From a virus: DNA of 64,000 bases. This document shows positions 1 to 64,000 of the stretch, piece after piece. The notes beneath the pieces are model-generated. The model did not search any database and had not been told where the DNA came from. It saw only the letters and a list, made by a program, of their open reading frames with translations. A program made the translations under genes and the position numbers. The stretch covers positions 36,494 to 100,493 of IMG/VR virus record IMGVR_UViG_3300009551_000005; one strand, 5' to 3'. The number at the start of each line of letters is the position of its first letter. Position 1 is the first letter of the stretch.

Positions 1-2
1 CG

Positions 3-788
3 AGCGACCCGGATGGTCCGGGCACTCTCCAGCTCGCGGCCGCCGTCGGCACCGCGTTCGCGACGACGCGCACGCCGGTCATCGGTGCGTACGCGCCCCT
101 TGTCGTGAACAGCGCGGGTGGCACGAACATCGACAACATCACCGCCGGCGACACGCTGACGCTCCAGCAGGTCATCAACGCCGTCGCGCTCCTCAGGAAC
201 GCGAACGTGATGCCCCACGAGGACGGCTACTACCACGCGCACATCGGCGCGCTGTCGGTGCCGCAGCTCTACGCGGACCCCGTGTTCCAGCGCCTGAACC
301 AGTCGCTCCCGAACGGGGACATCTACCAGACGGGCTTCGTCGACACGATCAACGGCATCAAGTTCTTCTTGAACACGGAGTCGCCGCTGTACGCGTCGAA
401 CAACGTGGGCAAGCTCACCGCGACCGCGTCTTCGGGCGTGTACGCGGCGGACATCGGGTCGGAGATCGTGAACGGCAACGGCGTCCAGATCGGCATGGTG
501 CTCATCACCGGCCGGGGTATCACCTGGGAGAAGCGCCTCGACGAGTCGAACTACGTCACCGAGGCCGGCACCACCGGCAAGATCGGCCAGTTCGATGTCG
601 TGAACAACGGCATCCAGGTCATCACCGAGGGCATCCGCCTCATCATCCGCGCGCCGCTCGACAAGCTTCAGCAGGTCGTGTCGGTCTCGTGGAGCATCTC
701 TACGAGCTTCTCGAGCCAGACCGACTACCTCGCGCAGAGCGGCCCCCAGGCCTACAAGCGCGGGATCGTCCTCCGCCACGCGGCGTAA
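3..788 (+). CDS. Major capsid protein, 5'-truncated
   Basis: The reading frame is open from the window edge, so the N-terminus lies outside. The visible 261 residues read like the C-terminal part of an HK97-fold or N4-gp56-type major capsid protein: an Ala-Val-Leu-Leu-Arg helix near window residue 55-65, a Gly-Tyr-Tyr-x-Ala-His-Ile-Gly strand with a following Asp-Pro-Val-Phe turn, then mixed beta structure to the end. Position upstream of neck and tail genes fits. The last 89 bases are overlapped on the other strand by a small minus-strand gene. The capsid call rests on pattern and gene order; the exact family is inferred. Confidence 0.72.
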   Translation, partial: SDPDGPGTLQLAAAVGTAFATTRTPVIGAYAPLVVNSAGGTNIDNITAGDTLTLQQVINAVALLRNANVMPHEDGYYHAHIGALSVPQLYADPVFQRLNQSLPNGDIYQTGFVDTINGIKFFLNTESPLYASNNVGKLTATASSGVYAADIGSEIVNGNGVQIGMVLITGRGITWEKRLDESNYVTEAGTTGKIGQFDVVNNGIQVITEGIRLIIRAPLDKLQQVVSVSWSISTSFSSQTDYLAQSGPQAYKRGIVLRHAA

Positions 789-975
789 TCCGCTTCCCTT
801 CGCCGAGCGCCTCGGAGATCACCTGCGAGGCCTCGGCGAACGAGTCGCATACGCAGGGCACTTCGCCCGGAACGTACGCGAGCCATCCCTCTCCTTCGCC
901 CTCCGGCCCGACGATTCCGAACACCTTGGACACCTCGAAGAGGTGGTCGAAGTCGACATCAACGGACACCTTCAT
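700..975 (-). CDS. Small HicB-like acidic protein
   Basis: Ninety-one residues read against the structural operon. Residues about 15-60 (acidic loop, then Gly-Trp-Leu-Ala-Tyr-Val-Pro-Gly and a Phe-Ala-Glu-Ala-Ser helix) resemble the HicB/UPF0150 partial RNase H fold, whose usual signature is Ala-Tyr-Val-Pro-Glu-Leu-Pro-Gly followed by an Glu-Ala helix. No HicA partner is seen. The start ATG is 10 nt after a GGCATC element (minus strand), itself directly next to palindrome copy 1. The Arg/Ser-rich C-terminal 25 residues are antisense to the capsid gene and may be read-through of little function. Family call is tentative. Confidence 0.45.
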   Translation of the reverse strand: MKVSVDVDFDHLFEVSKVFGIVGPEGEGEGWLAYVPGEVPCVCDSFAEASQVISEALGEGKRITPRGGGRSRACRPGGRSARGSRSGSRSS

Positions 976-985
976 GGCGTCGTTC

Positions 986-991
986 GATGCC
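986..991 (-). promoter_or_regulatory. GGCATC start element (class B)
   Basis: Reads GGCATC on the minus strand, 10 nt before the ATG at 975. It abuts palindrome copy 1. Same arrangement as before the minus-strand gene at 22938. Confidence 0.45.
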
Positions 992-992
992 G

Positions 993-1016
993 CCGTCGGT
1001 GATCGATCACAGACGG
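993..1016. repeat. Palindrome copy 1 (intergenic)
   Basis: 24-bp palindrome with core GTCGGTGATCGATCAC plus a right arm carrying one mismatch (A at 1011). It lies between divergent genes starting at 975 (minus) and 1049 (plus), 3 nt before a TAGCCT hexamer. Confidence 0.9.
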
Positions 1017-1019
1017 TGC

Positions 1020-1025
1020 TAGCCT
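1020..1025 (+). promoter_or_regulatory. Extended -10 element TGCTAGCCT
   Basis: TGC precedes TAGCCT, giving an extended -10. The gene start is 23 nt downstream with a purine-rich ribosome site (GGAGACGGAGG), so this transcript would have a short leader. Confidence 0.5.
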
Positions 1026-1048
1026 CCACCGGAGACGGAGGAATCCCC

Positions 1049-1429
1049 ATGGCGAGGCACGTACCCAACAAGAACAGCGAAACCGCGGTCCGCGCGCCCA
1101 TCCAGGGCGGCACGCTCGGTGTCCCCGCGCAGCCCCAGGCCGCGCCGCTTCCAGGCCCGTTCGTTCATCGGCAGCAGGGTCCCAGGCCGCCGGAGAAGAA
1201 GCCGCGGCGCTGGGAGGTGATGGACAACCCGAGGAAGGGCTCCGACGGTGATTGGCGCGTCCTCTTGAACCACGCGGTGGTCATCCTGAAGAGCGGGAGG
1301 ATCGTGACGGCGCTCAACTACAACCTCGATGAGCTCCGCGCACAGGGCGTGAAGCTGAAGCCCCTCGACCCGCCGGACGAGGAGGAGAACAAGCCCGAAG
1401 CGGACGGCGAAGAAGCCGCGGCGGAGTAG
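1049..1429 (+). CDS. Hypothetical protein after capsid gene
   Basis: 126 residues from the ATG that follows GGAGACGGAGG. A longer reading frame exists upstream but antisense to the 700-975 gene and through the palindrome, so the internal ATG is preferred. N-terminal 50 residues are Pro/Gln/Gly-rich; the centre (Trp-Glu-Val-Met-Asp ... Leu-Asn-His-Ala-Val-Val-Ile-Leu-Lys-Ser-Gly-Arg) looks like a small beta domain; the tail is acidic. Not recognised; position suggests a head accessory or head-completion role. Confidence 0.65.
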   Translation: MARHVPNKNSETAVRAPIQGGTLGVPAQPQAAPLPGPFVHRQQGPRPPEKKPRRWEVMDNPRKGSDGDWRVLLNHAVVILKSGRIVTALNYNLDELRAQGVKLKPLDPPDEEENKPEADGEEAAAE

Positions 1430-1433
1430 CTCT

Positions 1434-1646
1434 GTGGGAGTGGAGCTCGTCTACTCTTGCGACGTCTGCAAGGACGTGGCTCACGAGAAGGACTTCTACG
1501 CGGGCAAGCCGCGGTGGACCACGATGAACATCAACTCTCCGAGCATCCCCGGCGTGGGCATTGCGCAGGTGGCTCTCTGTTCGGAGAGGTGCCTGGTGAA
1601 CTGGCACGAGAAGGAAGCTCGTAGGCTGAGAGGCGGTGCGCGGTGA
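1434..1646 (+). CDS. Small zinc-binding protein
   Basis: 70 residues from GTG 4 nt after the preceding stop. Cys9 and Cys12 (CxxC) and a later Cys-Ser-Glu-Arg-Cys pair could bind one zinc. The stop overlaps the start of the next gene (GTGA), so the two are translationally coupled. Function unknown. Confidence 0.65.
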   Translation: MGVELVYSCDVCKDVAHEKDFYAGKPRWTTMNINSPSIPGVGIAQVALCSERCLVNWHEKEARRLRGGAR

Positions 1647-2053
1647 CCCAGATCTCTTCGACCAACCGGGTGAAGGCGCGCCATCACATGGGCTACGGCG
1701 GCGTCACGCAGGCGCAGACGTTCATCTTGGGCGTGCCGGCGGCGACGCAGCAGCAGTTCATGATCGAGAACGCGCTGAACCAGCTTCTCCCCGAGTCGCT
1801 CCCCAAGTTCGAAGAGATCCTCAAGCAACTCGACGGCATCGAGGAGCGTATCTGGAAGGCCATCGGGAACTTCGAGGCGAACAAGGTCGGCAACATCGAG
1901 GTCAACACGAAGGCCGACCAGGACATGATCCGCGGCTACCTCTTCTTCCAGGGCGCGCTCGCGAACATGCTCCTCGTGCCGCCGAATCCGAACGACATGC
2001 GCCCGTGGATCGGCGGAAGCGGTGGGATCAACGCGCCCGTGATGCACGGATAG
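1643..2053 (+). CDS. Hypothetical protein, helical
   Basis: 136 residues, starting with GTG that overlaps the previous TGA. The middle (about 35-85) is a predicted long helix with heptad-like Leu/Ile spacing; the ends are Gly/Pro-rich. Sits in the head-to-tail gene block. I do not recognise a family. Confidence 0.65.
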   Translation: MTQISSTNRVKARHHMGYGGVTQAQTFILGVPAATQQQFMIENALNQLLPESLPKFEEILKQLDGIEERIWKAIGNFEANKVGNIEVNTKADQDMIRGYLFFQGALANMLLVPPNPNDMRPWIGGSGGINAPVMHG

Positions 2054-2064
2054 CAGAGCGGCAG

Positions 2065-2070
2065 TAGCCT
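2065..2070 (+). promoter_or_regulatory. Leaderless promoter TAGCCT (class A)
   Basis: TAGCCT is separated by exactly 6 nt from ATG 2077, which places the hexamer at -12 to -7 if transcription starts at the A of ATG. No ribosome site lies between. Confidence 0.5.
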
Positions 2071-2076
2071 CTCTGC

Positions 2077-2466
2077 ATGAGCCCCTATCGTCAGCCCGGC
2101 AAGATCACTCCCACCCGCAACCCTCGCAGCGTCTTCGGCGCTGGCCTCCTGATGCTGGCCATCGCGGTGCCCGTCGGCGCGGCCACTTCGTCGACCACGG
2201 GATGCGGCGCTGCCGCCGTCGTTCCGACGGTGGTCTCGCAGTTCCCGCAGTTCGAGCAGCTCTATCAATGCGTGAGCTCCAACTGGGGCAAGCCCGTCGA
2301 CCAGATCGTAGGCGCCTGCGGTCAGCAGTTCGCCAACGTCATCGCGGACATCATCGCGGACATCGAGATCACCGCAGGGCTCATCGGCACGCCGAAGGAT
2401 CCCTACGCGGCCGAGCCTCGCGTCCAGACGCTCGTCGCTGCCAAGCTCGCCGCGGCGAAGAAGTAG
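2077..2466 (+). CDS. Small protein with N-terminal membrane segment
   Basis: 129 residues. A basic N-terminus is followed by a hydrophobic stretch at about 20-38 and a Thr-Gly-Cys-Gly at about 44-47, which could be a signal peptide or anchor; the weak Cys context makes a lipoprotein only possible. The rest is helical with Ile-Ala-Asp-Ile-Ile-Ala-Asp-Ile repeats near residue 90. A start 6 nt after TAGCCT suggests leaderless expression. Function unknown. Confidence 0.65.
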   Translation: MSPYRQPGKITPTRNPRSVFGAGLLMLAIAVPVGAATSSTTGCGAAAVVPTVVSQFPQFEQLYQCVSSNWGKPVDQIVGACGQQFANVIADIIADIEITAGLIGTPKDPYAAEPRVQTLVAAKLAAAKK

Positions 2467-2472
2467 GCATAC

Positions 2473-3093
2473 GTGTCCGACATCCGCCCGCTCACGCCCG
2501 GGGAGGCCGAGGACTCGCTCGCCAACCGGCTGAGCGGGATGGCGGACCGCGTGCGCCAGATCCCTACGCGCTTCGGCGCGCGCCCTTACAGGACGTTCCT
2601 CGTGTGGACGCGGTGGGGAGGGAAGATGCGCGGTGACGGCAACGAGGAGGTCACCAACGAGCTCGAGCTCCTGCCCACGCCGGAGGTCCAGAGCCTCGAC
2701 GCTGTCACCTTCTCCGCGTTCCACGCCGGCAATCTGCCGGTGGGTTCCATCCGCCTGATGGGCGTGTCGGTGCGTCTCTACTCCTACGACATGCTCGTCG
2801 GGCGTCTCATCCCCAAGTGCGTAGATCCCGACAGCGGACGCGTGGAGGTGGCGGCCGCGTACGAGCACCTCCCCCAACCGCTCGACTTCTATTACGAGGT
2901 CCGCGAAGACGGTCGGCAGCTCCCGCTCAGCGTCGACTGCCGGCCGGAGCGGCGTCGCTTCCAGCTCTTCTCGTGGCCATTCAAGAAGGCGGAAGACGTG
3001 GAGTGGACGCTCATGCTCGAGAAAGCGAGTGGTGACCGCACGCGCGCGGGTCTACCCCAGCTCTCGGAGCGCGGACCGCAGGAGGGTACGTGA
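2473..3093 (+). CDS. Hypothetical head/tail-region protein
   Basis: 206 residues starting at GTG, 6 nt after the preceding stop. Central part (about 30-180) is rich in beta-strand patterns: Thr-Phe-Leu-Val-Trp-Thr-Arg, repeated Val/Leu-Arg-Leu-Tyr, Asp-Phe-Tyr-Tyr-Glu-Val. The stop overlaps the next gene. Not recognised; similar-sized genes at this place in contractile phages encode neck or completion proteins, which is inference. Confidence 0.6.
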   Translation: MSDIRPLTPGEAEDSLANRLSGMADRVRQIPTRFGARPYRTFLVWTRWGGKMRGDGNEEVTNELELLPTPEVQSLDAVTFSAFHAGNLPVGSIRLMGVSVRLYSYDMLVGRLIPKCVDPDSGRVEVAAAYEHLPQPLDFYYEVREDGRQLPLSVDCRPERRRFQLFSWPFKKAEDVEWTLMLEKASGDRTRAGLPQLSERGPQEGT

Positions 3094-3287
3094 GGTTCGC
3101 GCTCGTCTTCCTCGTTGCGTGCGCGTCCGCTCCTCCGCCTCCGCGTGAAGCGCCCGTCACGTGGTCTTTCTGCGACGGGCTCGCGCCGCCGGAGTGCGCG
3201 GAGGAACCGCTTTGCGCCGTTCGTCCGGTCACTGATCCGAAAGGCTTCTCGCGTCCGAAGTGCTTCAGCGCTTCTTCAGGACGATGA
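3090..3287 (+). CDS. Small lipoprotein-like protein
   Basis: 65 residues with a short hydrophobic start (Arg2 then Phe-Ala-Leu-Val-Phe-Leu-Val-Ala) and a Leu-Val-Ala-Cys box at residues 8-11, as in lipoprotein signal peptides, then Pro-rich sequence and four more Cys. GTG start overlaps the preceding TGA. Could be an outer-spanin-like protein, but no inner-spanin gene overlaps it. The 3' end overlaps the minus-strand gene at 3265. Confidence 0.5.
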   Translation: MRFALVFLVACASAPPPPREAPVTWSFCDGLAPPECAEEPLCAVRPVTDPKGFSRPKCFSASSGR

Positions 3288-3582
3288 TCGAAGGCGTCGC
3301 GATCATCTCGTTCTTCAACATGAGCTGACGCATCACGAACCAGCGGTAGGCGACTTCCTCCGCGTGCGCAGCGAGCCACTGAGCCTCACGCACTGCGTCT
3401 GCGCCGTTGCCGATGAGCATCCTTTGGAATGCGATCTCCGCGCGCTTGCGGAGCTCCAAGGTCTCCTCGAGATCCTTTCGCGCTTGGCTCCCCGGCTCGA
3501 AGCGCTTCAGGAGCTCCTGCACGGGGTCACGCGCGCTTGTCACGATCTCGAGCTCGTCCGAGTCGGTGCTGGGGATGCTCAT
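3265..3582 (-). CDS. Hypothetical minus-strand protein
   Basis: 105 residues, mostly helical and charged (Glu-Leu-Leu-Lys-Arg, Leu-Glu-Glu-Thr-Leu-Glu-Leu-Arg, His-Ala-Glu-Glu-Val-Ala). The ATG lies 9 nt after GGCATC on the minus strand, the same element and exactly the same next 9 nt (GCGCGAGCC) as before the SF2 helicase gene at 27835. Converges on the lipoprotein-like gene with a 23-nt overlap. No family recognised; may be accessory cargo. Confidence 0.6.
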   Translation of the reverse strand: MSIPSTDSDELEIVTSARDPVQELLKRFEPGSQARKDLEETLELRKRAEIAFQRMLIGNGADAVREAQWLAAHAEEVAYRWFVMRQLMLKNEMIATPSIIVLKKR

Positions 3583-3591
3583 GGCTCGCGC

Positions 3592-3597
3592 GATGCC
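3592..3597 (-). promoter_or_regulatory. GGCATC start element (class B)
   Basis: GGCATC on the minus strand with 9 nt to the ATG at 3582. The block from GCGGCATC to the ATG is identical to the one at 27819-27837. Confidence 0.5.
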
Positions 3598-3604
3598 GCC
3601 CCCG

Positions 3605-3610
3605 TACGAT
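3605..3610 (+). promoter_or_regulatory. Leaderless promoter TACGAT (class A)
   Basis: TACGAT lies 7 nt before GTG 3618 in the 35-nt divergent gap, back to back with the minus-strand GGCATC element. Confidence 0.4.
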
Positions 3611-3617
3611 CTTCCTT

Positions 3618-4142
3618 GTGCCGACCTTCGACGCGCTCGATCCCGGGAAGCTTGCCGCGTACCTGAACGGGCAGCTCCGCGACCGCACGCGCAGAGGCAT
3701 CTACTCCGCGGCGGTTCTCACGCACCAGGAGATCGTCGTGCGTCTCATCCCCGGGGAGAAGCCTCCGCCGGTGGACCGCGGCGCGTATCGCGCGGGCTGG
3801 CGCGTGGAGATGACGGAGGAGGGCGCGGACATCGTGAACAAGGTGCCGCAGGCGGCCATCATCGAGCTCGGAGTACGCGCGGCGAACGTGAAGCCCGGCA
3901 AGGCGATGATCGATGCGCTCGCTGAGTGGGCGCGCAGGAAAGGACTGCTCGGTAAGGGAGTGCGACGCGACGATCCGCAGCTCCGCGGCGTCGCATGGGC
4001 CATCGCCACCGCCATGCGAAAGGGCAAAGGCATCTTCGTGCGAGCTGGACGCGAGGGGCTCCGCATCGCGGAGCGGGGCAAGGAGTTCTTCGAGAAGAAG
4101 GCGGTGGAGGAGGTCGCGAAAGCGATCAGCGAGGGTCCGTGA
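3618..4142 (+). CDS. HK97 gp10-like tail-completion/neck protein
   Basis: 174 residues. Start chosen at GTG because the open frame upstream is antisense to the 3265-3582 gene and Arg/Pro-rich. The sequence Ala-Gly-Trp-Arg-Val followed by Ile-Val-Asn-Lys-Val-Pro-Gln-Ala-Ala-Ile-Ile-Glu-Leu-Gly-Val at about 50-85, then a C-terminal helical part, matches the HK97 gp10-like family that sits between head and tail. Neighbours agree. The 3' end overlaps the convergent endolysin gene by 17 nt. Confidence 0.65.
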   Translation: MPTFDALDPGKLAAYLNGQLRDRTRRGIYSAAVLTHQEIVVRLIPGEKPPPVDRGAYRAGWRVEMTEEGADIVNKVPQAAIIELGVRAANVKPGKAMIDALAEWARRKGLLGKGVRRDDPQLRGVAWAIATAMRKGKGIFVRAGREGLRIAERGKEFFEKKAVEEVAKAISEGP

Positions 4143-4983
4143 ACGGGTGCTTGGAGCTCCACGAGCGCGCGTGCTCGAGGCGCTCGTCGCCCTTCGGGCA
4201 GGGTCCAAGCTCCCCGGTGAACTGGCAGAGTCCAGCCTTGGCACGGAGGCTCTTTCTCATCATGTGGAGCGCGATGCGCGCCGCGAGCCTGCGGTTACCG
4301 CGTACCGCCTCGCGCGTGACGGGTACCGCGCCATCCCTCGAGGAGCATCCGTAGGACCACTCCCGCGCGTCGTCGTAGAGCGCGATGCCCCCGCAGTCGT
4401 AGTGCACCTGCCAGAGCGAGACCGCGATTCCACCGTCGCAGTCACCCTGCATCATCGTGACCGCGTTCTTCGCACGCCACGCGGAGTCGTTGCACCTTTG
4501 GGCGTCCACGTACTCGCGGAAGTGTGAGCCCTCGTAGTCGGCCACCGCGGCGAGGAGTATGGCGGTCCGCGCACGAGACTCATCACCCTCAAACGCGGGC
4601 TGCTCGCGAAGTGCCACATGCGCGATGTCGCCGGCGAGCTCCGTGAAGGGCACCGTGGCCTTCGACTCCTTCACCCACGACCGCATCGCCTCGAGGACGT
4701 GTGCGGCGAGGCGCTCCTCGACCTCCGGCGAAACTGTCGGCGGGAGAGGCGCGGGCGGAGCAGAGGAAGACGCGACGGGCACAGAGCTCGGAGCAGGAGG
4801 CGTCGGGATGGAGACCGCTGCCACTGTCGTAAGAAGGCGCGCCGCGGAGGCGGATGTCATCGGGCGTGGAGAGGTCATCGCGTTGTCCACCGCAAGGATG
4901 ACTCCGAGGAGAACGATCGCGGCTGCGAGCACACCGAAGAAGGTGAGCGCGTTCTTGAGTGCGTTTTTCATGGTGTGGTTCAT
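4126..4983 (-). CDS. Membrane-anchored lysozyme-like endolysin candidate
   Basis: 285 residues. A hydrophobic segment at 13-32 is followed by a long Pro/Ala/Ser linker (about 38-85), then a domain from about 90 to the end. Glu151 in Asp-Tyr-Glu-Gly-Ser-His-Phe, the Asp-Gly-Gly at 183-185 and the Ser-Leu-Trp-Gln at 189-192 mirror the Glu...Gly-x-Ser-x-x-Gln layout of lysozyme-like transglycosylase folds. Several Cys residues suggest disulfides outside the cytoplasm. N-terminal anchoring resembles signal-arrest endolysins. Read on the opposite strand from its structural neighbours, with its own GGCATC element. Enzyme class is inferred from the motif only. Confidence 0.6.
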   Translation of the reverse strand: MNHTMKNALKNALTFFGVLAAAIVLLGVILAVDNAMTSPRPMTSASAARLLTTVAAVSIPTPPAPSSVPVASSSAPPAPLPPTVSPEVEERLAAHVLEAMRSWVKESKATVPFTELAGDIAHVALREQPAFEGDESRARTAILLAAVADYEGSHFREYVDAQRCNDSAWRAKNAVTMMQGDCDGGIAVSLWQVHYDCGGIALYDDAREWSYGCSSRDGAVPVTREAVRGNRRLAARIALHMMRKSLRAKAGLCQFTGELGPCPKGDERLEHARSWSSKHPFTDPR

Positions 4984-4995
4984 GGCGCGCGCCGG

Positions 4996-5001
4996 GATGC
5001 C
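4996..5001 (-). promoter_or_regulatory. GGCATC start element (class B)
   Basis: GGCATC on the minus strand, 12 nt before ATG 4983; longer spacing than the usual 9. Confidence 0.35.
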
Positions 5002-5014
5002 GCGCCAGGGGTGG

Positions 5015-5020
5015 TAGGCT
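5015..5020 (+). promoter_or_regulatory. Leaderless promoter TGGTAGGCT (class A)
   Basis: TGG precedes TAGGCT; exactly 6 nt separate it from GTG 5027. Faces the minus-strand GGCATC element of the endolysin gene. Confidence 0.5.
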
Positions 5021-5026
5021 CTCCGC

Positions 5027-5806
5027 GTGGGCCTCTATGACCTCCTCCGGCAGTTCTTCGGGCCCTTCAAGAGCCCTGCTGGCGATCCGCCGGGGCAACC
5101 AGTCTCCGCGGCGAGCTTCTTCGGGCAGGTGTGGCCACCGCGCAATCCGCCGCCCATCGCAGTGCCGACAGAAGACGGTCGGACCGTCGCGCTGAGGCAG
5201 CTCCGCACCTACGTGGCCAACCTGACGTTCTTCCGCCCGGGCAACACCGGTGCGCGCCCCATCCCCGTGCGCATTCCTGAAGACCACTTTCACATCGAGT
5301 GGCCAGAGCGCATCGAGGACATGATCATGCCGTGCATTGCGGTGGTGGAGTCCAACGGACCCTACCTCTCCATCGGACTCGGCCCGAGCTACATCGACCC
5401 GCGCTCCGAAGACGTCTACGCGCCAGGCACCGTCGTGCAGTGGCAGGCGGAGTACCGCGAGAAGATCAACCTGGAGATCTGGACAGAAGAGAAGAGCCAG
5501 CGACGCGCCATTCTCGCGGGACTCGAAACCGCGTTCTCTCCGGCGGAGCAGATCTCGGGCGTGCGCTTCCTGATGCCAGGATTCTTCGGGCAGCTCGTCA
5601 CGTTCGACCTCAACGCGCGGCGCATCATCGACGACAAGGACAGCGCGATCCGTCGCCGGCGAGCGCAGGTGGAGATGGGCATGCGTCTCACGACGGTGCG
5701 GCTCGTGAACAAGGTCACGCTGCGCCCGGTGACGAGCGCGGTGGTTGGCTTCCCCGGGGAGGTCGACCTGTCACTCGACGAGAATGCGACCGTGCTGCCT
5801 CCCTAG
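5027..5806 (+). CDS. Tail terminator/neck-type structural protein
   Basis: 259 residues directly upstream of the sheath gene. Contains a Pro-rich N-terminus and a mixed alpha/beta body (Ile-Glu-Trp-Pro-Glu-Arg-Ile-Glu-Asp-Met-Ile-Met-Pro at about 88-100; Val-Val-Gln-Trp-Gln-Ala-Glu-Tyr-Arg-Glu at about 138-147) ending in Val-Asp-Leu-Ser-Leu-Asp. In contractile phages the gene before the sheath often encodes the tail terminator, and the body would fit, but no family is recognised with certainty. Confidence 0.5.
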   Translation: MGLYDLLRQFFGPFKSPAGDPPGQPVSAASFFGQVWPPRNPPPIAVPTEDGRTVALRQLRTYVANLTFFRPGNTGARPIPVRIPEDHFHIEWPERIEDMIMPCIAVVESNGPYLSIGLGPSYIDPRSEDVYAPGTVVQWQAEYREKINLEIWTEEKSQRRAILAGLETAFSPAEQISGVRFLMPGFFGQLVTFDLNARRIIDDKDSAIRRRRAQVEMGMRLTTVRLVNKVTLRPVTSAVVGFPGEVDLSLDENATVLPP

Positions 5807-5838
5807 CCGAGGCGCTCGTCACGGGGGTGGCACCCTGT

Positions 5839-5844
5839 TACCTT
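5839..5844 (+). promoter_or_regulatory. Extended -10 element TGTTACCTT
   Basis: TGT precedes TACCTT, 25 nt upstream of the sheath ATG. Unlike most late genes this one has a leader with a real ribosome site (AAGGAG). Confidence 0.45.
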
Positions 5845-5869
5845 CCGCCGGGAGAGCAAGGAGCAAGCG

Positions 5870-8506
5870 ATGGGAGCCTCGTTCATCCGCCGGTACACGT
5901 TCGACCCCGGCAGCACGGTCCTCCTCAACATCGAGTCGGTCAACATCCTCGACCTCCAGCCGCCGGCGTCCATCACCGGAATCGGCTCGGGGACGGCGAT
6001 GCTGGTCGGCGAGTTCGAGGATGGTCCGTTCAACTCGCCGTTCAACGTCGGGTCGACGACCGGCTCGACGGGGCTCGTCACGCTCGCAGGAGCGCTCGGG
6101 TACACCTACAACGGCGTGCAGGGGCAGTACCCGTGCGCGGTCCAGCGGAAAGCCGACGGCGCGGTCTTGCCGGAATACTGGAACGGCAACGGGTTCGTTC
6201 AGCTCAACGCGAAGCAGTTCGCGGCGCTCGTCCTCTGCCGCGTGAACACCAGCGTGGGCAGCGTGAGCTTCACGCGCCTCGCGTCGATCACGGGCTCCAT
6301 CGTCAGCTACTCGTACCAGCTCTCCGCTTCGCAGGTTCTCGCTCTCGACCTCGGACTCGGAGCCGGCGCGGTGAGCGCGACGTTCTCCGCCGCGGCTGCG
6401 ACGGTCACCGGTTCCGGCGCAACCTTCGCGAGCATCACCGCCGGTCAGACCGCGGTGCTCGGATACGACGGGCAGCCGAACGTCACCGTCACCTTCCAGA
6501 GCGGTGACAACTCGCAGGCGTGCGCCATCGCGCGCATCAACGCGGTGTTCGGCTTCGCGTTCGCCTCGACCTCTGGCGGGCAGATGTCGCTGACTGGCCT
6601 TCAGCAGGGTAACGGCGGGCAGGTGCGTGTCATCTCCGGCACCGCGCTCACGAATCTCGGGCTCACCGTCGCCAACACGAGCGGGACGGGCAACGTCGCC
6701 AACATCAATCAGGTGGCGTTCAACGAGGTGCAGTCGGTCATCCAGACCGCCGTCGCTGGCACGAAGGTGGAGCAGGACTCCTCGGGACGTCTGCGCATCT
6801 CCAACACCGCGACGCCGGGCACGGGCGCCATCACGGTGGCATCTGCGACGACGGCCACGGGCCTTGGGTTCACGGTGGGTCAGCAGGGCACCGCGACGGG
6901 TTACGCGTACCTGACGGGCACCGCGATGACCATCCCGCCGACCTTCGCCGGCGGCGAGACCGTGACGCTCGGGATCGACAACCTCCCGAACTTCGTCACG
7001 ACGTTCCAGGCGGGTGACACGACCGCTGCGCTCATCGCTTCGCGCATCAACGCGGCCGCGGTGGCGGCGGGCTACCCCGCGACCGGCTTCACGTTCGCGA
7101 CGGCGCTCGGTTCGAGCCCCTTCTACCTGAACCTCCAGGGCTTCACGCAGGGCGGTCAGATCCGCGTCGTTGGCGCGAGCGCGGGCTCGGTGCTCACGAA
7201 GCTCGGGCTCACCGTCGGCACGCAGGTCGGCACGGCGCAGCGCGACGGCACGCTGCCCGCGGGCACGCGCGTCCAAGTCCCCGGCGGAACGCTCTACGTG
7301 ACGATGCAGACCATCAGCGTCACGGCCATCGCCATTCCCGGGCAGACCGCGAGCGGCGTGGGTCCGTACAGCGTTCCGGTCCGCTTCGCGGTCGACGACG
7401 GCACGGGTTCCGCGTCTTCTGCGAGCGCGATCACCAGCGTGGTCGCACCGCCGGACATCGCCGCGTTCAGCGTCCTGAATCCGCTGCCCACGACCAACGC
7501 GCTCACCGAGGCGCAGATCGACGCGGCTTACGTCCAGGCGTTCAACTCCACGCTCGACCAGAACGGCGTCGCGTCGGTCGTGAACATCGTCTGGAGCGCG
7601 CGCCAGTCCAACCAGGTGCGCAGCGCGGGCGGACAGAACGCCATCGCCGCGAGCAACGCAGGCCTCTACGGGCGCGTCTTCGTCGGACGCACGCCGATGG
7701 GCACCGCGGAAACCACCGCGTTCAGCACCACCGCGTCGCCAGGCGTCGGTACGTACCGGAGCGACCGGTTCATCTACGTGTGGCCGCAGGTGAACACCTT
7801 CGTGCCGCTCATCGCGCAGCGCGGTCCTGCGGGAGGCGCGGCGTTCAACGCGTCTGGCAACGTGGACGTCGGTGCCGACGGCTTCCTCGCGTCGCTCATG
7901 TCGCAGCTCAACCCCGAAGAGAACCCGGGGCAGGAGACCGGCTTCACTGGCGGCGCGCAGGCGATGGAGACCGCGTTCCAGCCCGGCGGCTCGCAGTACA
8001 CGGCAACGCTCGGCGGCGCGGGTCTCCAGGTCGACGACTACAAGCAGTGCAAGGCGCTCGGCATCTGCGCGCCTCGCTTCGACCAGGGTGTCCTCATCTT
8101 CCAGAGCGGCGTGACCAGCGTCGACCCGGTGGCCAACAGCGGGCTCGCGCCGATCTCGCGCCGGCGTATGGCGGACTTCCTCGAAGACTCGGTCGCACGC
8201 TTCGCCGTCTCGTACGGCAAGAAGCTTTCGACCTACCGCCGGCGCGCGGGTCTCTGCCAGGCCATCCGCATCTTCCTCCGCGGACTCCTCTCCGCGGACG
8301 ACCTCTCGCAGCAGAGGATCGGCGGGTTCAAGGTCGACGGGAGCGCGCGGGCAGGCAACACGCCGGCGCTTCTCCAGGCGGGTCTCTTCCGCATCAAGAT
8401 CAATGTCCAGCTCCTGCCGTCGATGGACTCCATCGTCCTGGAGTTCAACGTGGGCCAGAACGTGTTCGACGTGACCGAGTCGGTGCCGCTCCAGCTCGCG
8501 GCGTAA
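5870..8506 (+). CDS. Tail sheath protein
   Basis: 878 residues. The C-terminal third has the hallmarks of contractile sheath proteins: Asp-Arg-Phe-Ile-Tyr-Val-Trp-Pro, then the helical region with Arg-Arg-Met-Ala-Asp-Phe-Leu-Glu-Asp-Ser, and the final beta part ending Val-Pro-Leu-Gln-Leu. Residues of about 180-300 and 355-470 form two related insert domains (each with Ala/Gly-Glx-Thr-x-x-Leu-Gly, Thr-Phe-Gln-x-Gly-Asp, Ile-Ala-x-x-Arg-Ile-Asn-Ala, Gly-Gln-x-Arg-Val and Leu-Gly-Leu-Thr-Val), so the sheath carries a tandem surface-domain duplication and is longer than usual. ATG preceded by AAGGAG; tube gene follows at 11 nt. Confidence 0.88.
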   Translation: MGASFIRRYTFDPGSTVLLNIESVNILDLQPPASITGIGSGTAMLVGEFEDGPFNSPFNVGSTTGSTGLVTLAGALGYTYNGVQGQYPCAVQRKADGAVLPEYWNGNGFVQLNAKQFAALVLCRVNTSVGSVSFTRLASITGSIVSYSYQLSASQVLALDLGLGAGAVSATFSAAAATVTGSGATFASITAGQTAVLGYDGQPNVTVTFQSGDNSQACAIARINAVFGFAFASTSGGQMSLTGLQQGNGGQVRVISGTALTNLGLTVANTSGTGNVANINQVAFNEVQSVIQTAVAGTKVEQDSSGRLRISNTATPGTGAITVASATTATGLGFTVGQQGTATGYAYLTGTAMTIPPTFAGGETVTLGIDNLPNFVTTFQAGDTTAALIASRINAAAVAAGYPATGFTFATALGSSPFYLNLQGFTQGGQIRVVGASAGSVLTKLGLTVGTQVGTAQRDGTLPAGTRVQVPGGTLYVTMQTISVTAIAIPGQTASGVGPYSVPVRFAVDDGTGSASSASAITSVVAPPDIAAFSVLNPLPTTNALTEAQIDAAYVQAFNSTLDQNGVASVVNIVWSARQSNQVRSAGGQNAIAASNAGLYGRVFVGRTPMGTAETTAFSTTASPGVGTYRSDRFIYVWPQVNTFVPLIAQRGPAGGAAFNASGNVDVGADGFLASLMSQLNPEENPGQETGFTGGAQAMETAFQPGGSQYTATLGGAGLQVDDYKQCKALGICAPRFDQGVLIFQSGVTSVDPVANSGLAPISRRRMADFLEDSVARFAVSYGKKLSTYRRRAGLCQAIRIFLRGLLSADDLSQQRIGGFKVDGSARAGNTPALLQAGLFRIKINVQLLPSMDSIVLEFNVGQNVFDVTESVPLQLAA

Positions 8507-8517
8507 GGAGAAGGACG

Positions 8518-8964
8518 ATGGCAGGGCAGCGCATCCTCGGACAGGAGATCGTGATCCTCATCACGGAGAACGGCGTTCTCCAGGAGACGCTCGACTCCGT
8601 CCAGGCGTTCGAGTTCTCGTGCGACTTCGAGGTGAAGTCCCAGGCCTACATCGGCCTGAAGACGCAGCTCAAAAGATTCGTCTTCAAGGGCATCTCGGGG
8701 TCATTCGACCTCCACGTGCACACGGCCGATTACTTCACGTTCCTTCAGGACGTGAAGAACACGGCGCAGAGCCTGACGCCCAACACGAACTTCACCGCGT
8801 CCGGCGCGTTCAACTTCCCGAACGGCGACACCGCCGAGACCACGTTCCCCAACCTGGTCTTCGGCAAGATCGATCACAACGTGAAGGCAGCCGGCGACTT
8901 CTTCGACATCAAGGTCCCCTTCGAGGGGAGCGACCTCGACATCGAGCTCCAGATCAACGTCTAG
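8518..8964 (+). CDS. Tail tube protein
   Basis: 148 residues immediately after the sheath gene, with a strong ribosome site (AAGGAGAAGG) and ATG. Pattern is the simple beta-barrel of Myoviridae-type tube proteins: alternating strands such as Glu-Ile-Val-Ile-Leu-Ile, Phe-Lys-Gly-Ile-Ser-Gly-Ser-Phe-Asp-Leu and an end in Leu-Asp-Ile-Glu-Leu-Gln-Ile. Length and gene order are as expected. Confidence 0.85.
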   Translation: MAGQRILGQEIVILITENGVLQETLDSVQAFEFSCDFEVKSQAYIGLKTQLKRFVFKGISGSFDLHVHTADYFTFLQDVKNTAQSLTPNTNFTASGAFNFPNGDTAETTFPNLVFGKIDHNVKAAGDFFDIKVPFEGSDLDIELQINV

Positions 8965-9030
8965 GCGAGGGGTTGTTCCACCGGAGGCGCGCACAGGGCG
9001 TCGTCGGCGGCTCGGGCAACCTCCGACTTC

Positions 9031-9064
9031 CCCGCCCATCCTCGCCGGGCCTGGATGGGGGAGA
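9031..9064 (+). terminator. Hairpin between tube and chaperone genes
   Basis: CCCATCC (9035-9041) pairs with GGATGGG (9053-9059) with an 11-nt loop; no U tract follows. In the 170-nt gap after the tube gene, so a possible attenuator or RNA-processing site. Confidence 0.3.
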
Positions 9065-9134
9065 GGAGGTCTGGTGAGAGAGCGCCTCCCCAGCCCGGGG
9101 CCGTCGTCGCCCGACTAGAAAGACGAGGAACATC

Positions 9135-9857
9135 ATGGAAGGCATCAAGAGGAGCTTCGGTCCCAAGATCGACAGCAGCGAGCCGTCGGCGGAGGAACGT
9201 GCGGCAGTGGGCGCTGTGGGCGGTCATCCCGCGTTTCGCGACGCACCCCCGCCTGGCGTGCCCAAGGTGAAGACGCGCGCTCCTGAGCAGGAGATCGACG
9301 AGGAGGACGAATCGGAGCTCGTCGAAGAGGCAGGAGCTCCGCCGGACGACGACAGCCCGGGCAACGCCGCGCAGGACGACGATGACGATCCCAAGCCGAA
9401 GCTCAACGCGGCGGCTGATGACGTCCCCTACCCGGACTTCGAGGAAGAGGACAACTGGCCGGCGTGGGCGGTCCTTCCCAAGCAGGTGAAGCCGAAGCCC
9501 GGCACGCGCATGGAGTGCTTCAAGTTCGAGGCGGAGCACACCGAGGACCAGCAGGAGCACTGGTGCATCGTCTGGCCGCTCAAGGACAAGGAGCAGGCCA
9601 ACGCGTACAAGAACACCGCCGGCACCGCGGAGCGCGCCATCGCGGAGCTTGCGAAGATGGGTCTGCGCGTCGTCGACGGGCTGCCCGCGCGCTGGGACGT
9701 CACGCCGGCGACGTCGGGCAGTATCATGGGTTTCTGGAACGTCATCGGCGCGAAGGGGCGCCAGATGCTCCAGGAGTGGTACGCGAAGGCTCACGCGTTC
9801 TCCAAGGAGGAGCGGAAGGTTTTTTTCGCGCGCTGCTACGGTTCCAAGAGGGCGTAG
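9135..9857 (+). CDS. Tail assembly chaperone, short form
   Basis: 240 residues. Residues about 45-95 are strongly acidic (runs of Asp and Glu); the C-terminal 130 residues form the globular part. It lies between the tube and tape-measure genes, the standard place of the gpG-type tail assembly chaperone. Near its 3' end is a slippery T run (9820-9826) allowing -1 frameshifting into the longer form. The acidic segment is long for the family. Confidence 0.72.
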   Translation: MEGIKRSFGPKIDSSEPSAEERAAVGAVGGHPAFRDAPPPGVPKVKTRAPEQEIDEEDESELVEEAGAPPDDDSPGNAAQDDDDDPKPKLNAAADDVPYPDFEEEDNWPAWAVLPKQVKPKPGTRMECFKFEAEHTEDQQEHWCIVWPLKDKEQANAYKNTAGTAERAIAELAKMGLRVVDGLPARWDVTPATSGSIMGFWNVIGAKGRQMLQEWYAKAHAFSKEERKVFFARCYGSKRA

Positions 9858-10120
9858 CAGCGGGGGACGACATCGAGGACGCGCTGGAGGCGCTGGGCGG
9901 GGACAGGATCTTGCTCGCCTACGCCTTCGCGCAGTCCTGCGACCCGGACGACATGCTGAGGAAGATGAAGCGTCAGCACATCTACCTGTGTCGGTACATG
10001 CACGTGTCGCTCGAGCGCGTCGAGGACATGGATGCCGAGGAGATCCGCGACTACATGGAGGAGCTCTCCGAGGTCATCAAGCAGGAGACTCCCACGCCGG
10101 CGGGGCCCGGCTCGCAGTGA
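9135..10120 (+). CDS. Tail assembly chaperone, -1 frameshift fusion
   Basis: In the zero frame the codons are GTT TTT TTC, so T TTT TTC (9821-9827) is a classic -1 slippery heptamer. Slipping removes the stop at 9855-9857 and continues to 10120, adding about 98 residues: Arg-Ala-Leu-Leu-Arg-Phe-Gln-Glu-Gly, a helical region with Met-Leu-Arg-Lys-Met-Lys-Arg and a Glu-Asp-Met-Asp acidic helix. This gives the gpGT-like fusion that recruits the tape measure in many phages. The downstream frame has no good start of its own, which supports frameshifting. Confidence 0.7.
9821..9827 (+). promoter_or_regulatory. Slippery heptamer T-TTT-TTC
   Basis: Seven T followed by C, in register with the upstream gene so that both P and A site codons re-pair after a -1 slip. 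About 30 nt downstream is the zero-frame stop; no clear pseudoknot was folded by eye. Confidence 0.7.
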
Positions 10121-10127
10121 GCTCCCA

Positions 10128-10159
10128 GCCCGCCGAAGGGGTGCACCTCTCCGGCGGGC
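10128..10159 (+). terminator. Strong hairpin before tape-measure promoter
   Basis: GCCCGCCG (10128-10135) pairs perfectly with CGGCGGGC (10152-10159); the loop itself contains the palindrome GGTGCACC. No U tract, so either a hairpin terminator or an RNA stop for processing after the chaperone gene. Confidence 0.4.
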
Positions 10160-10212
10160 CAGTTCCGGCATCCGCCCCGTGGGCGGTCTGACCGACAGCT
10201 CTCCTGATGCCG

Positions 10213-10236
10213 CCGTCGGTGATCGATCACCGACTG
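10213..10236. repeat. Palindrome copy 2 (intergenic)
   Basis: Full 20-bp core GTCGGTGATCGATCACCGAC; the outer right arm has one mismatch (T at 10235). It is preceded by GATGCCG (a minus-strand GGCATC with no gene behind it) and followed after 3 nt by TAGCGT. Confidence 0.9.
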
Positions 10237-10239
10237 TGG

Positions 10240-10245
10240 TAGCGT
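10240..10245 (+). promoter_or_regulatory. Leaderless promoter TGGTAGCGT (class A)
   Basis: TGG-TAGCGT with exactly 6 nt to ATG 10252; palindrome copy 2 occupies the -35 position. Confidence 0.55.
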
Positions 10246-10251
10246 CACCAC

Positions 10252-12189
10252 ATGGCAGGCAGCGGCCCGTCGGCAGAAGTCAGGATCTCGCTTCAGGTCG
10301 AAGAGGCCAAGGCGCACGCCGCCATCGCGCGCACGAGCGCGATGTTCGGGAAGATCGCGCAGTCGGCGCAGCGCGCGCTGCACGGCGCCATGGAGGCGGT
10401 GTCGGGATTCGCTTCCACGATGTTCAAGGCCGCAGGGATCGCCGGGCTCGTCGGCGGCCTGGCAGGAGGTTTCGGCCTCGTCGAAGGCGCCATGGAGGCG
10501 GCGCGCGCGGCGGAGAGTCAGAAGAAGGCCATCGCTCAGACATTGGCCATCACGGACCAGAGCGGCGCGTCTTTCGCGCAGCTCAAGGTGAAGGCCGCCG
10601 GGCTCCGCGAGGAGTTCGTCGAGATGGGGATGAAGGCCGGAGTCATGGGCTCCGAGGTGGCCTCCATCTTCCAGGAGATCGCGGAGAGAAGCGGGCGGCC
10701 AACGTCTGCGGTGAAGGAGCTCACCGAGAAGATCGTGCAGGCCGGGCGCGTGGTCGGTGACACCGAGACCATCACGCGGGGCATGCGCATGCTCGAGATG
10801 GGCATGACGGGTGCGCGCAACCCGATCGTGGCGCTCATCCGGTCCACCGGTGTCCTCAAGGGTTCCATCCACGACGTCTCGCACGCGCTCTCGAAGATGA
10901 AGCCGGAGGACCAGCTCCGCGCCGGTGAGGAGGCCATCAACAAGCTCGCCGCCAAGGCGAAGGATCTGCCGCTCACGTTCGGGCAGATGGCCAATCAGCT
11001 CAAGCAGATGAAAGAGAACGTCCTCGAGAACATCGGGGGTCCTCTCATCAGCGGGATCATGCCGGCGCTCATGGAGGTCCAGAAGTGGATCGCTGGTCAC
11101 CGGCGCGAGATTGAGGCCTACGCGAAGGCGCTCGGGCAGAAGGTCGGCGAGTGGGTGAAGGCGGCTGCCAAGATGATGGGCGAGGCCTTCAAGTGGATCG
11201 ACACGCACTCGAAGGAGATCTCCGACGCCATTCAGGGCGCGGCGTCGGCGCTCAAGTCCGTCTTCAGCTTCATCATCGCGCACAAGGAGGTCATCGCCGG
11301 GATGTTCGCGGCGAAGGCGCTCGGCGGGTTGGTGGGAATGGGTGGTAAGGCCGGAGCCGCCGCCGCGGGTATCGGCATCTACAAGGAGATTCTCGAGGGC
11401 GTGAAGGATGCGGTCGACAAGGCCTTCGTCCACAAGGAGACGAAGCACGAGGCGGCTGGCGCGAACATGAACGCTGGCATGGACGCCATCCAGCAGATGT
11501 ACAAGGCCAAGAACCTCCAGGGGCTCCTCGACTACCAGAAGCAGTTCGTCGAGTACGCGGAGCAGTGGGACGGCGAGAAGGGCAAGAAGGCCGCCACGAA
11601 GTTCATCGACAAGTACATCAACGCGCTGTGGGACGAGCAGTCTCGCCAGTCCGACCGGATGCACGATCTCGCGATGAAAGCCGACGACGGCCGGCGGACC
11701 ATCCAGGACACGCTCATCGAGATCGGCAAGGCGAAGGACTCCTACGGGAAAAACTTCATGGGACCGACACCGGACTTCGAGGGGCAGTCGAACGAGCAGG
11801 GCGCTTACATCGCGAAGATCTACAACGACGCCATCACAGCGCAGGACCAGGGCATGCAGATGCAGGCCGCGATCCTCCTTCGCTCGAGCGACATGGCGCG
11901 CCAGGCGCTCATCAACTCCGGCGTGGAGATCTCCGAGGGCATCGACAAGCTCGCGGCCATGGTCGGAGGCTCTGCGGGCGAAGCGCTCAAGAAGCTCTTC
12001 ACGGATCGCCAGGCGTCGCTCAACAAGCCGACGATGACGCAGAACTTCAGCGGCGGCCAAACGTTCCACATCACGCAGGACTTCAGGAAGGCGGACCCCG
12101 ACAACGTGGCGATCGTCACGCGGAAGGACACCTTCAAGCGGGCGTTCGCGCGCGGCTTCGCGAAGACCGCCATCTTCCAGGGCAGCTAG
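10252..12189 (+). CDS. Tape measure protein
   Basis: 645 residues, mostly Ala-rich helix, directly after the chaperone pair. Hydrophobic Gly/Ala/Leu segments at about 60-80 (Ala-Gly-Ile-Ala-Gly-Leu-Val-Gly-Gly-Leu) and 350-375, and Lys/Glu helices between, are typical of tape measures that set tail length and interact with the host membrane. Moderately short for a contractile tail, predicting a tail of roughly 90-100 nm by the usual 1.5 A per residue rule (inference). Leaderless-type start. Confidence 0.82.
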   Translation: MAGSGPSAEVRISLQVEEAKAHAAIARTSAMFGKIAQSAQRALHGAMEAVSGFASTMFKAAGIAGLVGGLAGGFGLVEGAMEAARAAESQKKAIAQTLAITDQSGASFAQLKVKAAGLREEFVEMGMKAGVMGSEVASIFQEIAERSGRPTSAVKELTEKIVQAGRVVGDTETITRGMRMLEMGMTGARNPIVALIRSTGVLKGSIHDVSHALSKMKPEDQLRAGEEAINKLAAKAKDLPLTFGQMANQLKQMKENVLENIGGPLISGIMPALMEVQKWIAGHRREIEAYAKALGQKVGEWVKAAAKMMGEAFKWIDTHSKEISDAIQGAASALKSVFSFIIAHKEVIAGMFAAKALGGLVGMGGKAGAAAAGIGIYKEILEGVKDAVDKAFVHKETKHEAAGANMNAGMDAIQQMYKAKNLQGLLDYQKQFVEYAEQWDGEKGKKAATKFIDKYINALWDEQSRQSDRMHDLAMKADDGRRTIQDTLIEIGKAKDSYGKNFMGPTPDFEGQSNEQGAYIAKIYNDAITAQDQGMQMQAAILLRSSDMARQALINSGVEISEGIDKLAAMVGGSAGEALKKLFTDRQASLNKPTMTQNFSGGQTFHITQDFRKADPDNVAIVTRKDTFKRAFARGFAKTAIFQGS

Positions 12190-12195
12190 CGGAGT

Positions 12196-12218
12196 CGGAC
12201 GGGCCTTGATACCGTCCG
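12196..12218 (+). terminator. Hairpin overlapping a -10 element
   Basis: CGGACGG (12196-12202) pairs with CCGTCCG (12212-12218) around a 9-nt loop. The TACCGT element of the next gene lies in the loop and the right arm, so folding and promoter use may interact. Confidence 0.35.
12210..12215 (+). promoter_or_regulatory. Extended -10 element TGATACCGT
   Basis: TGA-TACCGT 20 nt before ATG 12236, which has its own ribosome site (AGGAGA). Confidence 0.35.
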
Positions 12219-12235
12219 GGTCATAGGAGAAGACG

Positions 12236-12391
12236 ATGGCGTTCCCCGACAAGAGCAAGAACGGCAAGGGCGGAAGCAAGGACGCGAGCGAGAGCCCGGA
12301 CGCGAGCGAGTCGGAGTCCAGCTCTTCTTCGGAGTCGGCGGAGAGCGAGAGCTCGCCGCTCGAGAAGTGGGCCAAGGCCCAGAAGAAGTGA
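12236..12391 (+). CDS. Tiny Ser/Glu-rich protein
   Basis: 51 residues between tape measure and LysM baseplate genes, with AGGAGA 6 nt before the ATG. Residues about 14-40 are almost only Ser, Glu, Ala and Asp; a Lys-rich start and a C-terminal Leu-Glu-Lys-Trp-Ala-Lys-Ala helix flank this. Similar Ser/Glu composition appears at the N-terminus of the protein starting at 62978. Function unknown. Confidence 0.55.
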   Translation: MAFPDKSKNGKGGSKDASESPDASESESSSSSESAESESSPLEKWAKAQKK

Positions 12392-12423
12392 CGCGCTCGC
12401 GCGCCGGCGCGGAGGTGTAACCC

Positions 12424-13725
12424 GTGGCCAGCGCGAGCTCCACGATCCTCATTGAGGAGATCACCAGCCAGCCTGGCCAGGTGCGTCGTTCGATCCTTCT
12501 CTCCGGTCCCACGCTCCCCTTCATGGGGCCGGAGTGGGGCTCGGAGCGGAACGAGAAGATCACCTGGTACCCCGGCAACAGCCAGGCGACCTGGCAGCTC
12601 ATCGGGCCCAAGGCGGTGCCCATGCAGTGGCAGGGTCACTGGAGCCGCCAGCAGATGGGGAGCCGGCCGGCGATCTTCCACGACGTCGACGGCACGCCGC
12701 AGGACATCGTCGACCCGTCCATCCTCCGCGAGAAGATGGAACAGATCTCGCTCGGCGGGCGCATCGTCCGGGTGACGTGGACGGTGCAGCAGGCCGGCGG
12801 GCAGCTCTCCGCCGCGCAGCAACGCGCGCTCGGGCAGGGCACTTCCCCGCAATCGCAGGGCTCCATCGTCCGCGAAGGCAGCCTCACGAAGTTCTCGGTG
12901 AAGCCCGAGACGTGGGACGACATGCCGTGGGAAGCGACGTTCAACTGGACGAACTTCGGCACGCGTCAGGCCCCTGCGAAGGCGTCGCGCGCGCCGTCGC
13001 TCGGGAGCTCCGCCGGCAAGATCAAGGCGTCGACCTCGCAGCTCAAGAACCTCTCGACGGGCACGCCGGTCGTGGCCTCCAACCCGTCGGTCCTGAACAG
13101 CGCGAGCTTCGTCACGCTCGGACAGCTCGAGAGCTTCCCCTTCGCGCTCGAGGCGGCGCTGGCGGCCACGGTGTCTACGGTCGTAGGTCTTGCGGATCGA
13201 CTCTCCTCCGCCGCACTGGTTGGTCAGCAGGTGGCCGTGGTGCCCCTCGCGGTGCAGCAGGACTCCGTCGCGGCTGCGCGTCTCGCGGTGACGGAAGCGC
13301 TCCTCCTCGAGGACCAGCTCGGGCAGACGCCTTGGGAGCTCCAGACGCTCGGGCAGGAGGTGAAGGACATCCTCGCCGCCATCCAGCGCTACCAACCGAT
13401 TCATGAGGAGCTCGAACAGCTCGCGCTCCTCGCCGCGGAGATGCGCGACGAGCTCCAGGCGCAGCTCTCGACGCCTCCGCTCAGTGGTCGCCGCTCCGCG
13501 CTCGGGCAGGGCGGTGGAGGTGTGACGGGCGCTGTTCTCGGCTTCTACGTGGTGAAGGCGGGCGACACGCCGGAGACCATCGCGCGCGCGTGGTACGGCG
13601 ATGACACGCTCTCCACCGAGATCCTCAACGTGAACGGTCTGCCGTGGCACATCGTCACGCTGCCGCCGGGTCTCCGCCTCCTCATCCCGCGGGTGAAGGG
13701 TTCAGGCGTCACGAAGAGCATCTGA
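12424..13725 (+). CDS. Baseplate protein with C-terminal LysM-like domain
   Basis: 433 residues, GTG start 10 nt after GGAGGT. Residues 1-195 form a beta-rich domain (Trp-Tyr-Pro-Gly, Ala-Thr-Trp-Gln-Leu-Ile-Gly). A long Ala/Leu/Gln helix covers about 215-355. The last 60 residues (Tyr-Val-Val-Lys-Ala-Gly-Asp-Thr-Pro-Glu-Thr-Ile-Ala then Leu-Leu-Ile-Pro) are LysM-like, as in P2 gpX and T4 gp53, proteins linking tube and hub. Position right after the tape measure agrees. Confidence 0.7.
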   Translation: MASASSTILIEEITSQPGQVRRSILLSGPTLPFMGPEWGSERNEKITWYPGNSQATWQLIGPKAVPMQWQGHWSRQQMGSRPAIFHDVDGTPQDIVDPSILREKMEQISLGGRIVRVTWTVQQAGGQLSAAQQRALGQGTSPQSQGSIVREGSLTKFSVKPETWDDMPWEATFNWTNFGTRQAPAKASRAPSLGSSAGKIKASTSQLKNLSTGTPVVASNPSVLNSASFVTLGQLESFPFALEAALAATVSTVVGLADRLSSAALVGQQVAVVPLAVQQDSVAAARLAVTEALLLEDQLGQTPWELQTLGQEVKDILAAIQRYQPIHEELEQLALLAAEMRDELQAQLSTPPLSGRRSALGQGGGGVTGAVLGFYVVKAGDTPETIARAWYGDDTLSTEILNVNGLPWHIVTLPPGLRLLIPRVKGSGVTKSI

Positions 13726-13731
13726 TAGATT
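13726..13731 (+). promoter_or_regulatory. Leaderless promoter TGATAGATT (class A)
   Basis: The TGA is also the stop codon of the preceding gene; TAGATT lies exactly 6 nt before GTG 13738. Confidence 0.5.
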
Positions 13732-13737
13732 CCGCGC

Positions 13738-14082
13738 GTGGCAATCGTCGTCGCCCTCGTCGTCGCGCTCTCTGCCTCGCTCGCGGCGAACGTGGTTCAA
13801 GCAGTGAGGCTTCGGCGCGCGAAGCGCCAGGAAGAGAAGATCATGGCAGCCATCGACGTCCTCACCGCGCAGGTCACCGAAAACGTCACCGTGGACGGGA
13901 GCGCGATCCAGCTCCTCAACAACATCGCGGCGCAGATCCAGGCGGCCAAGAGCAGCGAAGCAGCACTCGAGGCTCTCGCTGCGCAGCTCAAGTCGAGCGC
14001 CACCGCGCTCGCTGCGGCGGTCACCGCGAACACGCCGGCGGCACCTCCGGCGAGCCCTCCGCCTCCCCCGCCTGCGCCCTGA
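13738..14082 (+). CDS. Small membrane-anchored coiled-coil protein
   Basis: 114 residues: hydrophobic segment at 2-20, basic Arg-Leu-Arg-Arg-Ala-Lys-Arg stop-transfer, then an Ala/Ile/Leu helix (about 38-95) and a poly-Pro tail. Related small phage proteins with the pattern Leu-Thr-x-x-Val ... Ile-Ala-x-Gln-Ile are common in tail regions; function unknown. Could be a spanin-like or baseplate helper protein. Confidence 0.6.
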   Translation: MAIVVALVVALSASLAANVVQAVRLRRAKRQEEKIMAAIDVLTAQVTENVTVDGSAIQLLNNIAAQIQAAKSSEAALEALAAQLKSSATALAAAVTANTPAAPPASPPPPPPAP

Positions 14083-14096
14083 GCACGGCGCAGCGG

Positions 14097-14102
14097 TAGG
14101 CT
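14097..14102 (+). promoter_or_regulatory. Leaderless promoter TAGGCT (class A)
   Basis: TAGGCT exactly 6 nt before GTG 14109. Confidence 0.5.
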
Positions 14103-14108
14103 GCTCCC

Positions 14109-15971
14109 GTGTACCTCATCCCCTCCTGCAAGGTGCGCCTGGCCATCCGCTTCGACGAGATGGGGGCGCACCGTGACCTGAAGACCAAGGCCGACGCTCA
14201 GAACGCCACCGCCACCACCAAGAACCTCTCCGGCGTGAAGGTGGAACGCGGTGACCTGAAGCTCGTGCAGGACGGGGATGCGCCGCCGGGCGTGTCGCGT
14301 CTCATCCTTCTTTCGTCGAGCAGCGTCTCGCAGATCCAGTCGAACCAGCCGAACGCGCTCCAGCAGGACAAGGGCGGGTTCCTGCGCATCGCCAACAGCA
14401 TCCCTCAGCGATCGCAGGACAAGCTCACGTACGACGTCCTCCTCATCCCGACTGAGGCGACGTGGAAGAAGAACGGCATCCGCGAAGCCGACCACCTCAC
14501 GGTGAAGTTCCCCTACTCGCAGTTCCCCTTCGACCCACGCCTCGTTCGCTCCGTCGCGATGGAGCTCATCATGGGGTGCGTGAAGCCGGAGGACTACGAG
14601 GCCGGCGTGAATGGGGAGTACCGCACGCTGCCCGATGGCTCTCAGGAGCTCCGGTCTGTCGTGCCCGACACGTACACCGACAACCAGGGAAGGCCGCGCA
14701 CCAACACACGCTTCCAGGGCTTTTGCGACACGTGGGAGAACGAGTGGCCGACCGACGGAGAGCCGATGGTCACGCTCGAGGGGCGCGACAACACGCAGCT
14801 CATCATCGACCAGACGGTCTCGCCGCGGCTCGTCGTCGACATGAACAAGCCGATTCACGAGGCCGTGGCGCAGTACCTCTCGCACTTCCCGCAGTGCGAG
14901 GGGCTCAGCGTGGAGTACCTACCGCCGGGGGAGACGCCGCCGGTGCTCAGCAAAGTGCTCGCGAACACCGCGTTCCGTCCGCAGCTCGGACCGCAGCCCT
15001 CGAAGGGCGGTCAGGATCTCAAGGCGTGGGACTACCTCACGGACATCGTAGGCGCCGTCGGTCACTCCATCCGCCTCGACGGCACGCGGGTCATCATCCA
15101 GCGCGTGCGGAGCTTCATGACCTCCGCGTCGGTGCGCCGGCCGGACGATCCGTACACCGGAAGAACTGGGCCCGCGGGTGAGCGCCTCGAGTGGCGGCGT
15201 TTCCTCTGGGGCAGGAACATCGCGAGCCTCAAGACCAAGCGCACGTTCACGCCCACGCGCTCGCCGGTGAACATCGAGGTCCGCATCTACAACCATGCGA
15301 CGAAGCAGCTCATCGTCGGGCGGTTCCCCGAAGACCACGACCGCCAGGTGTACGCGATCCCGGGTGACGCTTCTCCTGACCAGAAGTGGGAGGTGCGTCG
15401 CATCGGCTACGCAGGGATCAAAGACGCGAAGACCGCGAAGCTCATCGCGCAAGAGCTCTATGAAAGCCAGGGAAGGAACGAGCTCGAGGTGGAGCTCCAC
15501 ACCGACGATCTCGCGAGCTACGCGGGAAGTGACGATGACCCGGACATCCTCGACGCCACCGCCGGCGACACCATCGAGGTCATGACCGCGGAGGCCGCGG
15601 CGGACGAGAGAGACAACGAACAGGTCACGCTCGCTGGCGTTCTCGCGAGCTCCTCGCGCGCACGGCAGCACATCAAGAACCTCGGCTTCACCGACGAGTT
15701 CGCGGACGCGTTCGCACAGGCGAGCGCCAACAGCGCCTTCGTTCAGCAGTTCCGGCTGAAGGAGCTCGAGTCGAAGTGGACGATCGGCGACGGTGGCGGA
15801 GGAGGCATCGAGCTCACGGTCGCCGGCACGAACTACCAAGAGGTCAGGAGCGACAAGGTGGGTCTCGACGAACCGGACAACAACCCCGGTCTGCCGCCGC
15901 TCCCCGGTCCTAACGCTGGCCCGCCCGCGAACCTGCCCGCGCCTTCCGGCTCGCCTTCCGGTTGGATCTAG
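14109..15971 (+). CDS. Baseplate hub protein (gpD/gp27-like)
   Basis: 620 residues. Large beta-rich protein between the LysM protein and the spike. Segments such as Gly-Phe-Cys-Asp-Thr-Trp at about 200, Val-Thr-Leu-Glu-Gly-Arg-Asp at about 220, and Ala-Trp-Asp-Tyr-Leu-Thr-Asp-Ile-Val near 305 fit the phage late-control D/hub family (a defined Gly-Arg-Asp strand followed by a helix that binds DNA-end proximal parts of the tail). C-terminus is Pro/Gly-rich. Call relies on order and pattern. Confidence 0.68.
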   Translation: MYLIPSCKVRLAIRFDEMGAHRDLKTKADAQNATATTKNLSGVKVERGDLKLVQDGDAPPGVSRLILLSSSSVSQIQSNQPNALQQDKGGFLRIANSIPQRSQDKLTYDVLLIPTEATWKKNGIREADHLTVKFPYSQFPFDPRLVRSVAMELIMGCVKPEDYEAGVNGEYRTLPDGSQELRSVVPDTYTDNQGRPRTNTRFQGFCDTWENEWPTDGEPMVTLEGRDNTQLIIDQTVSPRLVVDMNKPIHEAVAQYLSHFPQCEGLSVEYLPPGETPPVLSKVLANTAFRPQLGPQPSKGGQDLKAWDYLTDIVGAVGHSIRLDGTRVIIQRVRSFMTSASVRRPDDPYTGRTGPAGERLEWRRFLWGRNIASLKTKRTFTPTRSPVNIEVRIYNHATKQLIVGRFPEDHDRQVYAIPGDASPDQKWEVRRIGYAGIKDAKTAKLIAQELYESQGRNELEVELHTDDLASYAGSDDDPDILDATAGDTIEVMTAEAAADERDNEQVTLAGVLASSSRARQHIKNLGFTDEFADAFAQASANSAFVQQFRLKELESKWTIGDGGGGGIELTVAGTNYQEVRSDKVGLDEPDNNPGLPPLPGPNAGPPANLPAPSGSPSGWI

Positions 15972-16137
15972 CCTTCCTGCAGCTTTTAGGGCTGCGGCTC
16001 AGTGCGTGTAGGCTCCCGGGGTTGTTGGACCGTCCTGCCCGAGGTCGTAGCACGCAGAATCGACCGCGCCACCAGCTCTTCGTATTGGACGAAGCCACTC
16101 GCGCTCCCAACCTCGGACCGTCCGCAATCTTTCTCCG

Positions 16138-16161
16138 CCGTCGGTGATCGATCACCGACGG
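16138..16161. repeat. Palindrome copy 3 (intergenic)
   Basis: Perfect 24-bp copy in the 206-nt gap after the hub gene, ending 3 nt before TAGCGT. The rest of the gap holds a GCAGC/GCTGC hairpin near 15977-15993 and no gene I can support. Confidence 0.92.
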
Positions 16162-16164
16162 TGC

Positions 16165-16170
16165 TAGCGT
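16165..16170 (+). promoter_or_regulatory. Leaderless promoter TGCTAGCGT (class A)
   Basis: TGC-TAGCGT with 7 nt to ATG 16178; palindrome copy 3 sits in the -35 position. Confidence 0.55.
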
Positions 16171-16177
16171 CACCGGC

Positions 16178-17140
16178 ATGGGACACAACGACGGGAGGGA
16201 CCACGCCCCGATCCCGATGCCCGGCGGCGACACGCGCGAGTGGGGGTGCTTCGGCATCGTGCAGCCGGCAACGTCAGGCTCCGGCGCGTCCATCCGCTTC
16301 TACGACGATGACGGCAACCCGCTGCCCGAGGGATACCTCGTCGACGTGAAGCTCATGCCCTCGGGCACGATCGTCCCGTGCCTCGTCGCGTCCTTTCTCG
16401 CGGGCCAAGGCGAGGCGTGCTTCTTCCCGTTCAACGCCGGTGACGAGGTCTACGTGATGGTGCCCGAAGGCGACGAGCGCGCGGGCTGCACGATCGTCGG
16501 ACGGTGCAACCAGGCGCTCGACGTCTTCCCGCTCCAGGTCGCGGGGCAAGACGTCACGCAGAACAACTTTGGCTTCGTGCGCATGCGCACTCCGTTCATC
16601 GTCGAGACCGCGAGCTCACTTCTTCTACGGCACTCCGTCTCCGGTGCGTTTCTCGCGTTCGATCTCTCCGGCGCGCTCACCATGGCACCCGGTGACGGAG
16701 GAAGCCTTCATCTCGGCCCAGACTTCCTCGGCTTCCAGACGCTCGACAGCTCGGGCAGCGTGCAAGTGGTTCCCGCGAACGGATCGCAGGGCAATCAGGT
16801 GCAGATGAACGCTGACGCTACGAGCTTCCTTCTCGACGGCTCTGCGAGTCAGCTCCTCACGACGGGCACGCTCACGCTCGCGACCGCGGGCAACCAGTTC
16901 TGCGGGCACGCGCTCACCGTGGAGCAGTTCCTCACCATCATGCAGGGGATCGTCATCCCGCCGACAGGTCTCACCGGACCGACCATGTGGGCCGCTCTTG
17001 CGGCGGCCATCACCGCGGGCAACGCGACACCCCTCGACACCACGGTCATCACGCCGGCGCTCACGTTGGCCCTCACCACGCCAGGGACTCCCGCGCCGGG
17101 CACGTTCGGAGTGGCCTGCCCGGGACTCCTCATCGGCTGA
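16178..17140 (+). CDS. Baseplate spike protein (gpV/gp45-like)
   Basis: 320 residues. An OB-fold-like region at about 18-110 (Glu-Trp-Gly-Cys-Phe-Gly-Ile-Val ... Gly-Asp-Glu-Val-Tyr-Val-Met-Val-Pro-Glu-Gly-Asp) is followed by repeating beta-helix-like sequence and a Thr/Ala/Leu-rich end. This is the layout of contractile-tail spike proteins that puncture the cell envelope. Directly after the hub gene, and under a palindrome-controlled promoter. Confidence 0.7.
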   Translation: MGHNDGRDHAPIPMPGGDTREWGCFGIVQPATSGSGASIRFYDDDGNPLPEGYLVDVKLMPSGTIVPCLVASFLAGQGEACFFPFNAGDEVYVMVPEGDERAGCTIVGRCNQALDVFPLQVAGQDVTQNNFGFVRMRTPFIVETASSLLLRHSVSGAFLAFDLSGALTMAPGDGGSLHLGPDFLGFQTLDSSGSVQVVPANGSQGNQVQMNADATSFLLDGSASQLLTTGTLTLATAGNQFCGHALTVEQFLTIMQGIVIPPTGLTGPTMWAALAAAITAGNATPLDTTVITPALTLALTTPGTPAPGTFGVACPGLLIG

Positions 17141-17187
17141 GAATCCTTGGGCGGCGCGGGAAAGTGCCACCCGCGGTGAAAAACCTG

Positions 17188-17215
17188 TTGCGCTATAGCG
17201 CAGGTGGTTTATAGT
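17188..17215 (+). promoter_or_regulatory. Strong sigma70-type promoter P1
   Basis: TTGCGC, 16 bp, TATAGT. The spacer contains the perfect 12-bp palindrome GCGCTATAGCGC (17190-17201), which may be an operator. A near copy occurs at 35916-35943. The transcript leader shares the block GCTGAGGGCGCGAAAGGGGA with that second copy. Confidence 0.7.
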
Positions 17216-17258
17216 TTCCCTTATGAGCGGCGCTGAGGGCGCGAAAGGGGAAACGACG

Positions 17259-17477
17259 ATGCAATTCGAAAAGTTCGCGGTGTGGGCTGACGTTTTCGGC
17301 TACCTGGCGATGGGCGCGACTCTTCACTACCAGGCACCCATGGATGCGCGTCCGCGCCGCGTGCGCATCGTCCGCATCTTCAAGAACGCCAAGCTCCGCA
17401 TCGAAGCTGGCGACCTTTCCTTCACCGCCGACGAGGGTCATCTCTCGCGCTTCCGGCGAGAAGTCATCGCCGCCTGA
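17259..17477 (+). CDS. Small basic protein, first of P1 cassette
   Basis: 72 residues from the ATG after AAAGGGGAA. An ATG at 17223 in frame is also possible, but the leader is shared with the second promoter region, where it is untranslated, so the inner ATG is preferred. Beta-strand pattern with Arg-Val-Arg-Ile-Val-Arg-Ile-Phe and Leu-Arg-Ile-Glu. Not recognised. First gene of a six-gene run of small proteins. Confidence 0.6.
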   Translation: MQFEKFAVWADVFGYLAMGATLHYQAPMDARPRRVRIVRIFKNAKLRIEAGDLSFTADEGHLSRFRREVIAA

Positions 17478-17539
17478 TTCGGTCTCTCCGACCCGGCTTC
17501 GGCCGGCTCAGAGCGAACGAAACGAAAGGGGAACGACCG

Positions 17540-17914
17540 ATGACGTACCTGGATCTGGTGCAGGCTTTGGAGCTTAAGAACGAGCAGCACATGGTGCTCT
17601 GCGAGATGGCGATGCAGATCGACCGTCTCGAGCGCAACGTTCGCGAGGGCTCGAAGGAGTTCGCGGAGAAGGTCTCGAATTGGCAGAAGCGCATCGAGAG
17701 CGACGACATCATCCACAACACGTTCAGCTACCCGAACATGCTGCTGGAGATCACGAAGGACCAGACGGCGCTCGGAGCGCTTTTTCACTCCTTCCGCATC
17801 ACCTTCAAGGTCATCACTGGGATGACGCTCGAGAAGGCGCAAGAGGAGCTCGTGGAAGCGGAAGGCGAAGGCGTGCCGAGCATCTCCAAGGCCGGCAGGA
17901 GCACTCCGCGATGA
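17540..17914 (+). CDS. Hypothetical helical protein
   Basis: 124 residues after AAAGGGGAA. Residues 10-60 read as a long amphipathic helix (Met-Ala-Met-Gln-Ile-Asp-Arg-Leu-Glu-Arg). A CCGG...CCGG hairpin lies in the gap before it (17490-17512). Its TGA overlaps the next ATG. Function unknown. Confidence 0.6.
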   Translation: MTYLDLVQALELKNEQHMVLCEMAMQIDRLERNVREGSKEFAEKVSNWQKRIESDDIIHNTFSYPNMLLEITKDQTALGALFHSFRITFKVITGMTLEKAQEELVEAEGEGVPSISKAGRSTPR

Positions 17915-18102
17915 AGCGCACCATCACGCCGCCGCGCGGTACCGCTTCAACGCTTCCCCCCGTTCCGCGTCTCTCGAGCGCAGCCACGCTGCCGACGGTG
18001 CCCGTTCCGCCACCGTCACCGCCCAATTCCTACTGCATCTGGTGCGAGAAGCCCTCGCACGAGTGTTCGTGTGACGGCAACGGAGTCGACCACTGGAGAT
18101 GA
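17911..18102 (+). CDS. Small Pro-rich protein with Cys cluster
   Basis: 63 residues, ATGA-coupled. The first 45 residues are Pro/Ser/Thr-rich; the last 20 contain Cys-Ile-Trp-Cys ... Cys-Ser-Cys, a likely zinc ribbon. Function unknown. Confidence 0.55.
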   Translation: MKRTITPPRGTASTLPPVPRLSSAATLPTVPVPPPSPPNSYCIWCEKPSHECSCDGNGVDHWR

Positions 18103-18386
18103 CCATGGACCAGAAGATTCAGGACAAGAAGGAAGCGATCTTCAACGTCTACCTCGCGGCTTACGTCTCGACGGTGTTCAACGAGAAACCCGCACCAAAA
18201 GTGAGTCCGCAACTCACCGCCGTCGAGCACGCGACTGCGAGCGCGATGGGCGTGAACCACGGACTGAACGCGAAGGACTGCGCACCGCGCGCTCTCTCCG
18301 ACTTCTGGCAGCTCTTCGAGCAGAAGCTCGGGCGGACGACGCCTGCGGTGGGGACGGAGGCTCTCGTGCCCAAGGACGTGTCATGA
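18099..18386 (+). CDS. Hypothetical protein of P1 cassette
   Basis: 95 residues, start overlaps the preceding stop. Helical; contains Glu-His-Ala-Thr-Ala-Ser-Ala-Met-Gly-Val-Asn-His at about 45-56. No family recognised. Confidence 0.55.
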   Translation: MTMDQKIQDKKEAIFNVYLAAYVSTVFNEKPAPKVSPQLTAVEHATASAMGVNHGLNAKDCAPRALSDFWQLFEQKLGRTTPAVGTEALVPKDVS

Positions 18387-18577
18387 AGTTCCACGTCTAC
18401 ATCGCGCGTGGTCCCAACGCCGCGTCGACGATGATCGAAGCATCAGACTCCAAGGACGCTCTCAAACAAGCGGCGACTCTTTGGGATGAGCAGCGCGAGA
18501 ACATCAACGTGCACTCCGTGAAGAACTGCACGGAGATGGGTTGCGGCGAGGGCTACGAGAAACGGAGGTTTGCATGA
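18383..18577 (+). CDS. Small hypothetical protein
   Basis: 64 residues, ATG within the end of the previous gene. An alpha/beta pattern Lys-Phe-His-Val-Tyr-Ile-Ala-Arg-Gly with a following Ser-Lys-Asp-Ala-Leu-Lys-Gln-Ala helix, like small phage proteins of the DUF-only kind. Its last codons overlap the next gene. Confidence 0.55.
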   Translation: MKFHVYIARGPNAASTMIEASDSKDALKQAATLWDEQRENINVHSVKNCTEMGCGEGYEKRRFA

Positions 18578-18891
18578 GCGTCATCGGGATTCCCAAGAGC
18601 ATGAAGCACTTCCTCATCCGCGACGGGAAACGTCACAAGCTCACGCTCGACTTCCCCGAAGCTTCTTTCGCGCGCGTCGCCGACGAGAAGTGCCCGCATT
18701 GCGGCTCCGAGCAATTCGGCGTCGCGGGCACCGGCAAGCGGCCGAGCAAGGACGATCGCGCGTGGGAGGCTGACGCGGTCAGCACGTGCTGCAAGAAACC
18801 CGTCGGCACGATCCGAGTCGAGACGGGCACGCTCTTCGGCGTGCGCGAAGACGCGGAGGTTCTCTCCGGCCGTTACGGGCGCGTCTACTGA
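18574..18891 (+). CDS. Small zinc-ribbon protein
   Basis: 105 residues. Cys-Pro-His-Cys-Gly at about 40-44 and a Cys-Cys-Lys-Lys-Pro at about 77-81 form a likely zinc ribbon. Last gene of the coupled P1 cassette. Function unknown; could be regulatory. Confidence 0.58.
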   Translation: MSVIGIPKSMKHFLIRDGKRHKLTLDFPEASFARVADEKCPHCGSEQFGVAGTGKRPSKDDRAWEADAVSTCCKKPVGTIRVETGTLFGVREDAEVLSGRYGRVY

Positions 18892-18895
18892 CTGC

Positions 18896-18901
18896 TACCT
18901 T
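18896..18901 (+). promoter_or_regulatory. Leaderless promoter TGCTACCTT (class A)
   Basis: TGC-TACCTT exactly 6 nt before ATG 18908. Confidence 0.52.
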
Positions 18902-18907
18902 CCCGGC

Positions 18908-19294
18908 ATGGGCTTCCCGCCGCCGGACCTTCCTCCGCCTGTCCCCACCAGCATCGCGCTCTCGCAAGACGCGGCGTTTCCTGCGATCCCAGGCGCCGTG
19001 GGCCAGGCGGCCTCCATCGCGCTCTGCCTCCTCAAGTTCAAGCCTCCCTTCCGCGCGTTCACCTTCGGATTCAAGATCCCGGGCTTCCCTCCGAAGCTCC
19101 CTCAGCTTCCCCGTCTTCCCTACGGCGTGAACTGTTTTCTCCAGCCAGCGCCCGCTCTCATCCCTGACCAGGCGCGAACGCTTCTCGGCGGAATCGTGTC
19201 TCCCAATCCGCTCAACCCCGTCGCCGGCGTCGAGCCTGGTGGTGGGAGACCGGTGCTCCTGCAACCCGATCCCGACGACAAGCCGGGGGCATAA
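18908..19294 (+). CDS. Pro-rich baseplate-region protein
   Basis: 128 residues, unusually rich in Pro, Leu and Phe (Pro-Gly-Phe-Pro-Pro-Lys-Leu-Pro-Gln-Leu-Pro). Leaderless-type start, followed 2 nt later by the gp25-like gene. Probably a structural linker of the baseplate; not recognised. Confidence 0.55.
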   Translation: MGFPPPDLPPPVPTSIALSQDAAFPAIPGAVGQAASIALCLLKFKPPFRAFTFGFKIPGFPPKLPQLPRLPYGVNCFLQPAPALIPDQARTLLGGIVSPNPLNPVAGVEPGGGRPVLLQPDPDDKPGA

Positions 19295-19296
19295 CG

Positions 19297-20217
19297 ATGC
19301 CCGGCGGCGGCACTTGGGGCACGGGAGCCTGGGGCGGTGGCGCGTGGGTTGGCGGAGGCGTCAGCTTGGCGCTCACGCTCGCGTGGGCGCGAAGGGAGAA
19401 CTGCATCAGGCTCCAGTTCAACGAGCCCGTGTACCTCTCCGATCTCCTCGACGAGTTCGACGCCTCGAGACCGGAGCTCTTCACGGTGACCGCGGTGACA
19501 GGAACCGTCGGTCTCGACGGACTGCCCGCGCGCGCGGTCGCGCCGGCGACGGTGGCCTACCCCGATCCGTTGAATGACCCGGTGGCGACGCCGGCGACGT
19601 TCAACACGATGCTGGACGTGTGGCTCGACCGGAAGATGTCGCCCTATCCCGCGGCGTACGTCGTGACGTGCCAAGGGCTCGCCGGCGACCCTGCTGGCGC
19701 CACGCTCCTCGACCCAGGCCAGAGCTCCTTCCAGCTCCTCGGAGTGCAGCAGGACCTCGTGCCGCCGACGCTCGACCCCATCGCGGACCGCGGCGGAGAC
19801 TTCGCCAACCCGTCGACGCTCTCCGCCGCGCAAGCGGCCAAGATCCCGAACGCGGGACCGACAACGCCTCTCGGCACCTACCTCGCCGACGGCACCGGTG
19901 CCTACGCGCGCGACCGCGGAATCGAGAGCTACAAGAAGCGCATCGTGCGAGCCGTCCTCGCGCGGCGCGGAGCCTTCATCCATCTGCCGACGGATTGGGG
20001 AGGAGGACTCGCGGGGATGGGCAAGGCGCTCGCCACGCGTGCTCGCGTCGAGCAGGCGCAGAGCGCGATCCTCCAGATCGTGCAAAGCGACCCGGAGACC
20101 GCGCAGGCGCGCGTGATGCTCCTCCTCGAGCCAACTGGCGTGTGGCGCGTCTCCATCGTGGCGCGCTTGCGCTCTGGTCCGGTCATCAAGTTCGGCACGC
20201 AGCTCTCGCCGCAGTAA
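19297..20217 (+). CDS. Baseplate wedge protein with gp25/W-like end
   Basis: 306 residues. N-terminal 20 residues are Gly/Trp-rich; residues 25-150 form a beta domain; residues about 205-300 (helix with Ile-Glu-Ser-Tyr-Lys-Lys-Arg-Ile, then Pro-Thr-Asp-Trp-Gly-Gly-Gly, then Gln-Ile-Val-Gln-Ser-Asp-Pro-Glu and final strands) fit the gp25/gpW lysozyme-like baseplate family. It directly precedes the J-like gene apart from one small gene, as in P2/T4 order. Confidence 0.62.
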   Translation: MPGGGTWGTGAWGGGAWVGGGVSLALTLAWARRENCIRLQFNEPVYLSDLLDEFDASRPELFTVTAVTGTVGLDGLPARAVAPATVAYPDPLNDPVATPATFNTMLDVWLDRKMSPYPAAYVVTCQGLAGDPAGATLLDPGQSSFQLLGVQQDLVPPTLDPIADRGGDFANPSTLSAAQAAKIPNAGPTTPLGTYLADGTGAYARDRGIESYKKRIVRAVLARRGAFIHLPTDWGGGLAGMGKALATRARVEQAQSAILQIVQSDPETAQARVMLLLEPTGVWRVSIVARLRSGPVIKFGTQLSPQ

Positions 20218-20220
20218 CCT
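20215..20220 (+). promoter_or_regulatory. Leaderless promoter TAACCT (class A)
   Basis: The TAA is the stop of the preceding gene; 6 nt to ATG 20227. Confidence 0.45.
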
Positions 20221-20226
20221 TCGTGC

Positions 20227-20526
20227 ATGTCCGACCCTGAGAGCGGTGAGGAGTACGCGAAGAAGTTTCACGCGAACCAGCGCATCACGGGCTACGGGCT
20301 CGAGACCACGATGCACCTGCCATGCCCCTTCTGCGCGGAACCCGACTTCCGTGTCTACAGGGTCATCGACTCTGAGATCGCGTGGAAAGAGCCGGCGGTT
20401 TGCAAGCACTGCGAGCGTGGTCTCGAGCTCGTCATTGAGAGGACAGCGACCGGCACCACGATGCAGTTCTTTCAGTCCTCCGGCCCGGAACAGCCGCGTT
20501 GGTCCAACATGCCCCGTCGCGGGTAG
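20227..20526 (+). CDS. Small zinc-ribbon protein in baseplate block
   Basis: 99 residues. Cys-Pro-Phe-Cys at about 33-36 and Cys-Lys-His-Cys at about 58-61 make a clear four-Cys ribbon. Leaderless-type start. Not a known structural protein; may bind nucleic acid. Confidence 0.6.
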   Translation: MSDPESGEEYAKKFHANQRITGYGLETTMHLPCPFCAEPDFRVYRVIDSEIAWKEPAVCKHCERGLELVIERTATGTTMQFFQSSGPEQPRWSNMPRRG

Positions 20527-20529
20527 TCT
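20524..20529 (+). promoter_or_regulatory. Leaderless promoter TAGTCT (class A)
   Basis: TAGTCT (TAG is the preceding stop) exactly 6 nt before GTG 20536. Confidence 0.48.
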
Positions 20530-20535
20530 CCATCC

Positions 20536-21645
20536 GTGGACCTCGCGACGCGCCTCGACCTCTTTCAGACCGGCCGGCAGTTCTTTCGCCAGCGCACGAC
20601 GAGCATCGACCCCGCCCAGGTCGACATCCTCGGATCGGATGCGAACCTCATCGTGGGTGGCCAGTCCGTCATGGCCGCGAAGGTCGTGCAGCAGGTGGCC
20701 TACCAGAGCGGTCGGCACTTCGTGGCCGGGTGCTTCGATGAAGATCTCGACCGCTACGCGTACGACAAGTGCTTCGGGCTCCTGAGGAAGGGCGCATCAC
20801 CGGCGGTCTCGCAAGTGCGCTTCTTCCGCGCCGGCGGTGCATCAGGAAGCATCCCCGCGGGCACCGTTCTTCGCACCGTCGGCGGGCAGGTGGAGCACGT
20901 GATGGTCACGCCGGCGGTCTTCTCTTCCGGCGGTCTCTCCGCGACGTGTTTCACGCGCGCGACGCAGGCGGGCAAGAGCTCGCAGACCGGCGCGAACACC
21001 ATCCGCACGTTCGCCAACCCGACGGCCATCTTCGACCAGACGATCCAGCTCACGAACGACGTGGCCACCGCTGGCGGTGAAGACCGCGAGGACGACGACA
21101 CGTTCAAGGGACGCATCATCCAGTTCCCGCAGAGCCTCGCGAAGGGGACGAACCCCGCCATCCAGTTCGGCGCGCTCACCGTGCCCGGAGTCGTGAGCGC
21201 GCTGGCACAAGATGCGGTCGACCCGTCGGGTAACAGCGCACGCGTCGTGAACCTCTTCATCGCGGACTCGACGGGCGTCGCCAACGCGGCTCTCGTCGCC
21301 AACGTGGTTTCCGTCCTGCCCGAGTACAAGGCCGGAGGCATCGCGGTCGTCCTCTTCACGAGCATCCCGCAGATCCTGTCGATCGTGACCGCGCTCCAGT
21401 TCTCGGGGAACGTGGACACGGTCTCGCTGACCGCCGCGGTGTGGAACGCGCTCGTGGAGTTCGTGAACACGCTGCCCGTCAACGCGCCGCTCTACAGGAG
21501 CGACCTTCTTGCGGTCGTGCGCAGGTTCAAGCCGCTGGGCGTGGTGCCGTGGGGTGGGAGCATCGTGTCGCCGGCGGGGGACGTCTTCCCCACGCTCGGT
21601 CAGACCATCAGGACGAGCCTCGCGTACGTCAGCGCTGCTTCCTAG
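20536..21645 (+). CDS. Baseplate J-like protein
   Basis: 369 residues. N-terminal helices, then Gly-Ser-Ile-Pro-Ala-Gly-Thr-Val-Leu at about 103-111, a beta domain, a Glu-Asp-Asp-Asp-Thr-Phe-Lys-Gly-Arg-Ile at about 188-197 typical of the J/gp6 family, and C-terminal Arg-Ser-Asp-Leu-Leu-Ala-Val-Val. These proteins form the inner wedge of the baseplate. Its 3' end overlaps a convergent minus-strand gene by 17 nt. Confidence 0.75.
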   Translation: MDLATRLDLFQTGRQFFRQRTTSIDPAQVDILGSDANLIVGGQSVMAAKVVQQVAYQSGRHFVAGCFDEDLDRYAYDKCFGLLRKGASPAVSQVRFFRAGGASGSIPAGTVLRTVGGQVEHVMVTPAVFSSGGLSATCFTRATQAGKSSQTGANTIRTFANPTAIFDQTIQLTNDVATAGGEDREDDDTFKGRIIQFPQSLAKGTNPAIQFGALTVPGVVSALAQDAVDPSGNSARVVNLFIADSTGVANAALVANVVSVLPEYKAGGIAVVLFTSIPQILSIVTALQFSGNVDTVSLTAAVWNALVEFVNTLPVNAPLYRSDLLAVVRRFKPLGVVPWGGSIVSPAGDVFPTLGQTIRTSLAYVSAAS

Positions 21646-22372
21646 ACTTCGTCGCAACTGGCGGAGGAAGAAGCATCGGGATGATCCCGATGGGACGCTC
21701 GAGCGTCTTCGTGATGAGGTGCATGACCTGCGCTCCACCACCGCGGACGATGTGCCGGATGGACGACCTCGCGTTCCTCAAGACATCAGCCACGCGGCAG
21801 AGTCCCTCCCACGCCTCATCTGAATATGGAATCACCGCGACATCGTTCCAATCGCCGTGGTACTCGCGCGCACCATCGCCGACTGCTCGAAGCCTGCGCA
21901 TCTCCTCAGCGTCTTTCTCCCAGCCCTTCAAGCTTTGCTCGAAGTCCTTGGAGTGTGAACGCGTGAACCACCGGTCTTGCCGCTTGTTGCTGCCGTCGTA
22001 CCTCCTGTTGACCTTCGTGATCCCGGCGGTGTCGTTTCCGCGGACCAACGCTCGCTCGAGCCGTTCGAACGACAGCTTCACGTGGACTTCGACGTCGTTC
22101 ATCTTTTCCCTGTCGAGGGGTTCGAACGCGTCGGGTTTCTCCCACTTGGAAAGGTCCGAACCGACCGTGATGACTGGCTCCCACACGTATCGGATCACCT
22201 TCTCGAGCTCCGCCTGAGCCTTTTCCTTCACCTCGTTGATGGTGTCCGCGCGCAACTCTTCGTCGCCGACCTTCGCGAAGAAGTTTTTCCTGTCACGGTC
22301 GAAGAGAATGTCGACCCATCCGTGTTTCGTTTGGAGCTTGTCGACGACGTAGGGTTTGAGTGCGCGGCCCAT
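21629..22372 (-). CDS. Hypothetical charged minus-strand protein
   Basis: 247 residues from the ATG overlapping the preceding stop by one base. Strongly charged (Lys/Glu/Asp/Arg) with long helices, ending in a Pro-Pro-Val-Ala-Thr-Lys-Ser-Arg-Lys tail. Second gene of a two-gene minus-strand operon set inside the baseplate block. No family recognised. Confidence 0.62.
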   Translation of the reverse strand: MGRALKPYVVDKLQTKHGWVDILFDRDRKNFFAKVGDEELRADTINEVKEKAQAELEKVIRYVWEPVITVGSDLSKWEKPDAFEPLDREKMNDVEVHVKLSFERLERALVRGNDTAGITKVNRRYDGSNKRQDRWFTRSHSKDFEQSLKGWEKDAEEMRRLRAVGDGAREYHGDWNDVAVIPYSDEAWEGLCRVADVLRNARSSIRHIVRGGGAQVMHLITKTLERPIGIIPMLLPPPVATKSRKQR

Positions 22373-22938
22373 TAGCGACTCCTCGTGAAGCACGCTTCGC
22401 GGAACATCGCGAGAAGGACTGCGGCGGTGGATTGGGCGAGCGGTTCGAGCTTCTCCGTCGGCTTCTTCAACCCGGGGTGCTGATAGGTCCAAGGTTCGGC
22501 AGTGACCATGAGAGTCAGAACCGGCGAAGTGACCGGGTTCACCCAATGCCATCCGTTCGGTTCCGTCATCTCGTAGCTCGAACCCTCGGGCAGACGGAGC
22601 ACCATCACAGTTTCCGCCGGGTCGCTGGAGTCACGTGAAGTGCCAACGCCCATCTCGTAGACGCCCGAAGCCTGGATGATCTTCACTGCGCTCGGCCAGG
22701 GGTGCGGGTGGTAGAGCGGCGTGCCACACGGATGGATGCGGTGGAGGTAGAGGCGAAGCGAACCGTGTTTCGGATGCTTCACGCTTCGCCAGAGCCGTTC
22801 GACGCGCGGCTTGTCGTAGTCCACGTCCAGCGACGTCCAGTCCGAGGGATCGTCGCAGATGAACGGGAGCGCGCTTTCGAAGTCTTCAAGCGCTGCGAGG
22901 AGCTCCCCTTTCCTGTATGTCCTTTTCTCTTCAGCCAT
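22372..22938 (-). CDS. Cupin-like minus-strand protein
   Basis: 188 residues. Central Tyr-His-Pro-His-Pro-Trp-Pro-Ser-Ala at about 89-97, Tyr-Glu-Met-Gly-Val-Gly, Leu-Pro-Glu-Gly-Ser-Ser-Tyr and Trp-His-Trp-Val-Asn-Pro at about 133-140 give a His...His...Pro-x-Gly...His arrangement like a cupin metal-binding barrel. First gene of the minus-strand pair; ATG 8 nt after GGCATC, which touches palindrome copy 4. Substrate unknown; the cupin call is by pattern. Confidence 0.5.
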   Translation of the reverse strand: MAEEKRTYRKGELLAALEDFESALPFICDDPSDWTSLDVDYDKPRVERLWRSVKHPKHGSLRLYLHRIHPCGTPLYHPHPWPSAVKIIQASGVYEMGVGTSRDSSDPAETVMVLRLPEGSSYEMTEPNGWHWVNPVTSPVLTLMVTAEPWTYQHPGLKKPTEKLEPLAQSTAAVLLAMFREACFTRSR

Positions 22939-22946
22939 GGCGCCGC

Positions 22947-22952
22947 GATGCC
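22947..22952 (-). promoter_or_regulatory. GGCATC start element (class B)
   Basis: GGCATC on the minus strand, 8 nt before ATG 22938, adjacent to palindrome copy 4 exactly as in copy 1. Confidence 0.48.
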
Positions 22953-22953
22953 G

Positions 22954-22977
22954 CCGTCGGTGATCGATCACCGACGG
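22954..22977. repeat. Palindrome copy 4 (intergenic, divergent)
   Basis: Perfect 24-bp copy between the divergent starts at 22938 (minus) and 22997 (plus). GGCATC lies 1 nt to its left on the minus strand and TGCTAGCCT begins 3 nt to its right, so one site touches two promoters. Confidence 0.92.
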
Positions 22978-22983
22978 CGCTGC

Positions 22984-22989
22984 TAGCCT
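22984..22989 (+). promoter_or_regulatory. Leaderless promoter TGCTAGCCT (class A)
   Basis: TGC-TAGCCT with 7 nt to ATG 22997; 6 nt separate it from palindrome copy 4. Confidence 0.55.
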
Positions 22990-22996
22990 CCTGCGC

Positions 22997-24904
22997 ATGG
23001 CCAACGGCGTCGGCGCTCTCACTCCCCAGGACCTCCTCGCTGCGTGGCAGTCGGGGGCCGATGAGGGCTACACGCAGCCGCTCATCGCTGCCGGTGACGG
23101 CCAAGGCCTCGAGGTCTTCTCGCAGGCGGCCGTGCAGCTCGCGCGCGTCAGCCAGTGCTCGGACAACACGTTCGGCTCGTTCTACATCCTGCCCTGGAGC
23201 GGTCAGACCGCGCCGTCGGCAGGGGGAGCGCAGCAGGCGACGGTGACCATCACCGTCACGAGAAACCTCAGGCTCGACGTTCCGCTCGTTCTCCCCGCCG
23301 GCGCGTTCGTCGAGGAAGTGGCGTTCGACTGGGGTCCCACCGGCGCTGTGCCGGTGCAGACCGGGCGACGTTTCCAGCTCCTTTCGAACGTCGTGTTCTT
23401 CAGCGGTGACAGCGGCCCTTACAACGTGATCGCGCAGGCTGAGAAACCGGGGTGGGGCTACAACAACCCGCAACCCGGCTCCATCTCACTCGTCGACCAG
23501 CCGGGCAGCGGCTACGAGAACACGCTCGCATCGGTGACGTTTGACCCGGGCTCCGGTCCACCGACTCCGCGCTCGCTCTCCGCGCTCCTCATCTCCGCGC
23601 CGCAGCCGGACATGTTCGTGCTCGAACACGTGGGCCAGTACGTCGCGTTCACCGCCGGCGCGAACGTCGGGCAGGTGGCCAGGATCTCCGCGGTACAGCC
23701 CCCGGTGCCGCCGACATCGGGAACCACCGCGGTCCTCGACTCCATTCTCTGTTTCGAGTGCACGACGTTCTCTGGCCCCTTCTTCGCCGGCGAGCTCGCG
23801 ACCTTCAAGAGCGGCGGCGTGACGGTGGGTTCGGGCACTGTGCTCGCCAGCGCAGTGAACCCCGCAAGCGGAAACCTCCGCACCGTCGTGCATCTCTCCT
23901 TCGACAGCGGCTTTGCCGCCGGTGTCACCTGCACCGGCGTATCCTCCGCGCTCTCGGCGACGCTGACGCGTTTCCTCTACCGCCCGAGCTTCACCGCAGA
24001 GGCGCCGTCGGGTGGCGCGGGAGGAGCCTCGTGGAAGGTCCTCGACTGGGCGGCAGATCTCGGGGTCGAGGTGACCAACGCCGCGCAGCCCTCCGGCGGA
24101 AGGCTCGGAGTGCTCGACGAGCTCGGGAGAGAGCGCGGAGTGCCGCGCGCGGGAGGCGAAGGAGACATCCCCTATGCGAAGCGCGTCCACGCTGCGCCGG
24201 ACAAGGGGAGCACGAACGCGCTGAAGCGCGCGTTGAACAAGCTCCTCGGCCCGGGCTCGCAGTGGTGCCTTCGTGAGGTGGGCACCGCGCTCCTCCCCGG
24301 CATGTTCTACGACGGCGGGCTCGAGACTCCTTCGTCGACGCCCGGGCGTGGAGAGAACGACTGCTACGACGTCGACACTGTGAGCTGGAGCGGCGGCGTC
24401 TACGTCGGCACGTTCAAGTTTCAGGAGCCGTGTGTCTACGTTGACGCGAGCGGAAACCAGCGGATCTTCGGGTACGTCGGATCGACCGTGGGAGGGCTCA
24501 CGATGATCCGCCGGCAGACGACGCAGGGCGCGTTTCCCGCAACGTCTTCGCCGACCGACAGGGTCAAAGGTCTCATCTCCGGCGCGACCTATCAGCCGCT
24601 CGCGAACCCGGTTCAGAGTCCGAGTTTCACCGCGCGGCGCTTCCGCATGGTCATGAACTACGCGGAGTTTCGCGCGTTCTTTCTCGTGGGCCTGCCGCCA
24701 TCGAACGCCGGCGAGTTCGGTTTCGCGTACGACTCGGGCACCTCCAACGCGTATGACCTGACAGGCACCGTCTACCCGACCTTCTACGACGGCTACCCCG
24801 TGGACTTCGCGGAGGAGTGCATGGCCGTATGGAACACGATGAACGCCACGAAGGATGGCGGCGTCGGGTTCGACCTGTACCTGGAACCCGGCCCCTGCTC
24901 CTGA
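22997..24904 (+). CDS. Large baseplate wedge protein
   Basis: 635 residues between the J-like and fibre genes. N-terminal helix pair (Trp-Gln-Ser-Gly-Ala-Asp-Glu), then long beta-rich parts, then at about 340-430 a segment with Leu-Asp-Glu-Leu-Gly-Arg-Glu-Arg-Gly and Gly-Glu-Gly-Asp-Ile-Pro-Tyr-Ala-Lys-Arg-Val that resembles the tail P2 I/baseplate wedge class. C-terminus ends in a Tyr-Leu-Glu-Pro strand. Probable gpI or gp7 counterpart. Confidence 0.55.
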   Translation: MANGVGALTPQDLLAAWQSGADEGYTQPLIAAGDGQGLEVFSQAAVQLARVSQCSDNTFGSFYILPWSGQTAPSAGGAQQATVTITVTRNLRLDVPLVLPAGAFVEEVAFDWGPTGAVPVQTGRRFQLLSNVVFFSGDSGPYNVIAQAEKPGWGYNNPQPGSISLVDQPGSGYENTLASVTFDPGSGPPTPRSLSALLISAPQPDMFVLEHVGQYVAFTAGANVGQVARISAVQPPVPPTSGTTAVLDSILCFECTTFSGPFFAGELATFKSGGVTVGSGTVLASAVNPASGNLRTVVHLSFDSGFAAGVTCTGVSSALSATLTRFLYRPSFTAEAPSGGAGGASWKVLDWAADLGVEVTNAAQPSGGRLGVLDELGRERGVPRAGGEGDIPYAKRVHAAPDKGSTNALKRALNKLLGPGSQWCLREVGTALLPGMFYDGGLETPSSTPGRGENDCYDVDTVSWSGGVYVGTFKFQEPCVYVDASGNQRIFGYVGSTVGGLTMIRRQTTQGAFPATSSPTDRVKGLISGATYQPLANPVQSPSFTARRFRMVMNYAEFRAFFLVGLPPSNAGEFGFAYDSGTSNAYDLTGTVYPTFYDGYPVDFAEECMAVWNTMNATKDGGVGFDLYLEPGPCS

Positions 24905-24910
24905 TACGTC
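24905..24910 (+). promoter_or_regulatory. Leaderless promoter TGATACGTC (class A)
   Basis: TGA (stop of previous gene) then TACGTC exactly 6 nt before ATG 24917; last position is C instead of T. Confidence 0.38.
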
Positions 24911-24916
24911 TACCGC

Positions 24917-26632
24917 ATGCCCGGTGGCGGAAAAGCGATCGTCATTCAGACGCAGGAACGGGCGGTCTCGCCCGACATCAACAGGGCCCAGATCTTTGGC
25001 CAGTGGCAACTCGCCGAGGTCCTCCGTGGCCTCATGGACGTCACCACGACCGATGACTTCGACGCCGGCGGCAACGCTGCGAGCTCGCTCTCGATGGGCA
25101 CGCCGATGCGCGCGGAGATCTTCTCCGGCCTCGAAGTTCGTCCGCAGACAGGTGCGGGAGTCCTCGACCTTCAGGTGACGCCCGGCGTGGCGACGTGCGT
25201 TGCGCCCGACGGTGACACCGACGCTTCGGTGAACAAGGTCGTCTCCGATCCCGGCATCAATGTGAACGGGCTGCTCCAGATGACGGCCAACTCGTCGGGT
25301 TCGACGAGGATCGATGTCATCGAGGTGCAGTTCGCGCAGCTCGTCCTCACGACCGACAACCGCGACATCTTCAACCCGGCGACGGGTCTCTTCACCGCGA
25401 CCAACGTCACGAAGAGCACGCAGGGCTATCTCACCGCGCTCTCCGGCACGCTCGTCTCCGGCAACGGACCGCCATGCATCCGCGTGCGTGCGGGCACGCC
25501 CGGCGGCGGGCTTCCTGCGAACCAGAGCGGCTGGACCCCCATCGCCGTCGCCTTCGTGCCCAACGGCGCGGTGCAGTGCGATGACATGGACTTCTGGGAC
25601 GTGCGCCCGCTGGTCTCTGACCGGCAGTTCAACCTGACCGACACGAGCTCGATGTCGTACATGAAGCGCTTCATTGGGAGCGCGAACGACCAGGACTCCG
25701 GCGGTCACACGTACGTGACGGGCATCGCAGAAGCGACGTTTGGCGCGCGGCGCGTCGGTGGAAACCTGCTCACTGGATGTCCCAGCGTCGACACGCTGCC
25801 GACGGCGAACTTCGACGCGCAGCTCGCGCGCGACCAAGACGGCGGGTCGCTCCCGTCTTCAGGCCTCTGGTACCTCTACCTGCTCTTTCCGGGAAACCTT
25901 CCGCGGTGGGCGCGCTACACGCGCAGCGCTCCGCGCGTCCCGCGTTCGCCGCGCGGGATTCCGGTCGTGTCGGGCACCGCACCGCAGCACGTGACCGGCA
26001 AGCCGTCTTCTGCGATCAACCTCCCCGCCGCATGCGGGCTCGGGGGTAGCACTCAGAACGGCGTCTGCATCATGTCCAGCGTCACGTCCTCGAGCACGCC
26101 TCACGGCGGCTCGGCGGATGGGCAGAGATTCTTTCCGTCGATCGTCCAGAGCTTCGGCGCGGCGACGAGCTCTCTCGACACGTGCACGTGGAACCTTGTC
26201 GATGGGACCACGCATCCGCCCAACGCCCGGTCGATCCTCGTGTCGCTCACGATGACCATCAGGTTCACGGGCACGGGCGCGGCGTACACGCACACGGGCG
26301 TGGGCGGCACGCCTCCCAATCCGGTCCAGATGGGAACCGTGGCGACGGCTCCAGGCGCTCCCGGCGCAATCAACCAGATCGCGAACGTGTTCCCGAGCTC
26401 GAAGATGATCTCGATCATCGCCACGGCCGGCTTCTACGACGTCCAGGTGGTGACCGAGACGCTCGAGATCCCGCTCTTCCCGGTCTATCCGGCGTCGGTA
26501 GCGAACCAGACTCGGAAGATCCAGTGGAAGCCGAACTTCAACACCAACTTCCTCCTGATCTCAGGCTCGAGCTCCCCATCCCTTCAGGGGACTCCTCAGA
26601 TGCAAGTCGTTGGCTGGACGATGCACGACTGA
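24917..26632 (+). CDS. Tail fibre/receptor-binding candidate
   Basis: 571 residues, last large gene of the baseplate block. N-terminal helix region (about 15-50), then extended beta-strand sequence rich in Thr, Gly, Ser and Asn, with a C-terminal domain Asn-Phe-Leu-Leu-Ile-Ser-Gly-Ser-Ser-Ser. Start Met-Pro-Gly-Gly-Gly is shared with the gp25-like protein. Composition and position suggest a fibre or appendage; no enzymatic motif seen. Confidence 0.55.
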   Translation: MPGGGKAIVIQTQERAVSPDINRAQIFGQWQLAEVLRGLMDVTTTDDFDAGGNAASSLSMGTPMRAEIFSGLEVRPQTGAGVLDLQVTPGVATCVAPDGDTDASVNKVVSDPGINVNGLLQMTANSSGSTRIDVIEVQFAQLVLTTDNRDIFNPATGLFTATNVTKSTQGYLTALSGTLVSGNGPPCIRVRAGTPGGGLPANQSGWTPIAVAFVPNGAVQCDDMDFWDVRPLVSDRQFNLTDTSSMSYMKRFIGSANDQDSGGHTYVTGIAEATFGARRVGGNLLTGCPSVDTLPTANFDAQLARDQDGGSLPSSGLWYLYLLFPGNLPRWARYTRSAPRVPRSPRGIPVVSGTAPQHVTGKPSSAINLPAACGLGGSTQNGVCIMSSVTSSSTPHGGSADGQRFFPSIVQSFGAATSSLDTCTWNLVDGTTHPPNARSILVSLTMTIRFTGTGAAYTHTGVGGTPPNPVQMGTVATAPGAPGAINQIANVFPSSKMISIIATAGFYDVQVVTETLEIPLFPVYPASVANQTRKIQWKPNFNTNFLLISGSSSPSLQGTPQMQVVGWTMHD

Positions 26633-26644
26633 TAGCTCGGCTGT

Positions 26645-26650
26645 TACATT
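26645..26650 (+). promoter_or_regulatory. Leaderless promoter TGTTACATT (class A)
   Basis: TGT-TACATT with 7 nt to ATG 26658. Confidence 0.5.
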
Positions 26651-26657
26651 CCGGGAC

Positions 26658-27146
26658 ATGGCTACTCCCGAGGAGATTGGACAGGAGCTCGTAAAGCACG
26701 GCATCGCCGCGGTAGTTGCCGGCGTGACCGCGCTCTTCGTCTCCGGCAAGTCGCTCCTCAAGCGTCACAAGGAGCACGGCGAAACCATCGCCAAGCACAC
26801 GCAGTCCCTCGGGGACGTGGACGTGAAGCTCGTCGCGCTCGGACAGGCTGTCGCGACGATCACCGCGAACGTCGACGCCAAGGTCGCAGCGCTTCGCAAA
26901 GACGTCGACTCCGATCTCGACGTCTTCGACGAGAAGCTCAAGAAGCATTGCGAGAAGATCGACGTCGACGTGCGCGCATTGCACGACAAGATCCACGGCG
27001 TGCGAGAGAGCTCCCACGACTTGGCAGACCGCGCGGAGGTCGCGCGTGTCATGACGGAGGTGACGGAGAGATGCCTGGAGATCGCGAAAGACACAGCGGA
27101 GCTCAGGGGGATGGTCGAGATGATGGTTTCCGTGCGGAAGCGGTGA
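26658..27146 (+). CDS. Membrane-anchored coiled-coil protein
   Basis: 162 residues. Hydrophobic segment at about 14-31 followed by basic Lys-Ser-Leu-Leu-Lys-Arg-His-Lys, then coiled coil from about 40 to the end. Layout is like an inner-membrane spanin or a single-pass holin. Start chosen at the ATG behind TACATT rather than at an upstream TTG. Its stop overlaps the next gene (GTGA). Confidence 0.58.
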   Translation: MATPEEIGQELVKHGIAAVVAGVTALFVSGKSLLKRHKEHGETIAKHTQSLGDVDVKLVALGQAVATITANVDAKVAALRKDVDSDLDVFDEKLKKHCEKIDVDVRALHDKIHGVRESSHDLADRAEVARVMTEVTERCLEIAKDTAELRGMVEMMVSVRKR

Positions 27147-27277
27147 CCGAGCCCGACTCGCTCCAGATGGCGAAGCGGAAGTTCGACCTCGTGACTCGAG
27201 ACATCAAGGAGTCGCAGCGCCTCGCGAAGACGCGTCTGCGCGCCATCCTCGCGTCCACGGGCACGGACCGTCGGTGA
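27143..27277 (+). CDS. 44-residue basic protein ended by the palindrome
   Basis: GTG start overlaps the preceding TGA. Lys/Arg-rich helix. The last codons CGT CGG TGA lie inside palindrome copy 5, so the repeat supplies both the final Arg-Arg and the stop codon. Function unknown. Confidence 0.5.
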   Translation: MTEPDSLQMAKRKFDLVTRDIKESQRLAKTRLRAILASTGTDRR

Positions 27278-27291
27278 TCGATCACCGACGG
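27268..27291. repeat. Palindrome copy 5 (gene end/intergenic)
   Basis: Perfect 24-bp copy. Contains the stop of the 27143 gene and lies 6 nt before TAGGCT of the holin-like gene. Confidence 0.92.
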
Positions 27292-27297
27292 CGCTGC

Positions 27298-27303
27298 TAG
27301 GCT
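27298..27303 (+). promoter_or_regulatory. Extended -10 element TGCTAGGCT
   Basis: TGC-TAGGCT behind palindrome copy 5. The gene starts 31 nt downstream with its own ribosome site (CAGGAG), so a leadered mRNA. Confidence 0.5.
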
Positions 27304-27334
27304 CATCCGGGAGACCTCAACAGGAGCCCGGACA

Positions 27335-27664
27335 ATGCCCGACGAAGCCAAGACCGAACCGACCAAGATCGACGCGCCGAAGGAGATGGCCAAAGTCATC
27401 GTCGCCGGCGACCCGCCTGCCAGCACCACGTCTCTTCAAGGCACGAGCGCAGGCTTCGCCACGCGGCAGTTCGCGATCACCGCGCTCTGCGTCGCCGGCG
27501 GGTTCCTCGGCTTCTTCCTCGGCAAGGTGACGTGGGAGCAGGTGACCACGTTCGTGCCGATGGTCGCCGGCGCGTACATCGGCGCGCACGCGATCGTGGA
27601 TGGCGTCGCGCGCCACGCGCTCGGCAAGGTCCTCGTCTCGCACAACGAGAACCGGGGCGAGTGA
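27335..27664 (+). CDS. Holin-like membrane protein
   Basis: 109 residues. Hydrophilic Lys/Pro-rich N-terminus (1-40), two membrane segments (about 46-65 and 72-90) joined by a short turn, and a charged end. This is the layout of class II holins; last gene of the late block. The endolysin candidate is far away at 4126, so the call rests on topology only. Confidence 0.5.
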   Translation: MPDEAKTEPTKIDAPKEMAKVIVAGDPPASTTSLQGTSAGFATRQFAITALCVAGGFLGFFLGKVTWEQVTTFVPMVAGAYIGAHAIVDGVARHALGKVLVSHNENRGE

Positions 27665-27834
27665 GCCCGCGCTCCCCCTTCCCCTTTACCCCTACCCCCT
27701 GATCTTCTTTTTCTAGATCTGATCTTTCGATCCCGGGAGGGAGAGAAAAGCAGAGCAATGCCGCTCTTAGATCTCGAATAACGGATCTTAGGTTGGGGGT
27801 TGCAGGGGGAAGGGGACGCGGCATCGCGCGAGCC
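27665..27834. other. Boundary region with long inverted repeat
   Basis: 170 nt without a gene between late and replication blocks. A C-rich tract (27667-27701, runs of CCCC/TTCCCC) faces a G-rich tract (27790-27817, GGTTGGGGG and AGGGGGAAGGGG), so the strand can fold into a long imperfect hairpin. Between them is an AT-richer stretch with five or six GATC/AGATCT words. Could be a bidirectional terminator or a replication start; the class B element of the helicase gene is at its right edge. Confidence 0.4.
27820..27825 (+). promoter_or_regulatory. GGCATC start element (class B)
   Basis: GGCATC with 9 nt to ATG 27835; no ribosome site between. Confidence 0.52.
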
Positions 27835-29382
27835 ATGCCGGCGAAGCTCATCATCGACAACCGCGTGCGCGTCTTGGCGTCCGAGCTCACACCGGGCGCG
27901 GTGGAGCGGCTGAAGACCGCGTTCGAGCACGAGAATCATCACCGCAGAGCGCTCGAGCGGATGAATGTCCCGACGTACGGGGAGCCGCACACGATCGTGA
28001 CGTGGGAGGCGTGTTCGCCGGCGGGCAGCGGGTGGTGCGCGAGGAAGAGGAACTACAAGCAACCCGACCTTCATCTGACCTTTCCCCGCGGCGCTCTTGG
28101 ACGCGTGCGTGAGTGCCTTGCCAACGAAGGCGTGGACTGGACCATCGAGGACCGCCGGACGCTCGGAAAGCCGCTCACGGGCTCGTTGCCTGAGCCTTCC
28201 GTGGAGCTGCGTGGGTATCAGGAGGAGATGGTTCAGGCGATGCTCGAGCGCCAGAACTGCATCGTCCGCGGCGGAACGGGGTGCGGGAAGACGGAAGGAG
28301 GGCTCGCGTTTCTTCAGCGCGCAGACGTGCGCGGGCTCGTCATCGTCTGGAGCAGTGCTCTTTTCGAGCAGTGGGTGAGACGCATCCAGAAGACGTTTGG
28401 CGTGCCGAAGAGCGCCGTCGGCATCATTCGCGGCAAGGTGCGGAAGATCGGAACCGTCACCGTGGCCATGCAGCAGACGCTCTCGCGCATGGCGGAGAGC
28501 GGAGAGATCGAACAGTACGCGGACACGTTCGGCGCGGTGCTCGTCGACGAGGTTCAAAAGTTCGCGGCGCCGTCGCTCATCGACGCGATCGATTCGTGGC
28601 GCGCGCGGTGGCGCATCGGCATATCCGCGGACGAGCGGAGGAAGGACCAGAAGGAGTTTCTCATCTACGACCTCTTCGGCGAGGTGGCCTACGAGATCAC
28701 GCGCGAGGAGCTCCTCAAGATGGGGCACATCGTGAACGTGGAAGTGAGAGTCATCCCCACGAACTTCCGCGCGGATTGGTACGGCGTGGCCAACGAGGAT
28801 GAGCCGGACCGCGAGGTTGACTTCGACCGGCTGCTCAACGAGATGCGAGCCGACGAAGACAGGAATGCGCTCATCGTGAACGCGGCGCGCGATGAGGTCC
28901 GCGAGGAGATCGTGACGATCGTCATGACGCGCCGGCGCGAGCACTGCCTTCTCCTCGAGGCCGCGCTCAACGGGTACGGGTTGAGGACAGGGCTCATGAT
29001 CGGAGGCGATGACTTCCGGCCGGCGTTTCACAAGACGCAGGCGGACATCGACGCCGGCAAGTGCCTCTGCGCCGTCGGCACCATCGAGGCGATCGGGACG
29101 GGCATCGATATGCCGGTGGCTAAGGCTGCGGTCGTGGGCTCACCGCTCATGGGCAACAAGCAACTCGCCAACCAGGTATGGGGGCGGTTCTGTCGGAAGG
29201 TCGAAGGGCTCGGAGGAGGGAGGCTCTATCTCCTCTGGGACCAGCACGTGTATCCGAAGCACCTCGCCAACGCGCTCGCGTGGTTCCCCAAAGTGCTTGT
29301 GTGGGACGGAGATGATTGGGTCGACGGGCGTAACTTCCAGAAAGCTTGGAGACGCGAGCAGAGTGGACTGGGCGCGGCATAG
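27835..29382 (+). CDS. SF2 DNA helicase (UvsW/ResIII type)
   Basis: 515 residues. N-terminal domain (1-120) with a UvsW-like beta fold; Walker A Gly-Gly-Thr-Gly-Cys-Gly-Lys-Thr at about 145-152; motif II Asp-Glu-Val-Gln at about 237-240 (DEVQ in place of DEAH); motif VI Gln-Val-Trp-Gly-Arg-Phe-Cys-Arg-Lys at about 447-455. Role: branch migration or fork remodelling in phage replication. First gene of the replication block, under a GGCATC element. Upstream in-frame codons exist but would start inside the G-rich boundary repeat. Confidence 0.82.
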   Translation: MPAKLIIDNRVRVLASELTPGAVERLKTAFEHENHHRRALERMNVPTYGEPHTIVTWEACSPAGSGWCARKRNYKQPDLHLTFPRGALGRVRECLANEGVDWTIEDRRTLGKPLTGSLPEPSVELRGYQEEMVQAMLERQNCIVRGGTGCGKTEGGLAFLQRADVRGLVIVWSSALFEQWVRRIQKTFGVPKSAVGIIRGKVRKIGTVTVAMQQTLSRMAESGEIEQYADTFGAVLVDEVQKFAAPSLIDAIDSWRARWRIGISADERRKDQKEFLIYDLFGEVAYEITREELLKMGHIVNVEVRVIPTNFRADWYGVANEDEPDREVDFDRLLNEMRADEDRNALIVNAARDEVREEIVTIVMTRRREHCLLLEAALNGYGLRTGLMIGGDDFRPAFHKTQADIDAGKCLCAVGTIEAIGTGIDMPVAKAAVVGSPLMGNKQLANQVWGRFCRKVEGLGGGRLYLLWDQHVYPKHLANALAWFPKVLVWDGDDWVDGRNFQKAWRREQSGLGAA

Positions 29383-29406
29383 GGCTCGGCTCGGAGGAAC
29401 GAGCAC

Positions 29407-30231
29407 ATGCCGAGAGCGAGAGGTGGGGTTCAGGAGAAGACGGCGGCCGTTGGTGATCGATCACCGACGGTGCCCGCGCCGACGGTTGGACCGGGCGGTG
29501 TTGTCACCGTGAAGTGCCCCGACTGCGGGGTCGACCAGTCCCTCGGAGCGCTGACCAAGGAGGGCGGGTGCCGGATGTGTGAGGCGCCCATGCTCAAGTT
29601 CTTTCCGGCGGAGGCGCGAACGCAGCAGCTTCCCGGAACGGAGACGCCGCCGGCGACGGAATCTCCCAAGACTCCCCCGCTCCCCGGCGCAGAGCCGAGA
29701 CCTGGCGATCCGACGTGCGAGGAGTGCGGCGCGCGTCTCACCATCGCCGGTGACAAGAAGTTCTGTCCCGACATCTCGATCAAGCCCCACAAGTCGAGTC
29801 AGATCGTGGCCGCCGGCGATGCTCCGTTTTCCATCAAGCCGTCACCGGCGACGCAGGCTGCGGTGAAGGAGATCGTGAACGAAACGGTCCTCAAGCGCGA
29901 GAATGCGTGGCGCGAGACGATGCCCGGGGCAGAGAACATGAAGCCTTGGGACCCTCCGACCGTCAGCGTGGATACAGGCGCTAACCCCACAACGGTTCAC
30001 GTGAACGGTGCACCACCGTCGTCCCGTGTCGAGGTCGGTGAGATGGCGTTCGCGCCGCAGCAGTATCACTCGTTCCGCGTGGGTCCGTTCTCCATGACCG
30101 GGCCGGTGGGCACCGAGCGCAAGATGCTTGCGCATCTGCACGAGCTCCAGTCGGAGGAGTTCGATCGGCAGCTCGTCGCTTACCAAGCATTCATGTCGAA
30201 GCTCTACGGCGACAAGGGCAAGCGCGGGTAG
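29407..30231 (+). CDS. Two-zinc-ribbon protein carrying a palindrome insert
   Basis: 274 residues. N-terminus Met-Pro-Arg-Ala-Arg-Gly, then the palindrome-coded Val-Gly-Asp-Arg-Ser-Pro-Thr at 15-21. Cys-Pro-Asp-Cys at about 37-40 pairs with Cys-Arg-Met-Cys at 55-58, and Cys-Glu-Glu-Cys at about 103-106 with a later Cys; Pro/Thr-rich linker between. C-terminal half is mixed alpha/beta. Not recognised; nucleic-acid binding is plausible. Confidence 0.62.
   Translation: MPRARGGVQEKTAAVGDRSPTVPAPTVGPGGVVTVKCPDCGVDQSLGALTKEGGCRMCEAPMLKFFPAEARTQQLPGTETPPATESPKTPPLPGAEPRPGDPTCEECGARLTIAGDKKFCPDISIKPHKSSQIVAAGDAPFSIKPSPATQAAVKEIVNETVLKRENAWRETMPGAENMKPWDPPTVSVDTGANPTTVHVNGAPPSSRVEVGEMAFAPQQYHSFRVGPFSMTGPVGTERKMLAHLHELQSEEFDRQLVAYQAFMSKLYGDKGKRG
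29447..29470. repeat. Palindrome copy 6 (coding)
   Basis: One mismatch in the left arm (T at 29451). In frame as V-G-D-R-S-P-T, residues 15-21 of the zinc-ribbon protein. Confidence 0.9.
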
Positions 30232-30235
30232 GCCG

Positions 30236-30727
30236 ATGCCACGCCGATCTCAGAGGGACGTCCTCGCGAGAGTCGAGGGCGAGTCGAAGCTCCGCGCGGT
30301 CATCGGTGATAAGCCGCCGCGGAAGAGGAAGCACGGGGCGTCTTTGCGCGCGTGGGCAGACGCGCTCGAGGCGGCGGATGGGATGCTGGCGAGCGGAGAG
30401 TACGAGGGCATCCGTCCTCTCCAGCTCCTCGCGCTCTACGCTCGCCTGCACGAGCGCGTGTACGAGGGAATGCCCGACTCGGAGCTCAAGATGAACCCGC
30501 GTGCGCGTGCCGCCGGCGCGGCCGCGATGACGAGGCTTGTCGCAGAGCTCGGGGATGAGGTGGAGGTGGTCGCGTTCTTCCGTTGGGCGTGGCACCGCGA
30601 AGTGGGACGCGAGGCGTGGCGGAAGCAGAACAACGGCGGCAATGGAGGACGTCTCACGTGGCAGGCGCTCTCCTCGGGCAGGGTGCTCACCGACTACAGG
30701 GTGGACCGGAATCGGAAGGCGGGATGA
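30236..30727 (+). CDS. Hypothetical helical protein
   Basis: 163 residues from ATG 5 nt after the preceding stop. Begins Met-Pro-Arg-Arg-Ser-Gln-Arg-Asp, the same eight residues as the RecA-like protein at 45761, though encoded by different codons. Basic start, then Leu/Ala helices (Ala-Trp-Ala-Asp-Ala-Leu-Glu-Ala-Ala). Stop overlaps the next ATG. Between helicase genes; function unknown. Confidence 0.6.
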   Translation: MPRRSQRDVLARVEGESKLRAVIGDKPPRKRKHGASLRAWADALEAADGMLASGEYEGIRPLQLLALYARLHERVYEGMPDSELKMNPRARAAGAAAMTRLVAELGDEVEVVAFFRWAWHREVGREAWRKQNNGGNGGRLTWQALSSGRVLTDYRVDRNRKAG

Positions 30728-30966
30728 CGATGTCGGAGATGACGAAGGAAGAGATCCGCGCGCACATGAGCGACATCGAGAAGAGGCTCTACAGCGCGAT
30801 CCAGAAGCACGGGCAGGTGAGGCTCGGGAACATCGTTCACGAAGTGGCCGCCGGCGAGCAGGTGGAGATCGGCGTCATCGTCGCTGCGGCCAACGCGCTC
30901 GCGACGGTGGGCCTCATCGAGACGGTGAACGTGAAGGGCATCCCGTTCTGGCGCGTGTGCGAGTAG
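30724..30966 (+). CDS. Small winged-helix-like protein
   Basis: 80 residues, ATGA-coupled. The order helix (Ile-Glu-Lys-Arg-Leu-Tyr-Ser-Ala-Ile), turn, helix (Ile-Val-His-Glu-Val), helix (Ile-Val-Ala-Ala-Ala-Asn-Ala-Leu) and two strands (Leu-Ile-Glu-Thr-Val ... Ile-Pro-Phe-Trp-Arg-Val) fits a winged-helix DNA-binding fold. Regulatory or helicase-loading role possible. Confidence 0.55.
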   Translation: MTMSEMTKEEIRAHMSDIEKRLYSAIQKHGQVRLGNIVHEVAAGEQVEIGVIVAAANALATVGLIETVNVKGIPFWRVCE

Positions 30967-30970
30967 GACC

Positions 30971-32488
30971 TTGCCTGCTCCGAGGGGAGGCTCCAACGCC
31001 GGAAGTTCGGCGGACCGGAAGCCGGTAGATCTCCAGATCAACGTCGACGTGGGCAATGAGCAGGCGGTGCTTGCCGCCGCGATGCTCGTGCCGGAGGTGC
31101 GGAAGAAGTACGCGCGGTCGATCTCGCCTGAGACCTTCCTCGTGCCAGACCACCGACCGATCTGGCACTCCATTCAGGAGTGCGAGCGCCTCGGCATCGA
31201 GTGGACCGGCGCGGTTGCGAAGAGGATCTGCGGCGACACGCTGAAGCCCGAGCTCCTGAAGAATGTCCTGGCGCTCGGCGCGGCGAAGGATGCAGCGTTC
31301 CATGTGGAGGAGCTCCAGAGGGATAAGGCGCGCCACGCGGCGTCCACTGGGCCGCTCGCTTCCCTCATCCAGGCGCTGCGCGACCCGACCTCCGCGCCGG
31401 ACCGTGTGAAGGCGCTCGCGCGTCACGTCGCGCAGGCCTTCGACCAGGTGACGACGCGTTCCACCATTCGCGACCCCGCGGAGGTCGTGCGTCAGGTGAT
31501 GCTCCAAGTGGAGGCGGCCGCGCGCGGTGACGTGTACCCACCACTCGGCATTCCCGGCCTCGACTTCTTCAAGGACGGTCGCCGGCGCATCTTGGCCGGC
31601 TCCGGTCCGGGTCTCGTGACGATCATCACGGCGCGCACGGGGTGCGGTAAGACGACGGTGGCCAACCAGTGTCTCCTCGGTCAGGAGGGAGTGGAGGGAC
31701 GCGCGGGAGGGCAGCGCAGGTGCCTCCTCGGGTGCTGGGAGATGGGCGCCGAGAAGAGCATGTGGCTTCTCGGTTGCCAGTCGCTCGGGTGGTCACGCTC
31801 CGCGCTCCTTCAGGGTGATGGCCCGTCCTCCAAGGTGACGTTCGACCGCATCACGCACGAGGAGAAGGTGCAGCTCGAGGAGCGCCTTCACGAGCTCGGA
31901 AAGTGGATCGTCTTCTGGGACAACCCGTTCGTCTCGACGATGCGCCAAGGGCGGCGCAATTCCAACGAGGAAAACCTCGATGTCATCCGCCAGGGCGTCG
32001 TCGATGCGGGGTGTGAGTTCGTCGTGCTGGATCTCTTTCGCTTCGCGCTCGCGGACGCGAACCCCGCGGCGGAGGATTGGCTCCTCAACAACACGCGTCG
32101 CATGTCCAAGGAGGAGCGCGTTCACCTGATGCTGGTGAATCAGCAGCTCGTGAAGGGCGACGCCGGCGTCGAGATGCGCCCCGACAAGCGCCCGACGCTC
32201 TCCGGCAACAAGGGCTCCGGCGGATGGTTCGAAGCCGGCGACACGTTCATCGGCGTGCACCGTGAGGCGCTCTACAAGCGCGTCGACGACGACAAGCTTC
32301 AGCTCATCGTCCTGAAGCAGCGCGAGGGCGCGTGGCCTCTCATGGTGGAGTGCGACTTCGATCCCGACAGCGGCATGATCTCCGGCGGCGTCGAGCGTGA
32401 CTACGATCAACCCGGGCAGGCCGGGGGAGACGTGGACGAGTTCATGAAGATGAACGTCGTGAAGCGCGGCCCACGGAGGAAGGCATGA
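30971..32488 (+). CDS. DnaB-like replicative helicase
   Basis: 505 residues; TTG start 4 nt after the preceding stop with AGGA in front. N-terminal helical domain (about 20-160), then a RecA-type core: Walker A Ala-Arg-Thr-Gly-Cys-Gly-Lys-Thr-Thr at about 219-227, Walker B Val-Val-Leu-Asp-Leu-Phe at about 351-356, and Leu-Met-Leu-Val-Asn-Gln-Gln-Leu as the sensor/H3 strand. C-terminal Gly-Gly-Trp-Phe-Glu-Ala-Gly-Asp motif. Works with the primase at 33840. Confidence 0.78.
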   Translation: MPAPRGGSNAGSSADRKPVDLQINVDVGNEQAVLAAAMLVPEVRKKYARSISPETFLVPDHRPIWHSIQECERLGIEWTGAVAKRICGDTLKPELLKNVLALGAAKDAAFHVEELQRDKARHAASTGPLASLIQALRDPTSAPDRVKALARHVAQAFDQVTTRSTIRDPAEVVRQVMLQVEAAARGDVYPPLGIPGLDFFKDGRRRILAGSGPGLVTIITARTGCGKTTVANQCLLGQEGVEGRAGGQRRCLLGCWEMGAEKSMWLLGCQSLGWSRSALLQGDGPSSKVTFDRITHEEKVQLEERLHELGKWIVFWDNPFVSTMRQGRRNSNEENLDVIRQGVVDAGCEFVVLDLFRFALADANPAAEDWLLNNTRRMSKEERVHLMLVNQQLVKGDAGVEMRPDKRPTLSGNKGSGGWFEAGDTFIGVHREALYKRVDDDKLQLIVLKQREGAWPLMVECDFDPDSGMISGGVERDYDQPGQAGGDVDEFMKMNVVKRGPRRKA

Positions 32489-33132
32489 AGAACAAGATCA
32501 CGAACACGGCAGAGCAGGCGGACAAGGACCCGACATCGGTGCTCACTGCCGCGGCGATCCTCGGTCCGAGCGGAGCGATTGAGGCGCAGGAAGCGCAGGG
32601 TCAACGCGAGCTTGTCGCTGCGGGAACGCTCCTGCCCAGGGAGTTTCACGACAGCGCGGCGCTCGAGAAGTTCGGCGTGAAGTTCGGTCAGGTCGTGGAG
32701 GGTGACGATCTCTTCGTCCATGCGGAGCTTCCGCCGGGATGGCGTCTCGAGGCGAGCAGTCATCCGATGCACTCTGACCTTCTCGATGAGAAGGGGAGAA
32801 AGCGCGCCGGCATCTTCTACAAGGCCGCGTTTTACGATCGGAGGGCGACCGGCTCCGCCAAGCGTCGGGTGACCGTGAACTGGAACTTCGATCCGCCGCG
32901 AGCGCCCACGCGCAAGCGCGTCGAGGTCCTCATGGAGGGACACGCGGAGCCGCTGAAAGCGTGGCCTTGGTCGGCGCAGCATGACCCGGAGCAGGAGCGT
33001 CAGAAAGATGAGCCTCACGACAAGTGGATGGCGCGCAACGTCTTCTACGCGTCCGACAAGGAAGCGAAGGAGTGGGCCGACAAGCATTATCCCGAGCGGA
33101 ATGATCCTGCCGCGTACTGGGACCTTCCCTGA
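32485..33132 (+). CDS. Conserved-type phage hypothetical protein
   Basis: 215 residues, ATGA-coupled to the helicase. Central region (about 75-125: Pro-Pro-Gly-Trp-Arg-Leu-Glu-Ala-Ser-Ser-His, then Leu-Leu-Asp-Glu-Lys-Gly-Arg, Ile-Phe-Tyr-Lys-Ala-Ala-Phe-Tyr-Asp-Arg) looks like a compact beta domain found in many phage early regions. Role unknown. Confidence 0.6.
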   Translation: MKNKITNTAEQADKDPTSVLTAAAILGPSGAIEAQEAQGQRELVAAGTLLPREFHDSAALEKFGVKFGQVVEGDDLFVHAELPPGWRLEASSHPMHSDLLDEKGRKRAGIFYKAAFYDRRATGSAKRRVTVNWNFDPPRAPTRKRVEVLMEGHAEPLKAWPWSAQHDPEQERQKDEPHDKWMARNVFYASDKEAKEWADKHYPERNDPAAYWDLP

Positions 33133-33146
33133 GCAGACCGGGCCGC

Positions 33147-33152
33147 GGCATC
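33147..33152 (+). promoter_or_regulatory. GGCATC start element (class B)
   Basis: GGCATC with 10 nt to ATG 33163, in the 30-nt gap. Confidence 0.48.
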
Positions 33153-33162
33153 AGACGCGGCC

Positions 33163-33843
33163 ATGACCTACAGAGCGACGCGCGGGGGACGAGCGGCGAG
33201 GCGCAGGAAGCACAAGGACAAGGAGCACGCGAGGGAGCTCCGTGCTGGAGTCCTCGAGTGGCTGGCTGACCACCCGCCTCGCCTCTATCCCACCATCGAG
33301 CATGGGGAGTGGCAGACGCGGGGTGGCGATGTCGGCTACTACGTCGAGTTCAGCGCAGCGCCGCGCCCGAAGCACCCCATCTATCGCGTGCCCGCGATGC
33401 CCGCGAACCCGCGGTTGATCTCGCCCGATCGTCTCGGCGAGATCTCCATGTACGAGCCCATCACTATGCGTCCCATCGCGATGGGGTTGCAGGCCGGTTC
33501 GACGTATCTGCGTTGGTGGAACTGGGAGCCTGTTCGCGGTTCTTTCGGACCGGCGGAGGCGGACATCTATCACCTCGCGGGCAAGGCGGAGTCGTTCGCT
33601 ACCCGGTGCTCGGCGCTCATCCGCGAATGGAATCTGAGGTCGCTCGCGCGCCAGGCTCACCTCGACATGATGTACGGAGAAGCGTTTCACGGCGGTCCGT
33701 CGATGAGGCTTCTCAGTGAGCATTACGTCGACTGGTTCGACGAGCTCGCGAACGCGATCTGCGACTGGCGTGGAAAGCTCCGCACGCGCTACGTCCTTCC
33801 GCCGGAGGAGTTGGGCGCGTCACCCGAGGCGGTGGTCCGGTGA
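33163..33843 (+). CDS. Hypothetical protein with basic N-terminus
   Basis: 226 residues. First 25 residues are Arg/Lys-rich (Arg-Arg-Arg-Lys-His-Lys). The rest is Trp/Tyr-rich alpha/beta without a known motif. Overlaps the primase gene by 4 nt (GTGA). Confidence 0.6.
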   Translation: MTYRATRGGRAARRRKHKDKEHARELRAGVLEWLADHPPRLYPTIEHGEWQTRGGDVGYYVEFSAAPRPKHPIYRVPAMPANPRLISPDRLGEISMYEPITMRPIAMGLQAGSTYLRWWNWEPVRGSFGPAEADIYHLAGKAESFATRCSALIREWNLRSLARQAHLDMMYGEAFHGGPSMRLLSEHYVDWFDELANAICDWRGKLRTRYVLPPEELGASPEAVVR

Positions 33844-34826
33844 TCCGCACGACGCGCGCCGCGGAGATCTTCACCGCGCTCGGGCACGCGCCTCTCCCCC
33901 GCGATGTTCGACCACATGCGTTTTGGGTGCTCTGCCCCGTCCATGACGACCACGATCCCTCGTGTCATGTGCGCTCGGACGGTCCGCGCGCCGGCTCTTG
34001 GCGCTGCTATTCCTGCGGCGCGCGCGGCGACACGACGGACCTCGTGCAGATCAAGCTCGGGCTCTCGTTCCGCGAGGCTCGTGATTGGCTCGGCGACGCG
34101 CTTGTCGATGACAAGGCGTGGGAGCCGCTGCCTGCGCGCGTGGTTGTCGTTTACCAGACGTCTCTGTCCAACCTGCGCGTCCCCAAGGGCGTGAACTTCT
34201 CGCCGCTTGAGGAGTGGCCGACACCGGCGCGCCGCTACCTTCTCGAGGAGCGCAAAGTGCCCGAGTGGCAAGCGGAGAGGTGGGGCATTGGGTACGCCGC
34301 GCGTGGCCGTCTCTCGGGCAGAATCGTCCTGATGCTGCGCAACGCGGAGCAAGAGCCGCGCAACTACATGGCGCGTTCTTTTTGCGGTCACGAGGAGCGC
34401 TATCTCACGCCGCGCGGCGACGAGGTGCCTGACTACACGGCGCTCTTCGGAGAGGAGAACTGGAAGACCTCGCGCGCGCTCGACCGCGTCTATGTCACCG
34501 AAGGAGCGCTCAACGCGCTCGCGGTCGAGCGCGCGCTCTCGGTGAACGATTACCAGTGCCCGACGATCGCGGCGGTCGGCGGCGCTTCGGAGCTCAGCAC
34601 GTCCCACACCGCGAAGCTCGCCATGTTCCGCGAGGTGGTCGTGCTCTCTGACTCGGACAAGGCCGGCGACGGGTTGGCGGACAAGATGCGCGCCGCGCTC
34701 AAGCGTCTCTTCATCGCGCGGAACGGGAAGCTTGTGCGCGTGCGTGTGCGCGGCGGCAAGGACATCGACGAGATGGACAAGGACGAGCTCGTGCGTCAGA
34801 TCCGTGACTTGGAGGAGCCACTGTGA
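33840..34826 (+). CDS. DnaG-type primase
   Basis: 328 residues. CHC2-like zinc finger: Cys-Pro-Val-His-Asp-Asp-His-Asp-Pro-Ser-Cys (about 32-42) and Cys-Tyr-Ser-Cys-Gly (about 55-59). Toprim core: Val-Thr-Glu-Gly-Ala-Leu-Asn-Ala-Leu-Ala at about 218-227 and Ser-Asp-Ser-Asp-Lys-Ala-Gly-Asp-Gly at about 269-277. Short for the family: the linker and the helicase-binding end are reduced. Primes lagging-strand synthesis with the DnaB-like helicase two genes upstream. Confidence 0.8.
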   Translation: MIRTTRAAEIFTALGHAPLPRDVRPHAFWVLCPVHDDHDPSCHVRSDGPRAGSWRCYSCGARGDTTDLVQIKLGLSFREARDWLGDALVDDKAWEPLPARVVVVYQTSLSNLRVPKGVNFSPLEEWPTPARRYLLEERKVPEWQAERWGIGYAARGRLSGRIVLMLRNAEQEPRNYMARSFCGHEERYLTPRGDEVPDYTALFGEENWKTSRALDRVYVTEGALNALAVERALSVNDYQCPTIAAVGGASELSTSHTAKLAMFREVVVLSDSDKAGDGLADKMRAALKRLFIARNGKLVRVRVRGGKDIDEMDKDELVRQIRDLEEPL

Positions 34827-35074
34827 CCGCGTGGAACAAGGGAACGGGCACAACGCCGTGGGGAGACCTCGCCAAGAAGGATCCCGAGGAGGCCAAGCGC
34901 GAGATGTATCGCGCGCTCTTTCGCGCTGGCGGGAGCCGTCGCAGGGCAGCGGAGTTTCTCGGTGTCTCGGACTCTCTCCTCGAGGCTCGAATGCACCAAC
35001 TGGACAAGAACGCAGCGCGTCGCGTCCGGGCGCTTCTCAAGAAACGGTTCACTCTCCCCGACAGAGCGGCATAG
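34823..35074 (+). CDS. Fis-type helix-turn-helix protein
   Basis: 83 residues, GTGA-coupled to the primase. Residues about 28-62 (Ala-Leu-Phe-Arg-Ala-Gly-Gly-Ser-Arg-Arg-Arg-Ala-Ala-Glu-Phe-Leu-Gly-Val-Ser) have the Fis/NtrC-tail helix-turn-helix pattern. A candidate regulator, possibly for one of the repeated sites in this genome. Confidence 0.6.
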   Translation: MTAWNKGTGTTPWGDLAKKDPEEAKREMYRALFRAGGSRRRAAEFLGVSDSLLEARMHQLDKNAARRVRALLKKRFTLPDRAA

Positions 35075-35077
35075 GCT
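35072..35077 (+). promoter_or_regulatory. TAGGCT element before HTH gene
   Basis: TAGGCT 9 nt before ATG 35087, spacing longer than the leaderless class; TAG is the preceding stop. Confidence 0.3.
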
Positions 35078-35086
35078 CGCACTGAG

Positions 35087-35404
35087 ATGCCCGCATTCCA
35101 CGACTTCACCGCGCTCGTCAGGAGCAACCCGGCGGAGGCCAAGGAGAAGCTCATCGCCGATTACAAGGCGGCGCACTGCTGTCTCACCGATGTTGCGCTC
35201 AAGCACGGCGTGCAGCTTCGCACCGTGGGCGCGTGGGTGAAGGAGCTCGGGATCGGCGTGGAGCTCCTTCTCCTCGAGGACCAGGCCAAGAAAGAAGGAT
35301 GGCACCACGGCCGGCGCGGTGGACGTCCCCCCAAGACCGCCAAGCGCGCGAAGCGGTCCACCGTCGGTGATCGATCACCGACGGCGCGCGGGAGTCGCAG
35401 GTGA
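35087..35404 (+). CDS. HTH/AT-hook-like DNA-binding protein with palindrome end
   Basis: 105 residues. Residues about 24-55 (Ile-Ala-Asp-Tyr-Lys-Ala ... Asp-Val-Ala-Leu-Lys-His-Gly-Val-Gln-Leu-Arg-Thr-Val-Gly-Ala-Trp-Val) form a helix-turn-helix. Then Gly-Arg-Arg-Gly-Gly-Arg-Pro-Pro-Lys (about 75-83) is an AT-hook-like basic stretch. The C-terminus carries palindrome copy 7 as Val-Gly-Asp-Arg-Ser-Pro-Thr. A DNA-binding protein whose own gene holds the site is a natural candidate reader of the palindrome (inference). Confidence 0.6.
   Translation: MPAFHDFTALVRSNPAEAKEKLIADYKAAHCCLTDVALKHGVQLRTVGAWVKELGIGVELLLLEDQAKKEGWHHGRRGGRPPKTAKRAKRSTVGDRSPTARGSRR
35361..35384. repeat. Palindrome copy 7 (coding)
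   Basis: Perfect 24-bp copy, in frame as V-G-D-R-S-P-T, six codons before the stop of the HTH gene. Confidence 0.92.
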
Positions 35405-35868
35405 ACCCGCTCTTCGAAGAAGCTGAGCAGGTGACGCGGAGCGTGGAGGAAACGCGGACCGTGGCGCGCGCGGAGACCATCACGTTTCTTCGCGGGCTCG
35501 AGCGGTGCCTCTCGACTCTGGGCACGCTCCGCGGACTCCCGAATCTCGCGCCCGGGCGTCAGCGAAGATTCCGGGGCATCCAGGTGCGCGCGCGGTCTTT
35601 CGCTGCACCCCTTCGTGAGGGAGCGTTCGAAGCATCTCTGGTCTTCGACGAGCACGCGCGTCTCATCCTCGCGTGGATCTCTCCGGGCATGGGAGCGGTC
35701 ACGCGTGAAGCGCTCGACGGTGACCTCCTCGTCGAGGATGTGATGCCCGCCGCGCGCGCCGCGGTGGAAGCTCTCCGTCTTCACGTGGAGAGATCGCGTG
35801 CCGCGCGTGAGCGGTACGAGGAAGCGGCAAGCCTCGCGCGGAGGCTCAACGAGGCGCTGGCAGCCTGA
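35401..35868 (+). CDS. Hypothetical helical protein
   Basis: 155 residues, GTGA-coupled. Charged helices at both ends and a central strand pattern (Ala-Ser-Leu-Val-Phe-Asp-Glu-His-Ala-Arg-Leu-Ile-Leu-Ala). Last gene before promoter P2. Not recognised. Confidence 0.58.
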   Translation: MNPLFEEAEQVTRSVEETRTVARAETITFLRGLERCLSTLGTLRGLPNLAPGRQRRFRGIQVRARSFAAPLREGAFEASLVFDEHARLILAWISPGMGAVTREALDGDLLVEDVMPAARAAVEALRLHVERSRAARERYEEAASLARRLNEALAA

Positions 35869-35915
35869 GAAAATCTGGGCTTCCAGAAAAGTGACAAGGC
35901 GGGTGAAAAAACTTC

Positions 35916-35943
35916 TTGCGGTATAGCGCAGGAGGTTTATAGT
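35916..35943 (+). promoter_or_regulatory. Strong sigma70-type promoter P2
   Basis: TTGCGG, 16 bp, TATAGT; 30 of about 34 bases match P1 at 17188. The spacer palindrome is GCGGTATAGCGC, one base off P1's. A GTG 7 nt after TATAGT opens an 8-codon ORF ending in TAA (35951-35977), absent from P1. Confidence 0.72.
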
Positions 35944-36006
35944 TTCCCTTGTGAGCGGCGGTGAGGTAGACCGCTAAAAGCGCTGAGGGCGCGAAAGGGG
36001 AACGTC

Positions 36007-37395
36007 ATGAACAACACGCAGACCGTGAACGGGATCGATCATCTTCTCTCCCAGGTGGGCTTGCCTGGTTCGGTGCCGACGCCGGCTCCGGTGCGCGGGC
36101 AGACGGTGAGCGAAGAGGGCAAGGCGCGGAGCCAGGCAGACTTCGAAGCCGCGCAGGCGATGGGATTCGCGCCCAAGCAGAGCATCTACGAGCGCGGCAC
36201 GATGGTGGTGCAGGCCGGCGTGAACAAGGCGCGCCGCGAGCGCGCGAAGTTCGACAAGCTCCCCTTGGCCGAGGAAGCGGCGCGCGACCTTCACGAGCGC
36301 GTGCAGTCTGAGGAGCGCTTCGACGAGACCGTCCGCGCGCACATCCTCCGCATGAACAAGGAGGGCCAGATCGTCCTCCCGACCAACGAGGGCGGCGACC
36401 GGTTCCTGGTCGAGCACCAGGCCATCGGCGGCCTCGCCTCGCGCGCCGGCATCCCCCAGGCGGGTCACCTCAAGGTCGCGTGGCCGGAGCTCCGCGCGCT
36501 CATCTGGAACCGCTGGCAGGACCGTCTCTCGACGCAGGAGAAGGCGAACAACGCGGAGCTCCTCCGCGCTGGCAAGAACCCGACGCACGATGACGTCGTG
36601 CTCAGGACGCGGAAGTGCGGCGACGAGCGCAGCATCTACGGGACGGTCTCCCCGGGTTACACCGCCTACGACGCGGACCAGATCGCGCAGGCCATCGAGA
36701 TTGCGACCAAGGGCACCGGCGCGCGGGCGAAGGTTCTCTACGACGGTTCGCGAACCAAGTTCGAAGTCCTCTTTCACTCGGACGTGAAGCCGACGGATTA
36801 CGTGGCGGGTGAGTTCTTCAAGGGTGGTGTCGTCATCTCCACCTCGGACATCGGCGAGTCCAGCATCGTGGGGCGTACGATCCTCTGGCAGAACCTCTGC
36901 CTGAACCTCGCGATCGTCGACAAGGCCACGGCGGGTCTCTTCCGCATCCGCCACATGGGCAACGTCCAGGAGCTCGCCAAGAAGTTCCGCGAGGGCTTCG
37001 CCACCGGCATGCAGCGCCTCGAGCACTTCCGTGAGCGCTGGGGCTTCGCGGTCCGCGAGAACGTGGTCACGCAGGCGCGCGCCGCGCACGAGGAGACGAA
37101 GCTTGTCGACGTGGAGGACATCTTCCCCGGTCTCTTCCGCGGAATCCTCGACGCGGAGATCCTGAAGGTGAAGGGCGACCGCGAGACCGTCGTTGATGCG
37201 CTCATGGACTGCTGGCGCAAGGATGAGAGCAGCGCCACCGCGACGGTTCGCACCTCGCGCGCCGCGGTGGTGAACGCCATCACCCGCTACGCCCACGAAG
37301 TGAATCAGGACCCCTGGGCGGAGGAGGACATCCAGCTCGCCGCCGGGCAGATCGCCTGGTCCTCCAAGCCGCTCCCCTTCGCCGCGAAGGAGTGA
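36007..37395 (+). CDS. DUF932-like protein
   Basis: 462 residues after AAAGGGGAA and promoter P2. Residues about 210-320 (Ser-Pro-Gly-Tyr-Thr-Ala-Tyr-Asp-Ala-Asp-Gln; Thr-Lys-Phe-Glu-Val-Leu-Phe-His-Ser-Asp; Ile-Ser-Thr-Ser-Asp-Ile-Gly-Glu-Ser-Ser; Phe-Arg-Ile-Arg-His-Met-Gly-Asn) fit the DUF932 phage/plasmid family, which are abundant early proteins of unclear function. The strong promoter suggests a high-copy product. Confidence 0.65.
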   Translation: MNNTQTVNGIDHLLSQVGLPGSVPTPAPVRGQTVSEEGKARSQADFEAAQAMGFAPKQSIYERGTMVVQAGVNKARRERAKFDKLPLAEEAARDLHERVQSEERFDETVRAHILRMNKEGQIVLPTNEGGDRFLVEHQAIGGLASRAGIPQAGHLKVAWPELRALIWNRWQDRLSTQEKANNAELLRAGKNPTHDDVVLRTRKCGDERSIYGTVSPGYTAYDADQIAQAIEIATKGTGARAKVLYDGSRTKFEVLFHSDVKPTDYVAGEFFKGGVVISTSDIGESSIVGRTILWQNLCLNLAIVDKATAGLFRIRHMGNVQELAKKFREGFATGMQRLEHFRERWGFAVRENVVTQARAAHEETKLVDVEDIFPGLFRGILDAEILKVKGDRETVVDALMDCWRKDESSATATVRTSRAAVVNAITRYAHEVNQDPWAEEDIQLAAGQIAWSSKPLPFAAKE

Positions 37396-37401
37396 GGGAA
37401 C

Positions 37402-37446
37402 GAGGCGAGGAGCGGGGCAAAGGCCTCGCTCCTCCGAGCCTCGGCC
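37402..37446 (+). terminator. GC-rich hairpin after P2 gene
   Basis: GAGGCGAGGAGC (37403-37414) pairs, with one bulge, with GCTCCTCCGAGCCTC (37429-37443). The 146-nt gap 37396-37541 also has a second C-rich/G-rich pair. Possible terminator limiting P2 transcription. Confidence 0.4.
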
Positions 37447-37541
37447 GCCGCGTGGGCAGTCGTTCCCCCGACGCTCACCCCCCGCGCGTGCCGCCGAGAC
37501 TCGGGGGAGCGATCCCACCGGAGAAAGGCTGAGGGCCAAGA

Positions 37542-38498
37542 ATGAATCCGAGGGCTGAGACGGTCGCCGCGGTGTCGGCGGAAGTTGTGAAGAAGCACGG
37601 AAGCGGCGCGGTGCTGATGAAGGGCGAGCCCGGCGAGATCATGCTCACCGAGCGCGGAGTGGTGGACACCGGGAGCCTCTCGCTCGACCTCGCGCTGGGC
37701 GTGGGCGGGTGGCCGCGCGGTGCGATCGTTGAGCTCTTCGGCACCGACGAGGACGCCAAGAGCGCGCTGGCGTTTCACGCTTGCGCGGAGTTCGGCAAGG
37801 AGGAAGGCGTGCCCGCCATCATCGACGCGAGTCACAACGTCGACATGGAACGCGCGCTCGACATGGGCGTGGACACCTCCCGTCTCCTGGTCTCGCAGCC
37901 AGACAACGCGACGCAGGCACTTGATATCGCGGAGGTCATGACGCGCTCGGGCGCGGTGGACCTTGTGATCCTGGACTCTTTCGGCGCGCTCCTCGCGCTG
38001 GAAGACGAAGGCTTTGACCGTCGCCCTCACGTCGCGCTTCGTCAGATCTGCGCCATCGCGAAGCGCACTGGGACGACCGTCTTTTTCATCACGCGTCACG
38101 GTGACGCTCCGGTGGCCGGAGGTTGGGGCATCGGCAACTCTCTCAAGTTCTACGCCAGCCTGCGCGTGGACGTGCGTCGTGAGGACGGCGCGACTGTGGC
38201 GAACGTGTGCAAGAACAAGTTCGCGGCTCCCTTCGCACGCGGGCGGTTTCGCGTGGGACGTTCTGGTGTCGAGAAGTCCGCGGAGCTCTTCGATCTCTGC
38301 ATGAAGCGCGGTGTCATCCGGCGCACCGGCCGTCTCTTCGAGTACGTCATCGCCGGCGCGTGGTCTCCGCTCGGCAACTCCGAGGAACGAGCCATCGACG
38401 CCATCCACTCCGGCGTGGGAGCCATGCCGGGGCTGGAGGGGTATCTCCGCCAGAGCGTCATGGAGAAGGGAGCGACCGCGCCTGGGGAGGGAGCATGA
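37542..38498 (+). CDS. RecA-like protein with degenerate ATPase motifs
   Basis: 318 residues aligned end to end with bacterial RecA core patterns (Gly-Gly-Trp-Pro-Arg-Gly-Ala-Ile-Val-Glu-Leu-Phe-Gly at 55-67). The Walker A is Gly-Thr-Asp-Glu-Asp-Ala-Lys-Ser (67-74), lacking the invariant Gly before Lys and the usual Thr. The catalytic Glu of Ile-Asp-Ala-Glu-His is Ser97. Walker B Leu-Asp-Ser remains (D145). ATP hydrolysis is therefore doubtful; a structural or loading partner of the intact RecA-like protein at 45761 is likely. Overlaps the sigma gene. Confidence 0.7.
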   Translation: MNPRAETVAAVSAEVVKKHGSGAVLMKGEPGEIMLTERGVVDTGSLSLDLALGVGGWPRGAIVELFGTDEDAKSALAFHACAEFGKEEGVPAIIDASHNVDMERALDMGVDTSRLLVSQPDNATQALDIAEVMTRSGAVDLVILDSFGALLALEDEGFDRRPHVALRQICAIAKRTGTTVFFITRHGDAPVAGGWGIGNSLKFYASLRVDVRREDGATVANVCKNKFAAPFARGRFRVGRSGVEKSAELFDLCMKRGVIRRTGRLFEYVIAGAWSPLGNSEERAIDAIHSGVGAMPGLEGYLRQSVMEKGATAPGEGA

Positions 38499-39157
38499 GC
38501 CTGGATCTCGAGAGGAGCATCTCCGAGCTCCGCGACGGGCGCGTGACCTTCGAGGACTTCGTTCAGGACACGCAGCCGGTCATGCAGGGCATGGCGCGGA
38601 AGATCATCAGGCAGTGGAAGGCGCCGAACTTCATGGCGCCTGAGGACGTGGCTCAGGAAGCCTTCCTCGCCGCGTGGCAGCGCGTCTGGACGTTCGACGA
38701 GAACCGCGGGACGGAGCTCCGGCGGTACGTCATGTGGAACGCGAAGGACCGCGCGACGAAGCACGTTCACAAGGCGCGCCTCGGCTCGAGGCCGCACCGG
38801 GGTGAGTGCAACATGCGGAGCGTGCAGGAGGTCCCTTCGACTCCGCACCTCCAGGATGAGGACTTGCCGGAGGGCGAGAGGCGAATGCGGCTCCCGCACG
38901 AGGAGCCAAGGCAGGAGGAAGGACTCGAGCGACGTGACGCCATCCGCCGCGCGCTCGCGGCGTGTGGACGGGGTAGGAAGGGTGCGGTGGAGCGCGCGGT
39001 GGTGTTGGCGGTGGCGGAGAAGGGGAGCATCGCGCCGGCGGCGCACGCGCTATATCGCGACCGCGCGGAGAGAAGACGCCTAGGACTACGGTCTTTGGCG
39101 CACGCGGAGGAAGTCACGTTGGCGGCGCTCGAGCGAGTCGCTGCTCGTTTGGGGTAA
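38495..39157 (+). CDS. ECF-like sigma factor
   Basis: 220 residues, ATGA-coupled to the RecA-like gene. Residues about 28-95 fit sigma region 2: Ala-Pro-Glu-Asp-Val-Ala-Gln-Glu-Ala-Phe-Leu-Ala-Ala-Trp then Tyr-Val-Met-Trp-Asn-Ala-Lys-Asp-Arg. After a charged linker (about 100-150) residues 160-215 are a helix-rich region-4-like end. A phage-made sigma factor could read the GGCATC elements. No anti-sigma seen next to it. Confidence 0.65.
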   Translation: MSLDLERSISELRDGRVTFEDFVQDTQPVMQGMARKIIRQWKAPNFMAPEDVAQEAFLAAWQRVWTFDENRGTELRRYVMWNAKDRATKHVHKARLGSRPHRGECNMRSVQEVPSTPHLQDEDLPEGERRMRLPHEEPRQEEGLERRDAIRRALAACGRGRKGAVERAVVLAVAEKGSIAPAAHALYRDRAERRRLGLRSLAHAEEVTLAALERVAARLG

Positions 39158-39201
39158 CAAGATCAACCGGCCGCGACGCGGCCACAGAAGGCGAGGACAT
39201 T

Positions 39202-40635
39202 ATGGCTGCGACGACGACCGAAGAGACGGCGACCAAGAAGGCGACCAAGAAGAGCACCCAGAAGCCCGGCGAGAGCATCATGGGGCCGCTCGTGTGTGGG
39301 ATTCACCGCGACATGACGGTGCGCGAGGTCCTGGTTGAGAACAGCGGGCTCACCGAGGAGACCGCGGCCAGCTTGCCCACCGAGGCGCTCATCCAGCTCG
39401 TGACGCGGAAGGTGCTTCGCGATTGGCCCAAGGATTCCAAGGACCTGACGCAGTGCGTGCAGTGCAAGTCCATCTCCAACAAGGAGTACGACAACTGCCT
39501 TTTCTGCGGCTCCGAGGACACGGTGAACGAGATCCTCTCGGAGAAAGTCATCGACGACTTCAAGGCCGCGTGTGAGGCTGGGGTCGCGGCTTCCGTCGGT
39601 GATCAACCGACGCCGGCGAGGGAGGCCGCGAAAGGCGAGGACACGATGGGACCGAGCACGCACACGGCTCCGGCCGGGGGCAAGAAGAACGGAACAGCGA
39701 AGGCGGAGGAGTCCACTCCGAACCTTCTCGCAGGAGGATTGCCGCCGGGCGCGAAGCCCGCGGCGACGAGCACCGCGCTCGCGAAGGCGGAGCCCAAGGC
39801 GTTGGCGAAGCCTCAGACGGAGGACGATCTCGACAACGCCATCGCGAAGTTCGAGAAGCTGAAGGCCGGCGCGATGGTCTCCATCTGGGACCTCGGTGAC
39901 TACCTTCGCAACGAGATCTACGAGACGCAGCTCTGGAAGCAGCGGACCGAAGAGGTCGAAGAGAAGGGCGGCACGACCAAGAAGCCGGGCCGCTGGAAGA
40001 CGTGGGAGAGCTTCTGCAACTCGGAGCTCCAGTGCGTGCCGGCGACGGCGATGAACTGGATGCTCATCGCGAAGACGTTCACGCGGGACGACGTCGCGCG
40101 CTGGGGTCCGACCAAGCTCGGGATCCTCGCCACGGCTCCGAAGGAGGAGCTCGACCGCGTGAAGAAGAGCATGGAGGGTGGCGCGTCCGTCCGTCAGCTC
40201 CTCGGAGAGGTGAGCGACGCGAAGAAGAAGCACCCCGGCAAGGGTGGGCGCACGCTCGGTGTTTCGCGCGGCAAGTACGGCGGAGAGGCGAGCGACGCGC
40301 AGAAGGAGGCGCGCAAGGCGAACCTCCAGAAGAACGCCAACGCCGCCAAGAGCCGCGCTCTCAAGGAGGCGGAGAAGACGCCGCGCGAGGCGAAGATCAC
40401 GGTGGCCGCCATGATCGGGAAGCTCGGGCGGATGAAGTTCTACCGGACCGACGCGGTGGCGGCGAAGGCGAAGGACAAGAAGCTCGTCGCCACGAAGATG
40501 GACCACAACCCGGTGGGCATCATCGAGCTCCCCTTCCAGAAGGGGATGCACCTGGTCATCAAGCTTAAGTCCGTCGGTTCCGATGGTGGGTGGTGCGGCG
40601 ACGCTGAGTTCAAGCGCATCGAGGAAGAGGAGTAG
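39202..40635 (+). CDS. Zinc-ribbon DNA-binding-type protein
   Basis: 477 residues. Thr/Lys-rich start; Cys-Val-Gln-Cys (about 85-88) with Cys-Leu-Phe-Cys-Gly (about 99-103) is a zinc ribbon; a degenerate palindrome insert reads Val-Gly-Asp-Gln-Pro-Thr at about 131-136. The middle (about 235-330) has Ala-Met-Asn-Trp-Met-Leu-Ile-Ala and Trp-Gly-Pro-Thr-Lys-Leu-Gly helices like HTH regulators; residues about 345-410 are Lys/Ala-rich. The end is beta. Not assigned to a family. Confidence 0.55.
   Translation: MAATTTEETATKKATKKSTQKPGESIMGPLVCGIHRDMTVREVLVENSGLTEETAASLPTEALIQLVTRKVLRDWPKDSKDLTQCVQCKSISNKEYDNCLFCGSEDTVNEILSEKVIDDFKAACEAGVAASVGDQPTPAREAAKGEDTMGPSTHTAPAGGKKNGTAKAEESTPNLLAGGLPPGAKPAATSTALAKAEPKALAKPQTEDDLDNAIAKFEKLKAGAMVSIWDLGDYLRNEIYETQLWKQRTEEVEEKGGTTKKPGRWKTWESFCNSELQCVPATAMNWMLIAKTFTRDDVARWGPTKLGILATAPKEELDRVKKSMEGGASVRQLLGEVSDAKKKHPGKGGRTLGVSRGKYGGEASDAQKEARKANLQKNANAAKSRALKEAEKTPREAKITVAAMIGKLGRMKFYRTDAVAAKAKDKKLVATKMDHNPVGIIELPFQKGMHLVIKLKSVGSDGGWCGDAEFKRIEEEE
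39593..39612. repeat. Palindrome copy 8 (coding, degenerate)
   Basis: Left arm CCGTCGGTGATC is intact; three bases are missing from the centre and the outer right arm is changed. It keeps the reading frame (V-G-D-Q-P-T). Looks like a decaying copy. Confidence 0.7.
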
Positions 40636-40661
40636 CGGCATCGCGCGCGGACGAGACCGGC

Positions 40662-40667
40662 GGCATC
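40662..40667 (+). promoter_or_regulatory. GGCATC start element (class B)
   Basis: GGCATC exactly 9 nt before ATG 40677 of the DNA polymerase gene; a second GGCATC lies at 40637-40642. Confidence 0.52.
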
Positions 40668-40676
40668 ATCGGGCGC

Positions 40677-43313
40677 ATGCCCGAGTTCGTGAACGGCTTC
40701 GTCCGCGGCGGTTCCATTCACCTCCTCACGCGCACGCCGTCCGGTGTGCAGACCACGACCTACCCAGCCGAATACGTCGCCTTCGTTCGGCACGCAGATC
40801 TCCCCGGAGATCTCGAGCGCCATCTCTCCGCCTCGCAGTTCGTCTCCAGCGCCCGGCGCGAGGGCGCGTTCCTTCGCCTCGGCTTCCGCTCCCACGCTTT
40901 CCGCGACGCGCTCTGTCAGTCTCCCAAGTCACCGCTCGCGCAGCACGGCATCGCCACCTACGAGGGCGACGTCGACCCGGTGCGCCGCTGGCTGACGGAC
41001 CATCCAGAGGCGACCATCCAGAGGCCGCGCCGTTGTTGGCTCGACATCGAGACGGACTCCCGCGTGCCTGCGAAGCGCGCGAAGGAGGGAGCCGCGCGCG
41101 TCCTGTCCTGGTCCGTCATCGCGGACGACCCGCGGCGCGTCCGCTTCGACGTCCTCAAGGCAGACACCGACACCGCGGAGGCGGAGCTCCTCGGCCGTTT
41201 CTGGGAGGCGGTCGCTGACCTCGACCAGGTGCTCGCGTGGTTCGGTGACATCTTCGACTTCCCCGTCCTCAAGCTTCGCTCCAAGGCGCGGCGCGTCCGC
41301 TTTGACGAGGACCGTCTGCTTTTTCTCGATCACGCAGAGCTCTTCGAGCGGCACAACAAGAACAGCTCGCAGTCCGGCGAAGAGAAGCAGTCGATGGCGC
41401 TTCAGAACATCGCTGTGGCTTCCGGCGTCGCCGGCAAGCTCGATGAGGAGGGGCTCATCCCCGGCAAGGCTATGGGCGCGCAGACCTGGGAGATGTGGGA
41501 GGCGGGTGGCGAGTGGAGAGACCGCCTCGTGCGATACATGGTTCGCGACACGGAGACCATGCGTCGCATCGAGGGGAAGAACGGATACGTGGCGCTTCAG
41601 TCCACGATCTGCGAGGCGTGCACGCTCTTCGGTGACTCGAGGTCGCTCAAGCCGACGCGCCAGCTCGACGCGTTCATGCTCCGCTTGGGCGCAGCGCGCG
41701 GGCAGCGCTTCCCCACGCGGCGGTTCTTCGACGAGGACGTTGCCGACCAGCACGACCAGTTCAAGGGCGCCTACGTCATGGATCCCAAGGTGCGGGGCAT
41801 CGGCAAGGACATCCACGTCGTCGACTTCTCGCGCATGTATCCGGCGAACATCCTCACGTTCAACATGAGCGCCGAAACGAAGAAGCTCGTTCCGGTGACC
41901 GGTCCGATCCCTGAAGGGTGCTGCCGCACGCCCACGACGGGCGTCGGGTTCACGACCGCTGAGCCGGGGCTTCTCGTCGTCGCGTTGAAGGAGCTCCTCC
42001 GCCTCCGCAAGGAGTGGTCCAAGAAGCAGGCATCGTTGCCGCCGGGCACGACGGATTGGGAGGACGCTGGCCGCCGGTCGGTCGCTTACAAGGTCGCGGC
42101 CAACTCGTTCTACGGCGTCGTCGGCTCGCCGTTCTCGCGCTTCTTTGACCGCGCCATCGCGGAGTCGGTCACGCAGACGGGCGTGTGGCTCCTCAAGATG
42201 ACCATTCACGCCGCGGAGGAGCGCGGGTGGAAGGTGGTCTACGCGGATACCGACTCGTGCTTCGTGCAGGGTCCCACCGATGAGGAGTTCACGGCGTTCG
42301 CCAAGCATTGCAACGAGGTGCTCTATCCCGAGGCGCTCAAGAAGTGCGGCTGCGTCGAGAACGCGGTCGAGATCGCGTACGAGAAGAAGTTGAGCCGCGT
42401 CGTGTTCGTCTCCGCGAAGCGCTACATCGCGAGCTACGCGCACTACAAGGGCAAGGCCGCCACCTCCGACTCCAAGCCCGAGATCAAGGGCATCGAGTAC
42501 AAGAGAGGCGACGCCAACAAGCTCGCGCGTCGCCTCCAGGCGCAGGTCATCGATCTCCTCGTCGGCGGTCTGAAGGTGGTGGAGGGAGCGCCGTCTGATG
42601 ATCTCTCGCGCTACCACGAGCTCGTTTCCAAGATGCGCTCCCACGTGCTCGACGATGCGCTGCCGCTCGACGAGGTGCAGATCGCGCAGAAGATGACGAA
42701 GGATGCCGGCGACTACAAGAACGCTCCGCCACACGTGCGCGTCGCCAAGATGCTCGCGGAGCGTGGCGAGGACGTTCAGGAAGGCGCGCGCATCGCGTAC
42801 GTGGTGACCGACGGCTCTGTCTCGCCGATGACCGTCATCCCCGCCATCGACTACACCGGGCAGGAGGCGGACCGGCACTACATCTGGGAGGACAAGGTGT
42901 TTCCGCCGACGCGCGCGCTCCTCGAGGCCGCGTTTCCTGATGAGCCGTGGGAGCCGTGGGCCAAGACGCGTCCACCCAAGGTGCGCTCCAAGAAGAGCGC
43001 CGAAGGACAACTCGAGCTCGGGCAGCAACCGACGCTTTCTCCGCTGCCCAAGCCCTCGGAGAGTGCCGTCGGTGATCGATCACCGACGGTGAAGAAGCCG
43101 AAAGAGTTCGTGGCCGTGCTCGACCAGTCCAGGCTCCCCGGGCGCGATCTCACCGTGGTGCGCGACATCGTGGCGCGTCACCCAGGTGACCGACCGCTCG
43201 TTCTGGACCTTGGGCTCGAGGGAGGACGGCGCGCGAAGATGAGCACCATCTTCACGTGCGACGGGAGCGAGGCGCTGGCGGAGGAGCTCAAGAGGTTCCG
43301 CGCGGCATCGTGA
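40677..43313 (+). CDS. Family B DNA polymerase
   Basis: 878 residues. Exonuclease: Exo I Leu-Asp-Ile-Glu-Thr-Asp (about 121-126), Exo II Trp-Phe-Gly-Asp-Ile-Phe-Asp (about 187-193), Exo III Tyr-Met-Val-Arg-Asp-Thr-Glu. Polymerase: motif A Asp-Phe-Ser-Arg-Met-Tyr-Pro (about 381-387), motif B Lys-Val-Ala-Ala-Asn-Ser-Phe-Tyr-Gly (about 471-479), motif C Tyr-Ala-Asp-Thr-Asp-Ser (about 521-526). Palindrome copy 9 codes residues 797-804 in the linker before a C-terminal 70-residue module resembling the small end domain of DnaE-type polymerases (inference). Replicates the phage chromosome. Confidence 0.9.
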   Translation: MPEFVNGFVRGGSIHLLTRTPSGVQTTTYPAEYVAFVRHADLPGDLERHLSASQFVSSARREGAFLRLGFRSHAFRDALCQSPKSPLAQHGIATYEGDVDPVRRWLTDHPEATIQRPRRCWLDIETDSRVPAKRAKEGAARVLSWSVIADDPRRVRFDVLKADTDTAEAELLGRFWEAVADLDQVLAWFGDIFDFPVLKLRSKARRVRFDEDRLLFLDHAELFERHNKNSSQSGEEKQSMALQNIAVASGVAGKLDEEGLIPGKAMGAQTWEMWEAGGEWRDRLVRYMVRDTETMRRIEGKNGYVALQSTICEACTLFGDSRSLKPTRQLDAFMLRLGAARGQRFPTRRFFDEDVADQHDQFKGAYVMDPKVRGIGKDIHVVDFSRMYPANILTFNMSAETKKLVPVTGPIPEGCCRTPTTGVGFTTAEPGLLVVALKELLRLRKEWSKKQASLPPGTTDWEDAGRRSVAYKVAANSFYGVVGSPFSRFFDRAIAESVTQTGVWLLKMTIHAAEERGWKVVYADTDSCFVQGPTDEEFTAFAKHCNEVLYPEALKKCGCVENAVEIAYEKKLSRVVFVSAKRYIASYAHYKGKAATSDSKPEIKGIEYKRGDANKLARRLQAQVIDLLVGGLKVVEGAPSDDLSRYHELVSKMRSHVLDDALPLDEVQIAQKMTKDAGDYKNAPPHVRVAKMLAERGEDVQEGARIAYVVTDGSVSPMTVIPAIDYTGQEADRHYIWEDKVFPPTRALLEAAFPDEPWEPWAKTRPPKVRSKKSAEGQLELGQQPTLSPLPKPSESAVGDRSPTVKKPKEFVAVLDQSRLPGRDLTVVRDIVARHPGDRPLVLDLGLEGGRRAKMSTIFTCDGSEALAEELKRFRAAS
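43066..43089. repeat. Palindrome copy 9 (coding, DNA polymerase)
   Basis: Perfect 24-bp copy, in frame as V-G-D-R-S-P-T in the linker after the polymerase fold. Confidence 0.92.
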
Positions 43314-43317
43314 TGGT

Positions 43318-43407
43318 TACGCGGCCTCGGAGGGACGAGCACACCGCGTTCAATTCGCGGGGTGGGGGTTCGACTCCCCGCCGCGTCTAGAAAGCCTCCG
43401 AGGCCGC
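43318..43407 (+). other. tRNA-like structured element
   Basis: The 13-bp inverted repeat GCGGCCTCGGAGG (43321-43333) / CCTCCGAGGCCGC (43395-43407) is perfect. Inside are a hairpin CCGCG-TTCAATT-CGCGG (43344-43360) like an anticodon arm, and GGGG-TTCGACT-CCCC (43365-43379) like a tRNA T arm with the TTCGA loop. The outer 6 bp ACGCGG/CCGCGT also pair. Spacing between arms and the loop base after CAA are wrong for a functional tRNA, so a decayed tRNA or a new structured RNA/terminator. Confidence 0.45.
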
Positions 43408-43408
43408 G

Positions 43409-43624
43409 ATGTCTCCTGACGAACAATCCAAGATCGAACCGTGGTGGAAGCAGCTCGCCTATCGCGTGAAGATCTGTCAGTTCCCTTGCCTTCACTGCCT
43501 TGAAGTCTGGAACTGGTTGATGGCACCGCGGCATATCCGTCCTCATGCCCAGAGGAAGAGGAAAAGTGGAGGTCGCGCCGGCGGCCGAGGCAGTGCAGGA
43601 GACCGCGAACGGCGCGGGAAGTGA
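43409..43624 (+). CDS. Small Cys-containing ORF
   Basis: 71 residues, ATG 2 nt after the tRNA-like element. Cys-Gln-Phe-Pro-Cys-Leu-His-Cys at about 23-30 may bind metal; Trp-rich before, Arg/Gly-rich after. The last 80 nt overlap the next gene in another frame, so the real protein may be shorter or absent. Confidence 0.35.
   Translation: MSPDEQSKIEPWWKQLAYRVKICQFPCLHCLEVWNWLMAPRHIRPHAQRKRKSGGRAGGRGSAGDRERRGK
43530..43535 (+). promoter_or_regulatory. GGCATA start element (class B variant)
   Basis: GGCATA exactly 9 nt before ATG 43545. Confidence 0.42.
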
Positions 43625-44180
43625 CAACGGCGCGCAGCTCGCGCGCGAGCTCGCAGCGGCGCAGTACCCCGTGGCTGTGGAGCGCGTGAACAAGGCGGTG
43701 GAGCGCCCCATTCAGAAGGGGTTCGAGAAGATCCTCGAGACGCTCTTCATCGAAGATCCCTGGGCGACGTTTCAGGACCTCGAGCAGAAGCTCGCGCTCT
43801 TCGACCGTCGCACCGACCCAGGTTCCACGCTGGAGGCGTTGGACCTCGCGGAGACCAACGCGCGTTCGGCGCACCGTCTCTTCTGCACGGCGAAGGTCGC
43901 GCACCGCGAGTGGGAGCTCGAGAACGCGCTCGTCTTCAGCGCGATGTACGCGGAGGCCACGGCGTCGCTCCAGCAAGAGAAGGACTCCAAGGCGCGCAAC
44001 AAGGCCATCACCGACGCGGATGTCACTCACCGCGCGGTCGTGCTGTTCCCGGATGAGTACAAGGCTCAGGAGGTGCGCAAGACGAAAGTCGAGATGATGG
44101 TGAAGAGCATGGAGAACCTCGCGGACATGTGGAAGAGCCGCGTCTTCACTCTCCGTGCTATCCAAGAAGCGCAGCGGTAA
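43545..44180 (+). CDS. Hypothetical replication-block protein
   Basis: 211 residues. Basic start Met-Pro-Arg-Gly-Arg-Gly-Lys, then all-helical sequence with many Glu/Ala/Lys heptads, and Lys-Val-Glu-Met-Met-Val-Lys-Ser-Met near the end. Between polymerase and the 44264 gene; may be a recombination or ssDNA partner, but no motif proves it. Confidence 0.62.
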   Translation: MPRGRGKVEVAPAAEAVQETANGAGSDNGAQLARELAAAQYPVAVERVNKAVERPIQKGFEKILETLFIEDPWATFQDLEQKLALFDRRTDPGSTLEALDLAETNARSAHRLFCTAKVAHREWELENALVFSAMYAEATASLQQEKDSKARNKAITDADVTHRAVVLFPDEYKAQEVRKTKVEMMVKSMENLADMWKSRVFTLRAIQEAQR

Positions 44181-44263
44181 ACGCCGCCGCGCGGTAGCCA
44201 GCCCGCAATTCAGTCCCAGTTCTGTGAACCCGCGGCGCGAGCCGCATTCGAAGCGAGAAGACC

Positions 44264-45742
44264 ATGCCCACTGAGTTCAATTCCGTCGACGAGTTCCTCA
44301 AGTACCAGGTCGGCAATCGCGCCGGTCGCCTGAAGGGTTGGAGGAAGAACATCGACGAAAACCACGGCGCCGTGAAGGTCGTGTTCCACACGAAGCAGCT
44401 CCCAGTCATCCTCTGGCAGCACGCGAACATCCCGCAGATCGTCAACCGCCTGAAGGACGAGGAGGAGGTCGAGGAGCTCTGGAGCGGGAAGTGGAATTGC
44501 TGGGAGGATGAGGGCTACCTGAAGGGGCAGCGCGACTTCGACGAGAACAACAAGGTGAAGGACGTCTGGCCCACGCACTGCGGTCAGTGCCGCCTTCAGA
44601 CGTGGCTCTACCTCGAGGTGCTGAAGGGTCACATCCCGTTCTATCAGCCACTCTTCCGTTTCAGCGCCGCGGATGCGGAGCGCGACACCGTGCTCTTCGC
44701 CGGCGGGATCACCGGCCTGCACCCCGAGTTCAAGGATCTCGACAACGACACGAAGTCTCTCGTGAAGGAGTCGGGAATGGAGCTCGGCACCGCGTGGAAG
44801 CAGGAGAACTGGGCGAAGGCGGTCTGCCTCTTCACCGTCGCGCAGCTCGATGACCCGGGTCTCGGCATCATGATCTCGGAGGAGACGCAGCTCCTCTTCC
44901 AGAAGTTCCAGACGGAGCTCAGGAAGACCATCCAGAGGAAGCAGGTGGACGCGCAGGCGCGCGAGAAGGGTCTCGGCAATCCGTTTAGGAACCCCTATCC
45001 GTTCCGGTGGGATTACGACGGGAAGCCCAAGAGCAAGAAGATCTCGGACATGTACGACTGCACCGCGCTCGAAGAGCCCGTGCCCGAGGACGTTCTCAAG
45101 CTCGTGATGGGCACGCCGCCGGACATCACGAAGCAGAAGCTCCGCCACAACCAGCAGGAGATGCGCGCTTATCTCGAGGAGCACCAGATCAAGGGCGTGA
45201 AGATTCCCTGGGACGAGATCTACGACGTGCCCAAGCTCGTGGATGACAAGGACGACGCCGCGTTTCCTCACGGCGCTAACGCGCCGGCGGAGGAGAAGGG
45301 CAGGACGCCGGAGGTCAGCACCGTCGGTGATCGATCACCGACGGCTCCCGATCCCAAGGCCGCGGCGCTGGCAGAAGCGAAGGCCGCGCGTAGCATCCCG
45401 ACGGCCGAGGACGACGCCAACTTCCCGGGCGCGGTCGCCGAGTGCTGGGACGACAAGAGCGGGTGCAAGACGTGGATGTGGTCCGACGCTCATACGTGTC
45501 CGAACCCGAAGTGCGGACGCATCTGGGACCCCGAGAAGGCTGCCGCCGCGAAGGCTGCGGAGGAGGCGAAGAAGGCGGCCGAGCAGCCCGCCCAGGAGGC
45601 TCCCCGTCCGCGCGGCAGGGGACGCGGCGCCAAGGCCGCGGAGACCGCAGCTCCAGCTCAGGAAGCGCCGCCGGCGGCCGCCCAGACGACCTCCATCCCC
45701 GCGCGCGGGAAAGAGGTCGGCGGAGACAAGGTCGGTTTCTGA
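44264..45742 (+). CDS. Putative ssDNA-binding-like replication protein
   Basis: 492 residues. Residues 1-330 form a globular part with Cys-Gly-Gln-Cys at about 107-110; palindrome copy 10 codes residues 354-360 in a linker; Cys at about 393, Cys at about 401 and Cys-Pro-Asn-Pro-Lys-Cys-Gly at about 411-417 form a second zinc ribbon; the tail is Ala/Glu/Pro-rich and ends Gly-Asp-Lys-Val-Gly-Phe. Place between polymerase and RecA-like genes suits a single-strand binding protein, but this is inference from context. Confidence 0.5.
   Translation: MPTEFNSVDEFLKYQVGNRAGRLKGWRKNIDENHGAVKVVFHTKQLPVILWQHANIPQIVNRLKDEEEVEELWSGKWNCWEDEGYLKGQRDFDENNKVKDVWPTHCGQCRLQTWLYLEVLKGHIPFYQPLFRFSAADAERDTVLFAGGITGLHPEFKDLDNDTKSLVKESGMELGTAWKQENWAKAVCLFTVAQLDDPGLGIMISEETQLLFQKFQTELRKTIQRKQVDAQAREKGLGNPFRNPYPFRWDYDGKPKSKKISDMYDCTALEEPVPEDVLKLVMGTPPDITKQKLRHNQQEMRAYLEEHQIKGVKIPWDEIYDVPKLVDDKDDAAFPHGANAPAEEKGRTPEVSTVGDRSPTAPDPKAAALAEAKAARSIPTAEDDANFPGAVAECWDDKSGCKTWMWSDAHTCPNPKCGRIWDPEKAAAAKAAEEAKKAAEQPAQEAPRPRGRGRGAKAAETAAPAQEAPPAAAQTTSIPARGKEVGGDKVGF
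45321..45344. repeat. Palindrome copy 10 (coding)
   Basis: Perfect 24-bp copy in frame as V-G-D-R-S-P-T, in a linker before a zinc ribbon. Confidence 0.92.
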
Positions 45743-45745
45743 CGC

Positions 45746-45751
45746 GGCATG
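45746..45751 (+). promoter_or_regulatory. GGCATG start element (class B variant)
   Basis: GGCATG exactly 9 nt before ATG 45761. This spacing argues for 45761 rather than 45749 as the start. Confidence 0.42.
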
Positions 45752-45760
45752 ATGAGCGCC

Positions 45761-46957
45761 ATGCCCAGGCGCTCACAACGTGACCAAGGGCTCTTCGCAG
45801 TGGCGAAGGAGCTCGACGACTTCAAACAGGCCGCCCACGTCCTCCGCAGAGTCCGAAGCGTGCCCACGATCTTCCCGATCGTGGACCATGCGTTCGGCGT
45901 GGGCGGCCTCCCCATCGACCGGTTCGGCCTCGTGCACGGTCCCTCCTCGGAGGGAAAGACCACGTTCACGCTCGGCCTCATCCTCTCGTTCATCATCCTC
46001 GAGCACTTCGCGCGGCTCATCGACGCGGAGCGAACGACGCCCATCACCTGGTGCGAAGGGCTCATGGCCAAGCTCGCGCACTCACCGCTTTTCGGCGCGC
46101 TTCGTCCGACCACCTATGAGGAGGTCGAAGCGAAGGTCAGGCGCGACTCGCACAAGCGGAAGAAGCTCCTCGACGAAGGCAGACTCCCCGCGAACACGAG
46201 CTGCCTCTACATCGTCGACTCCATCCGCAAGCTCACGCCGGCGAACATGTTCCAGAAGATCGCGCTCGACGCTGCCGGTAAGGCGCAGCGCGGGGGTGGG
46301 AAGCTCGGTTCCGACGGGATGGGAGGACGTGGCGCGCAGATCAAAGCCAACTACAACGCCGCGTGGTGCGACGAGCTGACGCCGCTCCTCGACGACACGG
46401 GCGCGGGGATGATCTGGATCGCGCGCGAGACGAAGGACAACGACGGCAACGAGACCGCGACGAAGATGTCCTACACGGACCAGGGCGTGAAGGTGGGAGG
46501 CGGAGCCGCGCCGTATTACGACGCGTCCTACGTCGCGCGCGTCGAGAAAGACGCGTGGGTCTACGAGAAGAAGCTCACGAAGGAGGAGCGCGAGGCTGGT
46601 GCCAAGAGCCCGATCGTGGGCGAGAGGTTCCGCGTCACCATCAGGAAGACCAAGGTCACCGGTAAGAAAGAGAAGGTGACGATGGGCTTCTTCCACACGG
46701 CCAACGGAAACCTCGAGGGCGTGCCCGAGGGGTTCGATCGACCGCGCGACGTTCTGGAGCTCGCGTTGAAGTTCGAGGTCGTCCGTCAGGGCGGGTCATG
46801 GTTCTCGTGGGACAAGACGCGCCTCGGCAACGGTGAGAACAACGTCCTCCGTCGGCTCCACGCGGAGCCGGACCTTTGCCAGCGGCTCGAGGCCGCGTGT
46901 CGCGAGCGCTTCGCCAACGTCGCGCCGGAAGTGGAGGCGGAAGATGCCGAGGCCTAG
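45761..46957 (+). CDS. RecA/UvsX-type recombinase
   Basis: 398 residues. Intact Walker A Gly-Pro-Ser-Ser-Glu-Gly-Lys-Thr-Thr (60-68), catalytic Glu in Ile-Asp-Ala-Glu-Arg (E90), Walker B Tyr-Ile-Val-Asp-Ser (D153), and loop L2-like Gly-Gly-Arg-Gly-Ala-Gln. Drives strand exchange for phage recombination-dependent replication. Second RecA-family gene of the window, and the only one with a complete ATPase site. N-terminus Met-Pro-Arg-Arg-Ser-Gln-Arg-Asp is shared with the 30236 protein. Overlaps the next gene by 14 nt. Confidence 0.82.
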   Translation: MPRRSQRDQGLFAVAKELDDFKQAAHVLRRVRSVPTIFPIVDHAFGVGGLPIDRFGLVHGPSSEGKTTFTLGLILSFIILEHFARLIDAERTTPITWCEGLMAKLAHSPLFGALRPTTYEEVEAKVRRDSHKRKKLLDEGRLPANTSCLYIVDSIRKLTPANMFQKIALDAAGKAQRGGGKLGSDGMGGRGAQIKANYNAAWCDELTPLLDDTGAGMIWIARETKDNDGNETATKMSYTDQGVKVGGGAAPYYDASYVARVEKDAWVYEKKLTKEEREAGAKSPIVGERFRVTIRKTKVTGKKEKVTMGFFHTANGNLEGVPEGFDRPRDVLELALKFEVVRQGGSWFSWDKTRLGNGENNVLRRLHAEPDLCQRLEAACRERFANVAPEVEAEDAEA

Positions 46958-48488
46958 GGGAAGTTTCAGCGCGCCGGAGCAGGCGGACATGTTCGCGAGC
47001 GCGCCGCCGGTGGAGGAGAAGCCCGGAAGGAAGTGGACAGACGAGCAGCAAGCGATCTTCGCGGACCGGAAGCATGGCGATGACGACGTGATCGTGGAGG
47101 CGCGCGCGGGCACCGGAAAGACCACGACGATCGTGCAGGCCATGGCGAGCTCGGGGAAGCGGGGTAGGAAGCTCCTCACCGCGTTCAACGTGTCGGCTCA
47201 ACGCGATCTTCAGACGAAGCTTGGCGAGGCCGGCGTGGCTTCCGCGGAGGCGCGCACGCTCAACTCTCTCGGCTATGGCGCCTGCTATCAGCAGCTCGGA
47301 CGCGTGGAGGTGGATGAGGATAAGGGGTTCATGATCGCCATGGACCTCGTCGGCAACGAGAAGCAGAAGGCCGCGCCGGTCTCCAAGCTCGCTCGCCTCG
47401 GCAAGATCACGCTCGCTTCGACTCTCGAGGAGCTCGAGGATCTCGCGGACAGGTTCGACATCGACTGCCCGTTCGGACAACCCGACAAGGGGCTGCTCGC
47501 CAAGGCGGCGTTGGCGGCGATGGAGGCCGCGAAGCAGAAGCTCGAGACCATCGACTTCGACGACCAGCTCTGGCTCCCGTGGGTGTTCGACCTGAACCCC
47601 AAGGGGTTCGACGAGGTGTACTGCGACGAGGTGCAGGACCTGAACCCCGCGCAGGTGGACCTCGTATTGAAGGCGCGCCGGCGCGGAGCGCGCTTCTGCG
47701 CCATCGGCGATCCGATGCAGGCCATCTACGGGTGGCGCGCAGCCGACGACGCCATGGGCAAGATCCGCGAGCGGCTCGGTGCGCGGACGCTGAAGCTCAC
47801 GACCACGTTCAGGTGCGCGCGGAGGATCGTCGACGAGGCGAGGAAGCTCGTGCCCGATTACCGCTCGATGGAAGGTGCTCCCGATGGCGTGGTGGAGGAG
47901 GTCCCGAACTGGACGATGCGGAAGCGCGCGAGACCGGGAGACTTCGTGCTCTCGCGCGCGAATGCGCCGCTCGTCGGGCTCTGCATCGCGTTCGCAAAGG
48001 AGGGCAGGCGCGCGTCGGTCCAGGGGCGCGACATCGGCGCGAAGCTCCAGACGATCGTGAAGAAGAGCAAGGCGGGAACGCCCGAGGAGCTCCGCACATG
48101 GGTCGACGATTGGAAGGCCAAGGAGGTGAAGAGGCTCGAGGCGCGCGGCCGCTCGACCGATCTCGTCACCGACGCCGCGGCGTGCATTCACGCCTTCTGC
48201 GAGGGCGCGCGCTCGGTACAGGAGGTGACGCGCATCATCGACGACGCCTTCGACGATGACCCGTCCAAGGGCGACAAGATCGTGCTCTCCACCGTCCACC
48301 GCGCGAAGGGGCTCGAGCGCGACCGCGTGTGGCTCCTCAAGGGCACGTTCAAGACGGCGCTCGGGAGCGTCGGGCGTGGGGGTGAGTTCTTCGGCGGTGA
48401 ACAAGAGAAGCTGCCCACGCAGGAGGAGCTCAACATCCTCTACGTGGCCATCACGCGCGCGAAGCGGGAGCTCTACTACGTGACGTGA
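46944..48488 (+). CDS. UvrD/PcrA-type SF1 helicase
   Basis: 514 residues. Walker A Ala-Gly-Thr-Gly-Lys-Thr-Thr at about 53-59; motif II Cys-Asp-Glu-Val-Gln-Asp-Leu-Asn at about 228-235; motif III Gly-Asp-Pro-Met-Gln-Ala-Ile-Tyr-Gly-Trp-Arg-Ala; motif V Ser-Thr-Val-His-Arg-Ala-Lys-Gly-Leu-Glu at about 449-458; motif VI Tyr-Val-Ala-Ile-Thr-Arg-Ala-Lys-Arg at about 499-507. Smaller than UvrD (subdomains reduced), like phage Dda-type helicases. ATG inside the end of the RecA-like gene; its stop overlaps the next ORF. Confidence 0.85.
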   Translation: MPRPRGSFSAPEQADMFASAPPVEEKPGRKWTDEQQAIFADRKHGDDDVIVEARAGTGKTTTIVQAMASSGKRGRKLLTAFNVSAQRDLQTKLGEAGVASAEARTLNSLGYGACYQQLGRVEVDEDKGFMIAMDLVGNEKQKAAPVSKLARLGKITLASTLEELEDLADRFDIDCPFGQPDKGLLAKAALAAMEAAKQKLETIDFDDQLWLPWVFDLNPKGFDEVYCDEVQDLNPAQVDLVLKARRRGARFCAIGDPMQAIYGWRAADDAMGKIRERLGARTLKLTTTFRCARRIVDEARKLVPDYRSMEGAPDGVVEEVPNWTMRKRARPGDFVLSRANAPLVGLCIAFAKEGRRASVQGRDIGAKLQTIVKKSKAGTPEELRTWVDDWKAKEVKRLEARGRSTDLVTDAAACIHAFCEGARSVQEVTRIIDDAFDDDPSKGDKIVLSTVHRAKGLERDRVWLLKGTFKTALGSVGRGGEFFGGEQEKLPTQEELNILYVAITRAKRELYYVT

Positions 48489-48490
48489 GC

Positions 48491-48496
48491 GGCATC
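48491..48496 (+). promoter_or_regulatory. GGCATC start element (class B)
   Basis: GGCATC exactly 9 nt before ATG 48506; supports that ATG over the in-frame GTG at 48485. Confidence 0.5.
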
Positions 48497-48505
48497 CCCG
48501 CCGCC

Positions 48506-49213
48506 ATGCTGATGCTCAACACGAGCGACTGGCACCCCGATAAAAGGACGATGAACTACCCGCGCTTCGACGACGTTGCGCAGGCGGTAGAGCAGACCGT
48601 CGACGTGGCCATCGCCGAGAAAGTGGACCTCTACGCGTTCAACGGAGACCTCTGCGATCCCGACGCCGGCCCGATCGTCCTCCGGTGCGCAGGACTCGCG
48701 GTCCGTGCGTCCGCGCGCCTTTCCTCGCACGGGATTCAGAGCGTGTGGGTCGCTGGCAACCACGACGTCTTCGAGGACGGTTCGGGTCTGACGTCGCTCA
48801 ACCCGCTCCACGGGATGCCCGGGATCGTGACGGTGGCCGAGCGTCCCACGCTCTTCGAGGAGTTCGGCATGAACATCCTCTGCCTGCCCTACTCCGCTGT
48901 CTCGCATGCGTATGACCCTGAGGAGTGGGCCAGGAAGGCGCTGGAGGGCAGCCCCGCTCCCAAGGTGCTCGTCCTCGCACACCTCCACGTGAAGGGCATT
49001 GTGCCCGGCGAGGAGACGCGCGAGATGGGGCGCGGACGGGAGCTCTGGTTTCCGCGGGAAGTGTTCCGCGGCAAGGAGGACCGCGTCGCCATGTTCAACG
49101 GCCACTACCACGCCGGCGGAATCCACGACGGGATCGTCATTCCTGGATCCCTCGCTCGGTTCACGTTCGGGGAAGAGTCGAGCAAGCCTTCGTTCTTGCT
49201 CGTGGAGCTGTGA
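48506..49213 (+). CDS. SbcD/Mre11-type nuclease
   Basis: 235 residues. Calcineurin-type metallophosphoesterase motifs in order: Ser-Asp-Trp-His (7-10), Asn-Gly-Asp-Leu-Cys-Asp (about 46-51), Gly-Asn-His-Asp (about 83-86), Ala-His-Leu-His-Val (about 158-162), Gly-His-Tyr-His (about 195-198). Partner of the SbcC-like ATPase at 50057, separated by two small genes. Processes DNA ends for recombination. Short: the capping domain is reduced. Confidence 0.82.
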   Translation: MLMLNTSDWHPDKRTMNYPRFDDVAQAVEQTVDVAIAEKVDLYAFNGDLCDPDAGPIVLRCAGLAVRASARLSSHGIQSVWVAGNHDVFEDGSGLTSLNPLHGMPGIVTVAERPTLFEEFGMNILCLPYSAVSHAYDPEEWARKALEGSPAPKVLVLAHLHVKGIVPGEETREMGRGRELWFPREVFRGKEDRVAMFNGHYHAGGIHDGIVIPGSLARFTFGEESSKPSFLLVEL

Positions 49214-49237
49214 CATGACGTCGAGAAAGGCAAAGCG

Positions 49238-49687
49238 ATGAGCCGCCGGGGTGCGAAGATCGCCGTCGGTGATCGATCACCGAAGGTGCGGAGAGTCGCG
49301 GTGGAGAAGGATCGCGACCTCGTGACGATCGGTCCCAAGTCGCTCGTGTGGGGAGGGACGCTGCAAGATCTCGTGTTGGCGGCGGGCTTCACGAGTCCTG
49401 AGCGGTTCTGCGAAGGGAAGTTCTTCCGCCTTCGTCCTCCGCGCGGGAACGCGGAGAATGCGCGCGCCACGGCGGCGACGCTCAAGCACTTCGGAGCGCT
49501 GGGCGTGCAGGTGGAGTTGCCCGAGGAGGAGCACGCGGCGATCGGACACGAAGAGGAGCAGGGCTCACTCATCCTCTCGATGTCGCTCCGCGATGCGGTG
49601 ATGCAGACGGCGGAAGCGGCAAACACCGCGGACCGTCCCAAGATGAAGGCCGCGCTCGAGCGTTCGCTCGCGGCCGCGAAGATCTGA
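49238..49687 (+). CDS. Hypothetical protein with palindrome N-terminus
   Basis: 149 residues. Starts Met-Ser-Arg-Arg-Gly-Ala-Lys then palindrome copy 11 (Val-Gly-Asp-Arg-Ser-Pro-Lys, residues 10-16). A winged or barrel-like region at 25-110 and a helical end. Sits inside the SbcD-SbcC interval. Not recognised. Confidence 0.58.
   Translation: MSRRGAKIAVGDRSPKVRRVAVEKDRDLVTIGPKSLVWGGTLQDLVLAAGFTSPERFCEGKFFRLRPPRGNAENARATAATLKHFGALGVQVELPEEEHAAIGHEEEQGSLILSMSLRDAVMQTAEAANTADRPKMKAALERSLAAAKI
49263..49286. repeat. Palindrome copy 11 (coding)
   Basis: One mismatch in the right arm (A at 49284), changing the last codon from Thr to Lys. In frame as V-G-D-R-S-P-K. Confidence 0.9.
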
Positions 49688-49697
49688 GGAGGCGAGG

Positions 49698-50060
49698 ATG
49701 AACTTCGAAGGATGGGTCGCGGACGTGCGCGTGCGCAGGGACAACGCGCTGAGGAACGCTGACCGGCACAAGGAGCGTGGGTTCGAGGGGCTCCTCGCCG
49801 CGGAGCTCGCGAACTGCCGCGCGATGGCCTACGAGAATGTGCTCGAGCAGGTCACGGTTTTTCAGCAGAAGTGGCAGAAAGAGCCGTTCACCGATGAGGA
49901 GAAGCTCGAGAAGTTCCTCGGTATCCTCAGGAAGGCGCGCGCGGCGCTCGTCACCTACCCGATCAGCAACCCGAGCTTCGCGCACGAGGAGCTCCGCGTT
50001 GTCCTCGAGTCCATCGAGATGATGACGTGGCTCATTCACGCGCAAAGGAAGCCGTCGTGA
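49698..50060 (+). CDS. Hypothetical helical protein
   Basis: 120 residues, nearly all helix (Val-Arg-Arg-Asp-Asn-Ala-Leu-Arg-Asn-Ala, Leu-Glu-Gln-Val-Thr-Val-Phe-Gln-Gln). Overlaps the SbcC-like gene by 4 nt. May belong to the SbcCD operon; function unknown. Confidence 0.6.
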   Translation: MNFEGWVADVRVRRDNALRNADRHKERGFEGLLAAELANCRAMAYENVLEQVTVFQQKWQKEPFTDEEKLEKFLGILRKARAALVTYPISNPSFAHEELRVVLESIEMMTWLIHAQRKPS

Positions 50061-52030
50061 TCGTCGGGTTGCGCCTTGAGAACTGGCGCTGCTACCGCGG
50101 CGAGCAGGAGATCCGTCTCGCGCCCAAGGCGTACGGCGTGCACGCGCGTGTCGGGGGAGATGAGGACCGCTCCAACTGGGCGGGTAAGAGCGCGCTCTTC
50201 GAAGCCGTCGACTTCTCGCTCTTCGGGCGTCTCAACCCGGACCGCGGAGACCTCGTTGACGGGTGGATCTCGCGCGGCGAGAGCAAGGGCATGGTCGCAC
50301 TCCTCCTCGAGGCTGACGGCGAGCAGTTCCTTGTCGAGCGCGGGAGGAAGGGTAGGAAGGGGTACGTGAAAGCCGCGCGCCGCGGTGCGGAAAAGGTGGC
50401 CGAAGGAGACGAGGCAGAGCGCGAGATCGCGGCGTGGCTCGGGCTCTCCAAGGAGGACTTCCTCGCGTGCGCGTACTTCCGACAGCGTCAGACCGCGCGC
50501 CTGGTGCTCATGGAGTCGGGTGACCGGATGAAGGTCGCATCGTCGTGGTTCGGACTCGAGCCGTTGAAGGTCGCGGAGACGCACGCGCGTGACGAGTATC
50601 GCGGTCGCGCGGAAGAAGAGGCGAAGCTCATTGCCACCGCCATGGAGCTCGAGCAGAAAGCTGCGCAGGCGCTCGGAGTTGAAGTTGGAAAGGACCTCGC
50701 GCAGATGGCGGCCGAGGCGCGTGTTGCGTTGGAAGGCGTGGACAAGGACATCGCCGCGCGAGAGGTGTCCAAGCAGGCGGCGTTCAAGCGCGCGGAGGCG
50801 GTCAACGGCAACAAGGGCGTGCGCCTGGCGGTGGAGAGCATCAACAAGCTCCGCATTGAGGGGAAGGCGCTCCGCGCGAAGGTCGACGCCGCGGACAAGG
50901 TGGCGCTCGAGAAGGAACGAGATCTCCACCGTGCCAACGCTGCGCAGCTCCTTCAGGAGGTCTCGCCGCTTGTCCGCGACGTGGAACAGAAGAACCTCCT
51001 CATCCGCGGCGGATGGGGCGGGCAGTGCCCTGTCGCGCTCTTCCCTTGCCCGGCGGCGCAAGAGGTTCTGGCGCGGAAGGAGAGCGCGTCGAAGTTCGTC
51101 GAAGAGAACCATCCCAAGGTCGCAGCGCTTCGCGCTCGCCACGCGGAGGAGGAAGCCAAGGCGCGCTCCGCGGAAGCCAGGCTTCAGGAAGTCATCCGCG
51201 ACGAAGGACGACTTCAGGAGATGCGATCGCGCGTGAAGGAGCTCATTCCGCTCGAGGAGCGCGCGGAGGCACTGGCGAAGGAAGGCCTCCTCGAGGACGG
51301 TCCGGCGTTCGAAGAGCTCGAGGCCGCAGGCAAAGCGCTTCAGACGGCGCGCGAGGCACGTGAAGTCATCGCCTACCGCCTCGCGGTGGCTGAGGACGCG
51401 CTCAAGAAGGCAGCCGAGGCGCGCGAGAAGGCCAAGGCGATGCGCGCGGAGGCGCGTGCGTCACACGAGGCTGCGCAGGTGGTCCTGCTCACGCGCCGGA
51501 CCGTGGGCGAGGCGGCGTTCGGCGAAGTGGAGCGCGGCGCCAACGCGAGGCTCGCGCGGTGCGGGGTCGATCTTCGCGTGCGCGTCGCGTGGGAGCGTGA
51601 GGGGCGCGACCCGGCGCGCTACTGCCTCGAGTGCGGCTCTCCATTCCCATCTTCGCGCGCGGTGAAGACGTGCACGCTCTGCGGCGCGGACCGGGGCAAG
51701 AACCTCATCGACGAGCTGGAGCTCCATCTGTCCGACCACTCCGGCGCGGCGGAGGACATGGGCGGTCTTGCCGTGCAACTCGCGGCGGCCGAGTACGTGG
51801 CCAGGAAGCGCGCCTCACGGTGGCAGGCGGTCCTCGTCGACGAGCCCTTCGCGCAGTGTGACGTTGCTCACCAGCGCGCCGTCGCGCGCCATCTTGCGGA
51901 GGTTCTCGCCAATGGACACTTCCGTCAGGCGCTCGTCACGGCCCACCAGGCGCAGGTTCTCAACGCTCTCCCGGGGCGCATCGAAGTGGCGCGGCAAGGG
52001 GAGTGGAGCACCATGAGGGTCGCATCATGA
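50057..52030 (+). CDS. SbcC/Rad50-type ATPase
   Basis: 657 residues. N-lobe: Leu-Arg-Leu-Glu-Asn-Trp-Arg-Cys-Tyr at 4-12, Walker A Asn-Trp-Ala-Gly-Lys-Ser at about 39-44, Tyr-Phe-Arg-Gln-Arg-Gln (Q-loop) at about 142-147. Two coiled-coil arms flank the apex Cys-Pro-Val-Ala-Leu-Phe-Pro-Cys at about 324-331, a zinc hook with six instead of two residues between Cys. Residues about 523-545 hold an extra CxxC...CxxC ribbon. Walker B/D-loop Val-Leu-Val-Asp-Glu-Pro-Phe-Ala-Gln-Cys-Asp at about 592-602. Works with SbcD. Confidence 0.82.
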   Translation: MIVGLRLENWRCYRGEQEIRLAPKAYGVHARVGGDEDRSNWAGKSALFEAVDFSLFGRLNPDRGDLVDGWISRGESKGMVALLLEADGEQFLVERGRKGRKGYVKAARRGAEKVAEGDEAEREIAAWLGLSKEDFLACAYFRQRQTARLVLMESGDRMKVASSWFGLEPLKVAETHARDEYRGRAEEEAKLIATAMELEQKAAQALGVEVGKDLAQMAAEARVALEGVDKDIAAREVSKQAAFKRAEAVNGNKGVRLAVESINKLRIEGKALRAKVDAADKVALEKERDLHRANAAQLLQEVSPLVRDVEQKNLLIRGGWGGQCPVALFPCPAAQEVLARKESASKFVEENHPKVAALRARHAEEEAKARSAEARLQEVIRDEGRLQEMRSRVKELIPLEERAEALAKEGLLEDGPAFEELEAAGKALQTAREAREVIAYRLAVAEDALKKAAEAREKAKAMRAEARASHEAAQVVLLTRRTVGEAAFGEVERGANARLARCGVDLRVRVAWEREGRDPARYCLECGSPFPSSRAVKTCTLCGADRGKNLIDELELHLSDHSGAAEDMGGLAVQLAAAEYVARKRASRWQAVLVDEPFAQCDVAHQRAVARHLAEVLANGHFRQALVTAHQAQVLNALPGRIEVARQGEWSTMRVAS

Positions 52031-52416
52031 ATGGGACGAACGGGCACGCTTTGAACGGGAACGGAGCTGAGCTTTACGCTGCGCAGATGGCGAAGCGCTG
52101 GCCGCGGGTGAAGTCTCTCCGGTTCCTGGTCGAGGTGGTGGGCGAGAGCCCGGTGAAGGGTGACAGCGGAGCGGCGACGCTCCTCAAGGCGGGCACGAAG
52201 ATCCTCTACATCGCGAGGGGCGGCAACGGTTCGCTCAGCGCAGCGTTCGCGCGCGTGTGGGCGGAGGCGAGAACGCGGTGGGGGCGGGACCGCGTCGCGT
52301 CCATCGATCAGTGCGGCTTCATCCTCGAGCACGAAGACGGGCGCATCGAGCACGTGAGCGATGAACCGTCGACGGAGATCATCGACAACGCGCCAGCGCG
52401 GGAGACGAGGAAGTGA
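52027..52416 (+). CDS. Hypothetical protein
   Basis: 129 residues, ATGA-coupled to the SbcC-like gene. Gly/Asn-rich start, then a small alpha/beta domain (Ser-Leu-Arg-Phe-Leu-Val-Glu-Val-Val-Gly; Lys-Ile-Leu-Tyr-Ile-Ala-Arg-Gly) and an acidic end. Not recognised. Confidence 0.6.
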   Translation: MNGTNGHALNGNGAELYAAQMAKRWPRVKSLRFLVEVVGESPVKGDSGAATLLKAGTKILYIARGGNGSLSAAFARVWAEARTRWGRDRVASIDQCGFILEHEDGRIEHVSDEPSTEIIDNAPARETRK

Positions 52417-52646
52417 AACGCGTCTACGGAATCCCGGTTCGAAGACCGCTCGGATGGATTCCGAGATGGACGCATCGGGGTGACGTTCTTCCGTTGCTCT
52501 ACGTCCTGTTGATCATCGGCATCGGGATCGGCGCGTGGTTGTGGCTTCGTGCCAAGGCCGATCGGTGCGAGGAGAAGGGTGGCGTCTTCTTCTACCGGGA
52601 AGGCAAGTGCATCACCGGTGACAACCTGCGGAGGATCGATCCGTGA
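52413..52646 (+). CDS. Small single-pass membrane protein
   Basis: 77 residues. Basic start, one membrane segment at about 27-45 (Leu-Pro-Leu-Leu-Tyr-Val-Leu-Leu-Ile-Ile-Gly), then a short Cys-containing tail (Cys at about 53 and 66). GTGA overlaps on both sides. Confidence 0.6.
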   Translation: MKRVYGIPVRRPLGWIPRWTHRGDVLPLLYVLLIIGIGIGAWLWLRAKADRCEEKGGVFFYREGKCITGDNLRRIDP

Positions 52647-52726
52647 CGCTCCTTCGCGCTTGTGGGCTGGGCGTTCTCGCGACGGTCCTCGTCCTCTGGC
52701 TCCTTTATGAGCTGGCGAAGGAGTAG
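52643..52726 (+). CDS. 27-residue membrane peptide
   Basis: GTG overlaps the preceding TGA; ends in TAG. Residues 8-22 are hydrophobic (Leu-Gly-Val-Leu-Ala-Thr-Val-Leu-Val-Leu-Trp-Leu-Leu). Tight coupling on both sides argues that it is a real gene. Function unknown. Confidence 0.42.
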   Translation: MTLLRACGLGVLATVLVLWLLYELAKE

Positions 52727-52728
52727 CC

Positions 52729-53307
52729 ATGCCTCGCGCCGTCGGTGATCGATCACCGAAGGGCCCGCACGTCATCGGGCTCGACCTCTCCAAGAACGCG
52801 CCGGCGGCGGTGGCAGTGCCCGCGACGTTCGCCGCCGGCGACGGCGCACTGGCTTGGGGCACGGTGAGGAAGTGGAAACTCGAGGCTCAGGACGACACGC
52901 TCGTGTGGCGCGAGAGGAACGTGCGCGAGGGGCTTCGGTCCTTCCTCGTCTCGCTCGAGCGCGAGGGCTGCAAGATCCAGGGTGTCTACGCAGAGGACTA
53001 CGCGCACACGCAGATGGCTCGGCGCGGCGGGTGGATGCTCTGCGAGGTCGGCGGCGTCGTGCGCGTGATGCTCGCGGAGGTGTTCGGGCAGACCATGCGG
53101 ATGGTGGTCGCCGCCAGCGCTCGCAAGCTCCTTCTCGGCAAGGTCCCGCGGGAGAAGACGTCGGGCATGCCGGTGAAGGAGTACGTCTTTCGCCGGCTCC
53201 GTCAGATGCGGTCGGGGTTCACGGACTTCGATCACGCTGACGCGTTCGTGGTGGCCAACTACGGACTCCACGATCTCGGACTCCCCTGTCTCGCGTCTGA
53301 GGAGTAG
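52729..53307 (+). CDS. RuvC-like Holliday junction nuclease
   Basis: 192 residues. Palindrome copy 12 codes residues 5-11 (Val-Gly-Asp-Arg-Ser-Pro-Lys), just before the first catalytic strand Ile-Gly-Leu-Asp-Leu-Ser (D19). Glu89 in Val-Tyr-Ala-Glu-Asp, the helix Ala-Ser-Ala-Arg-Lys, and Asp168/Asp171 in Phe-Asp-His-Ala-Asp-Ala complete the RNase H-fold site. Resolves branched DNA before packaging. No RBS other than GGAGTAGCC overlap. Confidence 0.75.
   Translation: MPRAVGDRSPKGPHVIGLDLSKNAPAAVAVPATFAAGDGALAWGTVRKWKLEAQDDTLVWRERNVREGLRSFLVSLEREGCKIQGVYAEDYAHTQMARRGGWMLCEVGGVVRVMLAEVFGQTMRMVVAASARKLLLGKVPREKTSGMPVKEYVFRRLRQMRSGFTDFDHADAFVVANYGLHDLGLPCLASEE
52739..52762. repeat. Palindrome copy 12 (coding, RuvC-like)
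   Basis: One right-arm mismatch (A at 52760), as in copy 11. In frame at residues 5-11, so the insert is at the very N-terminus. Confidence 0.9.
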
Positions 53308-53310
53308 ATT
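53305..53310 (+). promoter_or_regulatory. Leaderless promoter TAGATT (class A)
   Basis: TAGATT with 7 nt to ATG 53318; one of few class A elements in the right half, and it opens the DNA modification island. Confidence 0.45.
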
Positions 53311-53317
53311 CCTCCAC

Positions 53318-54070
53318 ATGGCGAGGAACGAGAAGGCACGGGAGAAGTCTGCGAAGAAACCGCCCACGCCCAGGGAAGATGGACCGCGCATCGTCGGCGA
53401 CCCGGTGAGGACGCCGCTCGACGACGTGGAAAAGAACCCTTGGAACCCGAACGAGATGACCGCGTTCGAGCAGGAGTCGCTGAAGGACGGTCTTCAGCAC
53501 GACGGCTGGCTCGCTTCGTTGGCGCTCACGATCTGGGGCACCGACGAGAAGGGGCGGAAGAAGAACCTCATTATCGACGGTGAGCACCGGTGGACCGTCG
53601 CGAAGCAGCTCGGGTTCAAGGAAGGTCCGATGGTCTTCCTTCACGGCGTGACCGAGGCGCAGGCCAAGGCGCTCACGATCAAGCTCAACGCCAAGCGCGG
53701 CTCTCCCAACGAAGAGAAGCTCAAGATCATCGTGAAAGAGCTCGAGTTGAAGCTCCAGGTGCCGAACCTCTCGCTCGACCTCGGCATCGAGCAGGAGAAG
53801 CTCTCGATGATGCTGGCCGCGCCTCCCCTGGTCCTCGAGGGAGAGACGCCGCCGGAGAAGAACGGAACACCGCCGGGTGAGATGCCCTCGGGCATGACGT
53901 CGCACGTGCGCATGGTGCAGCTCTTCTTCAACGAGGAGCAGCACAACGAGTTCCTGGCGGCCGTGAAGAAGCTCGGCCCCATCTACTTCAAGAAGGATCC
54001 CAAGAAGCAGACGTCGACCGACATCACCATGGAGGCGATCCGTCGTGCTGTCGCTGCAACTGAGAGCTGA
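53318..54070 (+). CDS. ParB/sulfiredoxin-fold protein
   Basis: 250 residues. Asn-Pro-Trp-Asn-Pro-Asn-Glu-Met at 40-47 and Ile-Asp-Gly-Glu-His-Arg-Trp at 86-92 are the two ParB-N signatures. No helix-turn-helix domain follows; instead residues 110-160 are helical and the C-terminus resembles ParB-like proteins found next to DNA-modifying enzymes. Opens a cluster with TET/JBP, transferase-like, FAD and kinase genes, so a role in choosing or marking bases is likelier than chromosome partition (inference). Confidence 0.75.
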   Translation: MARNEKAREKSAKKPPTPREDGPRIVGDPVRTPLDDVEKNPWNPNEMTAFEQESLKDGLQHDGWLASLALTIWGTDEKGRKKNLIIDGEHRWTVAKQLGFKEGPMVFLHGVTEAQAKALTIKLNAKRGSPNEEKLKIIVKELELKLQVPNLSLDLGIEQEKLSMMLAAPPLVLEGETPPEKNGTPPGEMPSGMTSHVRMVQLFFNEEQHNEFLAAVKKLGPIYFKKDPKKQTSTDITMEAIRRAVAATES

Positions 54071-54947
54071 GGTCAACGACAAGTCCGTCCAAGCGCTCCT
54101 CGGCAAGTCGGCGGACAAGAAGGACTACAGCGTCTCGCTCACCAACGACGTCTCGGTGTTCAAGGCCAACGGGCAGCGTCTCATCACGCTCCTCCGCGGT
54201 GCCATTCCCGAGGACGAGGCGGAGAGCGCATACCCGTTCCTCCACTGGCTCCGGCACTACCGGACGATGAACCGCGGCAAGTACAGCGGGAAGGAACGAT
54301 TCAAGAAGCTCAAGGGTGACGGGACGATCTCCAACACGAACCACGCGCAGCCGGTGCGTTCGGCCATCGCCGGGTTCTTCGACCGCTACCCGCGCTTTCC
54401 GTACTGCCGCGAGACCGCGTTCGTCACCGAGAAGCCTGAGGAATGGGGCGCGTGCCTGCCGCTCATCCAGCGTGCCGGAGACCTCTTCAAGCTCCACGTC
54501 GCGGACCGGTACAAGGCGCAGCTCGACGCGGCGAAGAAGACGCACCCCGCGTACATCATCAAGGGCACACCGTTCACCACGGTGACCATCAACAACTGCG
54601 TCGCCGGCGGGTATCACACCGACGCCGGCGACTATGGTCCGGGCTTCGGCGTCATCGCGGTCCTCCGCCGCGGGAACTACAAGGGCTGCGAGCTCGTCTT
54701 CCCCAAGTACCGTTGTGCCGTCGATCTCCAGGACCGCGACGTCATCCTCTTCGACCCTCACGAGGTGCACGGCAACGTGCCTTTCGCGGACCAGGAGGGC
54801 GAGGAGGGCAAGGACTGGGAGAGGATCTCGATGGTCTTCTACTTCCGCGCCAAGATGCTGGAGTGCCTCTCGCCGGAAGAGGAGCTCGCGCGAGCGAAGG
54901 CGCGCGGCGCCCTCGAAGCGCCTGAAGAGGAGCTCCCGCAGCCGTAG
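54045..54947 (+). CDS. TET/JBP-type 2-oxoglutarate dioxygenase
   Basis: 300 residues. Tyr-His-Thr-Asp (H191, D193), the second His in Asp-Pro-His-Glu-Val-His-Gly-Asn (H239 or H242) and Arg260 in Glu-Arg-Ile-Ser-Met-Val-Phe-Tyr-Phe-Arg give the Fe(II)/2-oxoglutarate site of the TET/JBP class. Such phage enzymes oxidise the methyl of thymine or 5-methylcytosine in DNA. GTG start overlaps the ParB-like gene by 26 nt. No cytosine methyltransferase is in the window, while ThyX and thymine-type tailoring genes are, which favours thymine (inference). Confidence 0.75.
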   Translation: MLSLQLRAEVNDKSVQALLGKSADKKDYSVSLTNDVSVFKANGQRLITLLRGAIPEDEAESAYPFLHWLRHYRTMNRGKYSGKERFKKLKGDGTISNTNHAQPVRSAIAGFFDRYPRFPYCRETAFVTEKPEEWGACLPLIQRAGDLFKLHVADRYKAQLDAAKKTHPAYIIKGTPFTTVTINNCVAGGYHTDAGDYGPGFGVIAVLRRGNYKGCELVFPKYRCAVDLQDRDVILFDPHEVHGNVPFADQEGEEGKDWERISMVFYFRAKMLECLSPEEELARAKARGALEAPEEELPQP

Positions 54948-54963
54948 CGTCATCAGGGGAGCC

Positions 54964-55851
54964 GTGAAAGCCAACTCTCTGTTCAAGGACTTCTGCGCCT
55001 TCGCGTGCGGTCAGCTCGCGAGCGGTGACATCGATCCCACCTACCCCGTCCTGAAGCGCTTCTACCGAGTGGAGAAGCTCTCGCGCGAGCAGGCGCTCTG
55101 GCGGACGGTGCTCTATCTCGCCTGGTACGACCTCGGCTCCGCGGAGCGCATCTGGCGCAAGTACCCGAATCCGTTCCTGCCGACGGATTCGGAAGTGCGC
55201 GGGCTTTCGACGGGCACCGAGCGCCGATCGTTCCGGGGCAACACCAAGGTGCTCGACTTCCTGGGTGCGCTCCTTTCGCGCGCATCGCTCGAAGGAGGCT
55301 CGCTCGAGAAGTGGGTCGACTCGTTCTTCGTCGACGATCCGACGAAGGGGTGGGACCGCGCGCGCGAGGAGCTTCAGGAGCTCGCGTTCGCGGGACCTTG
55401 GGCGAGCTACAAGTGGGCCGACCTCCTGAAGCACGTGCACGACGCGCCTATCACCGCGAGCGACATCGGCGTCGGCGGACGCGGAGAGACCGCGGGGCCG
55501 ATCCCGGGGATGGTGCGTCTCACCGGGCTGCCTTGGCAGGAGTGCGCCAACGACGTGAAGAAGCAGGTCGCGCTGCTCAAGCGCGCGCAGGATGCTGGCG
55601 TGCCCTTCAACGGTCTCGACCAGCTCGAGACGGCGCTCTGCGACTTCAACTCCTTGTGCAAAGGCGGCTACTACGTCGGGCACGACATCGACACGCAGAT
55701 GAAGCATCTCGAGCACGTGAAGGACCGCGGACTTTGGGATGCGCGCGTGGTTTTCGAGGACAGGTTCCGCGGCGAGGTCTCCGGCGGATGGTTCGGTGTG
55801 CGCAAGGAGCTGAAGACGCTCTACCGCGATCAGAAAGTGCTCATCACTTGA
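54964..55851 (+). CDS. Helical base-transferase-like protein (aGPT-PPlase/HMUDK-helical type)
   Basis: 295 residues, all helical. The N-terminal part (Phe-Lys-Asp-Phe-Cys-Ala-Phe-Ala at 7-14; Tyr-Pro-Val-Leu-Lys-Arg-Phe-Tyr-Arg-Val-Glu-Lys-Leu-Ser-Arg-Glu-Gln at about 27-43; Trp-Arg-Thr-Val-Leu-Tyr-Leu-Ala-Trp) and the Gly-Leu-Pro-Trp-Gln-Glu-Cys near 185 resemble the glycosylase-like helical proteins that act in phage thymine hypermodification (alpha-glutamyl/putrescinyl-thymine pyrophosphorylase clades). Assigned partly by the neighbours. TTGA overlap with the next gene. Confidence 0.55.
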   Translation: MKANSLFKDFCAFACGQLASGDIDPTYPVLKRFYRVEKLSREQALWRTVLYLAWYDLGSAERIWRKYPNPFLPTDSEVRGLSTGTERRSFRGNTKVLDFLGALLSRASLEGGSLEKWVDSFFVDDPTKGWDRAREELQELAFAGPWASYKWADLLKHVHDAPITASDIGVGGRGETAGPIPGMVRLTGLPWQECANDVKKQVALLKRAQDAGVPFNGLDQLETALCDFNSLCKGGYYVGHDIDTQMKHLEHVKDRGLWDARVVFEDRFRGEVSGGWFGVRKELKTLYRDQKVLIT

Positions 55852-56738
55852 TTCACCTCGAGGGCATGGGTATCGTGGGCTCCATCTTGGCGTGGCACCT
55901 CCTCAACGCCGGGCGCTCCTTCACTTGGCACGACATCGACGCGAAGGTGCGCGCGTGGACTGCGTCGACGGGCGCTATCTACCCGAGCGGAGACGTCTTC
56001 GACGCGATGAACTACGAGGTCTGGTCGGACTGGTGCCACGGTGAAGCTCCGTGGGAGCGCTTCATCGGCCGGCACTACGAGACCTCGGGCTGGTGGTACT
56101 GCACGAAGAGCGCTCCCCACGGCGCCAAGGGCAAGCCGGTGGCGAGGTTCGGCATGCTGCACCGCGGGCCAGCGCCGTCGATGCACTTCAACGCGCAGAG
56201 CTTCGTGCCCGCGACGCGTGCCTACTTCCAGAAGATGCGCCGCGAGGGAACGCCGTCGGGCGCGCGCAAGGTCATCACCCACGGCTTCAGTCAGCGTCTC
56301 GACCACTACGTGTGGGGCTGGACGCGGAAGGTGAAGCTCGATTGGACAGCGCTCCGTCCGTACGAACGACACGAGCGCGCGGCTGTCTATCTCCGGCGCG
56401 GCCGCTTCGTCATGGCGTACGCGTACCCCATCCCCGGTGAGCCTTGGTGGTACGCGGGTTCGAACCTCATCGTGCAGAAGAAGGCGAGATCGTTGGTCAT
56501 CCCGCCGAAGTACGAGACGTGGAAACGGAACTTCGAGGAGCTCTCCGGTGGCGCGGTGCGCATCGTGGAGGAAGGTCCGTTCATCGAGGGATGGCGACCC
56601 GCCGGGGCAGATCTCGACGGAGACCTCGTGCGCGAGATGGACGGCGCGCTCGTCCTCAAGCCGTTCTGGAACAGTGGCATCCGTCACTCCCCGTTGACGA
56701 TGCGCGCGGCAATGGACGCGCTCGGAGGTGCAAGATGA
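55848..56738 (+). CDS. FAD-dependent oxidoreductase/lyase-like
   Basis: 296 residues. TTG start, overlapping the previous TGA, is required to include the first strand: Ile-His-Leu-Glu-Gly-Met-Gly-Ile-Val-Gly (2-11), the Gly-x-Gly-x-x-Gly of a Rossmann FAD site; an acidic end of the second strand at Asp29/Asp31 binds ribose. C-terminal Pro-Phe-Trp-Asn-Ser-Gly-Ile-Arg-His-Ser is typical of DAO-like enzymes. Related phage FAD enzymes rebuild amino-acid adducts on thymine. Substrate is inferred from the operon. Confidence 0.68.
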   Translation: MIHLEGMGIVGSILAWHLLNAGRSFTWHDIDAKVRAWTASTGAIYPSGDVFDAMNYEVWSDWCHGEAPWERFIGRHYETSGWWYCTKSAPHGAKGKPVARFGMLHRGPAPSMHFNAQSFVPATRAYFQKMRREGTPSGARKVITHGFSQRLDHYVWGWTRKVKLDWTALRPYERHERAAVYLRRGRFVMAYAYPIPGEPWWYAGSNLIVQKKARSLVIPPKYETWKRNFEELSGGAVRIVEEGPFIEGWRPAGADLDGDLVREMDGALVLKPFWNSGIRHSPLTMRAAMDALGGAR

Positions 56739-57244
56739 TCGTGTTTCTCGTCGGAGCTCCTGGAGTCGGAAAGACCACGCTGGCGCGTCAGCTCATCGGA
56801 CCGGACGCGTACCTGGTGCCCAAGCCGAAGTGGACGGTCGGCAAGATCGTCGCCGCGGGTCACTATAACGGCGGCACGTTCGATGGCGCGGACACGGTGC
56901 CCTACAACGGCGTCGAGGACTGCCTTCGTTTCTGGGAGCAGCAGCTCGAAGGCAAGGACACGCTTTTCGACGGTGACCGCTTCTCGCATGAGAAGGTCGT
57001 GAAGTGGGCGCGCGAGAAGACGCTCCTCGTGAAGTGCATCTATCTCCATGCGCTGCCGGACACGCTCGCGGCGCGGAGGAAGCAGCGCGGCTCGAATCAG
57101 AACGAGACATGGCTCAAGGGGCGCATGACCAAGGCCGCGAACTTCCAGAACCTCTTCGCATCGAGGGACATCGTGCGCGTTCACGCAGACGTCTCGCCGG
57201 AGGAGATCTACAAGCGCGTCGTCGGAGAGTTCGGGTGGCGCTGA
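56735..57244 (+). CDS. P-loop nucleotide/DNA kinase
   Basis: 169 residues. Walker A Gly-Ala-Pro-Gly-Val-Gly-Lys-Thr-Thr (7-15); a Asp-Gly-Asp-Arg-Phe-Ser at about 78-83 in place of the DxD-type second motif; a Arg-Arg-Lys-Gln-Arg-Gly lid at about 112-117. ATGA-coupled to the FAD gene. Best fit to the operon is a 5-hydroxymethylpyrimidine DNA kinase that activates the oxidised base, though an ordinary dNMP kinase cannot be excluded. Confidence 0.68.
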   Translation: MIVFLVGAPGVGKTTLARQLIGPDAYLVPKPKWTVGKIVAAGHYNGGTFDGADTVPYNGVEDCLRFWEQQLEGKDTLFDGDRFSHEKVVKWAREKTLLVKCIYLHALPDTLAARRKQRGSNQNETWLKGRMTKAANFQNLFASRDIVRVHADVSPEEIYKRVVGEFGWR

Positions 57245-57603
57245 CGAAGATCATTCGCAACGTCCTCGAGAAGGCGTTCGGCAGGTTCTATGAGGGCCCC
57301 GAGTGTCCCGAGCGTATCGCCGACGAGGCGGTGGAGTTCGCGAACAGGAACCCGATCGCCACGCGCGAGGACTGGGTGATCTTCGCGCAGGACCTCGCGC
57401 GTGAGGCGTACAAGAGCGGGTGGCAGCGCGGCTTCGAGCACGTGGAGCGCGCTGAGACGCGATTCCCTTGGCAGGAGGGGATGCCCGACGACATCGCCAA
57501 CGGCGTCGACCCAGACTGGCGGGCAAACACGAGCGGCATCGACCTCCACAATCCGCACGGTCCTGTGCTGGTTGAAGAGGAGGCGATGGGCGATGACGAC
57601 TGA
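57235..57603 (+). CDS. Hypothetical protein after kinase
   Basis: 122 residues. GTG with GGAGAG in front, overlapping the kinase end. Helical start (Ile-Ile-Arg-Asn-Val-Leu-Glu-Lys-Ala-Phe) and an acidic end. May belong to the modification island; not recognised. Confidence 0.55.
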   Translation: MALTKIIRNVLEKAFGRFYEGPECPERIADEAVEFANRNPIATREDWVIFAQDLAREAYKSGWQRGFEHVERAETRFPWQEGMPDDIANGVDPDWRANTSGIDLHNPHGPVLVEEEAMGDDD

Positions 57604-58264
57604 CGTGGCGAAGCAGGAGAGCGGCGGGATCGAATGCTCGCGGTGCGGCGAGAGGACCGACGTGGTGAACGAGCTCGGGTTCTGCCAGCGGTGCATGCAA
57701 ACGCTCGCTGGCGCGCCGGTGGTGGGCGCTGAAGTCACGGAGAATGCTTCGACGTTCGAGTGGGCGACCGCTCAGGTGGGCAAGCACCTTTTCCACCGAG
57801 GGCACGGCTTCGTCGGCGAGGTAGTCGGTGCCATTCGCGCCGGTGAGCACAAGGGGCCCAACGGTCGCCCGGTGACTGCACCGGTCCTTCTTTTCAAGGG
57901 CGGTCACACGATGGTCGCCAACGCGCGCGCGGTCCAAGAGCTCACCGTCGAGGGCGTGACGCTCGTCAACAAGACCGCGGAGTGGATCGGCCTCGTTTTG
58001 AACCGTTCCATGCGGCTCGGCGGAGCGCTGGGCATCGAGCCCGAAGACGCCATCAAGCTCCTCACCGCCGTCATCGCGTCCCAAGCGCGTCACCTTCAGG
58101 CGACGGAGCTCCCCGCGCGCGAGCCTCCCGTCGATCCGCTCATCCCGGATGTCCCCGGTGTCGTTCCCACCGCTCCCGTCGGTGATCGATCACCGACGGC
58201 GTATCGCTTCAGCGAAGAGGAAGCCGGGCCGAGCTCAGACAGAAAGCGTGAGGAGACGACGTGA
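57593..58264 (+). CDS. Zinc-ribbon protein with palindrome near its end
   Basis: 223 residues. Cys-Ser-Arg-Cys-Gly at 15-19 and Cys-Gln-Arg-Cys at about 31-34 make a zinc ribbon; then a beta region (Gly-His-Gly-Phe-Val-Gly-Glu-Val-Val) and a Leu/Ala helix (about 145-175). Palindrome copy 13 codes residues about 195-202 in a Pro-rich tail. Function unknown. Confidence 0.58.
   Translation: MTTDVAKQESGGIECSRCGERTDVVNELGFCQRCMQTLAGAPVVGAEVTENASTFEWATAQVGKHLFHRGHGFVGEVVGAIRAGEHKGPNGRPVTAPVLLFKGGHTMVANARAVQELTVEGVTLVNKTAEWIGLVLNRSMRLGGALGIEPEDAIKLLTAVIASQARHLQATELPAREPPVDPLIPDVPGVVPTAPVGDRSPTAYRFSEEEAGPSSDRKREETT
58176..58199. repeat. Palindrome copy 13 (coding)
   Basis: Perfect 24-bp copy, in frame as V-G-D-R-S-P-T in the C-terminal Pro-rich tail. 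Confidence 0.92.
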
Positions 58265-58884
58265 ACCCCTATCACTCGCACCAGGCGCTCGCGTCCGTCG
58301 TCGAGATGTACAAGGGCATCCTCGAAGACCAGGACCGTATCCAGAAGCTTCAGATGGGTGAAGCGGAGCGGCTGAGGAAGTCTCTCGATGTCGCGGAGAA
58401 GATGCGCCGCGAGCAGGTCACCAAGGCGTTCGAGGCGCAGGCGGAGGTCCAGAGCCTCCGTGAGCTCATCGCGATGGTGGTCAACGGGGTCGCGCAGACC
58501 AAGGCGGGCATCGGCAAGGGCAAGCCTTGGACGCTCGACGAGATCCTCGAGACGCTCAGACCTGCGCTGGTACCTTCGCCTGATGCCGTTCGTCAGCAAG
58601 AAGCAACGCCGATGGATGCACGCGACCGACCCGGAGATGGCGGATCGGTGGGAGAAGCACACGCCGAAGGGCAAAGAACTGCCGGAGGAAGCGAAGAAGC
58701 GGGAGCCGTCCAAGCTGGAGAAGTGGGCGCGCCGCAACAACCGACGTTCGTAGTCGCGCCCGGGCGCGAGGTGCCTGCGAGGTTCCGCACCAACGTGCCG
58801 ATCATCGGCAAGACGGACCTCACGCGGCCGCCGGCGGGAACCACGACCGTCGAGCGTCTCACGGGCTTCAACAGGCAAGGATGA
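58261..58884 (+). CDS. Hypothetical protein with an overprinted middle
   Basis: 207 residues, GTGA-coupled. Residues 1-110 are a charged coiled-coil region. Residues about 108-160 are low-complexity Glu/Ala/Gly and coincide with the 58583 gene read in another frame. The last 45 residues (Phe-Val-Val-Ala-Pro-Gly ... Thr-Thr-Val-Glu-Arg-Leu-Thr-Gly-Phe-Asn) look like a real domain again. Function unknown. Confidence 0.55.
   Translation: MNPYHSHQALASVVEMYKGILEDQDRIQKLQMGEAERLRKSLDVAEKMRREQVTKAFEAQAEVQSLRELIAMVVNGVAQTKAGIGKGKPWTLDEILETLRPALVPSPDAVRQQEATPMDARDRPGDGGSVGEAHAEGQRTAGGSEEAGAVQAGEVGAPQQPTFVVAPGREVPARFRTNVPIIGKTDLTRPPAGTTTVERLTGFNRQG
58571..58576 (+). promoter_or_regulatory. Leaderless promoter TGGTACCTT (class A), inside a gene
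   Basis: TGG-TACCTT exactly 6 nt before ATG 58583, within the 58261 gene. Confidence 0.48.
58583..58753 (+). CDS. Nested small conserved phage protein (MPFxSKxQRR type)
   Basis: 56 residues read in a different frame inside the 58261-58884 gene. Begins Met-Pro-Phe-Val-Ser-Lys-Lys-Gln-Arg-Arg-Trp-Met and has Glu-Lys-His-Thr-Pro-Lys-Gly-Lys-Glu-Leu-Pro-Glu at about 23-34, a pattern I know from many small phage proteins of unknown function. It has its own leaderless-type promoter element. The enclosing protein is low-complexity exactly here, so both frames are probably used. Confidence 0.65.
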   Translation: MPFVSKKQRRWMHATDPEMADRWEKHTPKGKELPEEAKKREPSKLEKWARRNNRRS

Positions 58885-59255
58885 AGCGCTCCGGCAAGAA
58901 GCGCGGCCACCTCCAGCTCGTGGAGACGGCCAAGCGGTCCTTCAAGCCGAGTCAGTTCTCGCCTGGCATGGTGATGGACATCATGGTGGGCATGGACGGT
59001 CCGCGCGCGGCTGCGTGGATCGTCCGCGCGCACCGTCGGAGCTTCCACCGCTCGGGACTCGTCAGCCTCAGCATCCCTCTCGAGGACTCGAAGAAGCTGC
59101 CGCCGTGGTTCCGTATCGGCATCGAGTGCCTGAAGCGGAGGAAGCCCACCGGCACGCCGAAGACGGCGAAGTGGCGCGTTGTTGAGCGGCAGGACGCGGA
59201 GCGGAAGACCTACGTGCTGTTTTGGCTCGGGTGGGGAGCTGTCGCGAATGGCTGA
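58881..59255 (+). CDS. Small basic hypothetical protein
   Basis: 124 residues, ATGA-coupled. Arg/Lys-rich first third (Lys-Arg-Ser-Gly-Lys-Lys-Arg), then Ala-Trp-Ile-Val-Arg-Ala-His-Arg-Arg and strands ending Tyr-Val-Leu-Phe-Trp-Leu-Gly. Not recognised. Confidence 0.58.
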   Translation: MKRSGKKRGHLQLVETAKRSFKPSQFSPGMVMDIMVGMDGPRAAAWIVRAHRRSFHRSGLVSLSIPLEDSKKLPPWFRIGIECLKRRKPTGTPKTAKWRVVERQDAERKTYVLFWLGWGAVANG

Positions 59256-59505
59256 CGAGCTGAAGGTCATCCCGATGCCTCATCGCTATGCGCCTCCGTG
59301 GGCGCTCTGGGTGGTGGGTGTCTATTCGGACCGCGACGAAGATGGGGAGCTTTACTGGAGCGCGGAGTGCCGGCGGTGCGGTGCGCACTATCCGCCTCAG
59401 ATGAAGGGCGCGCCGGCGGCGCTCAAGTGCACCTCCGGCATGGTGCGCCGGAGGATCGGCTTGTTCGCGTCGGACCATGTGAAGTGCGAGGAGAAGAAGA
59501 CATGA
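59248..59505 (+). CDS. Small zinc-ribbon-like protein
   Basis: 85 residues. Cys-Arg-Arg-Cys-Gly-Ala-His-Tyr at about 41-48 and further Cys at about 61 and 80 could bind zinc. Its stop overlaps the ThyX start. Function unknown. Confidence 0.55.
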   Translation: MADELKVIPMPHRYAPPWALWVVGVYSDRDEDGELYWSAECRRCGAHYPPQMKGAPAALKCTSGMVRRRIGLFASDHVKCEEKKT

Positions 59506-60353
59506 CCGGAATGGTGAATCAGTGGGGAATGCAGGGGACTGAGAAGAAGCTCCTCGACCACGGCTACGTGCGGGTCATCGAGCTCTGGGGAAGCGATCAG
59601 CGCGTCGTTGAGAGCGCGCGCATGTCCACCGGCAAGGACTTCAAGGGGTGGGGCCCGCACGAGGGCGTCTGCAAGCGTTGCGGCGCGAAGGAGTCCGAGG
59701 CGAAGGAGAAGGCCGTCCAAGTCGGCAAGGCGCGCTCCTTCTGCGAGGAGGATGTGGCGGGCAACCATGATTGGGAGCGGAAGCCCGGCGATGAGAAGCT
59801 CCTCGGGTACCTCTGGAAGAATCAGCACACGACGCCGTTCGAGATGGCGGGTCTCACCGTGGAGGTCCAGGCGCCGATCTTCGTCTTCCGCGAGTGGCAC
59901 CGGCACCGCACGCAGAGCTACAGCGAGGCGTCCGCGCGCTACGAGCCGTTGCCCGACCTGAACTACGTGCCCTCGATTGAGCGCTGCCTGATGGGCGGAG
60001 GTCATCTCACGAAGCAGGCGGGCAGCGTTGCCGGCGCGGAGGAGCTCAACGCAGCCGGCGCGGAGCTCTTCCGCCATCTCCTCATCGAGGAGTACGAGCG
60101 GTGCCAGCAGACCTACGAGCGCGCGCTGAAGGGAGGCATCCCCAAGGAGCTCGCGCGTCTCGTCTTGCCCGTCGGTCGTTACTCCAAGATGCGCGCGAGC
60201 ACGGATCTTCTGAACTGGCTGAAGTTCCTCAAGCTGCGCATGGACGCGACCGCGCAGTGGGAGATCCGCCAGTACGCCGAAGCCGTCGGCGAGATTGTCG
60301 CGTTCAACTTCCCGCGCGTGTGGGAGTTCTTCCTCGAGTCGAGGGCAAAGTGA
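59502..60353 (+). CDS. thyX: Flavin-dependent thymidylate synthase ThyX
   Basis: 283 residues. The signature Arg-His-Arg-(7)-Ser is present as Arg-His-Arg-Thr-Gln-Ser-Tyr-Ser-Glu-Ala-Ser at about 133-143; Ala-Arg-Met-Ser-Thr-Gly-Lys at about 34-40 and Leu-Pro-Val-Gly-Arg-Tyr-Ser near 222 fit the family. A 45-residue insert at about 50-95 carries Cys-Lys-Arg-Cys-Gly and a later Cys/His pair, a zinc module also seen in some phage ThyX. Makes dTMP from dUMP, so thymine (not hydroxymethyluracil) is the base supplied for replication. Confidence 0.88.
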   Translation: MTGMVNQWGMQGTEKKLLDHGYVRVIELWGSDQRVVESARMSTGKDFKGWGPHEGVCKRCGAKESEAKEKAVQVGKARSFCEEDVAGNHDWERKPGDEKLLGYLWKNQHTTPFEMAGLTVEVQAPIFVFREWHRHRTQSYSEASARYEPLPDLNYVPSIERCLMGGGHLTKQAGSVAGAEELNAAGAELFRHLLIEEYERCQQTYERALKGGIPKELARLVLPVGRYSKMRASTDLLNWLKFLKLRMDATAQWEIRQYAEAVGEIVAFNFPRVWEFFLESRAK

Positions 60354-60727
60354 GCGAGCTTCCCGGGAGGCGGAACGACAAGGGAAAGTGGCGCTTCTCG
60401 CTCTTTCCGTTCGACGCGCTCCGCGCGGTGGCGAACGTCCTCGAGCACGGCGCTCGCAAGTATGCGGAGTGGAACTGGCTCGACATCCCAGATTCCAGGG
60501 AGCGCTGTCTCAACTCCCTCATGCGCCACACGTTCGCGTGGTGGCAGGGCGAGACCTGGGACTTCGGCACGCCGGAGGAGCCCGGAACGGGAGAGCGTCA
60601 CCTCGCGTGCATGGCCTGCAACGTCATCTTCCTGCTGACGCTCGAGATCCGCGGGAAGATCGACTCTGAGCCCAGGGTGCAACCGGACTGGTGGCGCGCC
60701 GTCGGTGATCGATCACCGACGGCGTAG
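60350..60727 (+). CDS. dATP/dGTP pyrophosphohydrolase (DUF5664/MazZ-like)
   Basis: 125 residues, GTGA-coupled to thyX. Trp-Arg-Phe-Ser-Leu-Phe-Pro-Phe-Asp-Ala-Leu (14-24), Glu-His-Gly-Ala-Arg-Lys-Tyr (about 33-39), Leu-Met-Arg-His-Thr-Phe-Ala-Trp and Glu-Arg-His-Leu-Ala-Cys-Met-Ala-Cys-Asn match the N-terminal dATP/dGTP diphosphohydrolase family. Palindrome copy 14 codes the last residues (Val-Gly-Asp-Arg-Ser-Pro-Thr-Ala, then stop). Trims the purine dNTP pool; no PurZ is in the window. Confidence 0.72.
   Translation: MSELPGRRNDKGKWRFSLFPFDALRAVANVLEHGARKYAEWNWLDIPDSRERCLNSLMRHTFAWWQGETWDFGTPEEPGTGERHLACMACNVIFLLTLEIRGKIDSEPRVQPDWWRAVGDRSPTA
60699..60722. repeat. Palindrome copy 14 (coding, C-terminal)
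   Basis: Perfect 24-bp copy that forms the last codons of the pyrophosphohydrolase gene; stop follows three bases later. Confidence 0.92.
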
Positions 60728-60728
60728 C

Positions 60729-60734
60729 GGCATC
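60729..60734 (+). promoter_or_regulatory. GGCATC element (class B) with leader
   Basis: GGCATC with 9 nt to an A, but here the A begins the ribosome site AGGAGGT of the gene at 60756. Supports a start of transcription 9-10 nt after the motif. Confidence 0.4.
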
Positions 60735-60755
60735 TTCCGCGCCAGGAGGTCCGGC

Positions 60756-61088
60756 ATGGCCAAGAGGTGCGGTGTCTGCGCGAAAGCGTACAGGACGGGG
60801 CAGATCGGGTTCGTCCGCGAGAAGGGGCGCCTGCGCGGCTGTAAGGTCTGCCCTGCGTGCGTCACGAAGTACGGCGTGCTCCTCATCATGGCCACGCCGG
60901 CTGTCGAGCTCGCGCCCAAGCGCCAGAAGCTCTCTCACTCCAAGCTGAAGACGCATCTGAAGGCGATGGCGAAGGTCCTCGCCGCGGGCAACGTCGACGG
61001 AGACCTTCACGTGAAGAGCAAGATCGAAGGCCTCGAATCCGCCATCGAGGCCATCGACTCGGGACGCTTTCACGAGGGTGATTCGTGA
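60756..61088 (+). CDS. Small zinc-binding protein
   Basis: 110 residues after AGGAGGT. Cys-Gly-Val-Cys (5-8) and Cys-Lys-Val-Cys-Pro-Ala-Cys (about 29-35) form a zinc ribbon; the rest is a Lys/Ala helix pair. Overlaps the next gene (GTGA). Function unknown. Confidence 0.6.
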   Translation: MAKRCGVCAKAYRTGQIGFVREKGRLRGCKVCPACVTKYGVLLIMATPAVELAPKRQKLSHSKLKTHLKAMAKVLAAGNVDGDLHVKSKIEGLESAIEAIDSGRFHEGDS

Positions 61089-61681
61089 GCACGCGATCGG
61101 ACTTCCTCTTGCTTGTTCATCACATTGGAGCGTCCGCGGCGACGTTGGCCGTCGCGATGAAGGTGCCCGAGGAGTTTCTTCCCGTCGACGAGAACATCGA
61201 GGAGAGGTTCTCCGAGCACTCCGTTGGCCATCCGCTCGCGCCCGGGCTCACCGGCGACCAGCACCCGTGCTTCAAGCTCCTCACCGAGGCGGCGAAGTTC
61301 GTCATGTGGATGGAGCGGCCCACCGAGTACATGAAGACGTACTCCGAGGGTCCAAGCTTCATGATGGAGTGGTACGAGAGCGTGCTCACGAGGCGCTCGC
61401 GCACTGTGAAGGTCTCCTGCTCGGGCGTGAACGAAGGCGACGACTGGCAGGCGTTCTGGGAAGCGCTCCTCGAGCACGTGGAGGCGATGGAGGAGGACCA
61501 CGACCCGCTCGAGTCCCTCGACCGACGCATCTACGAGAACCTGCTCGTGCAGGGTGAGCCCGGCGTGGAGCTCTTCATCACGCCGGCGGAAGCCCAAGCC
61601 TTCCGCGAATGGCTTGAGGCGCTGCCGTGCTACGTCCACGCGAGACCGCCGTTCATCTTCCAGGAAGGGGTGTCCGAGTGA
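61085..61681 (+). CDS. Hypothetical protein
   Basis: 198 residues, GTGA-coupled. Mostly helical with Trp/Phe/Met-rich middle (Phe-Val-Met-Trp-Met-Glu-Arg). Met-Lys-Val-Ser-Cys not conserved. No family recognised. Confidence 0.58.
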   Translation: MSTRSDFLLLVHHIGASAATLAVAMKVPEEFLPVDENIEERFSEHSVGHPLAPGLTGDQHPCFKLLTEAAKFVMWMERPTEYMKTYSEGPSFMMEWYESVLTRRSRTVKVSCSGVNEGDDWQAFWEALLEHVEAMEEDHDPLESLDRRIYENLLVQGEPGVELFITPAEAQAFREWLEALPCYVHARPPFIFQEGVSE

Positions 61682-62466
61682 GTGACCGAGAGGAAGAGAA
61701 GACCATCAACTCGAAGATCCTCGGCGAGGCGCGCGAGGGTGAAGTCACCGTCGGTGATCGATCACCGACGGCGCTGAAGCCGACGCTCGTCTGGCATTGC
61801 ACGCAGATCTCCTGCGGTCAGCACGAGGAGGCTGGCGAGGGTGACGGGCTCGGCGACGAGCGCCCCTGCCACTTCTGCGCTGGGCGGTTGGAGGGCACCG
61901 CGCGCGTCAGAGCGCACATCCCCACGCGCGCAGCGCTCTACGTCGTCGAGTGTGTCGTCCCCAAGCCGGGGGAAGGCGACAACGTGGAGTTCAGCGTCTA
62001 CCCGCCGCCCAACGACTTCACGCCCAAGGAGACCATCGAAGCGATCCAGGAGCTCGTGCGCACGTCCGCGGAGCGTCTCGCCGAGAAGGTGAAGACGATG
62101 GATCGCACGCCGCTTATCGCGGACCTCCACGCCGTGAAGAAGCCGCGGGACCTCGCGAACCTGAAGCCGCGGAAGTGCATGGCGACGGGCTGCAAGAACG
62201 ATTGTACGCACGTCGTGACCCTTCTCCTGCGCACGCGCGAGCAGCTCTACAAGGGAAAGCCCATGCGCATGCGCGTGGGTCTCGTCGTCTGCTCGCGTCC
62301 CGAGCACCGGCCCAAGAACGCCGATCCGTTCTTCGCCAACAAGGGAGACTGGGAGCGACTCCTCGAGCACTTCGACCGGAGGAAGTGGCCGCGACCCCAC
62401 CGTATCCTCACCGACGTGGACTACGTGCCCATCGACAAGGATCCCGATCTCGAGGGCTACGAGTGA
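61678..62466 (+). CDS. Cys-rich hypothetical protein with palindrome insert
   Basis: 262 residues. Palindrome copy 15 at residues about 25-31. Cys at about 40, 45, 62 and 65 (His-Cys, Ser-Cys-Gly-Gln-His, Cys-His-Phe-Cys) may make a zinc ribbon; later Cys-Met-Ala-Thr-Gly-Cys-Lys-Asn-Asp-Cys at about 172. Between two coupled genes. Not recognised. Confidence 0.58.
   Translation: MSDREEEKTINSKILGEAREGEVTVGDRSPTALKPTLVWHCTQISCGQHEEAGEGDGLGDERPCHFCAGRLEGTARVRAHIPTRAALYVVECVVPKPGEGDNVEFSVYPPPNDFTPKETIEAIQELVRTSAERLAEKVKTMDRTPLIADLHAVKKPRDLANLKPRKCMATGCKNDCTHVVTLLLRTREQLYKGKPMRMRVGLVVCSRPEHRPKNADPFFANKGDWERLLEHFDRRKWPRPHRILTDVDYVPIDKDPDLEGYE
61748..61771. repeat. Palindrome copy 15 (coding)
   Basis: Perfect 24-bp copy in frame as V-G-D-R-S-P-T near the N-terminus. 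Confidence 0.92.
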
Positions 62467-62951
62467 TGGGAGCGCAGTACATCCACCGATGCGAGAAGTG
62501 CGCAGCCGTCGCCATCATCCAGGACCTCACGGGACACGTCGTGTGCGTCTGGAACAAGATGGCGTGGTCGCTCCCCGGCGGGAAGGTGGAGCCCGGGGAG
62601 ACGCCGCCGGTGGCGGTCCTGCGCGAGTGTCGTGAGGAGATAGGGCTCGACCCCTGCAACGTCTTCTACGTGGGCCAGGTCTACGAGGGACCGGGGAGCC
62701 TCGACCCGAAGATGCACGTCCATGTCCTGCGCATCGTCACCGGCGTGGACTTCGAGCCGCGCCAAGTGGAGGAGGACAGCCCCGTGCGCGTCGCCTCGCC
62801 GCGATGGCTCATCAAGAACGCCGGCCCCTACGCGCCCTTCTACAAGGGCATGTACCAGCTCATCGGGCGCGCGAAGCGGATCGCTCCGCACAACGCGCAC
62901 GCGCGCATGAAGCTCGGCTCCACTCTTCTCGAGGACGTTGGGAAGTTCTGA
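62466..62951 (+). CDS. Nudix hydrolase
   Basis: 161 residues; ATG overlaps the preceding TGA (TGATG). Nudix box Gly-Gly-Lys-Val-Glu-Pro-Gly-Glu-(x7)-Arg-Glu-Cys-Arg-Glu-Glu-Ile-Gly at about 40-62. A CxxC at residues 9-12 could bind zinc. Hydrolyses a nucleoside diphosphate linked compound; substrate open. Could clean up modified or oxidised nucleotides. Confidence 0.82.
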   Translation: MGAQYIHRCEKCAAVAIIQDLTGHVVCVWNKMAWSLPGGKVEPGETPPVAVLRECREEIGLDPCNVFYVGQVYEGPGSLDPKMHVHVLRIVTGVDFEPRQVEEDSPVRVASPRWLIKNAGPYAPFYKGMYQLIGRAKRIAPHNAHARMKLGSTLLEDVGKF

Positions 62952-62962
62952 GCTCGCTCGGC

Positions 62963-62968
62963 GGCATC
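62963..62968 (+). promoter_or_regulatory. GGCATC start element (class B)
   Basis: GGCATC exactly 9 nt before ATG 62978. Confidence 0.5.
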
Positions 62969-62977
62969 TTCGCCGTC

Positions 62978-64000
62978 ATGACCAACCACCACGATCCGCG
63001 CCTTTACGACTCTTCGTCCAGCAGCGAAAGCGAGAGTGAAAGCGAGAGCCAGGAGCCCGAGGACGGCGCCAGCTCTGAGCCCTCCTCTTCATCCGAGTCT
63101 TTCGACAACCTGACGCCGGCGGAGCGCGTGCAGCGCGTGGCAGCCGACGCTGTGAACGCCATCTCCAAGTTCTGGCAGGTCTGCTACGAGGAACAGACCG
63201 CGGTCCTCGACAAGACCATCGACCGGCTCAACGAGGAGCGGAACAAGGTCATGACGCTCGAGAAGAGCGTCTCGCTCGTCGGGCGCCAGACCAGGGACGA
63301 AGCGCGCAAGCAGAGCGCAGAAGTGGACGCCGCGGCGTTCGTCGCCAAGACCGCGCGTGACGAGCTCGCGGCCGTGCAGGCGAAGCTCAAGGAGAAAACG
63401 GAGCTCGCAGATCGTCAGCGGTCACGCATCGGAGATCTGGAGCGCGCTGCCAAGGCGGGACCGGGCCACACGCATCGCTATGCGCTCGAGCGGCTCGAGA
63501 TCCTCGAAGCGTTCATGAAGGAGCAGGGCATCAAGTTGCCGGACTCCCACGAGCCGACCTATCCCGGCAACCAGCTCAAGGATCTCCGCGCGCGCGTCGA
63601 GAACCAGGACGAGGCGATCAAGGAGCTCAACGAGAGGCTCAACGCGGAGCGCGAGGACGGCAAGAAGCACAAGCTCAGGAACGTGGAGCTCACCAACGAG
63701 GTCACGGAGCTCAAGACGCGCCTGTCTGCCGCCACCGTGGAAGCGCAGCGCTACAAGTCCGACCTCGCCATCGCGCGCTCCGCCGGTGACACGCTCCGCC
63801 AGCGCGTCGAGGAGCTCCAGGGGCAGGCTGCCGTGGAGCTCGAGAAAGCGAACCAGCAGGCGGGCCGCACGCACGATCTCCTCGAGGAGTCGAAGACCGA
63901 GATCCAGGGGCTTCGTACGCGCGCGAAGGACCTCGTTGCGAAGAACGAGCACTACTTGTCCGTCATGCGCGCGGCGACCACGCGGCTCGACCAGTTTCTC
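62978..64000 (+). CDS. Long coiled-coil protein, 3'-truncated
   Basis: The frame stays open to the window end (341 codons seen). Residues about 11-45 are Ser/Glu-rich runs; residues about 75 onward are continuous coiled coil (Lys/Glu/Ala/Leu heptads) with a short break near 155-185. Could be a structural filament, an SMC-like helper or a virion protein; nothing diagnostic is visible before the edge. Confidence 0.65.
   Translation, partial: MTNHHDPRLYDSSSSSESESESESQEPEDGASSEPSSSSESFDNLTPAERVQRVAADAVNAISKFWQVCYEEQTAVLDKTIDRLNEERNKVMTLEKSVSLVGRQTRDEARKQSAEVDAAAFVAKTARDELAAVQAKLKEKTELADRQRSRIGDLERAAKAGPGHTHRYALERLEILEAFMKEQGIKLPDSHEPTYPGNQLKDLRARVENQDEAIKELNERLNAEREDGKKHKLRNVELTNEVTELKTRLSAATVEAQRYKSDLAIARSAGDTLRQRVEELQGQAAVELEKANQQAGRTHDLLEESKTEIQGLRTRAKDLVAKNEHYLSVMRAATTRLDQFL

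What the first reader, a model, noticed from the sequence alone, without database searches (positions are those of the whole stretch)
53318..57244. DNA hypermodification island: ParB-like, TET/JBP oxygenase, base-transferase-like, FAD enzyme, kinase
Five overlapping genes combine a TET/JBP dioxygenase (H191, D193, R260) with an FAD Rossmann enzyme and a P-loop kinase, plus a helical protein like those in thymine hypermodification. In known thymine pathways the hydroxymethyl group is added to dUMP before replication; here ThyX supplies dTMP, and the TET/JBP enzyme could make hydroxymethyl-uracil from thymine in DNA, followed by phosphorylation and amino-acid or amine transfer, and FAD-based remodelling. 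That would be a post-replicative, oxidation-first route. If instead the substrate is 5-methylcytosine, a methyltransferase must lie outside this window.
Basis: partly seen in the sequence, partly recalled or inferred. Interest (0 to 1): 0.85.

Follow-up and report, generated by a model that had tools for sequence, protein, structure and literature searches.

The report
Phage thymine DNA-hypermodification gene island
This virus carries five adjacent genes that most likely oxidise thymine already in its DNA and then attach and trim an amino acid there, probably to hide from bacterial restriction enzymes; the gene set has been reported before in a few phages, but its chemistry has not, as far as I found, been tested.

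Summary
Window 53318-57244 encodes a ParB-like protein, a TET/JBP oxygenase (His191, Asp193, His242 and Arg260 invariant in 26 relatives), an amino acid:DNA transferase (AADT), a flavoprotein and a P-loop kinase. Three of the four junctions overlap.

The AADT model matches only one solved enzyme significantly: the 5-phosphomethyl-dU glycinyltransferase gp46 of a Pseudomonas phage. The flavoprotein has an amino-acid-oxidase fold and is distantly related to a family matching a solved flavin-dependent lyase.

Among 98 AADT-bearing virus records, none of the 81 with TET has a ThyA-fold enzyme. Six of the 17 without TET do, and the one compared with known phages is 46% identical to the dUMP hydroxymethyltransferase of phage M6. 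The exchange recurs across the AADT tree. The whole record (100,493 bases) has no C5-methyltransferase, so thymine in DNA is the likely substrate.

The set is not new as a kind. [quoted passage not shown] What I add is the repeated exchange, the ParB-TET association, and the assignment of the flavoprotein as a probable aminoacyl-thymine oxidase/lyase. The base and product need chemistry to settle.

The parts
53318..54070 (+). ParB-like protein (250 aa), first gene of the island; probable DNA-binding partner of the TET enzyme (inferred)
   Evidence: PHROG ParB-like 8e-18, Pfam ParB_N sub-threshold; a ParB lies within 6 kb of AADT in 59 of 65 TET-bearing tree rows and in 0 of 6 dUMP-hydroxymethylase rows
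54045..54947 (+). TET/JBP 2-oxoglutarate/Fe(II) oxygenase (300 aa, GTG start); H191, D193, H242 iron ligands, R260 2-oxoglutarate site
   Evidence: PF12851 4.4e-21; invariant residues in 26 sequences
54964..55851 (+). Amino acid:DNA transferase (AADT / aGPT-PPlase2), 295 aa, all-helical
   Evidence: PF18724 1.9e-9; model pLDDT 93.8, significant PDB matches only to gp46/PUGT glycinyltransferase 8z2m/8z2n; profile E 1e-18 to 8z2m and 2e-28 to 25qc
55848..56738 (+). FAD enzyme with D-amino-acid/glycine oxidase fold (296 aa, TTG start); GxGxxG at residues 6-11 and invariant W249-R250-P251
   Evidence: model pLDDT 89.1; Foldseek to D-amino acid oxidase E 1.6e-11 and glycine oxidase E 4.6e-8; hhalign to second island flavoprotein family E 9e-6 over 256 columns, which hits flavin-dependent lyases 8z2o/8z79 at E 4e-27
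56735..57244 (+). P-loop nucleotide kinase of the Ploopntkinase3 family, probable 5-hydroxymethyl-dU DNA kinase (169 aa)
   Evidence: PF18751 1.1e-7; the island kinase profile also finds the M6 HMUDK_HMUD1 gene at 3e-7
59502..60353 (+). ThyX (flavin-dependent thymidylate synthase), downstream; context only, not shown to be part of the pathway
   Evidence: PF02511 4.2e-41

Best explanation
A post-replicative thymine hypermodification pathway. The TET/JBP enzyme, probably positioned by the ParB-like protein, hydroxylates the methyl group of selected thymines already in viral DNA to 5-hydroxymethyl-dU. The kinase phosphorylates that hydroxyl. The AADT displaces the phosphate with an amino acid, most likely glycine. 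The flavoprotein oxidises or cleaves the attached amino acid, plausibly leaving 5-aminomethyl-dU, and the modified base protects DNA from restriction. Shown here: gene identities, catalytic residues, folds, conserved linkage, and absence of both alternative hydroxymethyl sources from the record. Inferred: the thymine substrate, the order of steps, the amino acid, the product, the ParB role and the protective function.
For: Families and residues. The AADT matches the solved 5-phosphomethyl-dU glycinyltransferase. The flavoprotein has an amino-acid-oxidase fold and a distant link to the flavin-dependent lyase family. TET and the ThyA-fold hydroxymethylase exclude each other: 0 of 81 TET-bearing AADT records have the ThyA-fold enzyme, against 6 of 17 TET-lacking ones (Fisher p 1.2e-5, or 4.8e-5 on 70% representatives); among records of at least 40 kb it is 0 of 32 against 5 of 6. 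One of the ThyA-fold enzymes is 46% identical to the M6 dUMP hydroxymethyltransferase. On the AADT tree the six hydroxymethylase rows need six changes, at least five forced by supported branches. Positive control M6, whose hypermodified base is known, matches the island AADT, kinase, PLP and radical-SAM profiles and has no TET or ParB. No C5-methyltransferase and no TET-associated glycosyltransferase in this record. Five complete isolate genomes with TET+AADT have no C5-methyltransferase, ThyA or ThyX.
Against: No biochemical evidence. Known phage TETs act on 5-methylcytosine (own knowledge, Burke et al. 2021, not held in the library). Methylophilales phage Melnitz pairs a related kinase with TET and an HhaI-type C5-methyltransferase, so the kinase family does not prove thymine. 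Nine of 81 TET-bearing records have a C5-methyltransferase hit. The phylogenetic sign test is one-directional but has too few pairs for significance (p 0.06-0.13). Record completeness is unknown. Caulobacter phage Cr30 has TET, an AADT and a ThyA-fold enzyme together, though its ThyA is a normal one (373 bits).
Confidence: 0.75

Rival explanations
1. The TET enzyme oxidises 5-methylcytosine made by a host or unseen viral C5-methyltransferase, and the kinase, AADT and flavoprotein decorate 5-hydroxymethylcytosine.
For: Known phage TETs work on 5-methylcytosine (own knowledge). Melnitz has C5-methyltransferase, TET and a related kinase side by side. Nine of 81 TET+AADT records have a C5-methyltransferase hit.
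Against: No C5-methyltransferase in this record, in 72 of 81 TET+AADT records, or in five complete isolate genomes. The solved AADT relative is a 5-phosphomethyl-dU enzyme. TET is exchanged with an M6-like dUMP hydroxymethylase, not with a cytosine enzyme.
Confidence: 0.12
2. Hydroxymethyl-dU is made before replication by another enzyme (an unseen dUMP hydroxymethylase or a specialised ThyX), and TET does something else, such as further oxidation.
For: The window has ThyX. One long TET-lacking, ThyA-lacking AADT record also has a ThyX-fold hit (G049). The record may be incomplete.
Against: ThyX occurs in only 4 of 32 long TET-bearing records. Five complete isolate genomes carry TET+AADT with neither ThyA nor ThyX. 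TET never co-occurs with the hydroxymethylase type among the 98 records counted.
Confidence: 0.08
3. The island does not modify the virus's own DNA but acts on host DNA, RNA or nucleotides, or is inactive.
For: No virion chemistry exists for any of these phages in the papers I could read.
Against: All catalytic residues are conserved. Synteny persists in dozens of distantly related phages, and the genes match the proven M6 pathway.
Confidence: 0.05

Closest known systems
Five-gene 'thymine hypermodification system' of Rhodococcus phage Tonitrus (PMC11955845) and genes 1-5 of Gordonia DR-cluster phage CaiB (PMC9302106)
   Same: The same five families: ParB-like, TET/JBP, AADT (aGPT-PPlase2), kinase, FAD protein
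   Different: Only 31-35% protein identity for AADT and flavoprotein. Kinase and flavoprotein order is swapped. CaiB's island sits directly before the terminase gene; here it follows SbcCD-like genes.
Thymidine hypermodification pathways of Pseudomonas phages M6 and PaMx11, and Salmonella phage ViI
   Same: AADT, hydroxymethyl-dU DNA kinase role, and tailoring enzymes (flavin-dependent lyase, PLP, radical SAM elsewhere in the family)
   Different: Those phages are thought to make hydroxymethyl-dU before replication, M6 with a dUMP hydroxymethyltransferase. Here that enzyme is absent and a TET/JBP enzyme and ParB are present. The kinase is Ploopntkinase3 rather than HMUDK_HMUD1.
TET-based 5-methylcytosine hypermodification of phages (C5-methyltransferase, TET, TET-associated glycosyltransferase)
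   Same: TET/JBP oxygenase acting on polymerised DNA, followed by decoration of the hydroxyl
   Different: No C5-methyltransferase and no TAGT in this record. Decoration is by kinase and AADT, not by a glycosyltransferase.
Base J synthesis (JBP1/2) in kinetoplastids
   Same: Thymine in DNA is hydroxylated by a TET/JBP enzyme
   Different: Base J is glucosylated. Here the predicted follow-up is phosphorylation and amino-acid transfer.

Membership tests
TET/JBP dioxygenase family | HxD...H iron site and 2-oxoglutarate Arg in the 2OGFeDO fold | tested here: met
   PF12851 4.4e-21; H191, D193, H242, R260 invariant
Amino acid:DNA transferase (AADT) | PF18724 profile and the glycinyltransferase fold | tested here: met
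   Above curated cut-off; only significant PDB matches are 8z2m/8z2n
Five-gene TET-AADT island (Tonitrus/CaiB type) | ParB, TET/JBP, AADT, kinase and FAD genes adjacent | tested here: met
   same flavoprotein family in CaiB and Tonitrus
M6/ViI-type thymidine hypermodification | dUMP hydroxymethyltransferase (divergent ThyA fold) | tested here: not met
   No PF00303 match in the 100,493-base record
M6/ViI-type thymidine hypermodification | Hydroxymethyl-dU DNA kinase | tested here: inconclusive
   Kinase present but of Ploopntkinase3, not HMUDK_HMUD1; the two are related
M6/ViI-type thymidine hypermodification | Modified thymidine in virion DNA | not testable with these tools
   Needs nucleoside mass spectrometry
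Flavin-dependent lyase of thymidine hypermodification | Sequence or fold relation to 8z2o/8z79 | tested here: inconclusive
   Amino-acid-oxidase fold; direct profile search misses 8z2o, but hhalign links it to the second flavoprotein family (E 9e-6), which hits 8z2o at 4e-27
TET 5-methylcytosine hypermodification | C5-methyltransferase and TET-associated glycosyltransferase | tested here: not met
   No PF00145 and no PF20691 in the record

The most novel reading that the evidence does not exclude
A widespread in-DNA route to hypermodified thymine, in which a ParB-guided TET/JBP oxygenase has repeatedly replaced (or been replaced by) the dUMP hydroxymethylase, so modification can be placed at chosen thymines after replication instead of through the nucleotide pool, and the flavoprotein turns glycyl-thymine into aminomethyl-dU.
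Probability: 0.5. Interest if true: 0.7.

Novelty: new member of a known kind. Interest (0 to 1): 0.52.

Why it matters
All thymine hypermodification routes with worked-out chemistry that I know of start by filling the nucleotide pool with hydroxymethyl-dU. If TET/JBP enzymes start it on finished DNA, phages have a second, targetable entry to the same chemistry, and phages that infect bacteria have a thymine-hydroxylating counterpart of eukaryotic base J synthesis. Such enzymes would be useful for installing amines on thymine in DNA. Cultured phages (CaiB, Reprobate, Kozie, Tonitrus) carry the core set, so the question can be tested directly.

Tried and rejected
Searched the whole record for a C5-methyltransferase, ThyA fold, PurZ and TAGT: none. 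tblastn with TET alone in viral contigs gave few loci, so AADT was used as bait. phmmer of TET and the kinase against PDB found nothing useful. Direct PDB profile searches with the flavoprotein failed; fold comparison worked. The ThyX argument was tested and found uninformative. The idea that ThyA presence simply follows one AADT lineage was tested on a tree and rejected: six scattered rows need six changes. The primary papers (Iyer 2013, Lee 2018, Lee 2021, Burke 2021, Wen 2024) are not held, so what they predicted is cited only through other papers or as own knowledge.

Full report
What is there. The window lies at 36494-100493 of a 100,493-base virus record of unknown completeness. At 53318-57244 five same-strand genes encode a ParB-like protein, a TET/JBP oxygenase, an amino acid:DNA transferase (AADT), a flavoprotein and a P-loop kinase. 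ParB and TET overlap by 26 nt; AADT/flavoprotein and flavoprotein/kinase overlap by 4 nt each; TET and AADT are 16 nt apart. So 'five overlapping genes' is right except at one junction. H242, the third iron ligand, completes the set, and all four are invariant in 26 relatives.

The base transferase. The protein is a member of Pfam ADDT. A 34-row alignment keeps motifs such as DxDP, ERR and YYxGxDID. The model (pLDDT 93.8) has three PDB matches at E below 0.001, all to the 5-phosphomethyl-dU glycinyltransferase gp46/PUGT of a Pseudomonas phage. Sequence profiles find the same enzyme at 1e-18 and another AADT entry, 25qc, at 2e-28. This supports thymine-type chemistry: hydroxymethyl-dU, phosphate, then amino acid.

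The flavoprotein. It has no Pfam family. Its model (pLDDT 89) has the fold of D-amino acid oxidase, with glycine and sarcosine oxidases close behind. The nucleotide-binding GxGxxG and a WRP motif are invariant in 19 relatives. By own knowledge, an Arg in a similar GxRP motif binds the substrate carboxylate in this fold; I did not map it structurally. A second, unrelated-looking flavoprotein family fills the same slot in other islands. Its profile hits two solved flavin-dependent lyases at 4e-27, and the two families align over 256 columns (hhalign E 9e-6, probability 83). The best reading is an oxidase or lyase acting on the amino acid attached to thymine. By analogy with the structural study of glycyl-thymidine and 5-NmdU synthesis (title seen in the reference list of PMC11946847), the product would be 5-aminomethyl-dU.

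A conserved core with exchangeable tailoring. I collected 99 AADT loci. ParB, TET, AADT and kinase occur together near AADT in 69. The tailoring slot holds the flavoprotein seen here (28 loci, window included), the second flavoprotein (50 loci), or a PLP enzyme (11), with a radical SAM enzyme in 14; the first three never occur together. Acetyltransferases and amidoligases also appear. This is the same toolkit as in phage M6: the island-derived AADT, PLP, radical-SAM and kinase profiles match M6 genes at 7e-31, 4e-112, 4e-190 and 3e-7, while TET and ParB profiles find nothing in M6.

Where the hydroxymethyl group comes from. Among 98 AADT-bearing records, 81 have TET and none of these has a ThyA-fold gene. 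Of 17 without TET, six have one (Fisher p 1.2e-5; with one record per 70% cluster 4.8e-5; among records of at least 40 kb, 0 of 32 against 5 of 6, p 1.2e-5). These ThyA-fold proteins are divergent (69-79 bits, against 373 for a normal ThyA in Cr30). The one compared with known phages is 46% identical over its length to the M6 enzyme, annotated deoxyuridylate hydroxymethyltransferase in close relatives. On an AADT tree of 76 rows, hydroxymethylase rows are scattered and need six changes, at least five forced by well-supported branches. Independent-pair tests all point the same way but are too few for significance (p 0.06-0.13). The simplest reading is that TET and dUMP hydroxymethylase are alternative sources of the same intermediate.

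Thymine or 5-methylcytosine. The record has no C5-methyltransferase. Nine of 81 TET+AADT records have a hit, some clearly real. Five complete isolate genomes (CaiB, Tonitrus, Reprobate, Kozie, LilMcDreamy) have TET and AADT but no C5-methyltransferase, ThyA or ThyX. As a contrast, Melnitz, which has no AADT hit, carries an HhaI-type methyltransferase directly before its TET, and also a kinase of the island's family. So the kinase alone does not decide the base. AADT and the exchange with dUMP hydroxymethylase argue for thymine.

ParB. A ParB-like gene lies within 6 kb of AADT in 59 of 65 TET rows of the tree and in none of the six hydroxymethylase rows (Fisher p 6e-6, not corrected for kinship). 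Pelagibacter phage HTVC112P has ParB next to TET without AADT. I infer that ParB serves the TET step on DNA, for example by loading or targeting.

Novelty. [quoted passage not shown] Both lean on earlier computational and biochemical work that I could not read. The kind is therefore known, as a prediction. New here are the member, the repeated exchange, the ParB-TET link and the flavoprotein assignment.

Open points. One 248-kb record (G049) has AADT and radical SAM but neither TET nor ThyA; it has a ThyX-fold hit. Cr30 has TET, AADT and a normal ThyA together; it was found through TET and is not in the 98-record count.

Noticed in passing
window 60295-60727 (ORF 60101-60727): A dATP/dGTP diphosphohydrolase (PF18909, 5e-27), a family I recall from phages that replace adenine with 2-aminoadenine. 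No PurZ (PF00709) is in the record, so that system is not supported.
   Followed up: partly
L067 5369-7591 (Pelagibacter phage HTVC112P): ParB-TET followed directly by an FkbM-type methyltransferase, with no AADT: possibly a different decoration of the TET product.
   Followed up: no
L070 4010-8090 (Methylophilales phage Melnitz-3): HhaI-type C5-methyltransferase, TET, a 427-aa protein with no Pfam match, and a kinase of the island's family in a row: a possible amino-acid or other decoration of 5-hydroxymethylcytosine.
   Followed up: partly
L095 10013-17314 and L096 2129-9430: Islands with two TET genes, three ParB genes, AADT, flavoprotein and an acetyltransferase; the first lies in a 327-kb record that also has a clear C5-methyltransferase.
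   Followed up: no
L076 10022-12432 (248-kb record G049): AADT (split over two frames) and radical SAM without TET or ThyA fold; only a ThyX-fold hit. Source of hydroxymethyl-dU unexplained.
   Followed up: partly
L034, L104, L110, L116, L120, L121 islands: Amidoligase-like genes (PF12224), in some with a low-molecular-weight phosphatase, between AADT and kinase: perhaps further tailoring of the amino acid.
   Followed up: no
L006 gene 2 and PHROG phrog_6059: TET/JBP proteins of Mycobacterium phages are annotated as queuine tRNA-ribosyltransferase in GenBank and PHROGs, probably a misannotation.
   Followed up: partly
window 37542-38498 and 45749-46957: Two separate RecA-related proteins in one phage record.
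   Followed up: no
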